From Candidatus Woesearchaeota archaeon (GTDB lineage Archaea > Nanobdellota > Nanobdellia > SCGC-AAA011-G17 > GW2011-AR18), in NCBI GenBank assembly GCA_018302105.1, contig JAGWAD010000006.1:1-52451 (forward strand): a stretch of 52,451 nt of DNA. Direction: 5' to 3'. Of this stretch, positions 1 through 52,451 are shown in pieces. The notes beneath the pieces were generated by a model. It was given only the letters and a program-made list of their open reading frames with translations. It searched no databases and was not told where the DNA came from. Numbering within the stretch: position 1 is the first letter of the stretch; each line of letters begins with the position of its first letter. A program made the translations under genes and the position numbers.

Positions 1-2
1 CT

Positions 3-50
3 TTATGGCAGCCAACTGAAGAAGTTAAATTAATGCTTGGGATAGAATAG
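3..50 (+). CDS. C-terminal tail of a gene entering from the left edge
   Basis: Only the last 15 codons and a TAG stop are visible (tail LWQPTEEVKLMLGIE). The reading frame is open from the window edge. This is too short to assign a family. The next gene has its own TATA box, so this tail probably ends a separate transcript. Confidence 0.4.
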   Translation, partial: LWQPTEEVKLMLGIE

Positions 51-102
51 TTATTTTCATTTACAATTATATTTATAAATAAATAAGATCATTAATTATT
101 TT

Positions 103-462
103 ATGAGTGAAGATCTTGTTGCTAAACTTATTGAAGAAAAATTTAATGGAAAAAATTCTAATTGGCAAAAAGGACATTGGGGAAATTCTATAAATATTCT
201 ATTTTGTGAAGATGATATTGTTTTATATTATAAACAAATAGAAGATATTTTTGTTCAAAGAAAATCTAGAAAAAATAAAGAATTAATTCCTTTCCATTAC
301 AAATGTGAAAATGAAGCAAAGGTCTTATCAATATACTTTCCACCACTCGGAAGCAAACATCCAGGTGAAGGTTACGAAGGAAAAACAAATTATATGTTTT
401 ACTGTTTAGACTGCAATAGAAAGCCTGAATATGGTGAAATTCATGATATAATAATAAGATAG
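103..462 (+). CDS. hypothetical protein, 119 aa
   Basis: The family is not recognised. The protein is soluble in appearance, with aromatic-rich segments and a CLDC pair near residues 99-102 plus an upstream Cys near residue 68, so metal binding is possible but unproven. The start is supported by a TATA box (TTTATAAAT) at about 72-80, centred 27 nt before the ATG, the spacing expected for a leaderless archaeal transcript. It converges with the interrupted gene at 480-1119 and stands alone. Confidence 0.7.
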   Translation: MSEDLVAKLIEEKFNGKNSNWQKGHWGNSINILFCEDDIVLYYKQIEDIFVQRKSRKNKELIPFHYKCENEAKVLSIYFPPLGSKHPGEGYEGKTNYMFYCLDCNRKPEYGEIHDIIIR

Positions 463-479
463 GTTACAAAATTAAATTT

Positions 480-1119
480 TCATAATCTTAACCTTCTGAA
501 TGGTTCCTTATCTTTTAGTATTTCATTTATTAAAAATTTTCTTTCTACAGTAATCTGAGAATCTAATTTGTTTTTTATTATATAGAGAATATTTGTATTG
601 GCTTTTCTACCTTTCACCAAAACACAGCTTAGATCATAATATCCTAGAATCATTCTATTATTAATTTTAATGTCAAAAATTTCACCTGTACCAGATACAT
701 TAAAAATCAATTTATTGTCGTTTATAATTTTTCCTTTATAATTATTTAATTTATCTGAATTTACTAATTCCCAATAAAAAAAATATGGAAAATCTGGTTT
801 CTTATCTAATGTTACCTTTGCTTTAAATATATCATCAACATTCCAGATTGTTTTTTTTGGTGCCTCAATCTGCAATTTATATTTTGCAAGGTTTGATCTA
901 TTTAATAATAAATATATACGTGTATTTTTTAGATCATTATCACCAAAGGGTATACTTTTTCTTTCATTGCTTACCGGAATTATTATTAAGCTATCAAATA
1001 GTGCCTTTAAGTCTTCTATTTTATAAGTTTTAATAAACCAAGAGAATTATTTCTTTTTCTCTGCAATTTGTTAGATTTTTAGAAGCTAATTCAAAAAATT
1101 CTTCGCTCTTTTTACTCAT
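480..1119 (-). pseudogene. hypothetical gene interrupted by a frameshift
   Basis: A 29-codon frame opens with ATG at 1119 (MSKKSEEFFELASKN...) and stops at 1030. In another frame coding continues without a start codon (KIEDLKALFDSL...) into the open frame ending at 480, whose own first possible start is a TTG at 875 (LQIEAPKK...). A TATA-like TTAATAAATAG lies about 25 nt before the ATG at 1119, arguing that 1119 is the true start and that the gene of about 210 codons is broken near 1030-1065. The family is not recognised. A sequence indel error would look the same. If only 480-875 is translated, it gives a 131-residue protein. Confidence 0.5.
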
Positions 1120-1204
1120 AAAGAAAAAATAACTCTATTTATTAAGACTTTCCATGAAAGTTAACACCGTTAACTATTTAAACTCGTTTCTTATTATAAT
1201 CTAT

Positions 1205-1561
1205 ATGGAAACACCGCAAGAATTAGAAGTATGGTATATAATACCTGCTTTAAGAAGAGAATTGACAAGTTCAATGAAAATATCAGGATTAAAACAAGTA
1301 GAAATAGCCAACAAATTAGGATTAACTAAATCAGCAGTTACTCAATATTTAAACCATAAAAGAGCAAGTGAATTAGCATTCAATAATAAAATAAAAGATG
1401 CAATCAATGAATCTTCAAAAAGAATAAGAAACAAATTAGACGCAATAAGAGAAATACAATTATTATTAAACTTAACAAGACAAGAAAGAGTAGTTTGTGA
1501 ATTACATAAAAAATTAGACAAAGATTTTAATGGTTGTGAGGTTTGTTATGACCAAAAATGA
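1205..1561 (+). CDS. HTH transcriptional regulator with C-terminal Cys/His cluster (COG2522-like)
   Basis: This is an archaeal helix-turn-helix regulator. An N-terminal segment beginning METPQELEVWYIIPALRREL is followed by an HTH at about residues 30-55 (KQVEIANKLGLTKSAVTQYL). The tail holds C-E-L-H and C-E-V-C, a Cys3/His cluster able to bind a metal or Fe-S cluster. I chose the ATG at 1205 because homologous proteins typically begin with this segment; an upstream in-frame ATG at 1154 adds 17 unlikely residues. The stop overlaps the cysteine desulfurase ATG by 4 nt, so the two genes are co-transcribed. I infer a sensor of Fe-S or sulfur status controlling its own operon; ligand and targets are not visible. 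Confidence 0.8.
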   Translation: METPQELEVWYIIPALRRELTSSMKISGLKQVEIANKLGLTKSAVTQYLNHKRASELAFNNKIKDAINESSKRIRNKLDAIREIQLLLNLTRQERVVCELHKKLDKDFNGCEVCYDQK

Positions 1562-2727
1562 AAAAAGAAATCTATTTGGATAATGCAGCAGCTACAAGTG
1601 TTCATAATGAAGTAAAACAGGAAATGTTAAAATATTTTGATTTAAATTATGGAAATCCTTCTAGTATTCATTCTAAGGGTTTGGAAGCTAAAAATGCTAT
1701 AGAAAAATCAAGAGAGACAATAGCAACTATTTTTAATTGTAAACCAGAAGAAATAATCTTTACTTCAGGAGGAACTGAAAGTATAAATTTAGCATTAAAA
1801 GGTATTGCAAAATCAATGAAAAATAAAGGGAATCACATAATAACAAGTAAAGTAGAACATCAGGCAGTATTGAAGACTTGTGAATATTTGGAAAAATACG
1901 AAAATTGTAGAATTACATATTTAGATGTTGATAAATTTGGAATGGTAAATCCTAAAGATGTAGAATCTGCAATATGCGATAATACAATCCTTGTCTCAAT
2001 TATGTATGCAAATAATGAAATAGGGACAATAAATCCAATAGAAGAAATAGCAAAAATAACAAGAAAATATAATATTTATTTCCATACAGATGCATGTCAG
2101 GCTGCAGGATACTGTAATTTAGAAATAAAAAAATTAGGCGTTGATATGCTGAGTTTAAATGGAAGTAAAATTTATGGACCAAAAGGCATTGGCATATTAT
2201 ACGTCAAAAGCAATATCAAATTAGTTCCAATTTTACATGGTGGTGGACAGGAAAACAATTTAAGAAGCGGAACTGAAAATGTAATGAATATCGTTGGATT
2301 TGCTAAAGCATTAGAAATTTCACAATATAAAAGATTAGAAGAAACTGAAAGATTAACTAGACTAAGGAAACAATTAATTAATGGCATAGTATCGCAAATC
2401 ACTAATTCAGGTTTAAACGGCCATCCAACAAAAAGACTGCCAAACAATATTAATATTAGCTTTGAAGATGTTGATGCTGAAGCAGTTATTCTTTACTTAA
2501 ATGAATACAAAATTTATGCTTCAATAGGTAGTGCTTGTGCAAATAATGAAAAAAATGAAAGTCATGTCTTGAATGCAATGCATAAATCTGATAACATCGA
2601 TAGTGTTAGATTTACCTTAGGAAAAGATACAACAAAAGAAGATATAGAAAAAGTTTTAGATGTATTGCCCAATATTATTAATAGTTTAAGAAAAATTAAA
2701 GAAACAATAAAGATAAAGAAGAAATGA
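1558..2727 (+). CDS. iscS: Cysteine desulfurase (NifS/IscS family)
   Basis: This PLP enzyme releases sulfur from cysteine as an enzyme-bound persulfide for Fe-S clusters and tRNA thiolation. Visible marks are the N-terminal YLDNAAAT, TSGGTESINLALKG, the cofactor-aspartate stretch HTDACQAAGY, the PLP lysine in GSKIYGPKG, and the catalytic cysteine loop GSACANN near residue 325. Length (389 aa) is normal. The residue before the PLP lysine is Ser where many family members have His. It is the middle gene of a three-gene set with 4-nt overlaps on both sides: HTH regulator upstream, Cys-rich small protein downstream. No IscU or SufB scaffold is adjacent, so the acceptor is elsewhere or is the small protein. 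Confidence 0.95.
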   Translation: MKKEIYLDNAAATSVHNEVKQEMLKYFDLNYGNPSSIHSKGLEAKNAIEKSRETIATIFNCKPEEIIFTSGGTESINLALKGIAKSMKNKGNHIITSKVEHQAVLKTCEYLEKYENCRITYLDVDKFGMVNPKDVESAICDNTILVSIMYANNEIGTINPIEEIAKITRKYNIYFHTDACQAAGYCNLEIKKLGVDMLSLNGSKIYGPKGIGILYVKSNIKLVPILHGGGQENNLRSGTENVMNIVGFAKALEISQYKRLEETERLTRLRKQLINGIVSQITNSGLNGHPTKRLPNNINISFEDVDAEAVILYLNEYKIYASIGSACANNEKNESHVLNAMHKSDNIDSVRFTLGKDTTKEDIEKVLDVLPNIINSLRKIKETIKIKKK

Positions 2728-2975
2728 AAATGGAAAGTTATAATGTAAAAAAGAACAATGAATATAAAACTTCTAATAGCTATGCTCCTCTAAATATATC
2801 AAATAATACTTATGGTTCTGATCAAAACACAAACATTAGTCTAACAATTTATTCTTCAAATGACGCACAGCCAAAAATAAACAGGAAAAGTAAATGCCCA
2901 AGAGGAGCTATTTTAGGTGAAATAGGAACTTGTTGTGGCTTAAATTGTACAAGAGCCTGTGCTATTGCGGATTAA
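2724..2975 (+). CDS. Small Cys-rich protein in the cysteine desulfurase operon
   Basis: An 83-residue protein that I do not recognise. The first 55 residues are polar and Asn/Ser/Thr-rich. The last 27 carry five cysteines (C, CC, C, C) between KCPRGAILGEIG and RACAIAD. The ATG overlaps the desulfurase stop (ATGA), implying coupled expression. The Cys-rich end could accept sulfur, hold a metal or cluster, or be a modified peptide; none of these is demonstrated. A second ATG two codons in is an alternative start. Confidence concerns the gene, not its function. Confidence 0.65.
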   Translation: MKMESYNVKKNNEYKTSNSYAPLNISNNTYGSDQNTNISLTIYSSNDAQPKINRKSKCPRGAILGEIGTCCGLNCTRACAIAD

Positions 2976-3030
2976 TTTATTTTTTAGGAAAGTTTATAAA
3001 TTTTTTATTTACTTTATAGTAAATACTAAG

Positions 3031-3360
3031 ATGGTAAGAATAATATTACATACAGAATATTTTTTCACAGAAGGATTAAAATTAGATACAGATAGTTTAG
3101 AAAAGTTAGAAAAAACTGCAGAAAGATACAAAGAAATTTCAGAATTAATAAGAAATGTTCCACCTCTTGGAAAACTTCCAGAAGGAATTAACATAATACA
3201 CAGATACGCTGAACTATCCAATTATAACAAAAATAATCGAAATCCAACATTGGCTCTAAGAGATTTTTATAGAGTTAAAGATAATAAAGAATTATTAGCT
3301 GGAAAACGCGCACCTTTAAGCGAATTTAAGAGTTTAGTAGAGAGATTAGAGTTACAATAA
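3031..3360 (+). CDS. hypothetical protein, 110 aa
   Basis: Not recognised. A soluble, helix-rich protein beginning MVRIILHTEYFFTEGLKL. The ATG at 3031 is preferred over the longer open frame from 2959 because a TATA-like TTTATAAATTTT lies just upstream at about 2995-3006 and the extra N-terminal residues would be translated from the promoter. It is convergent with the nuclease gene at 3363, with only 2 nt between the stops. Confidence 0.65.
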   Translation: MVRIILHTEYFFTEGLKLDTDSLEKLEKTAERYKEISELIRNVPPLGKLPEGINIIHRYAELSNYNKNNRNPTLALRDFYRVKDNKELLAGKRAPLSEFKSLVERLELQ

Positions 3361-3362
3361 GA

Positions 3363-4223
3363 TTATTCTTTTTTAATCTGTACTAAATCTACAACATCAT
3401 TAGAATTATCAAAATCATTTAATTTTTTAATACCAAAACAAATATCATAAAAGCTGCATTGCCCATTTCTCCATTTACAATAAAACCCGGGATTTTTTTC
3501 ATAATTTTTTATATCATCACTTTCAGTGTTTATTTGTATTAATTCACATTGTTTAATAGCATTTGCAACCATATCGGGAGTGACATCAATAAATTTTTTT
3601 GTTCCGTGTCTCAAAAAATGTAATCCGACTTTATTTGGAAATTTCCCATAAGATTCATTAAATAACAAACTATATATTGATAATTGTAAAAGATAATCAT
3701 CAGATAAAACATCCTTTGAACTTGTTTTATAATCTATTATAAAAATTTGGTCATTCATTTTTAATATACAATCAATATAACCCTGAACTTGGTATTTATC
3801 AGAAGAAAGATAAACCTCAGTTTTAGGTTTTAATTTATTAAAAGCTTCAGAAAAATCCATATTATGAGATTTTAATTCCTGTATAAAATCAATTAAAAAA
3901 TTTTGAAGCATAAAAAGGGATTCAGTATAATATTTTCTTATAGTTTCTTTATCATTTTCTAATTTTAAAAGTTCAATTAAAGATTCAGACCATGTAACAT
4001 TAAACAAATTAAGTAAATAATGCTTTAATTCTAATTCATAATTAGATTTGTTAATATTAGTAATGTCAATTTTAAAAAATCTTTCTAGTGTAGTGTGTAC
4101 TGCTTTTCCTGTTAATGTTGCAATGCTTTCTCTTTTCGGAAGATTTAATTTATAAGAATAATAATACTTTCTTTTACAGGTATTAAATGTATTAATTGAA
4201 CTTGCAGATTCCAGTCTTGTCAT
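3363..4223 (-). CDS. RecB-family PD-(D/E)XK nuclease with probable Fe-S cysteines (Cas4-like)
   Basis: The nuclease core is visible as GYIDCIL followed by IFIIDYKTSS, the D...D-x-K pattern of RecB/Cas4-type exonucleases. One Cys lies near the N terminus (NTCKRKYYYSY) and three near the C terminus (FYCKWRNGQCSFYDIC), the split arrangement of a [4Fe-4S] cluster in Cas4 and AddB. No CRISPR array or cas gene is in the window, so a general DNA-processing role is likelier than spacer acquisition. I chose MTRLESASS at 4223, preceded by AGAGGGAAA; an in-frame ATG at 4268 lies about 25 nt from the shared TATA box and is a real alternative. Confidence 0.85.
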   Translation of the reverse strand: MTRLESASSINTFNTCKRKYYYSYKLNLPKRESIATLTGKAVHTTLERFFKIDITNINKSNYELELKHYLLNLFNVTWSESLIELLKLENDKETIRKYYTESLFMLQNFLIDFIQELKSHNMDFSEAFNKLKPKTEVYLSSDKYQVQGYIDCILKMNDQIFIIDYKTSSKDVLSDDYLLQLSIYSLLFNESYGKFPNKVGLHFLRHGTKKFIDVTPDMVANAIKQCELIQINTESDDIKNYEKNPGFYCKWRNGQCSFYDICFGIKKLNDFDNSNDVVDLVQIKKE

Positions 4224-4289
4224 TTTCCCTCTTTTTAAATTAAACAAAATTTTTCTATTAATTAACATTTCTATTTTAAAATAATAATC

Positions 4290-4300
4290 TTTATATATTA
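4290..4300. promoter_or_regulatory. Shared divergent TATA box
   Basis: TTTATATATTA is nearly symmetric. It sits 25 nt before the ATG at 4318 (plus strand) and about 25-30 nt before the ATG at 4268 on the minus strand. One TATA box could therefore serve both the Nudix-lectin gene and the RecB-like nuclease. Confidence 0.6.
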
Positions 4301-4317
4301 ATTTATCCTGATTTTTT

Positions 4318-5253
4318 ATGGAGGAATTAATAGCTGAAGTTGATGAAAATGATAATATAATTGCTATTAGAAATAGAAAAGAACCAAAAGAAAAATCATT
4401 CTTACATAGAGTAGTTCTGATAATGGCAAAAACAGAAAATAATAAGTTTGTATTTTCAAGAAGGGCGAAAAATGAATTTCCTTTTCTAGATGTTTGGTGT
4501 TGTGCTATAGGTGGCAAGGTTAGGTATAACGAAACAAAAGAAGAAGAAGCATTAAGGGAAATAGAAGAAGAAGCAGGCAATATAAAAGAAAGTAAAGATG
4601 AAAAGTTTTGGCTTAATTCTGGTGCATACCTGTTGAATAAAGACAATAATATAATGTCCACAATTCAGGGAGAACTCGAAAAAGATTCAAAATGGAGAAT
4701 TTCTTATTATGATTATAATCCAGAAGATACAGATAATGGATTCCACCCACAAAATATATTTAGATTAATAACAAAAAGCAAGTGGAAAAATTTTCAGCAA
4801 CAAGTTTATTTTAAAATCATAAGAGATAATTTAAGTAACTCTAAAAAAAGAGAAGAATCAAATGGATTATTGCTTTTTATGCATTATGAAGACCAGGATA
4901 ATTCTTATTATGCAGGAATAAGAGTAGATGGTGCTGCAGTAATAAAGAAAAAAGAAGAAGGAAAATATTATTTAATGTCCTATAAAAAAATCTTCAAAGG
5001 AGAATATAACAGGGAGAAAAATCCAGGCTTATTGCCAAAAAATGAATGGATTGGTCTAAGAACACAAATATTGAATAATGAAGACAATACAATTACTATT
5101 AAGCTTTATATAGAAAATAAAGAAAAAAAATGGGACTTAATATTAGAAGCTTTAGACGATGGTTTTACTTATGGCAGATCAGTGATAGATGGAGGAATAA
5201 GGACTGATTTTATGGATGTAGAATTTAAAGATTATAAGACTAGAAAATTATAG
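4318..5253 (+). CDS. Nudix-box protein fused to a concanavalin/LamG-like domain
   Basis: Residues 1 to about 90 resemble a Nudix hydrolase of the isopentenyl-diphosphate-isomerase or YfcD type, with a clear Nudix box: G, five residues, E, seven residues, then REIEEEAG (residues about 62-85). The strands and helix that normally complete a Nudix fold after the box are not evident. Instead about 215 residues look like a concanavalin-type beta-sandwich of the LamG/glucanase kind (NGLLLFMHYED, YYAGIRVDG, NEWIGLRTQIL, MDVEFKDYK). Function is uncertain: it may be a truncated Nudix serving as a module or a chimera. The start is fixed by a TATA box 25 nt upstream. Its last 6 nt overlap the convergent exchanger gene. 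Confidence 0.75.
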   Translation: MEELIAEVDENDNIIAIRNRKEPKEKSFLHRVVLIMAKTENNKFVFSRRAKNEFPFLDVWCCAIGGKVRYNETKEEEALREIEEEAGNIKESKDEKFWLNSGAYLLNKDNNIMSTIQGELEKDSKWRISYYDYNPEDTDNGFHPQNIFRLITKSKWKNFQQQVYFKIIRDNLSNSKKREESNGLLLFMHYEDQDNSYYAGIRVDGAAVIKKKEEGKYYLMSYKKIFKGEYNREKNPGLLPKNEWIGLRTQILNNEDNTITIKLYIENKEKKWDLILEALDDGFTYGRSVIDGGIRTDFMDVEFKDYKTRKL

Positions 5254-6186
5254 TAAAAAATTTCTTGCCGAAAGTTCTACTATTAAATAAAGAATATAAA
5301 AACCTATTAAATAAATTGCTTCTCTTTTTGTTATCTGCCTGCCAGTTTTTATAAAAATTATAACTAATAATCCAGAAATAAACATAAAAGATCCTGCTAT
5401 ATAAATTAATAATGGATCAAAATCAAACGGATTAATTAAAGCTAATATACCAATAATTAATGTCGCATCAATTATCACAGTTCCAAGAAGATCACCCAAT
5501 GCTAAAGTATTATGATTTCTTTTTACTGCTTTTATAGAAAAAAGCATTTCAGGCAAACAAACGCCTATAGAAAAGACTACAAGCCCAATTAATAATGGAG
5601 GAAAATTTATATCTTCAGCAAACTTAACACCAAATTCAACAGTATAATAAGCAGCAGTCAATAAAAAAGCCAGGCTTATTAATAACAAAAATGAGTTCTT
5701 TATATATTTATTTTGATGATCTGTTTTTTTAAATCTACTCCCTTCTATATATAGACTTATAAAGAAAATTATACAGCTTATAATCAGTATTAAACCATCT
5801 ATCCTCGAAAAATGAGCATCAAAACCCAATAAAACTGGAAGTAATAATAAAATAAGGTAAACAAAATCTTTTCTTAATATCTTGCTTTGAATTGTTAATC
5901 CATCCCTTTTGGAAAGTAAAACTACAATTCCAAGCACTAAAGTTAAGTCAGTTATATTTGAACCGATTAAAGTTCCGAGTCCAAGTTCTGGCACGCCTTT
6001 TAAAGAAGAAACTATTGAAATAGTTGTTTCTGGAAATACTGAAATTACAGCAACTATAAAAAAACTTATTAAAAACTCAGACATCCTTAATGATCTTGCT
6101 AGCCTTGAAGAATAGGTTATAGAATATTCTGCACTTTTTATTAGTAAAAATAACATTATTAAAAATAATAGTAAGTTTATTATCAT
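5248..6186 (-). CDS. Sodium/calcium exchanger family membrane protein (CaCA)
   Basis: An integral membrane antiporter of about 10 helices. Both alpha repeats are present: SVFPETTISIVSSLKG followed by LGTLIGSNITDLTLVLG near residues 50-85, and GVCLPEMLFSIKAVKRN followed by LGDLLGTVIIDATLIIG in the second half. The Pro-Glu pairs are the ion-coordinating positions in this family. Length (312 aa) matches YrbG-type prokaryotic exchangers. The first repeat has SVF where GTS is usual. The cation is unproven. It is a monocistronic unit. Confidence 0.9.
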   Translation of the reverse strand: MIINLLLFLIMLFLLIKSAEYSITYSSRLARSLRMSEFLISFFIVAVISVFPETTISIVSSLKGVPELGLGTLIGSNITDLTLVLGIVVLLSKRDGLTIQSKILRKDFVYLILLLLPVLLGFDAHFSRIDGLILIISCIIFFISLYIEGSRFKKTDHQNKYIKNSFLLLISLAFLLTAAYYTVEFGVKFAEDINFPPLLIGLVVFSIGVCLPEMLFSIKAVKRNHNTLALGDLLGTVIIDATLIIGILALINPFDFDPLLIYIAGSFMFISGLLVIIFIKTGRQITKREAIYLIGFYILYLIVELSARNFLL

Positions 6187-6262
6187 TATTAATTTCCTCT
6201 TTTATAATTATATAATTACATTTTTTTATTAACCTTGCGTTTCCAGATTTTAAAACATAAAC

Positions 6263-6272
6263 TTTTAAATAG
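6263..6272 (+). promoter_or_regulatory. TATA box of trxB
   Basis: TTTTAAATAG is centred 26 nt before the ATG at 6293, so the transcript is probably leaderless. This favours MDKYD as the N terminus over a TTG three codons upstream. Confidence 0.55.
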
Positions 6273-6292
6273 TAATAATTATTTTGAAATTT

Positions 6293-7219
6293 ATGGATAA
6301 ATATGATATAATAATTATAGGGTCAGGCCCAGCTGGATACACTGCTGCTATTTATGCTGTAAGAGCCAATTTAAATGTTCTGATTATTGGTGGGTCAAAA
6401 CCAGGTGGACAATTAATGATAACAACAGATGTAGAAGATTTTCCTGGTTTTAGAAAAATCCAAGGACCTGAATTAATGAAAAAAATGAGAGAACATACTT
6501 TATCATTTGGAGTTAAAATTATTGATGAAGATGTAATATCTGTAGATTTTAAAAAACAGCCTTTCAGATTAAAAACAGATGATAAAGAATTTGAAGCTAA
6601 ATCTGTAATAATTGCTACTGGAGCTTCTGCAAAATGGTTAAATATCGAATCTGAAAAAAGATTAATTGGAAAAGGAGTTTCAGCTTGTGCTGTCTGCGAT
6701 GGATTCTTTTTCCGTAATAAAGATGTAGCTATTATAGGAGCTGGAGATACAGCATTAAGAGAAGCACTATACTTGGCAGGAATTTGCAAAACAGTTACAA
6801 TAATTCACAGAAATGGGGAATTAAAAGCTCAAAAAGTCTTGCAGGAAAGGGCATTTAATACTAAAAATATAAAATTCTTAGCTGATTCAGCAATACAGGA
6901 ATTTATTGGAGAAAATAAATTAGAATTTGTAAAATTTAAAAATTTAAAAACAAATAAAATCTCAGAATTAAAAGTGGATGGAGCATTTGTTGCAATAGGT
7001 CATACACCAAATACTTTATTTTTAAAAAACCAATTAAAATTAGATAATAGTAGTTATATAGTAGTTCATGATAATATAAAAACTTCTGTTGAAGGAATAT
7101 TTGCAGCAGGCGATGTTCACGATTTTAAATATCAGCAGGCTATAACAGCTGCAGGTGCAGGTTGCATGGCAGCAATGGAATCAAAGGAATTCATTGAAAA
7201 TCTAAAACATAAGAAATAA
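6293..7219 (+). CDS. trxB: Thioredoxin reductase (FAD, NADPH)
   Basis: This flavoenzyme passes electrons from NAD(P)H to a thioredoxin-type disulfide carrier. Visible marks are the FAD Rossmann motif IGSGPAGYTAAIYAVRAN at residues 8-25, ATGASA, the redox-active pair CAVCDGFF near residue 132, the second dinucleotide fold IGAGDTALREALYL, and the C-terminal FAD motif GIFAAGDVHD. Length (308 aa) is normal. No thioredoxin gene is adjacent. It is monocistronic with its own TATA box and convergent with the gene at 7232. Confidence 0.96.
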   Translation: MDKYDIIIIGSGPAGYTAAIYAVRANLNVLIIGGSKPGGQLMITTDVEDFPGFRKIQGPELMKKMREHTLSFGVKIIDEDVISVDFKKQPFRLKTDDKEFEAKSVIIATGASAKWLNIESEKRLIGKGVSACAVCDGFFFRNKDVAIIGAGDTALREALYLAGICKTVTIIHRNGELKAQKVLQERAFNTKNIKFLADSAIQEFIGENKLEFVKFKNLKTNKISELKVDGAFVAIGHTPNTLFLKNQLKLDNSSYIVVHDNIKTSVEGIFAAGDVHDFKYQQAITAAGAGCMAAMESKEFIENLKHKK

Positions 7220-7231
7220 TTCTATTCTAAT

Positions 7232-7774
7232 TTAAATTCCTTCTGCAAAACTTAGTGAATCTTTGTATCTCTCTTCCCTTACTATAAGTCTATAAACTTT
7301 ATCAGATATATTTTGTCTTGACTTAATCTCTTTAAAATAATAATATCCAATATCATGAAAATCAGTAATTCCTCCCAAACCCCTTATACTAGATTTATAA
7401 TAATCAAATAATAACCTGTCTTTTAACAAATCTTCAGGTTTTATTATTTTATCCAATTCTTTAGCTTCAAGTACATTTCTTATATCATCCAGTGTGTAAA
7501 TTCCCCTCTGCATTTTCATACCAAACATTCTAAATATACCAAATGAGTGGGGAATCTTATCATCCAAAAATAATTGTGCTAAATTTTTATCTATAATTAA
7601 TCTTCTTGCATAAGGTTCTTCATCTGGTAAAGTTGCAATAGAAATACCTAAAGCCATTGCTAATTCATCTCTAGGAAAAAATTGTTGGGTCAGAAAAAAA
7701 TTACTAACTCTTTCTAAGCCACCGGATAAATAAGCTTTTTCATCATTTGAATAATTTACATATTCATGAAACAT
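7232..7774 (-). CDS. hypothetical protein, 180 aa
   Basis: Not recognised. A soluble protein starting MFHEYVNYSNDEKAYLSGG, charged and mostly helical, with no membrane segment or Cys motif. A TATA-like run (CTTTTATATTTTT) lies about 20-30 nt upstream on the minus strand, supporting the start and a separate transcript from the gene at 7809. Confidence 0.7.
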   Translation of the reverse strand: MFHEYVNYSNDEKAYLSGGLERVSNFFLTQQFFPRDELAMALGISIATLPDEEPYARRLIIDKNLAQLFLDDKIPHSFGIFRMFGMKMQRGIYTLDDIRNVLEAKELDKIIKPEDLLKDRLLFDYYKSSIRGLGGITDFHDIGYYYFKEIKSRQNISDKVYRLIVREERYKDSLSFAEGI

Positions 7775-7808
7775 ATAACTAACATAAAAGAAAAATATAA
7801 AAGCCTAT

Positions 7809-8390
7809 CTAATGGCTACAACCACAGCCAGAATCACAACCATTAGATTTTTTTAAGCTAGCTTTAATTTTAAATCCAGCACCATTTTTATCTTCGATAT
7901 AATCAATGTTTATATCACTTAATTTATTTAATATCATTGTATTAACATAAAGATCAATTCCATTATTATTTAAAACAATTTCATCACTTTCAACATGGTC
8001 AGCAAATTCTAAAGTATAACTTAATTCATCTCTACAACAGTCACCACCAGAACTAATGCCTAAACGTAATCCACAATCAGTTTTATTCTCTTCTTTCATA
8101 AATTCTTTTAATTTTACAACAGCATTATCACTTATTATAAATTTCTTTTCTTCTTTAGGAGTATTTGCAACAGCTTCATTTAATTCGTTCATCATATTGT
8201 CTAATGTTTCTTCTGGCATTCCATGGCTTAAGCATCCTTGTTCGATAGTTTCATAAGGATTAACACCGCAACCAACACAATGCAAACCATAACCAATCAT
8301 TATTTCTGCTAAAAAGGGATATTTTGCAATAACTTCCCCAATAGTCATATCTTTAGTTAAAATTTCTGTTTGAGTTTCAGTCTTTTCCAT
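7809..8390 (-). CDS. DUF1858 (HCP-like redox) domain fused to an IscA/HesB-type Fe-S carrier
   Basis: Residues about 12-70 match the DUF1858 hybrid-cluster-associated domain: MTIGEVIAKYPFLAEIM, then GLHCVGCGVNPYETIEQGC with its CxxC. Residues about 85-193 match the HesB/IscA A-type carrier fold (FIISDNAVVKLKEFM, GLRLGISSGGDCCRDEL, NNGIDLYVN, GAGFKIKASL) and end in NGCDSGCGCSH, the usual carrier CGC. The cysteine expected in mid-domain appears as CC in GGDCC. I infer assembly or transfer of an Fe-S cluster, with the N-terminal dithiol as a redox or cluster partner. It is monocistronic. Confidence 0.88.
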   Translation of the reverse strand: MEKTETQTEILTKDMTIGEVIAKYPFLAEIMIGYGLHCVGCGVNPYETIEQGCLSHGMPEETLDNMMNELNEAVANTPKEEKKFIISDNAVVKLKEFMKEENKTDCGLRLGISSGGDCCRDELSYTLEFADHVESDEIVLNNNGIDLYVNTMILNKLSDINIDYIEDKNGAGFKIKASLKKSNGCDSGCGCSH

Positions 8391-8425
8391 AAAAATTAAA
8401 AGTTCACAATAGTTAATAAATGTTT

Positions 8426-8637
8426 TTATTTTCTTTTCAATATATAAGTAATGTTTACTATTTGGTCACTACCTTCAAGAAAACAATCTATTATTTTATC
8501 TTTGACAACATATTTTGTAACCTTTTGCCCTCATGTATATTGATTATTTCATTTTTAGAAAGCGACATGCCACCTTCAAGAGCTTCAAGTTTATTATTTT
8601 CTCCATCAAATATTATCTTAGTATTTTTCTTTATCAT
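8426..8637 (-). pseudogene. Small hypothetical gene split by a frameshift
   Basis: An ATG at 8637 opens MIKKNTKIIFDGENNKLEAL and reads through GGMSLSKNEIINIHEGK. That frame soon ends, but another frame continues at once with KYVVKDKIIDCFLEGSDQI and closes at 8426. The joined protein would be about 70 residues with the look of one small beta-rich domain. The length, 212 nt, is not a multiple of three; the break lies near 8520-8530. It follows the C39-like gene by 41 nt on the same strand. It may be real decay or a sequence indel. Confidence 0.5.
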
Positions 8638-8677
8638 CTTATTTCATCTAAATCTCATCCTTATATCTATTTCTGGA

Positions 8678-9286
8678 TTATTTTCTATAAATAACTAAAA
8701 CATCTTCATCCGTACCTTTAGATTTTCTAGCATTATCAAATAAACTAAAACTTAATTCCATAAAAGCCTCAGAATCAATTAAACCAGGATTATGGATTAA
8801 AATTAAATCTTTAGTATAACCAACTACAGGAACAAAATGTCCTAGATATCCTTTTTGTGGAATTCCCTTTATTACATTCCAGTCCAGTAAAACAATTGGC
8901 AAACTTTCTTCAGTAACATAATTTAATAATTCATTTAATTCAATTGTTTTTTCATTTAATTCTACACCTAAATTTTTAGCATTTTCAAATAATTTATTAG
9001 ATTCTTCAACACTATTTAAATCTCCATAATTCTTATAAAAATCAGCATCAAGATTAGAAACGTCCAAAGTTAATGTTTTCGAAAGAAATTTAGTTTTAAA
9101 TCCTAATTTTATAGCACCTATTGCCAATTTAATTGTAGAAACACCTTTCCCCTCTTTTGTTTCAGCTGCTTCCTCAATAGTTTCTATGTCATAATCTTTC
9201 TCCAGATAATTAAGAACCATTCTTAATACAGTTGGTCCACAATTAAGTCTTGTTGTCTGTTTATGAAAAGGAACCTCTAATTTCAT
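8678..9286 (-). CDS. Peptidase C39-like (papain-fold) protein
   Basis: The N terminus has VPFHKQTTRLNCGPTVLRMV, with catalytic-type Cys and helix start as in C39/bacteriocin-processing peptidases. The His/Asp part is GHFVPVVGYTKDLILIHNPG near residues 150-170, followed by a family-typical FMELSFSLF. There is no ABC transporter fusion, no signal peptide and no membrane segment, so it is probably cytosolic. The substrate is unknown. Length (202 aa) fits stand-alone C39_2 proteins. A peptide-cleaving role is inferred from family membership only. Confidence 0.85.
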   Translation of the reverse strand: MKLEVPFHKQTTRLNCGPTVLRMVLNYLEKDYDIETIEEAAETKEGKGVSTIKLAIGAIKLGFKTKFLSKTLTLDVSNLDADFYKNYGDLNSVEESNKLFENAKNLGVELNEKTIELNELLNYVTEESLPIVLLDWNVIKGIPQKGYLGHFVPVVGYTKDLILIHNPGLIDSEAFMELSFSLFDNARKSKGTDEDVLVIYRK

Positions 9287-9339
9287 ACAATTATTATGAA
9301 AATAAAGCTTTAAAAATATTTCTCTATATTAACTTAATT

Positions 9340-10794
9340 TCAATTTAAATTTAATACTATACTTTTAATTCTTGTCATTGCTTCTATACTATATTTAATA
9401 CCCTGTGTTCCCAATCCACTATTTTTCACACAGCTAAATGGCAGATTATCTGGTCCCCTGTCACTTTTCCCATTTATCTGCACAGTTCCAACATTTAGTT
9501 TAGAAGCAATATTAAAAGCATCATTAATATTATTTGTAAAAATAGAAGCTTGCAGTCCATATTCTGAATCATTTACAATTTTTATAGCTTCATTTTTATC
9601 TCTTACTCTTATTATAACAGCAACAGGCCCAAATTGTTCTTCATAATAAATCCTGCACTTATTATTTATATTATCTAATACAATAGGACCAATGAGATTA
9701 TTTTTTCTTGTTTTAAAAAGCAATTGTTTTGCTCCATTTTTATTTGCATCATCAACTAATTCTTGTATATAATCAACAGCTTTTTTATTAATTAAACAGC
9801 AAATATTTGAATTATCCTCAGGTTTCCCAACTTTTAATTTCTCAGCTTCTTTAACAAACTTATCAGAAAATTTATTTCCAATATTGCCAACAGCAATAAT
9901 TCTTTTAATAGCAGTACACCTCTGTCCTGAATAAGAAAAACAACCGCTAATACATTCCTTAACTGCTAAATCCAAGTCAGCATCTTCCAGTATTATAGCA
10001 GCATCTTTTCCACCCAATTCTAATAATAAAGGTTTCATCACAGCTAAACTAGAAATACGCTTTCCAATTTCAGTGCTTCCAGTAAATGCAACCATATCAA
10101 CATCTTTATGACTTACTAAATAATCCCCAATTTGTGAACTGTTTCCAGTAACTATATTTAAAACTCCGGGAAGCAAACCAGCTTCTAAAAATAGTTCAGC
10201 ACAATAAATAACACTGATTGCTCCTTGTGCGCTTGGTTTTAATATTACAGAATTACCAGATATTAATGCTGGTGCAACTTTACTATAACTAAGGTTAATA
10301 GGATAATTAAACGGGCTTATTGCCAAAACAACACCAAAAGGAACCCTATTTACAAAAGCAGTTTTTCTTTTTTCATTTTTATAAAAACATTGTCCTTCAA
10401 CTATTTCTCCAGAGATCCTTAATCCTTCTTCAGCAGTATATTTAATTAAATCAGCAGTTCTTTCAACTTCATTAATAGCAGCAGATTTTGGTTTTGCTAT
10501 TTCTTTCATCAGAATTTCAGCAATAATTAGTTTATTCTTTAACATTAAATCAGCAGCCTTATGTAAAATTTCAGCCCTTTTATTTACAGGAATTTCTTGC
10601 CATTGTAATTGCGAACTTTTTGCAATCTTAAAAACTTCATCAATCTCTTTTTTACTTACATCCTGTATTTTTCCAACTAAACTATTGTCTACAGGATTTA
10701 AAACACTAATAAACTTATTTGAAACCGATAATTGCCACTTTCCATTGCTTAAATATTTATAATTATTTCCTTCTTTTGTATATTCAAATGGCAT
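9340..10794 (-). CDS. gapN: Non-phosphorylating glyceraldehyde-3-phosphate dehydrogenase (GapN)
   Basis: An aldehyde dehydrogenase superfamily enzyme that oxidises glyceraldehyde 3-phosphate directly to 3-phosphoglycerate. It carries the ALDH marks ISPFNYPINLSYSKVAPAL, FTGSTEIGKRI, the general base in LLELGGKDAA, and the catalytic Cys in YSGQRCTAIKR near residue 285. The C-terminal SDRGPDNLPF followed by SGLGTQGIKYSIEAMT matches GapN rather than other ALDHs. Length (484 aa) is normal. With Pgi and the aldolase elsewhere in the window it supports a modified glycolysis that bypasses the phosphorylating GAPDH/PGK pair at this step. It is monocistronic. Confidence 0.93.
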   Translation of the reverse strand: MPFEYTKEGNNYKYLSNGKWQLSVSNKFISVLNPVDNSLVGKIQDVSKKEIDEVFKIAKSSQLQWQEIPVNKRAEILHKAADLMLKNKLIIAEILMKEIAKPKSAAINEVERTADLIKYTAEEGLRISGEIVEGQCFYKNEKRKTAFVNRVPFGVVLAISPFNYPINLSYSKVAPALISGNSVILKPSAQGAISVIYCAELFLEAGLLPGVLNIVTGNSSQIGDYLVSHKDVDMVAFTGSTEIGKRISSLAVMKPLLLELGGKDAAIILEDADLDLAVKECISGCFSYSGQRCTAIKRIIAVGNIGNKFSDKFVKEAEKLKVGKPEDNSNICCLINKKAVDYIQELVDDANKNGAKQLLFKTRKNNLIGPIVLDNINNKCRIYYEEQFGPVAVIIRVRDKNEAIKIVNDSEYGLQASIFTNNINDAFNIASKLNVGTVQINGKSDRGPDNLPFSCVKNSGLGTQGIKYSIEAMTRIKSIVLNLN

Positions 10795-10870
10795 AATGAA
10801 GTTTTACACTAATACAATTAAAACATTTAGTTTCACTTTATAATAGTAATCTATTGATATCCATAAATCT

Positions 10871-10880
10871 TTTATATTAT
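10871..10880 (+). promoter_or_regulatory. TATA box deciding a GTG start
   Basis: TTTATATTAT is centred about 24 nt before the GTG at 10899. The longer open frame from a TTG at 10854 would place the start upstream of this box, so the GTG is preferred. Confidence 0.5.
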
Positions 10881-10898
10881 TTAATAAAACAATTTAAT

Positions 10899-11327
10899 GT
10901 GAAAAAAGAGATTAAAGAAAAAATAAAAAAAATAATCAGGAATAGCTTCAAGGATTTACTAAAAATATTACCAATATTCTTTATAGCAATTATAATTAGT
11001 GTTATAGCAGAATTAAACATTCCGGATGACATAATTCAATCAATATTAGGTAAGAATTTAATAACTTCAATTTTAGTTGCAACAACAGCAGGAATTATAT
11101 TACCATTTCCGCAATATGCATCTTATCCATTTGCTTCTTTTTTATACAACAGCGGCGCATATTTGGGTGCAGTTTTTGCATTTATAGCAGGAGAAGTTTT
11201 CATTGGCAATTTATTCGAAGATTATTTAGAAATAAAATATTTCTCATTAAGATTCTGGTTAATGAGATTTGTAGTTAGTTTTGTATTAATATTTGGGGGC
11301 GCATTATTGTTGCAATATTTACTATGA
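10899..11327 (+). CDS. Half-size permease, first of a pair (ArsP/DUF318-like)
   Basis: A membrane protein of about four helices after a basic N-terminal stretch (VKKEIKEKIKKIIRNSFKDL). It contains GIILPFPQYASYPFASFLYNSG, resembling one of the two conserved half-repeats of ArsP_1/DUF318 permeases, where a Pro-rich loop re-enters the membrane. Its stop overlaps the next gene by 4 nt (ATGA). Whole permeases carry both halves in one chain, so I infer these two form a heterodimer. The substrate is unknown, and the Cys residues of classical organoarsenical transporters are absent. Confidence 0.75.
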   Translation: MKKEIKEKIKKIIRNSFKDLLKILPIFFIAIIISVIAELNIPDDIIQSILGKNLITSILVATTAGIILPFPQYASYPFASFLYNSGAYLGAVFAFIAGEVFIGNLFEDYLEIKYFSLRFWLMRFVVSFVLIFGGALLLQYLL

Positions 11328-11875
11328 ACATAGAACTAATATTAACAAAATCTTTAGAAGAGTTTATACATATTTTGCCATTTTTAGTTACAGCAGTAAT
11401 TTTCGGAAAAGTAATAGAAACATTTATGCCTGATAAAGTTGTTAAGAATTTTCTAGGAAGCAACCATAGCGGAATATTGATCGGCACTTTCTTGGGCTTA
11501 ATAAAACCAGGTCCTCTTTATGTTACTTTACCAATATTAAATGGTTTCATGAAAAAAGGAATGAGCTTTGCTGCACTAGCTGCTTACTTAACAAGTGAAT
11601 TAGTTGGAGGATTATTCAGGTTTTTCTTGGAAGTTGGTTATTTTGGATGGAAATATTCAGTTCTAAGAGTTATTATAACTCTAATAATGTCAATATTGAC
11701 TGGTTATGTATTTTTAATATTTGAAAGAAGAGGATTTTTCAAAAAGAGATTAGAAATGCCAAAAGAAGATGATTTAAAAAATTTAAAGAAAAAGGAAATA
11801 GAAAAAATTAAAAAATTCAAGAATAAAGAATACAAGAAAATTAAAAATATAAAAAAAGATATGGGAATAAAGTAG
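11324..11875 (+). CDS. Half-size permease, second of a pair (ArsP/DUF318-like)
   Basis: About four membrane helices in the first 135 residues, with the second half-repeat motif LGLIKPGPLYVTLPILNGF and ALAAYLTSELVGG. The last 45 residues are an intensely Lys-rich cytoplasmic tail (KNLKKKEIEKIKKFKNKEY). It overlaps the preceding half-permease by 4 nt, implying equal expression. The split into two subunits parallels other two-component permease pairs. Transport specificity cannot be read from the sequence. Confidence 0.78.
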   Translation: MNIELILTKSLEEFIHILPFLVTAVIFGKVIETFMPDKVVKNFLGSNHSGILIGTFLGLIKPGPLYVTLPILNGFMKKGMSFAALAAYLTSELVGGLFRFFLEVGYFGWKYSVLRVIITLIMSILTGYVFLIFERRGFFKKRLEMPKEDDLKNLKKKEIEKIKKFKNKEYKKIKNIKKDMGIK

Positions 11876-11949
11876 AATTATTACAAAATAATAGTAAAAC
11901 AACATTTATTAACAACATCTTTCTATAATATTATAGAGGTATTTAACAA

Positions 11950-12558
11950 ATGGGATTTTTTTCTAAAAAAACAGGAATTTTTACTTTAGTTATTGCTCTA
12001 ATAGGCGCATCTATAGGGGGAACAGTCGCAATTCAGAAAAATTCACAGCAGGCACAGGCTGCAGTTACAGCAACGCAGAATTCACAGCAGACACAGACCC
12101 AAAAAAAACCTTTAGATAAAACAAAATTAGCAGCATTAAGACAGAATTTAGCACAAAAAAATTTAGAGTTTAGAGAAATAAATCTAGGATTAACAAATTT
12201 AAAAATAGATGCAGCTGCACTTAATGAAGCATTAAATGAATTTAATAAAGGAATAGAAAATACAAGAAAAGAAATAGTTGCATTGCGTGATAGAGGAGAA
12301 GAGATTAGTAAAGAGGATGAAGTGGCAGCACTGAAAGGTTGGATATTTAATAAAGGTAGTGGAAGGTTAACAAAGGTTAAAGCTTTATCAAGGCAATTAG
12401 AAGAAAATATAAACTCATTAAAAATAAAGTATGCAAAATATAAATCTAACATACCTGATACATTGCAAAGTTTTTTAGAACCCAGAATTGGAGAAATGCA
12501 AAAATCAGCAAAAAATATCAAAGTTTCAATAGATACAGTAGGACAACAACTAAGATAG
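11950..12558 (+). CDS. Membrane-anchored or secreted coiled-coil protein
   Basis: An N-terminal hydrophobic segment (GIFTLVIALIGASIGGTVAI) is followed by an AQA-rich stretch and a Gln/Thr-rich linker (residues about 28-52), then a long charged region likely to form coiled coils (LAQKNLEFREINLGLTNLK onward). This is consistent with an extracytoplasmic protein that is cleaved or anchored by its N-terminal helix. An upstream GAGGT at 11936-11940 may be a ribosome binding site. Function unknown. It ends exactly where the convergent lhr gene ends. Confidence 0.75.
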   Translation: MGFFSKKTGIFTLVIALIGASIGGTVAIQKNSQQAQAAVTATQNSQQTQTQKKPLDKTKLAALRQNLAQKNLEFREINLGLTNLKIDAAALNEALNEFNKGIENTRKEIVALRDRGEEISKEDEVAALKGWIFNKGSGRLTKVKALSRQLEENINSLKIKYAKYKSNIPDTLQSFLEPRIGEMQKSAKNIKVSIDTVGQQLR

Positions 12559-15165
12559 TTATTTTTTCAAACTTACTTTGGCTTGTACCATCTGATGCAT
12601 TCTTTTCAAAAATTCTTGTTTTTCTTCAATTTTTAATATATCAGAATATCCTTCCAAAACTAAATTTAAGGCAAATGGCGTTGGAATCTCAGTATTTATC
12701 TCTTTGATTTTTATTTTTCCATCTTCAATTAATTTAATTATTTCAGTTGCATTTTCAATATCCATTAAATCTTCCAGAACTTCTCTCCTTGCTTCTTTTA
12801 ATATACAAAAATCTTCACTTACTCTTTTAACAGCACTCATTAATATCATAGAACTTACTTGTTGTCTTCCAACCCTTTTTGTATGTCCTTTATAATTTCT
12901 TAATATCATAAATGACCTGGCAGCACAGTGTCTGAATCTTCTTTTTAATACTTCACTTTTGTCTATAGCCAGACTAAGTAAACTCCTTAATTCTTTAGAT
13001 TTTATTAATTTTAATGCTTGTAAAACATTAATTTTTTTATCAGCAGTTACATAAAAACCATTATCATTAATGCCAATCTCAACATCCCTATGCTGGCTTC
13101 TGCCAATTGCAAATGCCAAAGCTCTGCTCAATACATCATTAACACGTCTACCATATAAACTATGAAATATTATTAAATGTTTATTGTCTTCGTCTCTATA
13201 ATGTTCTATAATTAAATTCTGATGGTTTGGAATATCTTGGTATTTATATTGATAAAAGAAATAATTGTAAACTGCTTCTGCAGTATTATTCTTAACATAT
13301 AAATAACTTTTAATAAATTCCAGAATTTCATTTTTATCTTTTTTATTTTTAAATCTGTCAAGCATCAATTTCCTGAATCTTTGTATTTCTAAAGCTAAAT
13401 CAAAACTCAATGGAAGCATTTCACTAAACCAGCTCGGAATAGTAGGTTTTCTGCCTTCAGCAGATTTTACTTGTGCAACCATTCCTCTTGAAAATTTAAA
13501 TTCATAAGTATTGCCACCTAAAACAAATATATCTCCTGGCTTTAATTTTTCCAAAAACCCTTCATCAATATGACCTATATTTTGTTCTCCTATTTTTACA
13601 GTTACAAAAGTCTCATCTGGAATAGTTCCAATATTTGTCATATAAATCACTCTTGTAAGTTTTCCCTTTTTGCCAATTTTTCCTTCATTTTTCCATATCT
13701 TTGCATAAATATATCTATCTTCTAAAGATGCAAATTCTCCAGCAAGATAACTTAAAACTTCATTAAAATCTTTTTCAGTAAGGTTTGTATAAGGATAACT
13801 ATTTCTTATTACATCATATAATTCTTTTACATCCCAGACTTGTTCCAAAGCCATTCCTATAATCTGCTGTGCAAGAACATCTAAACAATTAGTAGGAATG
13901 TGTATCTTATCAATTCTTCTTTCCAATGCTAATTTCATCATGACACTACATTCAATTAAATCATCCCTGTCAAGAACAATTATTCTGGCCTTTGTAGTTT
14001 CATGAAGACCATGTCCTGAACGTCCTGCTCGCTGCACCATACGGGCAATAGATTTTGGACTCCCTAAACAAATTACTAAATCAATATAACCAATATCAAG
14101 CCCCATTTCTAAACTAGTTGAAGAAACTATAGCTTTTAGTTTTCCTTTTCTTAATGCATTTTCCATTGCAAACCTATGTTCCTTACTTAAAGAACCATGA
14201 TGTGCGCCAATCAGACTGGATACTTGATCTTCTTTTCCTTCTGCTTCAATTATTTCTATATACTTTTTAGGAAAATGAGTTTTCAGGTGATGCACAACCC
14301 TTTCAGTAGCGCTTCTTGTATTTGTAAAAATTAAAGTTGTTTTATGTTCATGTATTAACTTATCTATAAGTTTGTACATTTCTTTATTCATAATATTAAA
14401 AGAAGTGGTCACTAAATCATCAACTGGACTAATAACTTCTAAATCTAGATTCTTATTAAATCTTGCATCTATTATTTTACATTTCCTATTAGGTCCAACT
14501 AAAAATTTTGCCACTTCCTCTAAAGGAGCTATTGTTGCAGACAATCCAATTCTGCACATACCGGGGCTAATGTAATTTAAGCGTTCTAAAGATAAACTAA
14601 GATGTGTTCCCCTTTTATTCTCTGCCAAACTATGTAATTCATCAATTATGCACCATTCTGCATTTTTTAAATAATTTCTAAATTTAATCGATGTTAAAAG
14701 TATACCTAAAGATTCAGGTGTTGTTATCAAGATATGTGGGGGTTTTGCAAGCATTTTAGCTTTTTCAGATTGGGTTGTATCTCCAGTTCTTACAGCAACT
14801 CTTATTCCTAAATCTTTACCCGCAATTTCTTCAATTTCTTTTAAAGGGGTAATTAAATTTACAAAAATATCATTATTCAAGGCTTTTAAAGGAGAAACAT
14901 AAACACAATAAACTTTATTCTCTAACAGATTTTTTTCATTCAAATCAACGAGCTCATTTAATATTGCTAAGAAGCTTGCTATTGTTTTCCCAGATCCTGT
15001 TGGTGCTGAAACCAGTATATTATTTCTTGAATGAACTTCCATAACACCAAACAATTGTGGCAAAGAAAAATCCTTGAATTTTGAAAAAAACCATTTTTTA
15101 ATATAAGAATGTAATAACTGTTTTATATCCTCTGAATTATCTGGTTTTTGCTTTATTTCTATCAT
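12559..15165 (-). CDS. lhr: Lhr-type ATP-dependent DNA/RNA helicase
   Basis: A superfamily 2 helicase of the archaeal Lhr group, linked to DNA repair and strand annealing. Motifs in order: Walker A in SAPTGSGKTIASFLA near residue 55, motif Ia YVSPLKALNND, TTPESLGILL, DExH box IIDELHSLAENKRG, GLSATI, then the second RecA domain with TLIFTNTRSATERVVHHL, AHHGSL, SSTSLEMGLDIG and VQRAGRSGHG. The rest carries the winged-helix and beta-barrel Lhr core. Length (868 aa) is typical. A TATA box (ATTTATAAATT) about 25 nt upstream of 15165 supports the start. It is monocistronic. Confidence 0.95.
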   Translation of the reverse strand: MIEIKQKPDNSEDIKQLLHSYIKKWFFSKFKDFSLPQLFGVMEVHSRNNILVSAPTGSGKTIASFLAILNELVDLNEKNLLENKVYCVYVSPLKALNNDIFVNLITPLKEIEEIAGKDLGIRVAVRTGDTTQSEKAKMLAKPPHILITTPESLGILLTSIKFRNYLKNAEWCIIDELHSLAENKRGTHLSLSLERLNYISPGMCRIGLSATIAPLEEVAKFLVGPNRKCKIIDARFNKNLDLEVISPVDDLVTTSFNIMNKEMYKLIDKLIHEHKTTLIFTNTRSATERVVHHLKTHFPKKYIEIIEAEGKEDQVSSLIGAHHGSLSKEHRFAMENALRKGKLKAIVSSTSLEMGLDIGYIDLVICLGSPKSIARMVQRAGRSGHGLHETTKARIIVLDRDDLIECSVMMKLALERRIDKIHIPTNCLDVLAQQIIGMALEQVWDVKELYDVIRNSYPYTNLTEKDFNEVLSYLAGEFASLEDRYIYAKIWKNEGKIGKKGKLTRVIYMTNIGTIPDETFVTVKIGEQNIGHIDEGFLEKLKPGDIFVLGGNTYEFKFSRGMVAQVKSAEGRKPTIPSWFSEMLPLSFDLALEIQRFRKLMLDRFKNKKDKNEILEFIKSYLYVKNNTAEAVYNYFFYQYKYQDIPNHQNLIIEHYRDEDNKHLIIFHSLYGRRVNDVLSRALAFAIGRSQHRDVEIGINDNGFYVTADKKINVLQALKLIKSKELRSLLSLAIDKSEVLKRRFRHCAARSFMILRNYKGHTKRVGRQQVSSMILMSAVKRVSEDFCILKEARREVLEDLMDIENATEIIKLIEDGKIKIKEINTEIPTPFALNLVLEGYSDILKIEEKQEFLKRMHQMVQAKVSLKK

Positions 15166-15272
15166 ATTTACTAATATTTTAGAACAATTTATAAATCCTG
15201 CGTGTAAAAATGTCCAATGCGTCCAGTGCCTTAATTACTTTAATATAGCAACCACATAAATTTTTAGGTGTT

Positions 15273-15836
15273 CTAATAATTAACAATAACCTTTCTTTCT
15301 AAAGGGTTACCAATCATAAATATGAGTTTTTTATTTAAAACAACCTTTGAAAATTCAGGGGGCAAATAACGCAAAACATTCTTCATATCTAATTCTTTTA
15401 TTGGTTTAGGTTTTAATCTAAGCAATAGTTCATTCAAGTGAAGTTCTAAATAATTAACAGTTTGGTCAATAAGCATATTTCTAACTTTACTTAACTTCAT
15501 TGCATTTAAAGGTATTAAATAATAACCGTTTCCAGAAGAATTAGATCTTATTTCGCCTTCTGATCTTGAATAAAAATTTCTTACATTATAAGTTTCTAAA
15601 TTTAAAAAGGGAATATTATACAGATAATTTCTTTGCAATTCTTCTTTAATGCCGTAAAATTGGATATTATCTCTTTGTAATACAGCTTTGCCATTAAATT
15701 CAAAACTCAGGCATATTCCTTCAATTCTATTTAATCCATTTACTCCATTAGAATTTATTTTAATTATTCCCTCTTTAACATCTTTTGTTTTATTTACTGC
15801 CCTTATGCCAAACTTGACAAAAAATTCTGCTTGCAT
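15273..15836 (-). CDS. hypothetical protein, 187 aa
   Basis: Not recognised. A basic, soluble protein without obvious motifs, beginning MQAEFFVKFGIRAVNKTKDV; the middle is rich in Asn and Tyr, and the C-terminal half includes LELHLNELLLRLKPKPIKEL. An AT-rich TATA-like element (AAATATTTTG) lies near 15855-15865. It is probably its own transcript. Confidence 0.65.
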   Translation of the reverse strand: MQAEFFVKFGIRAVNKTKDVKEGIIKINSNGVNGLNRIEGICLSFEFNGKAVLQRDNIQFYGIKEELQRNYLYNIPFLNLETYNVRNFYSRSEGEIRSNSSGNGYYLIPLNAMKLSKVRNMLIDQTVNYLELHLNELLLRLKPKPIKELDMKNVLRYLPPEFSKVVLNKKLIFMIGNPLERKVIVNY

Positions 15837-15891
15837 AAAAAGAATAGAATAACAAAATATTTAATATTTTCTATTTATTATCACTATATAA

Positions 15892-16341
15892 TTAAAAAAA
15901 TAAATCTTCCTCATCAACTTTATTTGTTCTTGATACATTTCCTTTTACAATATAAAACCTGTTTCTCAGACTATTAAAATTATTCATTATTTTAGGAATA
16001 TTATTATTAAATTTTAATTTTAAGTCTATAGAATTTGCTCTTATTTTATATAAATAAAGTAGTTCATTAAGAAGTTTATGTATTTCATCACAATGGGCTA
16101 ATGGTGCATCAAATTGAGTAGTCATTTTAAAACTATTACCATAACTATTCTTGATTTTAACTAAAGAATCTTTAAAATTTTTAGATTTTGGGATTAACTT
16201 TTCTTCAAAAACGATAGTCATCCATCCATGGTTTGATAATATCCTTTCAGCTTGTTTACTTTCACTTTGTAATTTTAAATTATTTAATTCTTTCTCCAAG
16301 TCTATTAATTGTGATTCAGCAAGTTCTAAAGGTGTTTCCAT
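15892..16341 (-). CDS. hypothetical coiled-coil protein, 149 aa
   Basis: The N terminus (METPLELAESQLIDLEKELN, residues 1-35) is strongly predicted by eye to be a coiled coil, followed by a compact domain with VFEEKLIPKSKNFKDSLVKI and LLNELLYLYKIRANSIDLKL. No catalytic motif is visible. Family not recognised. It is on the same strand as its neighbours but separated by 40-60 nt AT-rich gaps on both sides. Confidence 0.65.
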   Translation of the reverse strand: METPLELAESQLIDLEKELNNLKLQSESKQAERILSNHGWMTIVFEEKLIPKSKNFKDSLVKIKNSYGNSFKMTTQFDAPLAHCDEIHKLLNELLYLYKIRANSIDLKLKFNNNIPKIMNNFNSLRNRFYIVKGNVSRTNKVDEEDLFF

Positions 16342-16384
16342 AAATAAAGAATAGTGAAATTAATATTTAAAGGTTATTGTAAAA

Positions 16385-16678
16385 TTAAATATATTTCATT
16401 GTAGAATCAAAACTAATTAAAATTGGTTCTTTTTTATTCTTTGCATAGACCTCAACTAGTTCAGTGGTTTTAGTTTCTAAAAGAGAAACAATAGTAATTT
16501 CTTGATCTGAATCTCTAAATCTTTTAGATAAATCATGAATTGTAGGTATAGATATATCAATTGGTACTCCAAAAGTATCATGTTTATAACCCGTTATGCT
16601 TATAAAAGTAACAAAATAACATCCTAAACTTCTAAATCCGTTTTGTTTTAATCTTGTTATTAATTTTTCATCAGCCAT
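16385..16678 (-). CDS. hypothetical protein, 97 aa
   Basis: Starts MADEKLITRLKQNGFRSLGC. The ATG at 16678 is preferred over the longer open frame from 16738 because a good TATA box (TTTATAAATC) lies about 30 nt upstream and the longer frame would run through it into the proS coding end. Not recognised; mixed alpha/beta, with one Cys near residue 20. Confidence 0.6.
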   Translation of the reverse strand: MADEKLITRLKQNGFRSLGCYFVTFISITGYKHDTFGVPIDISIPTIHDLSKRFRDSDQEITIVSLLETKTTELVEVYAKNKKEPILISFDSTMKYI

Positions 16679-16713
16679 AAGATTAAACAGCCTAAAAAGA
16701 TTTATAAATTTAA

Positions 16714-18159
16714 CTAATAACTTCTTCCAAATCTGCAAATAACTTTAGCTTCATTTCCACAATTAGCACACATTTCTCCATATAAAGGATTCTTTTCCAA
16801 ATCAATATTCAGACTTTTAACACCTTCTAATTTTTCTTTTATTTGTTCTTCACATTCAGTTCTGTCACACCAGTTAATCTTGACAATTTTCTTGTCTTTA
16901 ATAGCATCAGAAAATTCCTTGAAATTTTTAACTTCTTTTATATTTGATTCTAAGAATTTTTTAGAATTTTCATATAAATCATTATGCATTTTATCTAACA
17001 ATAATGGAATTTCTTCTTCTAACTTATTTATATTAACTATTTTCTTCTCACCACTATGTCTTAAAACCAGAACAACTTGATTCTTCTCCAAATCTCTTGG
17101 TCCTATTTCTAATCTTAATGGAATTCCTTTCAATTCCCATTCATTATATTTCCATCCAGGGGTATAATCTTCTCTTTCATCTAAAATTGGATTATATTCT
17201 TGTAACAATTTCTTAAGTTCATTCGATTTTTGCAAAACTTCTTTTTTACTTTGCTCAAATAAAATCGGAATTATAACAATCTTATTCTCACTTAATCTCG
17301 GGGGCAATACTAAACCTTTATCATCAGAATGTATAGCAAACATAACCCCAAGCATTCTGGTTGAAATTGCATAGGTAGATTGGTAAACATAATCCTCTTT
17401 AGAATTTTCATCTAAAAACTTAATATTATAAGCCTTAGCAAAATTTTGACCATCATCATGATAATCTGGCCCTTGTATTGCTCTTCCATTAGGTAACAAT
17501 AATTCAATAGAATAAGTTGCAACAGCCCCTGCAAATTTCTCCTTATTAGTTTTCTTTCCTATAAAACTAGCTAAAGCCATATAATCTTTTAAAAAATTAT
17601 AATAAATATTCAAAATTTTCTCCTTATCTTCATTTAATTCTTCAGGATTAGAATAAGCATTATGACCTTCATTCCATAAAAATTCCCTGCCCCTTAAAAA
17701 AGGCACTGGATGTTTAAATTCCCAACGAACAACATTATTCCATTGATTAAGTTTTAAAGGCAAATCTTTATGGCTTCTAATCCATTTTGAATAAGAATCA
17801 TACATTATTGCTTCAGAAGTAGGTCTGACAGCCAGTCTTTCATTTAATTTAGAATTTCCAGAATGAGTTACCCAGGCAACTTCAGGAACAAACCCTTCAA
17901 CATGCTCACTTTCCTTTACTAAAAGACTTTCAGGAATAAATAAAGGAAAATAACAATTCTTAATTCCAATATTCTTAAATTCCTTATCAATAATATGAAT
18001 TATTTTTTCCCAAATTTGATAAGATCCAGGCTTATACACTATACATCCAGAAACAGCACTATAATCCGCCAATCCTGATTTAATAATTAACTCTTGATAC
18101 CATTCAGAAAAATCTTCATTCTTTTTTATAGTCATTCCTTTTGAATCTTTATTTTGCAT
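16714..18159 (-). CDS. proS: Prolyl-tRNA synthetase (archaeal/eukaryotic type)
   Basis: Charges tRNA-Pro. The class II core is clear: GCIVYKPGSYQIWEKIIHI, AVRPTSEAIMYDSYSKWIRS (motif 2 region), WNNVVRWEFKHPVPFLRGRE, then the anticodon-binding domain with IPILF and EIGPRDLEKNQVVLVLRHSG. The C-terminal extension contains WCDRTECEEQ and MCANCGNEAKVICRFGRSY, the type-3 Zn-binding tail ending in Tyr. Length (481 aa) is normal and there is no editing insertion, as expected for this type. TATA-like elements lie near 18170-18195. Confidence 0.96.
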   Translation of the reverse strand: MQNKDSKGMTIKKNEDFSEWYQELIIKSGLADYSAVSGCIVYKPGSYQIWEKIIHIIDKEFKNIGIKNCYFPLFIPESLLVKESEHVEGFVPEVAWVTHSGNSKLNERLAVRPTSEAIMYDSYSKWIRSHKDLPLKLNQWNNVVRWEFKHPVPFLRGREFLWNEGHNAYSNPEELNEDKEKILNIYYNFLKDYMALASFIGKKTNKEKFAGAVATYSIELLLPNGRAIQGPDYHDDGQNFAKAYNIKFLDENSKEDYVYQSTYAISTRMLGVMFAIHSDDKGLVLPPRLSENKIVIIPILFEQSKKEVLQKSNELKKLLQEYNPILDEREDYTPGWKYNEWELKGIPLRLEIGPRDLEKNQVVLVLRHSGEKKIVNINKLEEEIPLLLDKMHNDLYENSKKFLESNIKEVKNFKEFSDAIKDKKIVKINWCDRTECEEQIKEKLEGVKSLNIDLEKNPLYGEMCANCGNEAKVICRFGRSY

Positions 18160-18248
18160 AACCTTAAGTTATAAAAGTATTATATATAGTTTATTATTAG
18201 GCTACAGCACTTCGCAAACCTTATATTTTTTTCCAAATGTTTATTTTT

Positions 18249-19280
18249 ATGACAATTTCAAATAATAGACTATTGCTATATAAAAATTTAGAACAAATAA
18301 TAGGCAATACAAAATTAAATAGTATAAAACTACCAAACAACAATAGATTATTATTAAAAAGAGAATGTGATAATCCATTTGGAAGCCATTATGATAAAGT
18401 TTATCTTGGATTGTTTAAGTACTATGAAAATTTAGGTTTAATAAATCCCGAAAGAAAAGTTTTAGAAACAACTTCTGGAACTGCAGGTGCATCATTTGTT
18501 GGAATTGGAAAAGAATTAGGTTACAAATGCCATGTTGCAATACCTAAAGGAGTAGACCGAGCCATAATAGATTTAATAGCGATCAATGGAGAAATATATT
18601 TTACTCTGGAAGAGGATTATATTAATGGTTTTCCAAGATTTCTAAAAGATTTTCTCCCAAGAAATAAAGATTTTATGTTTTTAAATCATTCAATGGGAGA
18701 AAAATGTGGTTCAGCATATACAAATAATGAAACTACTCTTTCATCATTAGAAGGAATAACTAAAGAAGTTTTAGAAACTGAAATAAAAATAGACTTTTAT
18801 ATACCTGCTGTCGGAAATGGCTCAACAATTTTAGGGCCAGGAAGACTTTTAAAAAATTTATCCCCTGAAACAAAAATAATTGCTTTTGAATCATTTCAAT
18901 CAGCAGTAGCTTACGATCAAATAAACCCAGGTAAATATAAAGAAGAATTTGGAATAAATCCAGGAACTTTACCAAAACATAAATTAAGAGGCACAAGTTA
19001 TCAGGGAATAGAATTCCCCCATATTAAAAATTCTGTAAATATAAAACTTATCGATGAAGTAATATTAGTGAGTGATAAATATATTGATAAAAATTATTTT
19101 GAATTAACTAAAAGAAAAGATACTAAATCAATGCCACATTGGGATACAGAAATTGGGAGTGAATTCGGAAGATCAACAAGAGCAGGAATTCAGGCAGCTT
19201 TAGAAATTGCAAAAAAAGTAGATGGAAAGAATTTATTAGTTATTGCATATGATAAAGCAGATAGATATAATGACTATTAA
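18249..19280 (+). CDS. PLP-dependent enzyme of the cysteine synthase/threonine synthase fold
   Basis: A fold-type II PLP enzyme. PLP lysine lies in DNPFGSHYDKVYLG near residue 50, and the phosphate/substrate loop is TTSGTAGASFVGIG near residue 80. PAVGNGSTILGPG is the Gly-rich PLP-phosphate site. It resembles cysteine synthase but does not carry its full SxKDR signature, so the substrate is open. MTISNN at 18249 is chosen because TATATTTT at 18222-18229 lies 24 nt before it; an ATG at 18237 lies too close. Its stop overlaps the convergent gene by 4 nt. Confidence 0.85.
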   Translation: MTISNNRLLLYKNLEQIIGNTKLNSIKLPNNNRLLLKRECDNPFGSHYDKVYLGLFKYYENLGLINPERKVLETTSGTAGASFVGIGKELGYKCHVAIPKGVDRAIIDLIAINGEIYFTLEEDYINGFPRFLKDFLPRNKDFMFLNHSMGEKCGSAYTNNETTLSSLEGITKEVLETEIKIDFYIPAVGNGSTILGPGRLLKNLSPETKIIAFESFQSAVAYDQINPGKYKEEFGINPGTLPKHKLRGTSYQGIEFPHIKNSVNIKLIDEVILVSDKYIDKNYFELTKRKDTKSMPHWDTEIGSEFGRSTRAGIQAALEIAKKVDGKNLLVIAYDKADRYNDY

Positions 19281-19669
19281 ATAAGGGGAATAAATCTAAA
19301 CTTCATCTTACCATCATACTCATTCATTATTCTATCAAAATCTTCAGCAAACCCATAATTAACAGCCGCAGTTCTTACGCCTTGCCTATTACAATAATAC
19401 AATAATTGTGGCTTAACAATTTTTTTATCTAACCGATTATATTTTTTGATATTTCTTGAAGTTTTAATAAAAGATTTCAGAGCATAATAATACATTTCTA
19501 ATCCAATACTTAATAAAAGAGCATTATTGATGAAAATATAAGTATCTAATTTATTATGCACATCATAATTAACAGAGTAAAAACCGCCAATACCTAAACC
19601 AATCAAAGGAATTCCATGCCAACCCAATCTAATTGGAGAAACTAATTTTTCTAATGTTCTAATTTTCAT
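19277..19669 (-). CDS. Small membrane-associated hypothetical protein
   Basis: A hydrophobic stretch at about residues 18-32 (GIPLIGLGIGGFY) and another at about 45-65 (FINNALLLSIGLEMYYYAL) suggest two membrane helices, followed by a basic soluble tail. Not recognised. It is convergent with the PLP enzyme gene (4-nt overlap of ends). Confidence 0.6.
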   Translation of the reverse strand: MKIRTLEKLVSPIRLGWHGIPLIGLGIGGFYSVNYDVHNKLDTYIFINNALLLSIGLEMYYYALKSFIKTSRNIKKYNRLDKKIVKPQLLYYCNRQGVRTAAVNYGFAEDFDRIMNEYDGKMKFRFIPLI

Positions 19670-19699
19670 ACAATAAAGAATTAGTATATCTTTTTAGAT

Positions 19700-20404
19700 C
19701 TAATTAATTAATTTAAAATAAACTCTTTTTCTCCCTTTTCCTTTGTTTTCTAATGAATCCAAAATTAAGCCTTTAATTTCAGAAGTGTTTTTAATATGAC
19801 AACCACCACAAGGTTGAGTATCAATTCCATCTATATCTATGATTCTAAGTTCATTTAAACCTTCATAATTGTTTTCAGAAGCTAATTTACTAAGTTTTTC
19901 AGCTTCTTCTTTCGATGCAAAACTTATTTTTACATCTTTATTCTTATTAAATTCCATATTAGCTTTTTCTATATAAGAATTGATTTTTTCCCTATCAAAA
20001 TTCTCCAATCCAAAGTCAACCCTGCTTTTATCTTCTCCAAGTTGATTCCCAGTAATTAAAGCCCCACTTTCTTTATGTAAAACACTACAAAGGATGTGTG
20101 TTGCTGTATGCATTCTCATTAATCTATATCTTCTTTCCCAGTTGATAACACAAGATACCTTATCTCCTTCCTTTAGTCCAATTCTATCAACTTCATGGCT
20201 TATTTCACTGTCAAATTTACCAACAAATACTACATTATATTCTATGTTATTATAGATTATTTTGCCAGTATCATGAGGTTGTCCTCCAGAAACAGGATAA
20301 AAAGCAGTTTTGTTTAAAATAATGTATTTTCCATCTTTTACAGAAATTATATTAGCATCAAATTCTTTCAAATAACAATCTTTCAAATATAAAGCTTCTG
20401 TCAC
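19700..20404 (-). CDS. alaX: Alanyl-tRNA editing protein AlaX (medium form)
   Basis: A free-standing homologue of the AlaRS editing domain that deacylates mischarged Ser- or Gly-tRNA-Ala. Features: TAFYPVSGGQPHDTG near residue 35, zinc ligands in MHTATHILCSVLHKESGA (HxxxH) near residue 95, and C-terminal QPCGGCHIKNTSEIKG (Cys, His). Length (234 aa) and the N-terminal beta-barrel region fit AlaX-M. No tRNA-Ala or alaS is adjacent. Monocistronic. Confidence 0.95.
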   Translation of the reverse strand: MTEALYLKDCYLKEFDANIISVKDGKYIILNKTAFYPVSGGQPHDTGKIIYNNIEYNVVFVGKFDSEISHEVDRIGLKEGDKVSCVINWERRYRLMRMHTATHILCSVLHKESGALITGNQLGEDKSRVDFGLENFDREKINSYIEKANMEFNKNKDVKISFASKEEAEKLSKLASENNYEGLNELRIIDIDGIDTQPCGGCHIKNTSEIKGLILDSLENKGKGRKRVYFKLIN

Positions 20405-20543
20405 ATAAAAGAAACAATCAGATAATTCTTAAAGTTTATGAATCCAAAAAGAAATGTTTAAATATCTAAAGATTCTAAGCTTATCTATAAAAGAGATGAT
20501 AAAAGATGGGTCTGATAATTTATAAAAATATAAGAGGTAAAAA

Positions 20544-21188
20544 TTGTTAGCTGATTTAGATTTAATTTACAATATAAGTTCTTCAGAAACAATTATATCT
20601 GTAGATTTACAAGGAAATATTTTATCATGGAATAAATTTGCTGAAACTCTTTTAGGTTATACTTCAGAAGAAGTTTTAAATAAATTTATACCCATAATAT
20701 CGCAGCAATCCTTATTCGAGTTAGAACATTTAATTAATAAAACAAAAAATGGAGAATATTGTTCTTTCAGGACATGTAAAAAAAATAAATTTGGAGAAGA
20801 ATTAGATTTAATATTCATTGTAAGTCCAATATTCAATAATTCTAATATTATAGGCGCATCAATAATAATAAGAAAAACAAATTTGCTGAACACGTGTTAT
20901 CTTCCGGTGATGGATATGCAAAAAGAACAAAAAAGAAAGTTCCCGGAAATAAGAGATTTGATGATAATTAATTTAGAAAAGCAAAAAACAATAAATCAGC
21001 TTGCAAATGACTCTGGAATAAATTGGAGAACAGTAGAAAAGCATTTGACTTATCTAATAGGTAAAAAAATAGTTGAAGAAATTAAAAGTTCAAAATACAT
21101 AAGAATTTTCGAATTAACTGAAAATGGAAGGAAATATTATGAAACTTTAGTTTTAAAACAGCAGATAAAATATGTGAAATCAGAATGA
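20544..21188 (+). CDS. PAS-domain winged-helix transcriptional regulator
   Basis: Residues about 5-115 form a PAS sensor domain (ISSSETIISVDLQGNILSWN, ETLLGYTSEEVLNKF, GASIIIRKTN). A winged helix follows at about 145-205 (NQLANDSGINWRTVEKHLTY, RIFELTENGRKYYE). Start: a TTG at 20544 preceded by GAGGTAA at 20534-20540; a TATA-like TTTAAATATC near 20458-20467 predicts a leader of about 60 nt, unusual in this window. The stop overlaps the glycosyltransferase ATG by 4 nt, so I infer it regulates or is co-regulated with polysaccharide synthesis. The ligand is unknown. Confidence 0.85.
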   Translation: MLADLDLIYNISSSETIISVDLQGNILSWNKFAETLLGYTSEEVLNKFIPIISQQSLFELEHLINKTKNGEYCSFRTCKKNKFGEELDLIFIVSPIFNNSNIIGASIIIRKTNLLNTCYLPVMDMQKEQKRKFPEIRDLMIINLEKQKTINQLANDSGINWRTVEKHLTYLIGKKIVEEIKSSKYIRIFELTENGRKYYETLVLKQQIKYVKSE

Positions 21189-22366
21189 ATGTTTTAATGT
21201 TTGGTTGGGAATTTCCGCCATATAGCTACGGTGGTTTAGGAGTGGCTTGCGAAATTCTTACAAAAGGTCTTGTTAAGAATAAAGTTAAAGTTAAATTTGT
21301 TGTTCCGTATTCTGGGAAGAAAAAACCACAGCATTTAGAATTAATAAGCACAAATAAAGAAAATATAGAAATTAATTTTGTTGATTCTTTAATTCATGAA
21401 TATATAAATGAAAATGATTATGAAGGAAAACTAAGAAAATTAAATGAAGAAATAAGATCATTATACGGAATTAATTTATATAAAGAAGTTTATAGGTACA
21501 GTCAGGCAGCAAAAGAAATAGCACTAAATTCTGATTATGATATTTTACATTGCCACGATTGGATGACTTACTTGGCTGGAATAAATGCTAAAAAAATAAG
21601 CAAAAAACCTTTAATAATTCATATTCACAACACAGTATTTGACAGGTCTAAAGAAAATCCTTCAGTACATGAATACAATATTGAGAAAGCAGGTTTTGAA
21701 AATGCAGATCATATTATTGCAATAAGTAACAGGATAAAAGAAACATTGATTCATAATTACGGAATTCCAGATTCAAAAATCTCTGTTGTGCATTGGGGAA
21801 TAGACCATGAAAATGAGTTTTATAATCAAAAAAATCCAAAAAAATTCCAGAATAAAATTGTTTTATTCGCTGGCAGGGTAACATCACAAAAAGGACCAGA
21901 TTATTTTATTGAAGCAGCTAAAAAAGTTCTTGATAAATATAAAAATGTAAGATTTGTAGTTGTAGGAAATGGAGACATGCTTCCAAAAGTAATTAATAGG
22001 TCAATAGAATTAGGAATTTCTAATAAAATAAATTTTACTGGCTGGTTAAATCAAAAAGATGTTTTCAAAGCTTTCAAAATTGCAGACTTGTTTGTTATGC
22101 CATCTGTCTCAGAACCATTTGGTTTAGTTGCTTTAGAGTCAATTAAGAATGGCACCCCAGTTATAGTTTCAAAACAATCAGGAGTTAGTGAAGTCTTGAA
22201 TAATTGTCTTAAAGTAGATTTCTGGGATACAAATGAATTAGCTAATAAAATTATAAATGTATTAACTAGAGAAAATTTATATAATGAATTAAAATCAAAA
22301 AGTGAAGAAGAAATAAAAAATTTTAATACAGATAATTTTTCTTTAATCTGGGCAAATTATAAATAA
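21185..22366 (+). CDS. Glycogen-synthase-like glycosyltransferase (GT-B fold, GT4/GT5)
   Basis: The N terminus MNVLMFGWEFPPYSYGGLG contains the donor-binding Gly loop of starch/glycogen synthases. HCHDWMTYLAG, VHWGIDHE, LFAGRVTSQKGPDYFIEA, NFTGWL and the catalytic-site stretch MPSVSEPFGLVALES follow in normal order. I infer transfer of glucose from a nucleotide sugar to an alpha-glucan. The C terminus (NFSLIWANYK) looks several residues shorter than usual and overlaps the convergent gene at 22323 by 44 nt. It is translationally coupled to the PAS regulator. Donor specificity is unresolved. Confidence 0.9.
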   Translation: MNVLMFGWEFPPYSYGGLGVACEILTKGLVKNKVKVKFVVPYSGKKKPQHLELISTNKENIEINFVDSLIHEYINENDYEGKLRKLNEEIRSLYGINLYKEVYRYSQAAKEIALNSDYDILHCHDWMTYLAGINAKKISKKPLIIHIHNTVFDRSKENPSVHEYNIEKAGFENADHIIAISNRIKETLIHNYGIPDSKISVVHWGIDHENEFYNQKNPKKFQNKIVLFAGRVTSQKGPDYFIEAAKKVLDKYKNVRFVVVGNGDMLPKVINRSIELGISNKINFTGWLNQKDVFKAFKIADLFVMPSVSEPFGLVALESIKNGTPVIVSKQSGVSEVLNNCLKVDFWDTNELANKIINVLTRENLYNELKSKSEEEIKNFNTDNFSLIWANYK

Positions 22367-22868
22367 TATTGTATCTCCTGACTATTTCATTAATATCATT
22401 TTTTATATTTTCTTCTAAATTAAAATCTAATATTAAATTCTTTGTGTTATTTGGCGCTGAACCTATTATGGAAAGATTAAATTCTTCTAATGTTAATTTA
22501 TATATCCATGTTCTTTTTTCTTTTGAATATTTTAATTCTCCACCAAAGATTCTAGTTATATTAGGTTTCAAAAAATCTCTGACTTGGCTTTCTCTATAAC
22601 CTCTAAAAAATGAACTAACGCCAAGATGATATAATAAACTTTCATTAGCCATATAAGTTATTTCAGTTCCAGGAAATTCGTCTTTTATCCCTTTTGTTGT
22701 CCTGATTTTTGGTATTTTGGGCATAGACCCATCATAAGTTCCAATTATTGTTTCTTGTAGAAATTCTTTTAACTTCATTTCCTCAGGTTTATTTCTATTA
22801 AGAAATTCTTCCAGTTTAGCAAAACCATAAACTTCATACAAAAATTGTTTAATTTTATTATTTTCCAT
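22323..22868 (-). CDS. hypothetical protein, second gene of a pair
   Basis: Starts MENNKIKQFLYEVYGFAKLE at 22868, inside the end of the preceding gene (11-nt overlap), so I prefer it over the longer open frame from 22943. Contains GVSSFFRGYRESQVRDFLKP and GGELKYSKEKRTWIYKLTLE. Not recognised. Its 3' end overlaps the glycosyltransferase gene by 44 nt on the other strand. It likely works with the gene at 22858. Confidence 0.65.
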   Translation of the reverse strand: MENNKIKQFLYEVYGFAKLEEFLNRNKPEEMKLKEFLQETIIGTYDGSMPKIPKIRTTKGIKDEFPGTEITYMANESLLYHLGVSSFFRGYRESQVRDFLKPNITRIFGGELKYSKEKRTWIYKLTLEEFNLSIIGSAPNNTKNLILDFNLEENIKNDINEIVRRYNIIYNLPRLKKNYLY

Positions 22869-23697
22869 AAACAAACAATAATAAAGTTCTTTTAAAATCA
22901 AGTCTTTTAGGATTTTTATAAGCCCTAATATAAACTTCTCCATTGAATTTATGCAATGAATACATATTTTCCTGAAAATGATCCACGCTTATTGAAATTG
23001 GTTTATTAAAATATTTATCTGGAATACTTTTCATGAATTCTATAGATATTGGATCTTCCCTTGTAATTTCACTAGGTAAATTCTTTTCTTTATTAGGAAT
23101 ATAATTTTCTATAATTATTTTAGATTTATATTGCTCGATAGGTTGATTAACCCAATATCCATTGCCAATAATATTAAGATAAGACAAAACATCAACAAGC
23201 AAACCATTGATATCTATAATTGTATTACTATCTAATTTTCTTACTAAATCTTTTTCTAATTCATTTTTTAAATCAAATCCTAAAACTAACCTTTCAATTA
23301 AAAACTCTAAAGTTTGTACATTTTTTATTCTAGGAGAAAAACCATCAAGCATTGAACAACCCAAATTCCTACCATTATTTATTTTTTCTTCTCTTTCATA
23401 ATCAATAATTTTTTCTTCTTTTAGTCCTTCAAAATTCATTAAAATTTTAGAAAAACCATCAGTTTCATTCCCAAATAGAAAAGAACCAATATCAACTTGT
23501 ATTACCTTATCTAATTGAAATTCTTCCAATTGTAAATCTTCTTTACAAAAATTTCCTTGGAGCCAATATTCAATTTTTCCATTATAATTCTTTACATCCA
23601 ATACAAAAAATGAGCCAATCTCTCTTCTATTAGGATCTTCTACTAATTTTTTCAATATTATATTATGTATTTCTAATGCTTTATTTTCTAGTGCCAT
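22858..23697 (-). CDS. hypothetical protein, first gene of a pair
   Basis: MALENKALEIHNIILKKLVE at 23697 is chosen over an in-frame upstream ATG at 23745, which lies inside the likely promoter (TATAAATATTA, about 23728-23738). The protein is acidic and soluble with no recognised motif; a mid-region GRNLGCSMLDGFSPRIKN carries its notable Cys. It overlaps the following gene by 11 nt. Function unknown. Confidence 0.65.
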   Translation of the reverse strand: MALENKALEIHNIILKKLVEDPNRREIGSFFVLDVKNYNGKIEYWLQGNFCKEDLQLEEFQLDKVIQVDIGSFLFGNETDGFSKILMNFEGLKEEKIIDYEREEKINNGRNLGCSMLDGFSPRIKNVQTLEFLIERLVLGFDLKNELEKDLVRKLDSNTIIDINGLLVDVLSYLNIIGNGYWVNQPIEQYKSKIIIENYIPNKEKNLPSEITREDPISIEFMKSIPDKYFNKPISISVDHFQENMYSLHKFNGEVYIRAYKNPKRLDFKRTLLLFVYGK

Positions 23698-23751
23698 TTT
23701 AATAATTAAGGAATATATTGAGATTATAATATTTATACCAGACATATATGG

Positions 23752-24381
23752 TTATATTTTATTAGCAGCAGAATTAATTAATTTTATTTCAGATTTAATC
23801 AAATGTTCCCCAACAGTAGAAGGACTTAATTTTAATTCATGAGCAATTTGTTTTATAGTGGTTTTTCTAGGGATTTTATAATATCCGGATTTATGGGCTA
23901 ATACAAATATTTTCTCTTGTTGTTTAGTAAGCAGAGGTTGATAAAAATTTACTTCTCCGATTGATAAAATCTTAAGTTTCCCCAATTTAGATAATTCTTT
24001 TCTCATTCTCTCTATAGAATATTTTTCAACAACACCAACATGCCAGAATTCATATCCATCATAAACAGTATGTAAATCGATAAAAAAGCCATTATTCTCT
24101 TGTATTATATTTTGTATATAGCTTTTTTGGTGTAATACTACTATTAATATATTTTTAGTTCTTTCAATCTCTTTTACTAATTTGTAATATCTTGAATTAT
24201 TAAGATAAGATTTAATTTTATCAAAGTATTTTGAATCTCCAGAAATATGATACAAATATTGTTTATCTTTAGGATTTTTTGACTGTATGTCTATAACAGA
24301 GATATAATGTTTAGGAAAATCAATGCTTAATTTAGTTTCTTCACAATTATTATGCTTGATCTTAAAGCTGAATCTGTACAT
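23752..24381 (-). CDS. Bat-type HTH_10 transcriptional regulator
   Basis: The C-terminal segment (residues about 150-205) is the archaeal HTH_10 domain of bacterio-opsin-activator-like regulators: LTKQQEKIFVLAHKSGYYKI, then RKTTIKQIAHELKLSPSTVG. The N-terminal 145 residues are a mixed alpha/beta sensor-like region (HHK and GYEFWHVGVVEKYS visible) without a recognised ligand motif. Length (209 aa) is typical. It stands between a hypothetical pair and the ATPase gene; targets may be neighbours, which is inference. Confidence 0.85.
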   Translation of the reverse strand: MYRFSFKIKHNNCEETKLSIDFPKHYISVIDIQSKNPKDKQYLYHISGDSKYFDKIKSYLNNSRYYKLVKEIERTKNILIVVLHQKSYIQNIIQENNGFFIDLHTVYDGYEFWHVGVVEKYSIERMRKELSKLGKLKILSIGEVNFYQPLLTKQQEKIFVLAHKSGYYKIPRKTTIKQIAHELKLSPSTVGEHLIKSEIKLINSAANKI

Positions 24382-24411
24382 AAATATTCTAAAACATAAT
24401 AAGTATAAAAA

Positions 24412-25677
24412 CTATCCTAATAATAACCATTTCCAGACAGGAACAATTTTTATATTTTTATTTTTAATTCTTATAATTTCTTCATAATCATAAGTTAATA
24501 TAAGCCCATTTTTTAAGCCAAATTTCTTCATAGCTTCAGTTAAACCATTTAATTCCATTTCTTTATTTTTTTCATTTAAATCATAACATACCTGTATCGC
24601 TTCAGTTATCTTAATCCCATTTCTTATAATAAAGTCACATTCTCCTTTATTAGAAAAATAAAATATTTCATTTTCCCTTCTTTTTAATTCAATAAATATA
24701 ATATTTTCTAAGAATTTACCATTATTTTCTGAAAATCTAAAACCAATTTCTGATATAAATCCACTATCAATACAATAGACTTTTCTTGGATTTTGTATTT
24801 GTTTCTTAACAGAAAAATCAAACTTATTTACAAAAAAGAAAAGAAAAGATTTTTCAAAAGTGTCTAAAACAGACTTTACAGTAGATAGATTTTTAATCTG
24901 TATTATTTTAGATAAAGCTCTAATACTTAATTCATTTGCAACATTTGAAAGCAGATAAACTGATATTTCCTTAATAGGTTTCTCAAGATTTCTGTTAAAC
25001 CTTTTTATAATATCTCTATAAATAATATTTTCATAGTTCTCTTTTAATAATCGCTTATCATCATCTAAAACAACTTTAGGAACGCCACCAGATAGTGTAA
25101 AATTAGAGAATTCTCTTCTTAAATCTGCCTGTTGCTTTATATCAATTTTCCAGTTTTCTAAATTTATTTTTTTTGCATTTAAGTATTCTATAAAACTAAA
25201 CGGATATAAGTTTATATTTATTGATCTTCCAGTTAAAACTGTTGAAATTTCCTTGCTTAATAATTTAGAATTTGAACCAGTTATAAATACTTGATGTTTT
25301 TCTTTTATTCTATTTATCCATTTCTCCCAACTATTTGTTTCCTGAATTTCATCCAAAAACAAATAACAATTTTCTTTATAATATTGTTCGTTTAAAAAAT
25401 CAAGAATTTTTTGAAAATCTTCTACAGAAAAATCTATCAATCTTTCATCATTAAAGTCAACATACAAATAATTTTTTTCATTTAACTTTAACTTATTTTT
25501 TATTATATACAATAATGTAGATTTACCAGATCTTCTCAAGCCTGTTATAATAATTGGCAATTTTAAATGTATAAAAGACAAGACTTTTTCCGTTATTTCT
25601 CTATCAACAAATTCTTTCTTTTGTCCAAAATCCTTTTGTTGTTCAAATAGCACATAGTATAATCTTTCTCGCTCCAT
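24412..25677 (-). CDS. AAA ATPase with C-terminal DUF4143 nuclease-like domain
   Basis: N-terminal ATPase: Walker A in ITGLRRSGKSTLLYI near residue 45, Walker B in YLFLDEIQE near residue 105, sensor-like FITGSNSKLLSKEIS. The C-terminal DUF4143 region has FFFVNKFDFSVKKQ and a degenerate PD-(D/E)XK-like end (ECDFIIRNGIKITEAIQV). These genes are common in archaea and mobile; their role is unknown. The ATG at 25677 is chosen because CTTTAAATATTA (25697-25708) is centred 25 nt upstream; an ATG at 25689 is possible. Two operator-like repeats lie just upstream of that box. Confidence 0.9.
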   Translation of the reverse strand: MERERLYYVLFEQQKDFGQKKEFVDREITEKVLSFIHLKLPIIITGLRRSGKSTLLYIIKNKLKLNEKNYLYVDFNDERLIDFSVEDFQKILDFLNEQYYKENCYLFLDEIQETNSWEKWINRIKEKHQVFITGSNSKLLSKEISTVLTGRSININLYPFSFIEYLNAKKINLENWKIDIKQQADLRREFSNFTLSGGVPKVVLDDDKRLLKENYENIIYRDIIKRFNRNLEKPIKEISVYLLSNVANELSIRALSKIIQIKNLSTVKSVLDTFEKSFLFFFVNKFDFSVKKQIQNPRKVYCIDSGFISEIGFRFSENNGKFLENIIFIELKRRENEIFYFSNKGECDFIIRNGIKITEAIQVCYDLNEKNKEMELNGLTEAMKKFGLKNGLILTYDYEEIIRIKNKNIKIVPVWKWLLLG

Positions 25678-25711
25678 GATAATAATCATATAAAGTAATA
25701 TTTAAAGCTTT

Positions 25712-25768
25712 CTAAAGTGATACAATTTTTGTAACAGTTTTTGGCTAAAGTGATACAATTTTTATAAC
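25712..25768. promoter_or_regulatory. Tandem 24-bp repeats upstream of the ATPase promoter
   Basis: Two direct copies at 25712-25735 and 25745-25768 differ at a single base and are 33 bp apart start to start, close to three helical turns. Each begins CTAAAGTGATACAATTTTT. They lie just upstream of the TATA box of the gene at 24412-25677. The first copy contains the palindrome TACAATTTTTGTA. I infer a cooperative binding site for a regulator. Confidence 0.6.
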
Positions 25769-25798
25769 ACTTATACAGACAACAAATTTAAAATAATT

Positions 25799-26050
25799 CT
25801 AAATATTCTCTATTTCTGTTAATATTTCTTTCATTCTTTTTAAACTAAATTTGTAAGCAATATTGCCTATGAAGATCAAAAATGCAGTAATAATTAACCC
25901 AGTAATGAAATAATTTTTCTTAAGCCAAATAAAAGTCCCAATAAAGCCAAGTGATCCTGTAGTGATTAATATTAAAAATGTATTAGCTTTTTGTGATTCA
26001 TGTTGATATTGCAAATCCAGTTTATTCTTCTTTATTTCCTGTTTATCCAT
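25799..26050 (-). CDS. Small two-helix membrane protein
   Basis: A charged N terminus (MDKQEIKKNKLDLQYQHESQ) is followed by two membrane helices at about 25-42 (FLILITTGSLGFIGTFIWL) and 48-67 (FITGLIITAFLIFIGNIAY), and a charged tail. No recognised family. It follows the broken gene at 26053-26231 by 2 nt, suggesting a former two-gene operon. Confidence 0.65.
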   Translation of the reverse strand: MDKQEIKKNKLDLQYQHESQKANTFLILITTGSLGFIGTFIWLKKNYFITGLIITAFLIFIGNIAYKFSLKRMKEILTEIENI

Positions 26051-26052
26051 TT

Positions 26053-26231
26053 TCAGTCCACAAATATTAAAGCAAGCCCAATACCTGCCAAAGTAAAAGC
26101 AAAGATTAACTGAAATAATCTCCCATTAGAATTTACTCCAACTGCTGCACCAGACCCCATAAAAAAATGCCACCAGTTATCTTAAAAAATTCCCTCCAGT
26201 TAAACTTTTTTACATGTTGTACTTCTTGAAC
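26053..26231 (-). pseudogene. Small membrane-protein gene frameshifted at an A7/T7 run
   Basis: On the minus strand the frame HVKKFNWREFFKITGGIF meets a run of seven T (26160-26166 on the plus strand), after which another frame continues MGSGAAVGVNSNGRLFQLIF to a TGA at 26053-26055. One extra base in the run would restore a single frame with one or two membrane helices (GIFF... and FAFTLAGIGLALIFV). No ATG, GTG or TTG start is visible in the upstream frame, so the left limit given is approximate. A homopolymer sequencing error is quite possible. Confidence 0.45.
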
Positions 26232-26278
26232 CCTATTTATATTAAAATAATTAAAGTTTATAAGCCTTTGTAGAAATA

Positions 26279-26295
26279 TTTACAAAAATTGTAAA
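26279..26295. promoter_or_regulatory. Palindrome upstream of the amylase promoter
   Basis: TTTACAAAAATTGTAAA is a perfect inverted repeat (7-3-7). It ends 20 bp before the TATA box CTTTAAATAA (26315-26324) of the GH57 gene. Its core TTACAAAAATTGTA recurs in a repeat upstream of the ATPase at 24412. A shared regulator is inferred. Confidence 0.5.
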
Positions 26296-26345
26296 TTAAT
26301 TGCCATAAGAATATCTTTAAATAAAAACTAATTCATTAATTAAAC

Positions 26346-27560
26346 ATGGTAAATGTATGTTTTTATTTTCAAGTCCATCAGCCATTCAGAATAAGAAAAT
26401 ATTCTATATTTGATATTGAAAATAACCACGATTATTTTAATGAAAAAAACATTTTAAAATTAAACAATGAAGCAATTCTAAGAAAAGTTTCGAACAAATG
26501 TTATTTACCAGCAAATAAAATAATGTTAAAGTTATTGGAAAATCATCCAGAATTCAAAATCAGTTATTCAATAACAGGCACAGCATTAGAACAATTCGAA
26601 AAATATTATCCAGAAGTTATAGAATCATTCCAAAAATTAATTGACACAAAAAGAGTAGAACTATTATCAGAAACTTATTATCATTCATTATCTTATTTAT
26701 ACAGCAAAAAAGAATTCTTAGATCAGATAAATATGCATAGTAAAAAAATAAATAAATTATTCAATATAAAACCCCAAGTTTTCAGAAATACAGAGCTAAT
26801 TTACAATAATGAAATCGCAAAATTTATAGAAAATTTGAATTATAAAGCAATTTTGGCAGAAGGTTGGGAAAATTATCTTAATAATCGTTCACCAAATGTA
26901 ATTTATTCACCAATAGGTTGCAATCGAATAAGATTATTATTAAAAAATTATAAATTAAGTGATGACATTGCATTTAGATTCAGCAATAAAAATTGGAAAG
27001 AATACCCATTAACAATAGAAAAATATGTTTCATGGATAAATTCAGTTAAAGGAAATTGCATTAATTTATTCATGGACTACGAAACATTAGGAGAACATCA
27101 ATGGGAAGATACAGGAATATTTGAGTTTATAGAAAAACTTCCTAAAGAATTATTAAAAAATAAAAATAATGATTTTAAAACCCCCTCAGAAATAGCAAAA
27201 CTCAAACCACAAGACGTCTTAGACATACCATCGATATGCTCCTGGGCTGATTCAGAACGTGATGTTTCTGCTTGGTTAGGGAATAAAATGCAGCAGGAAG
27301 CTATCACTAGATTATATACATTAGAAAAACTTATAAAGGGAAGTAACAATAAACAGTTATTGGAAAAATGGAGAAAACTCCAGACAAGTGACCACTTTTA
27401 TTATATGTGTACAAAGTGGTTTAATGACGGTGATGTTCACAAATATTTTAATCCATATGAAAGTCCATACGATGCTTATATTGCATTTATGAATGTATTA
27501 GACGATGTAGAATCAAGCTTAAAAAAAGAAGAGGTGGTTAGAGGTGCAGAAAAAGAATAA
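26346..27560 (+). CDS. GH57 family alpha-amylase/glucanotransferase
   Basis: A glycoside hydrolase family 57 enzyme. The N terminus has FYFQVHQPFRIRKYSIFD, conserved region 1 of the family. The nucleophile Glu is in FRNTELIYNNE (near residue 148) and the acid/base Asp in FMDYETLGEHQ (near residue 242); SICSWADSERDVSAWLGN is a further conserved block. Length (404 aa) fits the short amylase-like forms. No signal peptide, so it acts inside the cell on stored alpha-glucan. TATA at 26315-26324 is 26 nt upstream. The end overlaps the next gene by 17 nt and starts a four-gene operon. Confidence 0.93.
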   Translation: MVNVCFYFQVHQPFRIRKYSIFDIENNHDYFNEKNILKLNNEAILRKVSNKCYLPANKIMLKLLENHPEFKISYSITGTALEQFEKYYPEVIESFQKLIDTKRVELLSETYYHSLSYLYSKKEFLDQINMHSKKINKLFNIKPQVFRNTELIYNNEIAKFIENLNYKAILAEGWENYLNNRSPNVIYSPIGCNRIRLLLKNYKLSDDIAFRFSNKNWKEYPLTIEKYVSWINSVKGNCINLFMDYETLGEHQWEDTGIFEFIEKLPKELLKNKNNDFKTPSEIAKLKPQDVLDIPSICSWADSERDVSAWLGNKMQQEAITRLYTLEKLIKGSNNKQLLEKWRKLQTSDHFYYMCTKWFNDGDVHKYFNPYESPYDAYIAFMNVLDDVESSLKKEEVVRGAEKE

Positions 27561-27885
27561 TATTACTTCTAAAGCTGAAATTTGGATAAAAAAAGAAGTT
27601 TACGGAGAAGCTCCTGAACAACACCATTTTATTGTTTCTAATGGTAAAAAATTAAAAAATTTAAAAGAATTAATTGAAGAGATAGAAAATATGCCTGATT
27701 CCATATTTAAGTCACATGTTAATAATTATAAAAATGATTTTAGTAAATGGGTAAAAGATATTTTCAAAGAAGATTTTTTAGCTGAAGAATTAAAAAAAAC
27801 AGACAATCAGATTGAAACTGAATTAAAATTACAAAGACATATTAATAAAAAATTAAATGAAGTAATAAAAAAATTAGCAAAATAA
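27544..27885 (+). CDS. DUF5752-family protein (short)
   Basis: The domain at about residues 18-95 (EAPEQHHFIVSNGKKLKNLK, FKSHVNNYKNDFSKWVKDIF) matches the DUF5752 archaeal family as I recall it, found next to or fused with GH57 amylases. The GTG start at 27544 is preceded by AGAGGTGG and lies within the amylase end. It ends in a basic helical tail. Function unknown; I infer a partner of the amylase or of the downstream MinD ATPase. Confidence 0.75.
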   Translation: MQKKNNITSKAEIWIKKEVYGEAPEQHHFIVSNGKKLKNLKELIEEIENMPDSIFKSHVNNYKNDFSKWVKDIFKEDFLAEELKKTDNQIETELKLQRHINKKLNEVIKKLAK

Positions 27886-27886
27886 A

Positions 27887-28561
27887 ATGGAAAAGGAGAT
27901 TTTAGAAAACGTGCCAGAACAGTACAAATTTTTATTAGCCAATGGAAAGGAAGTAAGGGGTATAAAAGAATTACATGGCATGCTTAAATCAATGGAAGAG
28001 AATGTATTCTATTCCCATGTAAATGAATCAAAAAATGATTTTTATAACTGGGTTAAAGATATATATCAAAATAAAAATCTAGCAGACGATCTATTGGAAT
28101 GCACAACAAAAGAATCAATCTTATTTTGTCTTGGCAACTACATAGAAAAAGCACATTTAGCTAAAGGTTTTGATGAAATGCCACAAGGTTATTCAAGAGA
28201 AAAAAGTTTGTTTGATGATTTGCCTAAAGGATACCCAAGCCAGAGAATTGTTAAAGAAGTTAAAGCAGATTTTGAAGAGCCAAAGCCAATTACAGAAGGA
28301 AAGTTAGTTGCTAAAGGTAAATTTACTGCAAAGGAAAAAATTAAAAGTTCTATTAAAGCAAAATCAAAAAAGACAAATGTCAATAATAAAACACCAGTAA
28401 CATTAATAAATGTAAATCAAGTTAAAAAGAACAGCAAAATGAATATTAAAAAAAGTGGTTTAGATAGTGAAGATACAGATTTATCAAATATTAAAAAAGT
28501 TAAGCCAATGAATTCTGATTCTATTATCAAAAAAATGAAAGAGGTGTATGGATTTGAATAA
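27887..28561 (+). CDS. DUF5752-family protein with disordered basic tail
   Basis: The N-terminal 90 residues repeat the DUF5752 pattern (NVPEQYKFLLANGKEVRGIK, YSHVNESKNDFYNWVKDIY), so it is a paralogue of the upstream gene. A twice-repeated MPQGYSREK / LPKGYPSQR element follows, then about 90 low-complexity Lys/Ser/Asn residues, then a short terminal helix (SDSIIKKMKEVYGFE). The long linker and end helix look like an adaptor that docks on a partner. The last 14 nt overlap the MinD gene. Not characterised to my knowledge. Confidence 0.75.
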   Translation: MEKEILENVPEQYKFLLANGKEVRGIKELHGMLKSMEENVFYSHVNESKNDFYNWVKDIYQNKNLADDLLECTTKESILFCLGNYIEKAHLAKGFDEMPQGYSREKSLFDDLPKGYPSQRIVKEVKADFEEPKPITEGKLVAKGKFTAKEKIKSSIKAKSKKTNVNNKTPVTLINVNQVKKNSKMNIKKSGLDSEDTDLSNIKKVKPMNSDSIIKKMKEVYGFE

Positions 28562-29366
28562 AGGTAAAGTTTTAGGTGTAATTGGAATTAAGGGCGGTGT
28601 AGGAAAAACAACAATAGTATTAAATTTAGCTTCTGTTTTAGCAAATGATTATGGAAAAAAAGTTCTGGTTGTAGATGCAAATTTTTCTTCTCCACATATA
28701 GGTTTACATTTAGGAAGTGTTAATCATAAAACAACACTCCATGATGTCTTATCAGATAAGGCTCATATTAAACACGCAGTTCATGAACATGATTTTGGAT
28801 TTGATTTCATTCCAGCATCTTTAGATACAAGAAATATTAAGCATTTAAAATTAAAAAACAAATTAGCTGATTTAAAAAATAATTATGATTATATCTTATT
28901 AGATTCATCTCCTGTTTTAAATGATGAAATTTTAGCTACAATGATGTCATCAGATGAGTTATATGCTGTAAGCAGTCCTGATTTGCCGACATTAAGTACA
29001 ACTTTAAGAGCTGTTAAATTAGCAAAGGAAAGGGGAGTACAGATCAATGGTTTAATTTTAAATAAAGTTAGGGGAAGAAAATATGAAATAACAAAAGCAG
29101 AAATGGAAAAATTAAGCGGTGTTCCTGTTGTTGCTTCTATAAAAGATAATGTAAAATTTTTAGAAGCATTAAGTAAAGTAAAGCCTTTAGTAATGCATAG
29201 CCCATATTCTGCTCCTGCATTAGAATACAAAAAATTAGCAGCATTATTGTCTAATGAACCATATAAAGAACCAAATTTGTTTAAAAAAGCTTATGGATTT
29301 TTAAAAGACGATTTCCATAATTTCTTAAACCATGACTTTAGAAAAGGCTTGAAATACTATAAATAA
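28548..29366 (+). CDS. MinD/ParA-type ATPase
   Basis: Deviant Walker A in IGIKGGVGKTTIVLNLASV near residue 15, switch I VVDANFSSPHIGLHLG, switch II/Walker B DYILLDSSPVLNDE, and GLILNKVRGR. These are the marks of MinD/ParA positioning ATPases. The terminal 30 residues (LFKKAYGFLKDDFHNFLNHD onward) form an extra amphipathic, aromatic tail possibly for membrane or partner contact. GAGGTG at 28541 precedes the ATG. It is the fourth gene of the GH57-DUF5752-DUF5752 operon and shares 14 nt with the previous gene. No FtsZ or MinC homologue is near. Confidence 0.9.
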   Translation: MDLNKGKVLGVIGIKGGVGKTTIVLNLASVLANDYGKKVLVVDANFSSPHIGLHLGSVNHKTTLHDVLSDKAHIKHAVHEHDFGFDFIPASLDTRNIKHLKLKNKLADLKNNYDYILLDSSPVLNDEILATMMSSDELYAVSSPDLPTLSTTLRAVKLAKERGVQINGLILNKVRGRKYEITKAEMEKLSGVPVVASIKDNVKFLEALSKVKPLVMHSPYSAPALEYKKLAALLSNEPYKEPNLFKKAYGFLKDDFHNFLNHDFRKGLKYYK

Positions 29367-29396
29367 CTTTTTAAATTTTTTTGTTTAATTAGTTCT

Positions 29397-29624
29397 ATGA
29401 TGAGCAATTATAATATATACCTTAAGACATATGCTGTTGAATTAATTGTAAGCAAGAAAGTAATTAATAATTCACTTGTTAACAAAGTAATACAAGATTT
29501 AAGATTATATGCAAAACCCGGCAATGAAAGTAATTTATTATGACGTGCTTTAGCAAGTATTCAGAGAGAACAAGAGTGCCTAGCAGAATTCAGAAAATAT
29601 TCTAAAAATAGTAATGATAGTTAA
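29397..29624 (+). pseudogene. Small gene with an in-frame TGA
   Basis: An ATG-ATG start at 29397 sits 25 nt after a TATA-like TTTTTAAATTT (29368-29378). The frame runs 48 codons (MMSNYNIYLKTYAVELIVSK...), meets TGA at 29541-29543, then continues in the same frame for 26 more codons (RALASIQREQECLAEF...) to TAA at 29622. The promoter and open frame either side of the TGA suggest one gene of about 75 codons with a point-mutated or read-through stop. Not recognised. Confidence 0.45.
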
Positions 29625-29661
29625 TTAGTTACAAGATATCCAAACTATAAATACAGCATAC

Positions 29662-30039
29662 TCAATATTCTCCTAAAAAATATTTATCTAATTTATCATC
29701 AAATTCAGTATCACCCCTATTCACAAAAATGCATTTCCTTCCAACAGCATAAGAAGATAAATCAATCCCATTATCTATAGGATTAGAACTGACTAGAACA
29801 GTTTTAATTTTTGATGTAAGACCTTTATTATTCATTAAATCTATTAATTGCATACCAGTCAACTTAGGCATATTATTATCAATTATTGCATAATCAGGCA
29901 GATAATCTTTCTCAAATAATAATTGTCTTGCTTCTTCTCCATCTTTTGCAGTAGTTACTATATATTCTCTCTCCCTGTATTCTAGACAAAGAGAACGACG
30001 CAAAGTATCATTATCATCAACAATCAATAGTTTTGGCAT
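29662..30039 (-). CDS. Stand-alone response-regulator receiver domain
   Basis: A single REC domain of 125 residues with the acidic pair D8-D9 (LLIVDDNDTLRRS), phosphoacceptor D54 (AIIDNNMPKLTG) and Ser at the switch position (VLVSSNP). The conserved Lys of the C-terminal switch loop appears to be replaced (IFVNRGD in place of the usual Lys-Pro), so phosphorylation chemistry may be altered. There is no output domain, and no histidine kinase in the window. TATA-like CTTTATAAGTTT at about 30055-30066. Partner unknown. Confidence 0.88.
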   Translation of the reverse strand: MPKLLIVDDNDTLRRSLCLEYREREYIVTTAKDGEEARQLLFEKDYLPDYAIIDNNMPKLTGMQLIDLMNNKGLTSKIKTVLVSSNPIDNGIDLSSYAVGRKCIFVNRGDTEFDDKLDKYFLGEY

Positions 30040-30073
30040 AAAAATAAGAAGTATGTAAAACTTATAAAGATTA

Positions 30074-30640
30074 TCAGACTCTAGAAGTTAAATTCAAACT
30101 TAAAACTAAATCCTCTAATTTATTCAGATTCCATTTAATTGCATCAGATTTTTTTCTTAATTCACCATTTCTTAAATCAAATTTTAAAAATTCACCATAA
30201 ATTTCTTCTACCAATAATCTTATTTTTAACACACTATTAAAATCTTTTTTTATTGCATCATGAACTGCTTTTCTTCCTAATTCTCCTGTCAAATCAGCTA
30301 ATCCAGACAAATATTCTTCAACTTCAACATTTAATTCTTTTAAATTCGGTAACTTATTATTTTTTATAATTTCAAAGAATGCAACAGCTTCAACAAATTC
30401 CTGGAAAGCAACTGAACATATTCCTGTATCATAATTCTTTTTTTTATCTAAACCTTTAATTTTTAGTTTTATTTCCTTTAATAGTTTAGAAGCATTCTCA
30501 AAATCATTTCTGTGTATTGAATAGATAATTTGTTTTGATAATGTTATTGTCTGTCTTGAATTCTGGATAGTTTCCTCTCTTTTAGCTTCAAAATCTTCCA
30601 TCTGTTTTCTTATATTTTCAAAATCTTTCTTATCTATCAT
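30074..30640 (-). CDS. Translin/Trax-family RNA-binding protein
   Basis: An all-helical 188-residue protein with AFQEFVEAVAFFEIIKNNKL and EEYLSGLADLTGELGRKAV, which match translin/Trax signatures; the acidic residues of the first segment correspond to the Trax catalytic surface. Archaeal Trax-like proteins have RNase activity and form ring assemblies like eukaryotic C3PO. I infer an RNA-processing enzyme. It lies between a receiver protein and a coiled-coil protein, each with its own spacing, so no operon is clear. Confidence 0.88.
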   Translation of the reverse strand: MIDKKDFENIRKQMEDFEAKREETIQNSRQTITLSKQIIYSIHRNDFENASKLLKEIKLKIKGLDKKKNYDTGICSVAFQEFVEAVAFFEIIKNNKLPNLKELNVEVEEYLSGLADLTGELGRKAVHDAIKKDFNSVLKIRLLVEEIYGEFLKFDLRNGELRKKSDAIKWNLNKLEDLVLSLNLTSRV

Positions 30641-30672
30641 ATTAATATTTCAGAATAAAAGCTTAATAAAGG

Positions 30673-31344
30673 TTACTGTAGCAAAATCCTTGCATCTTCT
30701 ATTATATCTTCATGCTCAATTTTTTCTCCTAGTTCTGGAATTATAATTAACATTTCATTTAATTTTTCAATATCATTTCTCAAATCATTATTCTTTATTT
30801 CTTCCTTAATTTCATGTTCGTAATTCAAATTTCTTTCAGAGTTTAATCTATAATCATAAACAACTAGTTTAGCTAATTCTGTTTCTAAATCTATAAACCT
30901 ATTTTTATCACTCTCCAAATTGCCAATTAATGATTTAACATCTTTTTTCATTTTCTTAAGATTATTAATTAATAAATTATAATATTGCTCTTCTAATATT
31001 CCCAATAAATTCTTTAATTCCAAACCATGCATTGTTGCATTTTTTATTTTTAATGAAATTTCATCATTCAACTCTTTTTTATTTTCATATGAATTAATAC
31101 TATACATTAAATCTTTTAAAATTGAATTTAATTCTTTTGTTTCAATTACAATTCTATCAAAAGCTAAAACTTCCTTATCAATATGTATAGAATTTAATAT
31201 TGTATTATCCATCCCATTTACAATTCTGTTTTCAGATGGATATATTAGAAGGTTTTTAGGAAGCGGTGGCTGCAAATGACATGGAAACTCTTCTTTCTCA
31301 TCTTTTTTTTTAAATAAATTTTTTAATTTATCAATCCAACCCAT
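30673..31344 (-). CDS. hypothetical coiled-coil protein
   Basis: The N terminus MGWIDKLKNLFKKKDEKEEF forms an amphipathic basic helix; most of the rest (residues about 60-200) is charged helix suited to coiled coils. The ATG at 31344 is chosen because ATATATAAAAAC (about 31365-31376) is centred 25 nt upstream; an ATG three codons earlier is disfavoured. No motif recognised. Confidence 0.7.
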   Translation of the reverse strand: MGWIDKLKNLFKKKDEKEEFPCHLQPPLPKNLLIYPSENRIVNGMDNTILNSIHIDKEVLAFDRIVIETKELNSILKDLMYSINSYENKKELNDEISLKIKNATMHGLELKNLLGILEEQYYNLLINNLKKMKKDVKSLIGNLESDKNRFIDLETELAKLVVYDYRLNSERNLNYEHEIKEEIKNNDLRNDIEKLNEMLIIIPELGEKIEHEDIIEDARILLQ

Positions 31345-31379
31345 ATAGAACAATAGTAATCATTTGTTTTTATATATTT

Positions 31380-32216
31380 CTATAACCACTTATTCTTTAA
31401 ATCTTTTCTTATCTTATATACTACCTCTGAATCATTTAGGATAGAAGTATCTAATTCTTGAATAAACATCTCTTCTTTGTTGTGTTCTAGTCTTTTTATA
31501 CAACCTTTGAATGGAACTGAGATTTGAGAATGTCCTATTAAAGTATCCTGAATCCTAATTTTTTCTTTTATTAGGTCTAATTTTCCAGCAGCATTGCAAT
31601 AAACAAAAGCAATTTCATTTTCAAATGCTCTACCCACACATAAAGAATCAACTAAATTTATTTCAGAATCCTTATTATAAGAATTGCCGATCTTTCCAGC
31701 ATCACCATAACACCAATAACTTGGGCAAATTACAAGATTTACTCCAATTTTAGCCATCTTTCTAAATACTTCAGGAAATATAAGATCCCAGCAAATAAGT
31801 AAACCTACTTTTCCAAATTTTGTATTAGATACAGCCACTTCATATCCAGGATTTAAATAAGATCTCTCAGGATGCCATAAATTTATTTTTCTATATTGAG
31901 ATTTAACTTGTCCTAAAAAATCGATATAATAACTAACATTATATAATCCAGATTTATCTTCCTCAATTAGAGAACCAGGAACAATATCTATCTTATATTT
32001 TTTAGCAAGATATTGAAAATGTTTTCTATAATAATTTTTAGAATCAGCAAATTCTCTTTTGCCAGCAATTGGGCCAGTAATAAAATCTTCAGGAAAAACA
32101 ATTATATCTGCTTTGGCTAAAGATGCTTTATTAATAAATCCCTCTGCTCTCTTTAGATTATCTTCAGGAGCATATTGTTTTATTTCAAATTGAACAACCG
32201 CTATTTTAATTTTCAT
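31380..32216 (-). CDS. Carbon-nitrogen hydrolase (nitrilase superfamily)
   Basis: The catalytic triad is intact: Glu in ADIIVFPEDFITGP near residue 42, Lys in SQYRKINLWHPERSY near residue 117, Cys in VGLLICWDLIFPEVFRK near residue 150. Cleaves a non-peptide C-N bond in a small amide; the substrate (omega-amide, carbamoyl or other) cannot be read. Length (278 aa) is normal. Divergent from the Lrp gene across a 112-bp AT-rich gap that may hold shared control sites. Confidence 0.92.
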   Translation of the reverse strand: MKIKIAVVQFEIKQYAPEDNLKRAEGFINKASLAKADIIVFPEDFITGPIAGKREFADSKNYYRKHFQYLAKKYKIDIVPGSLIEEDKSGLYNVSYYIDFLGQVKSQYRKINLWHPERSYLNPGYEVAVSNTKFGKVGLLICWDLIFPEVFRKMAKIGVNLVICPSYWCYGDAGKIGNSYNKDSEINLVDSLCVGRAFENEIAFVYCNAAGKLDLIKEKIRIQDTLIGHSQISVPFKGCIKRLEHNKEEMFIQELDTSILNDSEVVYKIRKDLKNKWL

Positions 32217-32310
32217 TTTTGTATTTTTCCTTAATAATGATTAACCATAAGTAATTAATAAGTCAATCTATAGTTTTAACTTAAAAAGATAAGAAAGATT
32301 TATATATATG

Positions 32311-32325
32311 TCTTAATTATTAAGA
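32311..32325. promoter_or_regulatory. Palindromic operator at the Lrp promoter
   Basis: TCTTAATTATTAAGA is a perfect 15-bp palindrome. It lies between the TATA box TTTATATATA (32299-32308) and the GTG start at 32329, covering the expected transcription start. That position fits autorepression by the Lrp/AsnC protein encoded downstream. Confidence 0.65.
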
Positions 32326-32328
32326 TAG

Positions 32329-32790
32329 GTGGAAATAGATAATAAAGATAAACAACTATTAGAAATATTACAAGTTGATGGAAGAAAATCATTAACAGAA
32401 TTGGCTAAAGCAATCAAATTATCAATAGATTCAACACATAAAAGAATTAAAAAATTAAAAGAAAAAGGAATAGTAAATAGATTTGGAATATTCATAAATC
32501 CTAAAGCATTGGGATACGATCTGGTAACAAACATTCAAATAAAATTACAGAATATAAATGAAGAAGAATTAAATAGATTTATAGCATTTCTAAAACAACA
32601 TAAAAATATAATAGAATTAATAACTACTTTAGGAGATTATGATTTAACTTGTGTGATAATAGCAAAAAATACTCAGGAATTAGAAGAAATTTCAATTAAT
32701 ATAAGACAAAAATTCAGGAATTTAATTGCAGACTGGAAAAGTGTTATAAATCTAAAAGTTTACAAATTTGAAGAATATAAATTTACTTAA
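32329..32790 (+). CDS. Lrp/AsnC-family transcriptional regulator
   Basis: The N-terminal HTH (DNKDKQLLEILQVDGRKSLT, AKAIKLSIDSTHKRIKKLKE) and C-terminal RAM ligand/oligomer domain (VTNIQIKLQNINEEELNRFI, TTLGDYDLTCVIIAKN) fill the usual 150 residues. The start is a GTG 25 nt after the TATA box, hence leaderless. It probably senses an amino acid, typical of the family, and autoregulates through the palindrome at 32311-32325. Downstream is a flavin reductase gene 39 nt away. Confidence 0.92.
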   Translation: MEIDNKDKQLLEILQVDGRKSLTELAKAIKLSIDSTHKRIKKLKEKGIVNRFGIFINPKALGYDLVTNIQIKLQNINEEELNRFIAFLKQHKNIIELITTLGDYDLTCVIIAKNTQELEEISINIRQKFRNLIADWKSVINLKVYKFEEYKFT

Positions 32791-32829
32791 TAACTATACT
32801 TTTATATATCCTTATTTTAATCAATTATT

Positions 32830-33609
32830 ATGGAAAGTTATATAGAATTAATTGAAAAAGAAGAAATAAATCCTGCTTTGGCAATTTTCAAATTTAAGTT
32901 TAATAATCCAATAAATTTCAAGCCAGGACAATATATTACAATAATATCCAACATAGATAGCAACAGAATATTACGTCCTTATTCAATTTCTTCAGCACCT
33001 TACCAATTGCCTGAAATAGAATTTTTTATAAGAAAAGTAAAAAATGGAGAAAAACCAGGAATATTTACTTCAAAATTATTCGAAGCTAAAGAAGGAACAA
33101 GATATGAAATTTTAAAAGTCAGCGGATTATTTTTATTAGATGAAAATGATAAAAGAAAAAAAATATTTGTTTCCTCAGGCACTGGCTTAGGACCATATAT
33201 TTCAATGATCAGGCAGGAAATTAAAGATAGGGGCAAATGTAATTGCATAATTATCCATGGTGTCAGTCATGATTATGATTTAGGATATGAAAAAGAATTA
33301 AATAGATATGAAAAAGAAGGAAAAATAATAAAATATATCCCGACAGTAAGCAGAAAAGAAGAAAATCCAGAATGGAAAGGAGAATTTGGAAGAGCTGAAA
33401 CATTAATGGAAGATAGAATAAATAAAATTTTGAATGAGAAAATAACAAAAGAAAATTATGTTATTTATGCATGTGGCCATCCTGGAATGATAGAAAATAT
33501 TGTTAAAATTTTTAAATTAAAAGGTTTTATAGAAAATAAAGATATTAAATTTGAAAAATACTGGAGCCAGCCTAAAAAGATAACAGAACAAAGAATACAA
33601 ATTAAATAA
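32830..33609 (+). CDS. Ferredoxin-NAD(P)H reductase-like flavoprotein
   Basis: A FAD-binding domain with FKPGQYITIIS and RPYSISSAPYQLPEIEFFIR (RxYS flavin motif) in residues 1-100, then an NAD(P)-binding domain with KIFVSSGTGLGPYISMIR and VIYACGHPGMIENIVKI. The length (259 aa) matches the ferredoxin-NADP reductase family. No 2Fe-2S domain is fused. I infer electron exchange between NAD(P)H and a ferredoxin; the three-cysteine ferredoxin at 43954 is one candidate partner. Convergent with the PfkB gene (2-nt gap). Confidence 0.9.
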   Translation: MESYIELIEKEEINPALAIFKFKFNNPINFKPGQYITIISNIDSNRILRPYSISSAPYQLPEIEFFIRKVKNGEKPGIFTSKLFEAKEGTRYEILKVSGLFLLDENDKRKKIFVSSGTGLGPYISMIRQEIKDRGKCNCIIIHGVSHDYDLGYEKELNRYEKEGKIIKYIPTVSRKEENPEWKGEFGRAETLMEDRINKILNEKITKENYVIYACGHPGMIENIVKIFKLKGFIENKDIKFEKYWSQPKKITEQRIQIK

Positions 33610-33611
33610 TT

Positions 33612-34565
33612 TCAAAATTTATAACTTTCAGCTTTTATTTTACTAATTAAGTTTTCATTTTTCTTAATATTATCTATTGTTAATAATCCGGTTTTAGCAC
33701 CTTGATGTTGAACAACAGAATGAGAATTGAATAATCCAACTCTTAATGCATTATCTATACTTTTATTTTGAATTAAAGAAGCAACAAAAGCAGAACAAAA
33801 AGCATCTCCAGCACCTAATGTGCTTACAACTTTACTTTTTATAGGCTCAGCTTTTAATATTTTATTATGATATAAAACATGAACTGAATTCTTTCCATTT
33901 GTAATAGCAATTGTTTTTACACCAAAACTTGTTAATTTTTTAAAAATATCTTTAATATCTGATTTTCCAGATAATTTTATAGCTTCTTCTTTATTTAATA
34001 ACAAAACATCAATATATTCTAATATTTCATTTAATCCTAATTCCTGCGATCCTGGATTAATAGCAACTTTAATTCTATTTTCTTTAGCATATTCTAAAAT
34101 AGGTTTTAATATCTTCAAAGAATTACCCCTTAAAGCAGTAATATAGAACCATTTAGTTTTTAATAGTTTAAGATCAATTTCTTTTAATAAGATATTTTGA
34201 GAAGCACCTCTGTAAGTAAACACAGTCCTATCAATTCCAATTTTTGATATAATAATAGAAATCGCAGTGCCTAACTCTTTATCTTGTTGTAGATTATGCA
34301 TATTAACATTTTCATTTTTCAAATTAATTTTTATTAAATGCCCAGATTCATCATTCCCTATTCTTGAAATGATAGAAGTTCTTAATCCAAATCTTGAAAA
34401 GGAAACAGCAGTATTTGTTGCTCCGCCACCAGTCTGCATAAATGGTGGTTCAATATCATATTTAGCTCCTGGAATTAAACAAAGGTAATTATCCTTTTTC
34501 TTTAGAAATTTTAAATCTACAAAAATATCCCTTGTTGCAGATCCTATTGTTATTACATCAAACAT
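33612..34565 (-). CDS. PfkB/ribokinase-family carbohydrate kinase
   Basis: Starts MFDVITIGSATRDIFVDLKF. The PfkB family signature is seen as MQTGGGATNTAVSFSRFG near residue 45 and the catalytic base loop STLGAGDAFCSAFVASLI near residue 255; VAINPGSQELG and LLNKEEAIKLSG are conserved. Length (317 aa) is normal. The substrate could be a sugar, sugar phosphate or nucleoside; context of sugar metabolism is suggestive only. Monocistronic. Confidence 0.9.
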   Translation of the reverse strand: MFDVITIGSATRDIFVDLKFLKKKDNYLCLIPGAKYDIEPPFMQTGGGATNTAVSFSRFGLRTSIISRIGNDESGHLIKINLKNENVNMHNLQQDKELGTAISIIISKIGIDRTVFTYRGASQNILLKEIDLKLLKTKWFYITALRGNSLKILKPILEYAKENRIKVAINPGSQELGLNEILEYIDVLLLNKEEAIKLSGKSDIKDIFKKLTSFGVKTIAITNGKNSVHVLYHNKILKAEPIKSKVVSTLGAGDAFCSAFVASLIQNKSIDNALRVGLFNSHSVVQHQGAKTGLLTIDNIKKNENLISKIKAESYKF

Positions 34566-34660
34566 TAAAGATTATTTAATAATTAGTATATTTAAAGTTT
34601 AGTTTAATGAGTAATCACTCAAAAGTAAGGTTTAAATAATTTACTATAATTATTCCATTC

Positions 34661-35185
34661 ATGCAATTAAAAAATTATATTGGTTTAGCAGCAATTCTAG
34701 CAAGTTTATCTTGTAAAAATAAGGAATTTGAATATGAAATAAAAACATTCAGTTGGGGTATTATAGAAGTCTATAAAGATAATTCTAAAACATTATCATT
34801 TGAAGATCAAAGTTCAACTGAAAAAATTAAAGATCATAATGGAAATGAATTTTCTAGAGAAAAATTTGGAGATTTAGAATTAAGTTCTTTAGGCTCAAAA
34901 GGAATATATGAATTATGTAATGAAAATGGGGACTTTATCAATAGCAGGGCTCTTCGTGGCATAGCAGATAATGTTTCTTATCATAGAAATGGAATAACTT
35001 ATATTTTCACATTAAGTAATACAGAATCTGAAGAACCTTGCGATCCAGATATTACTGTATTAACCAATATTTGCACAAGAATAATTAATAATTGCTCAAA
35101 AGAAGGAAGATAATTACAAGAAGAATTTCATGTATTAAAAAACAAAGCAGAATTATTTAAGTTTGTAGAAGCATTAAATAACTAA
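34661..35185 (+). pseudogene. Lipoprotein-like secreted protein interrupted by an in-frame TAA near its end
   Basis: The frame from ATG 34661 has an N-terminal hydrophobic segment (YIGLAAILASLSC), signal-peptide and lipobox-like, then a polar domain ending KEGR at a TAA (35111-35113). The same frame continues for 23 more codons (LQEEFHVLKNKAELFKFVEA...) to a second TAA at 35183, suggesting a lost C-terminal tail. Family not recognised; a similar signal pattern occurs in the protein at 48108. The product ending at 35113 has 150 residues and may function as it is. Confidence 0.55.
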
Positions 35186-35228
35186 AAATTAAACCACAGC
35201 ACAGCCTAAGAATTTATATTGTTTATTA

Positions 35229-35714
35229 TTAAAATCCTCTTTTATTATCAAGATTATACTTATCTAATCTAAGATTTCTTAATATATCTTTCTTATAAGT
35301 ATTAAATACAATTGTTTCTATTCCATGCTTTCTTAAATAATTAATGCCAACACAAGAATTAACTACAGTAGAAATATCAATCGTTCCAAATACCACACTC
35401 TTTATTCCTCTATTAACAATTAATTCTGCACAAGAACTTAATAATTGTTTATCACTTCTATAACAAGGTTCTAAAGTTGTGACAAGACAAAAAGGTTCTT
35501 CTCCTTCAGCTTCATTCAATGCAACTCTTTCAGCATGCAAAATGCTATATTTAGTTCCATTTATATGACGTTTTCTTCCCTCGCCTATTATTCTTCCATT
35601 TTCAGATAATACAATTGCACCAACATGCGGCCTTTTGATATAGCCTTCAGTTTGCAAAGCAAGCTCTATACATCTTCCCATATACCCAATTAATTGATCT
35701 TCTGTAAATTTCAT
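35229..35714 (-). CDS. Cytidine/deoxycytidylate deaminase family protein
   Basis: A zinc-dependent deaminase core: YSILHAERVALNEA (His-Ala-Glu, zinc and catalytic Glu) and TLEPCYRSDKQLLSSC (Cys pair), similar to RibD-type deaminases. About 160 residues. Start MKFTEDQLIGYMGRCIELAL at 35714 is set by a TATA-like GCTTTTAAATTTT (35735-35747) about 26 nt upstream; an ATG at 35732 lies too close. Substrate unresolved: a pyrimidine or pyrimidine-like base. Confidence 0.88.
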   Translation of the reverse strand: MKFTEDQLIGYMGRCIELALQTEGYIKRPHVGAIVLSENGRIIGEGRKRHINGTKYSILHAERVALNEAEGEEPFCLVTTLEPCYRSDKQLLSSCAELIVNRGIKSVVFGTIDISTVVNSCVGINYLRKHGIETIVFNTYKKDILRNLRLDKYNLDNKRGF

Positions 35715-35758
35715 GAATAATAAAAAGAACAAAAAATTTAAAAGCTTAACACTTATTC

Positions 35759-37039
35759 TTACTTCAATAATTTCCTGACTTTTTCCTTATATTCTTCAAT
35801 ATTTGGCTGGTCAAAAGGATTAACATTAAGGAGATAAGCTAAATAAACAACTTCCATCATTTTTAACTGCAATAATTGTCCAATACAATATTCAGATTTA
35901 TTAGCAAGAGAAATTTCCATATAAGGTAATAATCTTTCATTATAAGTTTTTTTAACACCATTTAAAATTATATTCATAAGATAATCAAGATCTCTCCCAT
36001 TAAGCCCATTTAACAAACTGCCAAATTCTTTTAATCTATGGATATTTAATTTGTTTGTTTGTTTTACATTAATAAAAGTAGTAATTTTATCATTAGGACC
36101 AGCCAGATAAAGCTGCATCATTGAATGCAAATCTGTAGTACCAATAGAAACAATAGGTGTCATGCCGGCATTAACTAATCTTCCTAAAGAATCTTTTTCT
36201 TTTCCAATGCTTTCAGCTAATAATTGTCTATACCATTTCCCAAAATATTCTAGTTCATTATTAAATAAGAATGTATTTACTATGCTTTTTCCTCTTCTGT
36301 AATGTAAAAACATAATTAATGCAGACAATGCAGCAGGATTTCTTAAAACATTTTTATTCAAGCAGTGGATTTTAATTGCTTTGGCACCTTCTATTAATTT
36401 TTTAATATCAACTCCAGCCATTGCCAATGGAAATAAACCAATATTGCTTAATACAGAATATCTCCCTCCAACTTTTTCAGGAATTTCAAGAATATGAAAG
36501 TTTTCCTTCTTGGCAATATCCCATAATTTCGAATTTTTATTTGTAGTCACTACAACATATTTTTTATAATCCTTTCTAAGCTTTTTTAAAATTTCTAGCA
36601 AAATAGCAAAATTAGAAATTGTTTCTAAAGTTGTTCCAGACTTAGTTATACAGTTTATAACAACTTCTTTTTCCTCCTTTAAACATTTAGTCATTTCATT
36701 TATAATTTTTTGTATATTATCAGAATCAACAGTATCAGCAAAAAGTATTTTTATTTTATTTTTTGCAATCGCCTGATAAGCAGCCATTGCCCCTAAATTG
36801 GAACCTCCAATGCCAATAACAACAAGCAGGCTTGCACTTTTAAAATATCTTGCTAACACTAAAGATTCATCTAAAAATCTTGTTTCATTTAGAAGATTAA
36901 GGAATGCAAAATCCGTTTGATATTTAGTTTTGGTAACTTCATTCATTAAATTAATTACTTTATCCAGTTTATATAATTCCTTAGAAAGTTCTGATTTATT
37001 AATCAGGCATGTTTTTTCATATTTAAATTGTAAGCTCAT
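35759..37039 (-). CDS. pgi: Glucose-6-phosphate isomerase (Pgi)
   Basis: Interconverts glucose 6-phosphate and fructose 6-phosphate. Visible: VVIGIGGSNLGAMAAYQA, sugar-phosphate-binding CITKSGTTLETISNFAIL, EKVGGRYSVLSNIGLFPLA and the C-terminal KKTYNERLLPYMEI. 426 residues, bacterial Pgi-superfamily type rather than cupin type. Overlaps the upstream aldolase gene by 4 nt, giving a glycolytic two-gene operon. Confidence 0.95.
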   Translation of the reverse strand: MSLQFKYEKTCLINKSELSKELYKLDKVINLMNEVTKTKYQTDFAFLNLLNETRFLDESLVLARYFKSASLLVVIGIGGSNLGAMAAYQAIAKNKIKILFADTVDSDNIQKIINEMTKCLKEEKEVVINCITKSGTTLETISNFAILLEILKKLRKDYKKYVVVTTNKNSKLWDIAKKENFHILEIPEKVGGRYSVLSNIGLFPLAMAGVDIKKLIEGAKAIKIHCLNKNVLRNPAALSALIMFLHYRRGKSIVNTFLFNNELEYFGKWYRQLLAESIGKEKDSLGRLVNAGMTPIVSIGTTDLHSMMQLYLAGPNDKITTFINVKQTNKLNIHRLKEFGSLLNGLNGRDLDYLMNIILNGVKKTYNERLLPYMEISLANKSEYCIGQLLQLKMMEVVYLAYLLNVNPFDQPNIEEYKEKVRKLLK

Positions 37040-37815
37040 TTAAGAAACCTCATAACTTTATCCGGAGTTTTATTTTCAAAGATTATTCCTTTTAATGCCT
37101 GGGTTATTTCTAATGGCTTTTCTGATTGCCATACATTTCTTCCAACTGCTAATCCAGTAACTCCTGCTTGCATAACATCATAAACATCATTTAATAATTT
37201 TTCAGGACTGGTCTTCTCTCCTCCAGCAACTAAAACCCTTGATTTTCCAGCAGATTTAACAACCCATTTGAAACCAATTTTATCATGATTGTATTTTATT
37301 TTTATTATATCAGCACCAAGCTCAAGCGAAGCTCTTGCAGCATAAGCTAAAACATCAGTATTTGATTCATCAATACCATTTCCTCTTGGATAAGCCCACA
37401 AAATTACAGGAAGATCATGTTCTCTTGCTTCTTCTTGCATCTTAGAAAATTCTTTTATCATCTGGTGTTCATAAGCAGATCCAAAATATAATGTATAGCC
37501 TATAGCAGAAGCTCCAAGTTCTACAGCTTTAGAAACAGAACATATTTGTGGAGCATAAGGTTCACTTGAATTTATTCTTGTTTTGCCATTTAATTTCAAG
37601 ATTAAAGGAATTTTATATTGGTAATTTTCATAATACTTTTCAGCTAATCCTTTTTGTAAGATTATTCCATTAAATCCGCCTTTAAACCCAATATCTAAAA
37701 TATTAGCTGGATCAATTGTCTGTAAATTAAATTCTTTTGGACCATGTTCTAATCCTTGGTCTAATGCTAGAAATAAAGCTTTATTTTTGAATAATAAATC
37801 CTGCAATTTATGCAT
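37036..37815 (-). CDS. fba: Class I fructose-bisphosphate aldolase (archaeal DhnA type)
   Basis: Archaeal FBA has ALDQGLEHGPKEFNLQTIDP near residue 17, GFNGIILQKGLAEK, and the Schiff-base Lys in ADIIKIKYNHDKIG near residue 175, followed by RVLVAGGEKTSPEKLLNDVY with the phosphate-binding GG and GVTGLAVGRNVWQ. 259 residues, normal. It may also act as FBP aldolase/phosphatase, but the bifunctional type has a different fold. First gene of the operon with pgi. Confidence 0.94.
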   Translation of the reverse strand: MHKLQDLLFKNKALFLALDQGLEHGPKEFNLQTIDPANILDIGFKGGFNGIILQKGLAEKYYENYQYKIPLILKLNGKTRINSSEPYAPQICSVSKAVELGASAIGYTLYFGSAYEHQMIKEFSKMQEEAREHDLPVILWAYPRGNGIDESNTDVLAYAARASLELGADIIKIKYNHDKIGFKWVVKSAGKSRVLVAGGEKTSPEKLLNDVYDVMQAGVTGLAVGRNVWQSEKPLEITQALKGIIFENKTPDKVMRFLK

Positions 37816-37902
37816 ATAACACCTCTTTAATATATTTTAAAATAAAACTTTTTTAGTATATAAGTGTTATGATTCAATTAAATTTCGCAATTAATTCTAA
37901 GA

Positions 37903-38343
37903 TTATAATTTCTTATCAATCCATTTGTAGCTATGTCCTTCATTGAATCCTCGTTTTTTCATGAATTCTATCACTCCGCTTGTCTCGTTTGCCCATCCAT
38001 ATAAGAATTGCATTTTCATTTTTTTAAGTATTTTTTCGCATTCTAGATATAGTTCTCTTGCTATTCCTTTATTCCTATGTTCTGGTTTTACAACTAGATT
38101 GACAAGATATGCATATTTGCTTTTGAATGGCCTTTCTGCATCTTTTGCATTTACAGATAAAAATCCTAATATTTTATTTTCTTCTTCAGCTAACAGGAAT
38201 ACACATTCTTTATTTATTATTGACCATTTAAATTCATCAGGATCCATGAATGGTTCTGTAGAACTTGCTGTTAATTCTGGAGAGTTTAATCCTATTTCAT
38301 ATAATTATCTAAAATTCTTCAGAGTTGTTTTTCGTAATTTCAT
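37903..38343 (-). pseudogene. GNAT acetyltransferase with an in-frame TAA at codon 13
   Basis: The ATG at 38343 overlaps the stop of the debranching enzyme gene (ATGA), and the frame runs MKLRKTTLKNFR, TAA (38305-38307), then LYEIGLNSPELTASSTEPF and on into an intact GNAT core: ILGFLSVNAKDAE, the acetyl-CoA loop VVKPEHRNKGIARELYLEC, and FMKKRGFNEGHSY. The restored 146-residue protein fits a whole GNAT domain, so the TAA looks like a recent point mutation or read-through site. An internal ATG at 38247 would give a 114-residue protein lacking the first strand and helix. Confidence 0.6.
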
Positions 38344-40322
38344 TTTTTCATCACATCTTCAACATAAGCTCTTAAAATTTCTGCTACAGACCATGCTTGG
38401 GAAATACACCCTCTTGGACTATATGGATAATCACCATCATAAATTTCAGGTATCGTTTCAATCCCATATTCATTAAAACTTAATACAACCTGTCTTAATA
38501 ATTTTTCTTTAATCTCATTTTTAGATAATGAAGAATAATTATGCAGTCTAAGATAAGCACTAACATAAGATCCAATTAACCATCCCCAAACAGTACCATT
38601 ATGATAAGCCTTATCTCTTTCAAATTGGCTTCCAGAATATTTGCCAATATATTTATAATCTTTAGGGCTCAAACTTCTCAATCCAAAAGGAGTAAATAAT
38701 TCTTCTGTAACTTTCTTTAAAACAATTAATTCTTTTTTTGTATCTAATATTCTAAATGGTAATGACAATGCAAATATTTGATTTGGTCTTACTGAAACAT
38801 CTTTAATATTTCCATCAACTGTATCAGCCAGATAATTTCCAAGCCAAAATTCTTTAATAAATGATTTTTTAACTTTTTTGCTTAATGTATAATAATTTAA
38901 TCCATCTTCATGCATTTGATTTGCAAAATATTCCATTATCTTTAAGCAATTATACCATAAAGCATTGACTTCAACATTTTTTCCTTTTCTAATTGTATAT
39001 TGTGTATCCATCCATGTTAAAGAAGTTCTATAATCTCCTTTTAGTAATCCATCTCCATCCATTTTTATTCTAAATTCAGTACCTAATTTATAAGCATTAA
39101 TTATTGTTTTCATTTCACCCCATAAATTCTCTTTTATAAAATAAATATTATTTGTATATTCATGAAATTTATAAATAGCATAAATAAACCATAATGAAGT
39201 ATCAATAGAATTATATTCAACATTACCATATTCTGTAGTTTGTAATGGAACCAAACCATTTTTTATTAAATTTTTAATATTAAGTAATATTTGTTTTGCA
39301 TCATCAATTCTACCAGTGACAAGGCATAACCCAGGCAAAGAAATTAATGCATCTCTGTAATATTCAGAAAACCAAGGATAACCGGCAATTACAGATTTCA
39401 GATTATTTTTATTTACTATAAAATTGTCAGCACTTTGAATTAAATTATATAAAAGCCAGTCATTCCCAATATTATTAAAACCATAAACTTGTTTTGTTAA
39501 ATAATTTATTCTGGAATTCTCGCTTTCAAATAATTTTTTATAACAATTATTATCAGATGAATAAAATCTTTCAAAATCACTATATGCTTTTTCCTTCTTA
39601 TCTGCTACACATAGAATATTAAAAAATGAAATTCCTTTTTTGCCTTTAAACAAAAATTCACCAGGTGAAAAATGATTCTCTCTGAAATCATAGCCCCTTT
39701 CTTTTTCTTCTCTATATTCATTATTATATATCCAGAATTCTTCTTTCTTATACATTCCTTTATCACAGCCCATAATAATAGAAATATTCGCATCACGAAT
39801 ATCATTAGTCTCGATTATAATACTTGTCTTATTTTCTTTTTGTCTGAATTTATCTTTAGTTTCTGTATCTGTCTTATGTATATCTCTCAAATTTACAAAA
39901 GGCCTTACTTTCAGCATAAATGGTTCTCTAGAATTAATATAATATCTTATTAAAACAGAATTTGAATTTTTAAGCATCAAAATAGATTTAGAAATTTCTA
40001 AATTCTTAATTTTATAATTAAAAGTAGGAAAATTATTAAAAACAAAACTATCTAAATATTTATAGCCTTCAGGATTAATTTTGCCAGGATATTGGTTAAC
40101 TCCAAGATTATAAGCTTCCTTATTAAAAATAACAGTTTCTTCAACCTTAGAAAGAACTAAATTCCTTCTTATCGGATAATCAAAAGAGGCTATTAGTAAT
40201 CCATGATATTTTCTGGTATTCAGATTTATTATAGTAGAAGAAGAATATCCACCTAATCCATTTGTTAATATCCATTCTTTATTTGTTTCTAATGTTATCT
40301 CTTTTTTTGGAACTATAATCAT
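38340..40322 (-). CDS. Glycogen debranching enzyme / amylo-alpha-1,6-glucosidase
   Basis: An archaeal-type GDE with an N-terminal beta domain (EWILTNGLGGYSSSTIINLN, RKYHGLLIA) and C-terminal (alpha/alpha)6 barrel with acidic residues in GYPWFSEYYRDALISLPGLC, TSLTWMDTQ and AYHNGTVWGWLIGSY. It removes alpha-1,6 branches from glycogen. Length (660 aa) is normal. Overlaps the GNAT start by 4 nt. With the GH57 amylase and glycosyltransferase it gives a near-complete storage glucan cycle. Confidence 0.95.
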   Translation of the reverse strand: MIIVPKKEITLETNKEWILTNGLGGYSSSTIINLNTRKYHGLLIASFDYPIRRNLVLSKVEETVIFNKEAYNLGVNQYPGKINPEGYKYLDSFVFNNFPTFNYKIKNLEISKSILMLKNSNSVLIRYYINSREPFMLKVRPFVNLRDIHKTDTETKDKFRQKENKTSIIIETNDIRDANISIIMGCDKGMYKKEEFWIYNNEYREEKERGYDFRENHFSPGEFLFKGKKGISFFNILCVADKKEKAYSDFERFYSSDNNCYKKLFESENSRINYLTKQVYGFNNIGNDWLLYNLIQSADNFIVNKNNLKSVIAGYPWFSEYYRDALISLPGLCLVTGRIDDAKQILLNIKNLIKNGLVPLQTTEYGNVEYNSIDTSLWFIYAIYKFHEYTNNIYFIKENLWGEMKTIINAYKLGTEFRIKMDGDGLLKGDYRTSLTWMDTQYTIRKGKNVEVNALWYNCLKIMEYFANQMHEDGLNYYTLSKKVKKSFIKEFWLGNYLADTVDGNIKDVSVRPNQIFALSLPFRILDTKKELIVLKKVTEELFTPFGLRSLSPKDYKYIGKYSGSQFERDKAYHNGTVWGWLIGSYVSAYLRLHNYSSLSKNEIKEKLLRQVVLSFNEYGIETIPEIYDGDYPYSPRGCISQAWSVAEILRAYVEDVMKK

Positions 40323-40441
40323 AATATATTCACAAGAAAGTACATATTTTAATGTTATGGTTATGCTATGTCAGTATGAAATCACGATACTATATATAAT
40401 ATTTCTATTAATTTAAAAATATATGAGGTTATAATAAATAT

Positions 40442-40849
40442 ATGAACAATAATAATCATCTTTGGAGATTTTTTACATTTCCAATAATTGCATTAATAAT
40501 ACATTTAATTCTAAGTGTAACAAGAGCATATAAAACAATAACATGGATAGATATTCCAATGCATCTTATTGGTGGAATAACTATCGGTATGTTGTATACT
40601 AAAATTCTTTTTAGATTTAGAAAAAAAGAACATTTAGGGAGAATAAACAAAAAGTTATTTTTCTTATTCACAATTTCGCTGGTCGCATTAACAATACTAA
40701 CATGGGAGTTTTTAGAATTTGGCATAGATAATTTGCTTAATATCCATACGCAATCAGGATTAACAGACACAATGGTAGATATGTTTTTAAGTTTTATTGG
40801 TGGAATTTCAGGATATTATCTTGTAAAAAAGAATAACCATAATCAATAG
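40442..40849 (+). CDS. Four-helix membrane protein, first of tandem paralogues
   Basis: About four membrane helices. The conserved pattern WIDIPMHLIGGITIGM, ISLVALTILTWEFLEF and GLTDTMVDMFLSFIGG, with Asp, His, Glu and Asp/Thr in or near the membrane, resembles the YjdF/DUF2238-type small membrane proteins and recurs in the next gene. 135 residues. Function unknown. A TATA-like element lies upstream in an AT-rich gap. Confidence 0.75.
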   Translation: MNNNNHLWRFFTFPIIALIIHLILSVTRAYKTITWIDIPMHLIGGITIGMLYTKILFRFRKKEHLGRINKKLFFLFTISLVALTILTWEFLEFGIDNLLNIHTQSGLTDTMVDMFLSFIGGISGYYLVKKNNHNQ

Positions 40850-40896
40850 ATTAATAATTCACTTAATTTATAAAATAAAAAATTAATTTTAATTTA

Positions 40897-41298
40897 ATGA
40901 AAGCTTTAACCAGATTAATCAAAATATTTATACTTCCTGCATTAATATTATTTCTGCATATAATTTTAGGTAAATTATTTAATGCTTATACCCTATTTCC
41001 ATGGATAGATATTCCAATGCATTTTTTTGGAGGAATAACAATAGGAATTTCATATCCTTTATTACTTAATTATTTCACAGAAAAGAAATATCTAGAAGTC
41101 AGAAATCAATTAATGTTATTTATATTAATAATATCTCTTGTCGCTTTAACAATAGTTATCTGGGAATTTTTAGAATTTTCATCAGATTACTTATTCAGAA
41201 CAATAATGCAGCCAGGTTTACAAGACACAATAGCTGATCTATTTTTAGGATTAACAGGAGGAATTGTAGGATATTTAATTAGTGAATTCATTCAATAG
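40897..41298 (+). CDS. Four-helix membrane protein, second of tandem paralogues
   Basis: Same pattern as the upstream gene: WIDIPMHFFGGITIGI, ISLVALTIVIWEFLEF, GLQDTIADLFLGLTGG. The two are clearly a tandem duplication (conserved residues in the same order, 133 vs 135 aa). Its last 11 nt overlap the convergent purA. Function unknown. Confidence 0.75.
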   Translation: MKALTRLIKIFILPALILFLHIILGKLFNAYTLFPWIDIPMHFFGGITIGISYPLLLNYFTEKKYLEVRNQLMLFILIISLVALTIVIWEFLEFSSDYLFRTIMQPGLQDTIADLFLGLTGGIVGYLISEFIQ

Positions 41299-42682
41299 TA
41301 TCATAAGCCTTTGGACCTTTTCCAACCATTATAACATTTGTATCTAAACTTTCTTGCAAATATACAATATATCTTCCGGCATTTGGTGTTCTTTTCAGAT
41401 CTCTCAAATCATTTATTCCAGAAATATCTTCTATGGATCCAAATTCTCTAGGATTTACACCAACATAATTAGAAATTTCTCTAGCATACCTGCTCCATTC
41501 TGTTCTATAATTATTTTTATTATTCAAATCATCTCTTCTTGCATATGTATCATAAACTTTTATAGTCATTCCCAAGGCAATGTCTAATTTATTTATCACC
41601 AATGCCTTTTTTACAGGTGCACTTGCCATAGCATCTTTATACATTATCAGATCAGGCCAAAAAATTCTTCTCGGTCTTCCAGTTGTAGCTCCAAATTCAT
41701 TTGCTATATTCCTTATAGTATCTGCTTCTTTACCAAGAACTTCAGTAGGCAATGGACCAGAACCAACTTTAGTAGGTATGGCTTTAACAACATAAAATAA
41801 ATAATCTAATTGAGGCAATCCTGAAGTATACAATATTCCATTTGGAGTTACAGGACTGCTTGTAGTAAAGGGATTTAAACCATGCAAAACATCAAGATGA
41901 TATCCTTGTGTTCCTTCTAAAACCATATGGTCTCCTTTTCTATATTTTTCTAATAAAAAGTGCCTTGCATCCTTAACAAAAGGTTTGACATTTTCTGCTT
42001 CTGAACTTAATATTTCAGCAATTTTTTTAGCACTAAAATCACCATCATTATTAAGATATTTTTCTAACTTTTTTTCAATTAAAATCCCACTTTGCTGCTT
42101 TTTAGTGCTTCCATTTGTTCTGAAATTCCAATCAATGATTAATTGTGCAAGTCCTAAAATAAGTTCTAATTTTTCTTCTAACTTATTTTTATCAAACAAA
42201 TCATTAAGCCTTATAGAATTATACCTATTTACAAAATCTTCAACTGTAGGTCCAACACCCCTGCATGTAGTCCCAATTTTAGAACTAATTTCTCTAGAAA
42301 TATCAAAAGCAATACCATAAGGCATTATTACAGGTAGATTAAAATCAACAACCAGAGAATTTGAATCTAATTGATGCCCTCTTTCTTTAAGCATTCTAAG
42401 TTCATCGTTAAAAACATTTACATCAAATAAAACTTCTCCAGTTACAACATTTATTTTATCTTTAATTATTGCACTGACCGGAATTAAATGCAGCTTATAA
42501 TCTTGCCCATTATTATCAAAGATAGTTGCACCAGTATTTGGCCCTCCTCCAGACCTTACTACGATTCTAACATTTTTGCTTGAAGCAAGTCTATGAGTAA
42601 CCTTTCCCTTTCCAGAATCACCATATGCCATATCAGCAACAGCAACTACCCTATTTTGTCTAAGTATTGTATCTAAATGCAT
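41288..42682 (-). CDS. purA: Adenylosuccinate synthetase, divergent form
   Basis: Catalyses GTP-dependent condensation of IMP with aspartate. The N-terminal P-loop reads VADMAYGDSGKGKVTHRL: catalytic Asp present, but the WGDEGKGK consensus has Tyr and Ser replaced (W to Y, E to S). Downstream: SGGGPNTGATI, LIPVSAI, GTTCRGVGPTVEDFVNR, LEGTQGYHLDVLHGLNP and TGRPRRIFWPD, all in order. 464 residues, a little long. ATG at 42682 preferred over a TTG at 42688. The retained Asp argues against the PurZ (2-amino) variant. No purine pathway neighbours are seen. Confidence 0.9.
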   Translation of the reverse strand: MHLDTILRQNRVVAVADMAYGDSGKGKVTHRLASSKNVRIVVRSGGGPNTGATIFDNNGQDYKLHLIPVSAIIKDKINVVTGEVLFDVNVFNDELRMLKERGHQLDSNSLVVDFNLPVIMPYGIAFDISREISSKIGTTCRGVGPTVEDFVNRYNSIRLNDLFDKNKLEEKLELILGLAQLIIDWNFRTNGSTKKQQSGILIEKKLEKYLNNDGDFSAKKIAEILSSEAENVKPFVKDARHFLLEKYRKGDHMVLEGTQGYHLDVLHGLNPFTTSSPVTPNGILYTSGLPQLDYLFYVVKAIPTKVGSGPLPTEVLGKEADTIRNIANEFGATTGRPRRIFWPDLIMYKDAMASAPVKKALVINKLDIALGMTIKVYDTYARRDDLNNKNNYRTEWSRYAREISNYVGVNPREFGSIEDISGINDLRDLKRTPNAGRYIVYLQESLDTNVIMVGKGPKAYDTIE

Positions 42683-42804
42683 TAACAATTTTAATAAATA
42701 TTTACTTTTTAAGCATTGTTGTTTTACATATTAAATATTGATTAACATAATTATCCAACACCTGTAAAATTTATATATGATATTAACAGTAAAATATTAA
42801 GAAA

Positions 42805-43929
42805 ATGGGATTGAATTTAGTTTTGGTAGATCATCACGATACAAACGTAGATTTATCTGGAGAAAATATAGAAGTAATAAAAGCTAAAAATTTAGTCGAT
42901 TTCTACAAAAAAGTAAGAAATTATTTAGAAAAAGATTATGACTTAATTGTAAGTGATGAAGATCCAGATGGAATAACATCAGTAATAATTTATTCTTTAT
43001 TTAAAGACAAATTAGTAAATTTTGAAGGAAATAGAAAAGGAATTAAAAAAGAAGACCTAAGTTCATTAAAAACAAAAGGCGTAAGTACGATTTTGGCTTT
43101 TGATTGGTTTGCTTTATGTTATTCAGATTTAGAAATATTTGATAAAATAATATATTTAAATCCTAAATCTTCAAATTTAATAAATGTGAATACATCTGAA
43201 ATAATTTACAGAGCCCTGCCAGAAACAGAAAAATTAGGAAGGGATATAAGTACAATAGGAACAGTCTGCGATTATTTAGTAGACACTTCAAAAGAAAAAT
43301 TCAAAGAATTTATAGAAGATTATAAAGAATTATTTCCTGAATTATTAGAATTGGCAAGACAGAATAAGTTAGATAGATATAATGCATATAATGTCAATGG
43401 TAAAAACACAAAGTTATACGATCTAAGCCTGATGTTTTGGGCACCTTTTATAATAGAAAGTGATGAAGGAAATAAAAAACTTATAAACTCAATAATAAAA
43501 GAAAAAAAATTAGACATCAAATCGTTATTAGATAAAAATAATTCACATTATCTGATTAATATGTATAAAGAATTATTATCATTAATAACAAATGAGAAAA
43601 ATAATTTCTATTCTAAATCTAAAATAATAGATGATAAATTTTACTTTTATGAGCCAATAACCCATAAAAACGGATTCATGTCCAAATTTTCAAGTATAAT
43701 CACAGATGAATTGCCAAAAGATAAAGTCATAATTATGAAATCAAAATCTGACAATGGGAAATTAAAATATTCCTTAAGGACAAGAGAAAATAAATATCAA
43801 TTAGGCAAAATATTAAATTCTTTGGGAGTAGGCGGCGGACATGACGAAGCTGCAGGATGCATAATTAATCAGGAAAAAGAGGAATGGTTTGAATCAGAAT
43901 TAATAAAATTAATCAATCAAAAGATTTAA
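42805..43929 (+). CDS. DHH-family phosphoesterase with an unusual motif order
   Basis: The DHH motif I is LIVSDEDPDGITSVIIYSLF near residue 50 and the C-terminal DHHA1 motif is GVGGGHDEAAGC near residue 350, so the family is secure. The place of the central DHH motif holds FDKIIYLNPKSSN instead, while a VDHHDTN occurs at residues 8-14, ahead of motif I. This could be a displaced or duplicated motif, or coincidence. Expected activity: nanoRNase or RecJ-like phosphodiesterase, possibly altered. TATA-like TTTATATATG lies at about 42770-42779. Confidence 0.85.
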   Translation: MGLNLVLVDHHDTNVDLSGENIEVIKAKNLVDFYKKVRNYLEKDYDLIVSDEDPDGITSVIIYSLFKDKLVNFEGNRKGIKKEDLSSLKTKGVSTILAFDWFALCYSDLEIFDKIIYLNPKSSNLINVNTSEIIYRALPETEKLGRDISTIGTVCDYLVDTSKEKFKEFIEDYKELFPELLELARQNKLDRYNAYNVNGKNTKLYDLSLMFWAPFIIESDEGNKKLINSIIKEKKLDIKSLLDKNNSHYLINMYKELLSLITNEKNNFYSKSKIIDDKFYFYEPITHKNGFMSKFSSIITDELPKDKVIIMKSKSDNGKLKYSLRTRENKYQLGKILNSLGVGGGHDEAAGCIINQEKEEWFESELIKLINQKI

Positions 43930-43953
43930 ATAAAAAATATTGATTACAAAATT

Positions 43954-44217
43954 ATGGGTAAAAAATATATTGTTAAATTGGATAGAGAATCTTGTATAGG
44001 CGCAGCAGCTTGTGTTGCAGTCCAGCCAGATCAATGGCAGATTGTAGATGATGGAAAAGTTGATTTTCTAAACTCAAAAACAGATGAAAAATCAAAAGGT
44101 TGGTTTGTAAAAGAAATTGATGAATCTGAACTTTTAAAATTCAAAGAATCTGCTGAAGTTTGTCCTGTTAATGTTATTCATATATTTGAAAAAGACACTG
44201 GAAAAAAAGTGGTTTAG
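43954..44217 (+). CDS. Ferredoxin with three cluster cysteines ([3Fe-4S]-like)
   Basis: The motif CIGAAACVAV has Cys at the first and third ligand positions but Ala at the second, with the fourth as the C of AEVCPVNVIHIFE. Such ferredoxins usually bind [3Fe-4S], or a [4Fe-4S] with an outside ligand. 87 residues, one cluster. The next gene starts 3 nt after its stop, hence an operon. Likely electron carrier; partner reductase may be the FNR-like protein at 32830. Confidence 0.88.
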   Translation: MGKKYIVKLDRESCIGAAACVAVQPDQWQIVDDGKVDFLNSKTDEKSKGWFVKEIDESELLKFKESAEVCPVNVIHIFEKDTGKKVV

Positions 44218-44220
44218 AAA

Positions 44221-44769
44221 ATGGTTACAGGATTTAACAGGACAGGAATACTTTCTGGATTAAATGATGAAGAAATAAGAAGAAAAGCAAGAAAATTAAA
44301 ATTTAAATATACAGAAACTGAAAGAATTTTTAATGGATTCATAGAAAAAAAATTCAAGTTATATGATTATTTCAATGATCAATATTCATTAAAAGGTAAT
44401 TCAAAATTAACAGCAGATAATGGTGAAAAAGTTGGGATTTATGCTAATTTATCTGATATAGAAAACACTAAAGCTGAAGTTATGATATATATCAAGGATT
44501 ATTTAGGAAATGATGAATATTATCAAAGATTAATAAGTCAAATAGATTGTTGGGCTAAAAGAAAAACATCAGCATTAGTCAAAAATTTAGAGACAATTAC
44601 TGGAATTAATGCAATCTATGATTATAATGGAATTAGCCTTAATCTAACAAATCCTGCTATAAAACTAGAAGGTTCAAATCCAGAAGAGTTAATTAGAAGA
44701 ATTGAAGAAGCAGCTTCCAAATTAGTAAAATCAGGTTATAAACCAGAATCATATATCATACAAACATAA
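44221..44769 (+). CDS. hypothetical protein following the ferredoxin
   Basis: 182 residues, soluble; includes a helix near the start (SGLNDEEIRRKARKLKFKYT) and the segment IYDYNGISLNLTNPAIKLEG. One Cys in QIDCWAKRKTSA. Not recognised. Translation starts 3 nt after the ferredoxin stop. Confidence 0.65.
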   Translation: MVTGFNRTGILSGLNDEEIRRKARKLKFKYTETERIFNGFIEKKFKLYDYFNDQYSLKGNSKLTADNGEKVGIYANLSDIENTKAEVMIYIKDYLGNDEYYQRLISQIDCWAKRKTSALVKNLETITGINAIYDYNGISLNLTNPAIKLEGSNPEELIRRIEEAASKLVKSGYKPESYIIQT

Positions 44770-44807
44770 TCCAAAAAATTTATATCTTATTAATTCTAAA
44801 TAATTAT

Positions 44808-45008
44808 ATGAAAACAGAATGTCCAAAATGTAAAAGTAAACATATTGATGCAGTAGAGATAATGGGAACTAAATTCTTAATTTGTTTAAGTTGCGGCTAT
44901 GATGAAAGTGAAGAAATGTTAGACGTTTACCCGGAATCTAGAGGTTCAAAAGGCGGAAAAGGTTCACCTTATAAAAGAGGCGGCGCAATGAGAACTGTAA
45001 AAAGATAA
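44808..45008 (+). CDS. Zinc-ribbon protein with basic C-terminal tail
   Basis: CPKCKSKHIDAVEIMG then LICLSCGYDESEE gives two CxxC pairs, 23 residues apart, a zinc ribbon as in small archaeal nucleic-acid proteins. The tail is Gly/Lys/Arg-rich (SKGGKGSPYKRGGAMRTVK), suiting RNA or DNA contact. TATA at about 44780-44789 is 25 nt upstream of the ATG, so the transcript is its own. Confidence 0.8.
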   Translation: MKTECPKCKSKHIDAVEIMGTKFLICLSCGYDESEEMLDVYPESRGSKGGKGSPYKRGGAMRTVKR

Positions 45009-45226
45009 GTTGCAAAAATAAGTTTATTTAAGTATTTGATTATCACTTTCATTAATTTACTTCCTTGCATTTTTACTCATCGAAATTATTGATTTTAGCC
45101 TTTTTTAGTTCTGCATTTGCATTGTATGTATATTTTAGGAATACAAAACAGAAGTTTATACTAGAACTGAGACGTATAGCTATTATTATAAAATCCTTTG
45201 ATGAAGAACAGATACTTAAAGTATAA

Positions 45227-45299
45227 CGCCCTGGCCGAGATTTGAACTCGGGTTGCAAGCGCGACAGGCTCGCGTGCTAGGCCACTACACTACCAGGGC
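45227..45299 (-). tRNA. tRNA-Asp (GTC)
   Basis: The minus strand folds with acceptor GCCCTGG/CCAGGGC, a D arm, anticodon stem GCGAGC/GCTTGC around loop CTGTCGC (anticodon GTC), and T stem CCGAG/CTCGG with TTCAAAT loop. The discriminator is G, normal for Asp. CCA is not encoded. 73 nt, no intron. It lies between 44808-45008 and 45374-46474; the 220-bp flank up to 45226 shows no other feature that I can support. Confidence 0.93.
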
Positions 45300-45373
45300 C
45301 TAAAAATTGATCAAATTATTTCATATTTAAATTTAATTGTTGTGCAATTTTAGTATAAATATTATAAAAATAA

Positions 45374-46474
45374 CTATATCTGATAAGATCCAAAAGAAAG
45401 AGTTTCACCAATTTTTCTTTGCCCATCTAAACTTCTAAATAAACATTCAATTCCAACATAAAATTCTCTTAATTTTAAAGCTTTTTGCACCTTATTATCT
45501 TTAGACTGTATCTTAATTGGATCTATAACATTATCTGCAAATAATCCGGCTTCAGTAATTGACTTATTATAATTTTTAGATACTGCTGAATGCATATTAC
45601 CAAATAAATTACACAAATCTTCTCTATAACTTAAGCCATTGGAAAGTCCTGAGAAAAAATTTCTAATTTCAGTTGTATATTCTTTTAATGGTAAAGTATT
45701 CATCTCTCTAACCTTATTAAAAATAAAATTACGAACTTCATCAATGTCAATTTTATAATTAGGATCTACAGAACTCACAAATAATCCATTTACATAACTA
45801 ACTTCATCAGGAGAAAAAATACTTAATTTGTCTAAATATTTTCTGGCATCGCCATGTCTTGCTGCAACTTGTATATTGTGTCCAGTCAATCTTCCTTCCA
45901 TAGAATCAAAAATTTTACTATCAATATTAGTTTCAGCAGCCAAATTTTTAACATCTGCAACTTCATAAGTATCATTATGAGATTCTACAAAACTAACCAG
46001 ATTAGAAGCAGTTTTCATAATTCTAAGATCATCAAAAACCTTTTCATCTAAAACAGTTCCTGTATCCATAACAATATCATTATTTTGTAAACCTGCATTA
46101 GCAAGATTAACAACGTCTTCAGCAAGTATGGGTTGATTAATTATTGGTATTTCATAATTTAACATAGAGTTCAATAATGCAGATCTTGCAATAAATCCAG
46201 ACAATATTGGTACTGCAACAGTTGCAAAACGAGGATCTAAATCTCTTTTATACATAAAAAGTCTTTCAAAACCAGAACCAAAAGCAGTTATAAGTCCTTC
46301 TCTATTAACTTCCAGATTACTATTCTTTAATGATCCTATTAATTCATATCCAAAAATCCCATCTAAAGTTGACTCATCACCATTTCCAGAAGCTACAAAT
46401 TGCGGCAGTCTTTTATATTGTTTAAACAAATTCCTAAAATAATTATCAACAGTTCGTTTTATTATTTCTTCCAT
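45374..46474 (-). CDS. hypothetical protein, 366 aa
   Basis: Begins MEEIIKRTVDNYFRNLFKQY. Soluble, largely helical, with no motif that I recognise; contains VAASGNGDES-like N-terminal segment (VASGNGDESTLDGIFGYELI) and many Asn/Asp residues. No TM segments. Monocistronic between two tRNA genes. Function unknown. Confidence 0.7.
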   Translation of the reverse strand: MEEIIKRTVDNYFRNLFKQYKRLPQFVASGNGDESTLDGIFGYELIGSLKNSNLEVNREGLITAFGSGFERLFMYKRDLDPRFATVAVPILSGFIARSALLNSMLNYEIPIINQPILAEDVVNLANAGLQNNDIVMDTGTVLDEKVFDDLRIMKTASNLVSFVESHNDTYEVADVKNLAAETNIDSKIFDSMEGRLTGHNIQVAARHGDARKYLDKLSIFSPDEVSYVNGLFVSSVDPNYKIDIDEVRNFIFNKVREMNTLPLKEYTTEIRNFFSGLSNGLSYREDLCNLFGNMHSAVSKNYNKSITEAGLFADNVIDPIKIQSKDNKVQKALKLREFYVGIECLFRSLDGQRKIGETLSFGSYQI

Positions 46475-46574
46475 AGCAACCTTAGAAAAGGCAGTGAAAA
46501 TATAAATCTATCGTTACGTTTGCAATCCTTCAATATTACGCAGTTTCTCACTAGTCGTATGTTGATGTAGAAAA

Positions 46575-46704
46575 TCCCCCCGGCCGGATTTGAACCGACA
46601 GCCTTCCGGGATCAGCTATCTGTTTTTCATATCTAGCTATTTTGCTTAAGATCAAACAGTGACTTTATCTACAGCCAGATGCTCCGCCATTGAGCTACAG
46701 GGGG
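46575..46704 (-). tRNA. tRNA-Tyr (GTA) with a 58-nt intron
   Basis: Exon 1 (46669-46704) has acceptor CCCCCTG, D arm GCTC/GAGC and anticodon arm 5' half TCTGG with loop CTGTAG (anticodon GTA). Exon 2 (46575-46610) has CCGGA, T arm GTCGG/CCGGC with TTCAAAT, and acceptor CGGGGGG plus discriminator A. The intron (about 46611-46668) sits directly after position 37, the canonical archaeal site cut by the splicing endonuclease; the exact boundary is inferred by pairing. Confidence 0.9.
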
Positions 46705-46780
46705 AATCTAAGTTTTAAGAAATATAGTTTATTTTTAAATATATTGGTAAGCTAAAAAACAACAAATCAACCTGTTAATC

Positions 46781-47359
46781 TCACCATCGTTCTATGTAAA
46801 TTATATTAGTTTCTTTAGTCCTTTTATATAATTCTTCAGTTATTTTTAAGTCATTTATTAAATAATCCTTAATTATATCATATTTCTTTTCCATCCATAA
46901 ATCAGCAATATTACTTCCATCAATCTCTTTTACAGTTAATCCCATAAATGGAGCAAAATCCTTTAATTTTCCTTTTGTTTTCCCATTTCTATATGCACTT
47001 ATTTTATCTCTTAAATCAACAATATGTTTTAATACAAAGGGGCATATTTGTACATTATTGATTAAACTTCTTGTAGTAAGAAAAGACAAATCAAAATCTA
47101 TTAAATTAAACCCTATAATTTTCGTAACTGGATTTGTTTCTTTTATAGCTCTCCATTTATTCCAGAAATTCTCTAATAATCTCTTTTCATCATCCCCAAT
47201 AAATATAATATCTTCATTATTGTGTCTTATTCCCAAAGCTATAACTTTTGAGTCTATTGGATTTATTAATTTTAATTTTTCCTCTTCACTTAATACCATA
47301 TATCCTGTTGTCGATATCGGGCAGGTTTCAATATCAATTACAAAATGATTATCTTCCAT
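46781..47359 (-). CDS. DnaQ/PolB-like 3'-5' exonuclease
   Basis: The DEDD exonuclease motifs are in order: FVIDIETCPIS (motif I), GFNLIDFDLSFLTTR (motif II), and YLINDLKITEELY (YxxxD motif III). 192 residues, like stand-alone PolB-exonuclease-type proteins. No polymerase domain attached. Probable ssDNA or RNA trimming, inferred from family only. Confidence 0.85.
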   Translation of the reverse strand: MEDNHFVIDIETCPISTTGYMVLSEEEKLKLINPIDSKVIALGIRHNNEDIIFIGDDEKRLLENFWNKWRAIKETNPVTKIIGFNLIDFDLSFLTTRSLINNVQICPFVLKHIVDLRDKISAYRNGKTKGKLKDFAPFMGLTVKEIDGSNIADLWMEKKYDIIKDYLINDLKITEELYKRTKETNIIYIERW

Positions 47360-47512
47360 TATTGTTTAGAAGATTCTGAAGTTTAATAAATTTGGCTTTT
47401 TAAAATTATTAATAGATAATAAATATTATTCAATTTTTATTCTATTTCTTTTGTATTTTTAATTCTCTTTTTCTTCAAATCTAAATAATTTTCATTGCTA
47501 ACAATTTTCTTC

Positions 47513-47740
47513 TTAGTTTCCATCAGAAGAAATTAATTTCAGTTGTCGACAAATTGTCGATAGCTCAATTGTACTAAAATATCTATCTTTTCTTTTGAAA
47601 AAATTAGAAAGTTCTGCAATAGTTATAACGTTGGTATATATTGTATTGGATTCATTTTCAATTATATTTCTCACCAATTCACCAGGTTTACTGCCATCAA
47701 AATATTCAACCCATGCTGAAGCATCAACAATGAAATTCAT
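47513..47740 (-). pseudogene. vapC: Truncated VapC PIN-domain toxin
   Basis: The N-terminal PIN half is present: FIVDASAWVEYFDGSKPGEL with the first Asp, and TIAELSNFFKRKD with the conserved Glu. The frame stops after 75 residues, whereas VapC proteins have about 130; the second half with the remaining catalytic Asp residues is not seen in any frame in the 70 nt beyond. I infer an inactive remnant. It overlaps the VapB-like antitoxin by 4 nt. Confidence 0.7.
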
Positions 47741-47943
47741 TTTTTCTCCAATTGTCCTTTAAGTTTATCTTCTTTTGTAAATGTGCCAATTCCTTTAAAC
47801 ATCCCAAACCTGGATTTTTTGATTTTCTTAATATCAATTTTAACTGCTTGGTCTTCAGTTAGTCCTTCATGTTCAACTATTGCTTTTAGTATAGTAACTA
47901 TAAGTGAACCCCCTATTTTTCTTGTTTTAACAATTGCTTCCAT
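47737..47943 (-). CDS. vapB: AbrB/VapB-type antitoxin
   Basis: MEAIVKTRKIGGSLIVTILK, EGLTEDQAVKIDIKKIKKS and the basic swapped-hairpin pattern match AbrB/MazE-like VapB proteins; the usual Pro of VTIPK is Leu here. 68 residues. Located immediately upstream of the truncated toxin, 4-nt overlap. It may still repress its own promoter. Confidence 0.75.
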   Translation of the reverse strand: MEAIVKTRKIGGSLIVTILKAIVEHEGLTEDQAVKIDIKKIKKSRFGMFKGIGTFTKEDKLKGQLEKK

Positions 47944-48107
47944 ATAACATTAAGTATAATTTTATTACATTTAAAGTTTTCTATATACGATATGAAAGTT
48001 ATAGTCTATATAATTTTGAAATTTATAAATGTACCTGGAAATATTTTTACTAATTTAGAAAATTTTCTCCATAATCTTTTTTAATCTCAAGATGTTCATA
48101 TTATAAA

Positions 48108-48506
48108 ATGACAAAAAATATTCCAATAGCAATCTTAAGTCTTATTTTAATATCAAATGAGGCCTGCTTTTATAATAAGTCATGTCATTCATGGAATTTA
48201 AAAAATACTGGAAAGCTTGAAACATGCATTTTCTATGATAACAATGGAGACCCAAAATCTTCAGAATATACAATATACAACGGCTGGAATCTTCCTGTAT
48301 TATCAGCACATGATAATAAAATTGATGGAATTGATAAGAAAGTTAAATATCATTATAATAACCACCATAAAATAAAAAGAAAAGAGACTTTATATGGGAA
48401 TAAAAGAATAATAGAAGAAAGAATCTATAATGAAAAAGATAAAGTTACAAAAATTTTAGTTGATCTTGATGACGATGGCATATTTGATAAAATAATAGAT
48501 AAATAA
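48108..48506 (+). CDS. Putative secreted lipoprotein-like protein
   Basis: N-terminal signal segment IPIAILSLILISNEACFYN with a Cys in lipobox-like position; the rest is polar. The C-terminal end LVDLDDDGIFDKIID has a DxDxDG calcium-loop-like pattern. Similar signal layout to the gene at 34661. Not recognised otherwise. Confidence 0.65.
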   Translation: MTKNIPIAILSLILISNEACFYNKSCHSWNLKNTGKLETCIFYDNNGDPKSSEYTIYNGWNLPVLSAHDNKIDGIDKKVKYHYNNHHKIKRKETLYGNKRIIEERIYNEKDKVTKILVDLDDDGIFDKIIDK

Positions 48507-48526
48507 ATTTAAAATTACTTATTTAG

Positions 48527-48645
48527 GATTCTCTTCAAACAACGGCTGACGATGTAGAAAATATTTTTTTAACAAAAATATATCGAAGAGCCAGACCATG
48601 AAAATAACATCGTAAAAATCTATCAACCGAAGATTAAAGAGAATC
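48527..48645. mobile_element. MITE-like insertion with 9-bp target duplication
   Basis: Ends are perfect 9-bp inverted repeats GATTCTCTT (48527-48535) and AAGAGAATC (48637-48645), and they are bounded by the direct repeat CTTATTTAG at 48518-48526 and 48646-48654, exactly as a target duplication should be. The 119-bp interior has no ORF but has internal inverted pairs (ACGATGT/ACATCGT; ATATTTTT/AAAAATAT). It also folds as RNA. No source transposase is in the window. Confidence 0.6.
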
Positions 48646-48701
48646 CTTATTTAGTGATCTGTAAAGTAAACGTCTGGTATAATATCGGATTCCTGTTAAA
48701 T

Positions 48702-48780
48702 GCCCCGACGACTGAAAGGAGGAGAGCGCAGCGGGGCAAGGAGCGCAGGCGAAGCCGAGCACCGTAGAGTTTCCGAGGGC
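48702..48780. other. GC-rich structured segment
   Basis: Composition is sharply GC-rich relative to the surroundings. Pairs visible: GCCCCG (48702-48707) with CGGGGC (48732-48737), and the tight GGCGAAGCC hairpin (48748-48756). It precedes the TATA box at 48789. It could be a small structured RNA or an attachment/end structure of the inverted-repeat unit. It matches neither SRP RNA nor RNase P signatures that I know. Confidence 0.4.
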
Positions 48781-48818
48781 ACAAAAAGTTTATAAACTAT
48801 TAGGTGGTAACTACTATT

Positions 48819-49247
48819 ATGTCAATTAAATATGCTCAACCAGAATTAAGGAATTTTGGACAAGATTATAGAGGAAGAACTCGTTTTTTAACAAAACTGG
48901 AAGAATGGAAAGCAAAATATGCGGGACTATTTGTAATGTGTGCTCTTGATGAAGTAATTAGAGTTTATGCTTTAAGTGATGCAAAGAGTCATGGTCAAGT
49001 ATGCGGAGAGTGTGAAACTCAGGGACGAGTTCTTGGTGGTGGGAGCATTTCATTAGATGATAAAATGAGGCCTGTTAGTCTTAGTAGCAGGAGTATGGAT
49101 TTCGGAAGTTTACCTAATAATGTATTAGAAGAATACTTTGAATCTTTTGGTTATACTGTGAAAGCTGGAATGTTTGATGAGGGAGAAACAAAAGGAATTC
49201 AGGATTCTACGCGTGAATATTTTAAAAAACATGGTATTGAAATTTGA
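48819..49247 (+). CDS. Orphan hypothetical protein inside the inverted-repeat unit
   Basis: TATA (TTTATAAAC, 48789-48797) lies 26 nt before this ATG, so MSIKYAQPELRNFGQDYRGR is preferred to a GTG at 48804. 142 residues; includes VCGECETQGRVLGGGSISLD and SSRSMDFGSLPNNVLEEYF. The LGGG-x-I-S then S-x-D-F-G pattern recalls PHPT/Janus-like small proteins only weakly. Codon use is less AT-rich than neighbours. Function unknown. Confidence 0.7.
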   Translation: MSIKYAQPELRNFGQDYRGRTRFLTKLEEWKAKYAGLFVMCALDEVIRVYALSDAKSHGQVCGECETQGRVLGGGSISLDDKMRPVSLSSRSMDFGSLPNNVLEEYFESFGYTVKAGMFDEGETKGIQDSTREYFKKHGIEI

Positions 49248-49517
49248 TTAGTATTTGTGCCCGAGGGAATTAGACCTAACAACTATTAAGCGAGATAAAT
49301 ATTCGCTTTATGGGAGAATTTTGGATAAAAAGCGAGATTTTACATACTTCTCCAATAATCATATATTGTATGGCAGATGAGCACAAAAGTTATTTACCAG
49401 AAGAACAATATAGGCTGATTGTCAAGAAATCTTAATTTTTTTGTTCAAAATTCCAGACGTTTACTTTACAGCTTATTATTTAGCTAAATTTATATATTAA
49501 GAGAAATAATAATTTAC

Positions 49518-50000
49518 ATGAAAGAATTCGTTGTTTTAGGCTTACTTCGTATTTCAATGGGATTTATTTTCTTATGGGCGTTTTTAGACAAGACTTTTGG
49601 ATTAGGTTTTTCAACGATTTCAGAAAAATCATGGATTAATGGAACTTCTCCGACTCTTGGATTTTTAAAGAACGCTTCTTATGGTCCATTAAAAATATTT
49701 TATAATGCAATTGCAGGAAACATTACAGTTGATTGGTTATTCATGCTTGGATTATTACTTATAGGTTTATGTTTAATTTTAGGTATTGGAATAAGAATAG
49801 CATCAATTTCAGGAATAGTAATGATGTTATTAATGTGGTCTTCTATGCTCCTTCCTAAAAATAATCCATTAATTGATGAACATATAATCTATGCTATAAT
49901 TTTTGTATTACTTATACTCTTTGATTCTGGAAATTATTTTGGTTTAGGAAAAAAATGGAAAAATTTTAGATTTGTTAAGAAATATAAATTCCTAAAATAA
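49518..50000 (+). CDS. DoxX/DoxD-like membrane protein
   Basis: Four membrane helices with RISMGFIFLWAFLDKTFGLG at the N terminus, LFMLGLLLIGLCLILGIGIR and HIIYAIIFVLLILFDSGNYF, matching the DoxX family (thiosulfate:quinone oxidoreductase small subunit and relatives). 160 residues. Enzymatic role is not established for archaeal members. TATA TTTATATATT (49489-49498) is 25 nt upstream, just beyond the end of the inverted-repeat unit. Confidence 0.85.
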   Translation: MKEFVVLGLLRISMGFIFLWAFLDKTFGLGFSTISEKSWINGTSPTLGFLKNASYGPLKIFYNAIAGNITVDWLFMLGLLLIGLCLILGIGIRIASISGIVMMLLMWSSMLLPKNNPLIDEHIIYAIIFVLLILFDSGNYFGLGKKWKNFRFVKKYKFLK

Positions 50001-50042
50001 ATTATACCCATTATTTTAAAGTAATAAGAAGGCAGCTGGAAA

Positions 50043-50619
50043 ATGATTAACTTATATTTATTGAGACATGGCAAAAGTATATTTAATGAAAAGAAACTTA
50101 TTCAGGGACAGAAAGATTTTGCTGAGAATGGATTGTCAAAAAGCGGAATTAAACAAATTAGAGAAATATCAAAACATTTGGCAAAATTAGAAATTAATAA
50201 ATAAAGTATTTTCCAGCGACTTGCAAAGATGCAGGGAAGCTGCAGACATAGTTTATAAGAAAATAGAAATAGAAATATCATTTGTTAAAGAATTAAGAGA
50301 ACAAAACTGCGGTGATTGAGAGGGGATGAAATCTTCAGAAGTATCTGAAAGTGAAAAAGAAATTATACCTCCTAATGGCGAATCTATGCAGGATGTTGAA
50401 AAAAGAGTTATTCCATTCATTAAAAAAATATTAAAAAATGATAACAATATATTAATTATAACACATGCTGCTGTAATTCAGAATATTGTAGGATATTTTC
50501 TCAATATTCCATACGATTCAAGATTTAAAATTAAATTAAGAGGTGGTTCTTTATCGCACATAACAATTGATGATTCTAAAATTAAAATAGTAATGTTAGG
50601 CCATGTTAATAGAATTTAA
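50043..50619 (+). pseudogene. Phosphoglycerate mutase-family gene, broken twice
   Basis: The start INLYLLRHGKSIFNEKKLIQ is the phosphohistidine RHG motif of histidine phosphatases/PGM. A frameshift occurs near 50200-50206; VFSSDLQRCREAADIV follows in another frame. Then a TGA at 50316-50318 falls where the conserved Trp of the GDWEG motif belongs (NCGD-TGA-EGMKS). The rest (EIIPPNGESMQDVEKRV, ITHAAVIQNIVGYFLN) is intact. Two independent lesions make a dead gene likely. Confidence 0.8.
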
Positions 50620-50632
50620 ACAAGATTAAAAT

Positions 50633-50827
50633 TTATTTTCCTAATTTCTGTTTTAATTCTAAATACCTGTTAATTTTATGCTGCGGCAGTTTCATCCCTT
50701 TATCTATATCATGTTTTAGAATCAAGAATTCTGACTCTTCTGAATAAGTATAAGTTTTTGGTTGTTCTGCTTTATCCGAAGTCATTAAATGTTTCATTAA
50801 CTTATCATGTCTTTTTGGAACTGCCAT
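50633..50827 (-). CDS. Small basic hypothetical protein, 64 aa
   Basis: MAVPKRHDKLMKHLMTSDKA... to KINRYLELKQKLGK. Basic ends and a charged middle, no Cys. Not recognised. It is convergent with the broken phosphatase gene. Confidence 0.55.
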   Translation of the reverse strand: MAVPKRHDKLMKHLMTSDKAEQPKTYTYSEESEFLILKHDIDKGMKLPQHKINRYLELKQKLGK

Positions 50828-50940
50828 AATTATGCAAGTTTAATTGTATTTATAACTATTTTAAAAACATATTTTAAATTAAAAATTACTTAATAAGAAA
50901 ATAATTTCATTTCCTATAAATAAAATATTATAGAAAAGAT

Positions 50941-50990
50941 AATTACTTGTTAATTTTATGAATTTATTATATTATAATTGAATATTTTTC
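50941..50990 (+). repeat. 50-bp direct repeat, copy 1
   Basis: Identical over 50 bp to 51424-51473. It starts AATTACTTGTTAATTTTATG and ends in AATATTTTTC. The pair flanks the hicB-hicA region, spaced 483 bp. Each copy lies upstream of a gene and holds AT-rich TATA-like sequence; it may be a duplicated promoter or an insertion scar. Confidence 0.75.
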
Positions 50991-51056
50991 TAAAAATCCT
51001 AAGAAAGACATATTAATTCTAAAGGCAATAAATATATAAACTTTCGAGGCGACAAT

Positions 51057-51296
51057 ATGGATATGAAACTAACAGCAATTATAAAGAAAGGAGAAAAGCA
51101 ATATGTTGCATTATGTCCTGAAATAGATGTTGTTAGCCAAGGTATTACTATAGAGGAAGCCATTAAAAATCTTAAAGAAGCTATAGAATTACACTTGGAG
51201 ATAATGGGTCTACCAGAAGGTTTGAATAATGAAGAACCAATAATTACAAGCATAGAGGTGGCAGACTTTGCAAAAACTACCAAGGTTATCGGGTAA
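51057..51296 (+). CDS. hicB: HicB-type antitoxin
   Basis: KLTAIIKKGEKQYVALCPEI, SQGITIEEAIKNLKEAIELH and EIMGLPEGL match the HicB partial RNase-H-like antitoxin fold. 79 residues. TATA AATATATAAAC (51031-51041) lies about 21 nt upstream, GAGGCGAC before the ATG. The end overlaps the hicA remnant by 29 nt, as in hicBA operons. Confidence 0.85.
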   Translation: MDMKLTAIIKKGEKQYVALCPEIDVVSQGITIEEAIKNLKEAIELHLEIMGLPEGLNNEEPIITSIEVADFAKTTKVIG

Positions 51297-51384
51297 AGAA
51301 CTTATAAAAATACTTTCTAAACAAGGTTTTAAGATTATAAGACAGTCTAGATTTACTAGAGAAGAATTTCTGAAATTATTATAA
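51268..51384 (+). pseudogene. hicA: Internally deleted HicA toxin remnant
   Basis: A TTG start gives LQKLPRLSGKELIKILSKQG, the typical HicA N terminus, then FKIIRQS joined directly to RFTREEFLKLL, the HicA C terminus. About 30-35 codons, including the catalytic His and the RNA-binding strand region, are missing, yet the frame stays open to TAA. 38 residues in all. Probably inactive. Confidence 0.6.
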
Positions 51385-51423
51385 ATATTTTATATTTATT
51401 AACTAATTTTTAAAATATCATTT

Positions 51424-51473
51424 AATTACTTGTTAATTTTATGAATTTATTATATTATAATTGAATATTTTTC
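51424..51473 (+). repeat. 50-bp direct repeat, copy 2
   Basis: Exact match of 50941-50990. It lies upstream of the DUF1016 gene, 48 bp before its ATG. Sequence just outside the copies does not match, giving sharp repeat ends. Confidence 0.75.
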
Positions 51474-51520
51474 CAAAATTTTCACAGAACCTTATTTAAG
51501 TTTAAATGTTAAATAACCTT

Positions 51521-52451
51521 ATGTCTGATGAAAAAGATTTTTTGCATATTATTTCTATTATTCAGAATGCTAAAGATAGAGCCTTTTACTCTGTTAATAA
51601 GGAACTTATAGATCTTTACTGGAATATTGGAGAATACATCAGCAAGAAATTAGAAAGCTCCGAGTGGGGTGAAGGCGTTGTTGAAAAATTAGCTGAATAT
51701 ATTAAAGAAAAAGAGCCAGAACTTAAAGGATTTAACACAAGGAATATTCTTAGGGTGAGACAATTTTATCAAATATATAAAAATAATACAAAAGTGTCCT
51801 CATTGCGGACACAAATTAACTGGACTAATCATCGGTTAATATTATCTAAGACAAAATCTATGGAAGAAAAAGAATTTTATCTTAGATTAAGCATTAAAGA
51901 AAGATATACTTCCAGAGAACTAGAAAGACAAATAGATTCAGGTTATTTCGAAAGAACTATGATTTCTTCTATAAAATTATCAAAATTAGGTCAAAAAGAC
52001 AAAAGTCGCACTATCGGTGAGACAATTAACACAAAAGTATCAACACCATTGTCACAATTAAAGCCAAATCTTTCAGATATTTTCAAAGATACTTATATTC
52101 TTGACTTTCTTGATCTTCCAAAAAATTATTCTGAAAAGGATTTAAAATCTTCATTGATTAAAAACTTTAAAAGTTTCATTCTTGAGTTGGGAAAAGATTT
52201 TGCTTTTATTGGTGAAGAATATAAGTTACAAGTAGGAAATAATGATTATTTTATTGATTTATTGTTTTATCATAGAAACTTGCAGTGTCTGGTTGTTTTT
52301 GAATTAAAAATTGATGATTTCAAGCCTGAGTTTTTAGGAAAGCTTAATTTTTATCTTGAAGCCCTTGATAAAGATATTAAGAAAACTTATGAAAATCCTT
52401 CTGTTGGTGTTATTTTATGTAAAAGTAAAGATGATGAAGTTGTTGAATATG
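51521..52451 (+). CDS. DUF1016 (YhcG-type) PD-(D/E)XK nuclease, 3' end outside the window
   Basis: Open frame to the window edge: MSDEKDFLHIISIIQNAKDR, LYWNIGEYISKKLESSEWGE, KEPELKGFNTRNILRVRQFY form the N-terminal DUF1016 domain; VGNNDYFIDLLFYHRNLQCL and VVFELKIDDFKPEFLGKLNF give the D...E-x-K nuclease core, FYLEALDKDI follows. These nucleases are linked to mobile and defence loci. ATG at 51521; the protein lacks its last residues here. Confidence 0.9.
   Translation, partial: MSDEKDFLHIISIIQNAKDRAFYSVNKELIDLYWNIGEYISKKLESSEWGEGVVEKLAEYIKEKEPELKGFNTRNILRVRQFYQIYKNNTKVSSLRTQINWTNHRLILSKTKSMEEKEFYLRLSIKERYTSRELERQIDSGYFERTMISSIKLSKLGQKDKSRTIGETINTKVSTPLSQLKPNLSDIFKDTYILDFLDLPKNYSEKDLKSSLIKNFKSFILELGKDFAFIGEEYKLQVGNNDYFIDLLFYHRNLQCLVVFELKIDDFKPEFLGKLNFYLEALDKDIKKTYENPSVGVILCKSKDDEVVEY

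Follow-up and report, generated by a model that had tools for sequence, protein, structure and literature searches.

Near the end of the window (the whole stretch of 52,451 nt analysed here, from a Candidatus Woesearchaeota archaeon) lies a compact unit that raises the question of what kind of genetic element closes itself with perfect inverted ends around a single gene. The original prediction, made from the sequence alone, outlined it as 813 bp and wavered between an unknown small mobile unit and an RNA whose long closing stem would host a gene. Comparison with 378 genomes of the same class makes it very probable that the unit is a non-autonomous remnant, of the mobile-insertion-cassette type, of a transposon-borne archaeal integron-like system.

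The predicted 19-bp ends, CTGTAAAGTAAACGTCTGG, are exact at both places (48659-48677 on the forward strand, 49453-49471 on the reverse), two matches having been found where chance at up to three mismatches leads one to expect 0.01. The predicted length was real as far as it went and falls short of the true extent by 4 bp on each side: the unit continues beyond the 19-bp ends as TGAT... and TAAG... (the family consensus is TGAG), and directly outside both stands an identical 8-mer, TTATTTAG. Random 8-mers of the window agree at this spacing with a frequency of 0.00012. Exact ends with the same 8-mer outside both thus define a unit of 821 bp (48655-49475) with TGAKCTGTAAAGTAAACGTCTGG-type inverted terminal repeats and an 8-bp target duplication. 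These are the marks of a DDE transposon or a mobile insertion cassette; the presence of a passenger gene without a transposase between the ends is that of a mobile insertion cassette, and the 142-aa open reading frame sets the unit apart from MITEs. A MITE does lie next to it (window 48519-48654). Its duplication, TTATTTA(G), is identical to the 8-mer duplicated around the unit, and because the MITE also stops at the left TTATTTAG, this 8-mer occurs three times in succession. The MITE is multi-copy, with six further full or partial matches at 95-100% identity across about 270 kb of its genome. The end CTGTAAAGTAAACGTCTGG is absent elsewhere in the window and in the rest of the 1.15-Mb genome. 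The 821-bp unit is therefore single-copy, and the case for its own mobility rests on its duplication and on its relatives.

Those relatives are numerous. The 19-bp end occurs at three or fewer mismatches, in recurring variants, in 107 of the 378 same-class genomes (part of the three-mismatch matches being expected by chance), with exact copies in six genomes besides that of the window; viral contigs contain no match to it. The end common to the relatives' loci is TGAGCTGTWAAGTWARCGTCWGG. Perfect 8-bp duplications surround 11 of 15 distinct paired elements, that is, the window's unit and 10 relatives, and two more elements have duplications with one mismatch. Autonomous, transposase-bearing elements with the same ends occur at L075, L077, L080, L102, L113 and L117. 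The transposase of the complete relatives has 288 aa and a DDE_Tnp_IS240 domain (46 bits, cut-off 27); at 82 bits it stays below the cut-off of 125 of the curated NCBIfam IS6 model, and for this reason we call it "IS6-like." The right 67-70 bp of the window's unit show 91-92% identity to the transposase-side ends of L080, L082 and L083. With a target duplication, the same ends around other cargo elsewhere, and autonomous relatives, the prediction of a small mobile unit is borne out. The refuting condition attached to it, ends that are not conserved beside homologous proteins, is the wrong criterion for such a unit: the ends are conserved in other genomes around changing passengers (trypsin-like protease, SET domain, serine hydrolase, glyoxalase, nucleotide-metabolism enzymes and others), as is expected of a cassette carrier.

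A search of the window's own genome found no intact transposase of this end family, the closest match being truncated and the other six partial or distant. The closest match belongs to a decayed relative, L141 (contig G000:C27, from 1408), which retains one end and a truncated IS6-like transposase with 73% identity over 95 aa; two genes that by eye resemble a nucleotidyltransferase/HEPN pair follow it. Another element with the same ends, L076 (genome G005), spans 3.7 kb, has the perfect duplication ATTAAAAG and no transposase, and carries a deaminase, a Ham1-like protein and other apparent nucleotide-metabolism genes.

What lies between the ends is where the integron-like character appears. 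Read from the right, the unit consists of an IS6-like end, a recombinase stub, an attI-like site, a cassette, a GC-rich block, and a collapsed attC at the left end (Table 1).

Table 1. Features of the 821-bp unit, in window positions from left to right.
Feature	Positions	Strand	Basis or remark
Left target-site duplication TTATTTAG	48647..48654	+	Same as 49476-49483
Left terminal inverted repeat TGATCTGTAAAGTAAACGTCTGG	48655..48677	+	Exact 19-bp pair; end family across the class
Collapsed attC TTTAAC-A-GGAATCC-GAT-ATTATAC, abutting left end	48677..48700	-	Comparison with L191/L180/L186/L097 attC
GC-rich pre-attC segment of cassette	48701..48769	-	Alignment to L191 first cassette
Cassette-end inverted repeat, left arm	48770..48785	+	81% complementary to 49254-49269
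TATA-box-like GTTTATAAACT	48788..48798	+	About 27 nt before start codon; sequence
Passenger gene, 142 aa	48819..49247	+	ATG start; C-terminal half like Janus/Ocnus (PHPT)
Cassette-end inverted repeat, right arm	49254..49269	-	8 nt from attI crossover GTT
attI-like site AAATCTCGC...CGAATATTTATCTCGCTTAATAGTTGTT	49278..49342	-	GTT at 49278-49280; conservation ends there
Recombinase 5' stub, 17 codons, MADEHKSYLPEEQYRLI, then fused to transposon end	49370..49420	+	N-terminus match; spacing
Right end of IS6-like element, including terminal repeat 49453-49475	49404..49475	-	Identity to L080, L082, L083
Right target-site duplication TTATTTAG	49476..49483	+	Same as 48647-48654

The attI-like block, about 65 bp between the right end and the passenger gene, is present in 13 of the 378 class genomes, with 0 control matches. 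It is conserved up to ...TTAATAGTTGTT, after which the loci diverge, mostly in the shape A[TG]NNNCAAT. At five loci, each in a different genome (L176, L177, L182, L185 and L186), a tyrosine recombinase gene lies beside the block and reads away from it. The recombinase has 269 aa, with 82-86% identity to the L185 copy; the L177 copy is interrupted. The distance from its ATG to the GTT is 91-93 nt in the four of these loci where the start can be read directly, and the same spacing is deduced for L182 from a full-length tblastn match. The window has an ATG at a distance of 92 nt from its GTT, and the reading frame that starts there, MADEHKSYLPEEQYRLI, resembles the recombinase N-termini MTDESKSYSPEEQYGLI, MADESKSYSTEERYALI and MADIGKNYSPEERYKLI; the unit thus retains attI together with a recombinase stub. 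(The block also occurs with a single cassette and no adjoining recombinase at L189 5043 / L138 771 in genome G230, next to a gene that by eye looks like a sugar-nucleotide epimerase.) A simpler account would make the unit a plain mobile insertion cassette, whose IS6-like ends caught a chromosomal gene by accident; no integron-like step would be involved, and the stub and the attI-like block would be no more than parts of the transposon. Most same-end relatives (e.g. L077, L080, L083) do carry passengers without a recognised attI. Against this account stand the attI block itself, with a recombinase start at the right distance, and the fact that conservation ends at the GTT, as it would at a recombination junction.

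The recombinase is an unusual one for an integron. It scores 214/220 bits as archaeal XerA and 190-193/265 bits with the IntI model TIGR02249, and in alignment to VchIntIA (2a3v) it is missing about residues 176-238, which we take to be the location of the IntI-specific domain. Relatives have an attI beside an integrase gene, with a sequence junction at GTT, but that integrase is without the IntI-specific domain, and the window's unit has just the 17-codon stub; because of the recombinase we name the system "integron-like." A search for the IntI family over the class matched most genomes by way of their Xer proteins, none above the cut-off, so integrons cannot be located here by an IntI search alone.

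The whole arrangement is preserved in a 19.2-kb element of genome G110, which runs end, transposase, recombinase, attI, several genes interspersed with seven attC-type sites in one orientation, end. Its ends lie at G110:C43:17089 (flank CTAATAAG) and 36257 (flank CTGATAAG), with a duplication matching at 7 of 8 positions, and L176, on a shorter contig, repeats this order from the end through transposase and recombinase to attI. Eleven attC sites of 84-119 nt align with an invariant TAAC...GTTA and an inner stem of 12 bp, which is offset from it by 1 nt at one flank and by about 2-4 nt at the opposite one; compensatory double changes occur in 9 of 16 pairs. The relatives thus show the R''-L''...L'-R' pairing and single-orientation arrays of integrons, with an R' that is often GTTATRC, off the strict GTTRRRY. 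A covariance model of these sites finds attC-type sites in 24 of the 103 genomes of the order, with 14 in G029 and 12 in G025. At L204, L205, L206 and L210 a more distant XerA-like recombinase is divergent from attC-type sites, which is the layout of an integron; at L207 the distance and orientation of the recombinase do not fit that layout. Long arrays, L208 and L209 (G029:C22 and C8), have 15 or more attC-type sites, all in one orientation, along about 24 kb on two contigs, and no recombinase within the examined stretches. In the larger relatives, then, an archaeal transposon bears an entire integron-like system whose recombinase is unusual. Since the window's unit has a right end of a different subtype from that of the G110 element, it is a mosaic rather than a simple deletion of that element.

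The cassette of the window can be read against these intact ones. The nested inner pair noticed around the gene, GGGCACAAA/TTTGTGCCC, proves to be part of a 16-nt pair, 81% complementary, that bounds the cassette and recurs in related cassettes: in L176, L191, L181, L193 and others, the inner pair is likewise followed by a CT-rich step and a GC-rich block. With free placement the window's inner repeat is not significant alone (p = 0.31); we accept it because the 81% pair sits at +8 and ahead of a CT-rich step, just where other cassettes have theirs. Taken together with the collapsed R''/L'' arm, the GC-rich block aligns to the segment preceding attC in the first cassette of L191 with a score of 71, reached by 0 of 2000 shuffles (maximum 44); among the loci compared outside the set of cassette loci it has no short-word BLAST match. 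The attC itself has lost its hairpin, and A has replaced G at its crossover. Neither an intact palindrome (p = 0.68) nor a match to the attC model is found there, so the unit has no intact attC of the kind integrons require; the collapse explains why the palindrome test is not significant. So degenerate an attC is in keeping with accidental capture of a chromosomal gene by IS6-like ends. The agreement of inner repeat, CT-rich step and GC-rich pre-attC block with other cassettes is not, and we regard accidental capture as unlikely.

Two further readings fare worse. Transposon, integron and gene fragments might have been joined by chance, as a non-mobile relic or an assembly artefact; the single copy and the decayed attC could be taken that way, as could the state of the data (all genomes compared are metagenome-type assemblies, and that of the window is in 42 contigs). 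A duplication that is perfect exactly at both ends, an intact open reading frame, and an order of modules that agrees with intact relatives make this very improbable. Least probable of all is a structured RNA whose long closing stem hosts the gene, since, although the whole unit folds better than its own shuffles (z = -3.42, 20 shuffles) with the terminal repeats closing the predicted fold, the part predicted to be structured is indeed GC-rich but folds no better than chance (z = 0.54), Rfam gives the unit no credible match and none at gathering score, unrelated cargo lies between the recurring ends with their 8-bp duplications, and the boundaries of cassette and transposon account for the inner and outer repeats, respectively; we have rejected it.

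The remnant of an integron-like transposon is thus the reading we prefer, and its history may be sketched as follows. Larger archaeal transposons with an IS6-like transposase and an integron-like platform (a XerA/IntI-like recombinase, attI, and attC cassettes) would have given rise to the unit by internal deletion and exchange of ends. Judging from the anatomy, the recombinase would earlier have captured a circular cassette, made up of the PHPT-like gene and its attC, at the GTT of attI. The copy in the window would then have lost the transposase, and the recombinase beyond its 17 codons, while keeping attI, one cassette, and a collapsed attC. As an 821-bp transposon it would have inserted into TTATTTAG, duplicating it. 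A transposase of the same end family would have moved the block as a whole in trans, to which the observed duplication and shared ends point. Now that its attC has collapsed and the recombinase is gone, the cassette is presumably locked in. In the larger relatives, the recombinase would act on attI and attC.

The gene so carried may be expressed from within the cassette. A TATA-like TTTATAAA stands about 27 nt upstream of its start, the usual spacing of archaeal promoters, and transcription would run from this promoter towards attI, as the gene is oriented. (A GTG at 48804 is a possible alternative start.) The predicted open reading frame and TATA box therefore stand, while its description as an orphan needs qualification, since the C-terminal half is Janus/PHPT-like. 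Residues 68-118 (51 residues) align to archaeal Ocnus proteins with an hhalign E of 2.8e-7, and the archaeal Ocnus family in turn to human PHPT1 structures with E = 9e-13. Like the Janus/Ocnus family (14-kDa phosphohistidine phosphatase PHPT1), the passenger has the LGGGxI...RSxxxG motif in this half; unlike members of the family, it falls under the Pfam Ocnus cut-off (E = 0.015, 15.8/23 bits), and its N-terminal half is unmatched. Peptide patterns yield no close relatives in the viral and genome collections, and an AlphaFold model from the single sequence (pLDDT 44) is too poor for use. Our best guess is that the gene encodes a predicted phosphohistidine phosphatase-like protein.

In bacteria, mobile integrons are familiar from class 1, in Tn402-like transposons, and class 2, in Tn7-like transposons. 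The archaeal elements share with them an integron platform on a DDE transposon with inverted ends, and differ in the IS6-like transposase with its N-terminal zinc-binding motif, the archaeal host, and the other type of integrase. Archaeal integrons and CALINs have been described, with six IntIs that all have the IntI-specific domain and with most arrays lacking an integrase, and archaeal attC sites have already been assayed by suicide conjugation (Ghaly et al. 2022, PMC9668308). Our elements resemble these in having attC-type cassettes in archaea, including Nanoarchaeota, and GTT insertion beside an integrase gene; here, however, the recombinase is XerA-like without the IntI-specific domain, and the platform sits inside a transposon. 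Mobile insertion cassettes (PMC3913671) likewise have a passenger gene between IS ends without a transposase, but the window's passenger lies within an attI/attC frame with a recombinase stub. As in the IS6 family, the relatives have the DDE_Tnp_IS240 domain and 8-bp duplications; a review of that family mentions a single member with a passenger gene, ISDsp3, and one clade whose long members have a zinc finger (Varani et al. 2021, PMC7986276), whereas here passengers are common, elements reach 19 kb, and the NCBIfam IS6 cut-off is missed. A review of archaeal tyrosine recombinases leaves DPANN unmentioned (PMC8371274).

Our literature search, mainly of openly accessible papers, brought up no account of archaeal integrons borne by transposons or of arrays run by XerA. 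We lean towards the view that archaea have in these relatives their first known transposon-borne (mobile) integrons, and that the integrase serving them, as well as neighbouring chromosomal arrays, is of the XerA type and lacks the IntI-specific domain. The attI of this small unit points to a recombinase that standard searches would miss by requiring that domain, and to a transposon able to carry the whole platform between genomes. If this is true, DPANN cassette arrays that resemble CALINs would be supplied with their missing integrase, and there would be a second way of recombining attC-type sites; if the system works, small DPANN-type archaea would own a gene-capture system like the mobile integrons of bacteria.

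The neighbourhood of the unit has features of its own. A phosphoglycerate-mutase-like gene (window 50044-50619) is, by eye, apparently broken by in-frame stops and a frameshift. An Rfam tRNA match extends across 130 nt (window 46575-46704), uncalled by ARAGORN, and is probably an intron-containing tRNA. A PIN-domain protein (window 47513-47943) with a MazE/AbrB-like partner upstream forms a VapBC-like toxin-antitoxin pair.
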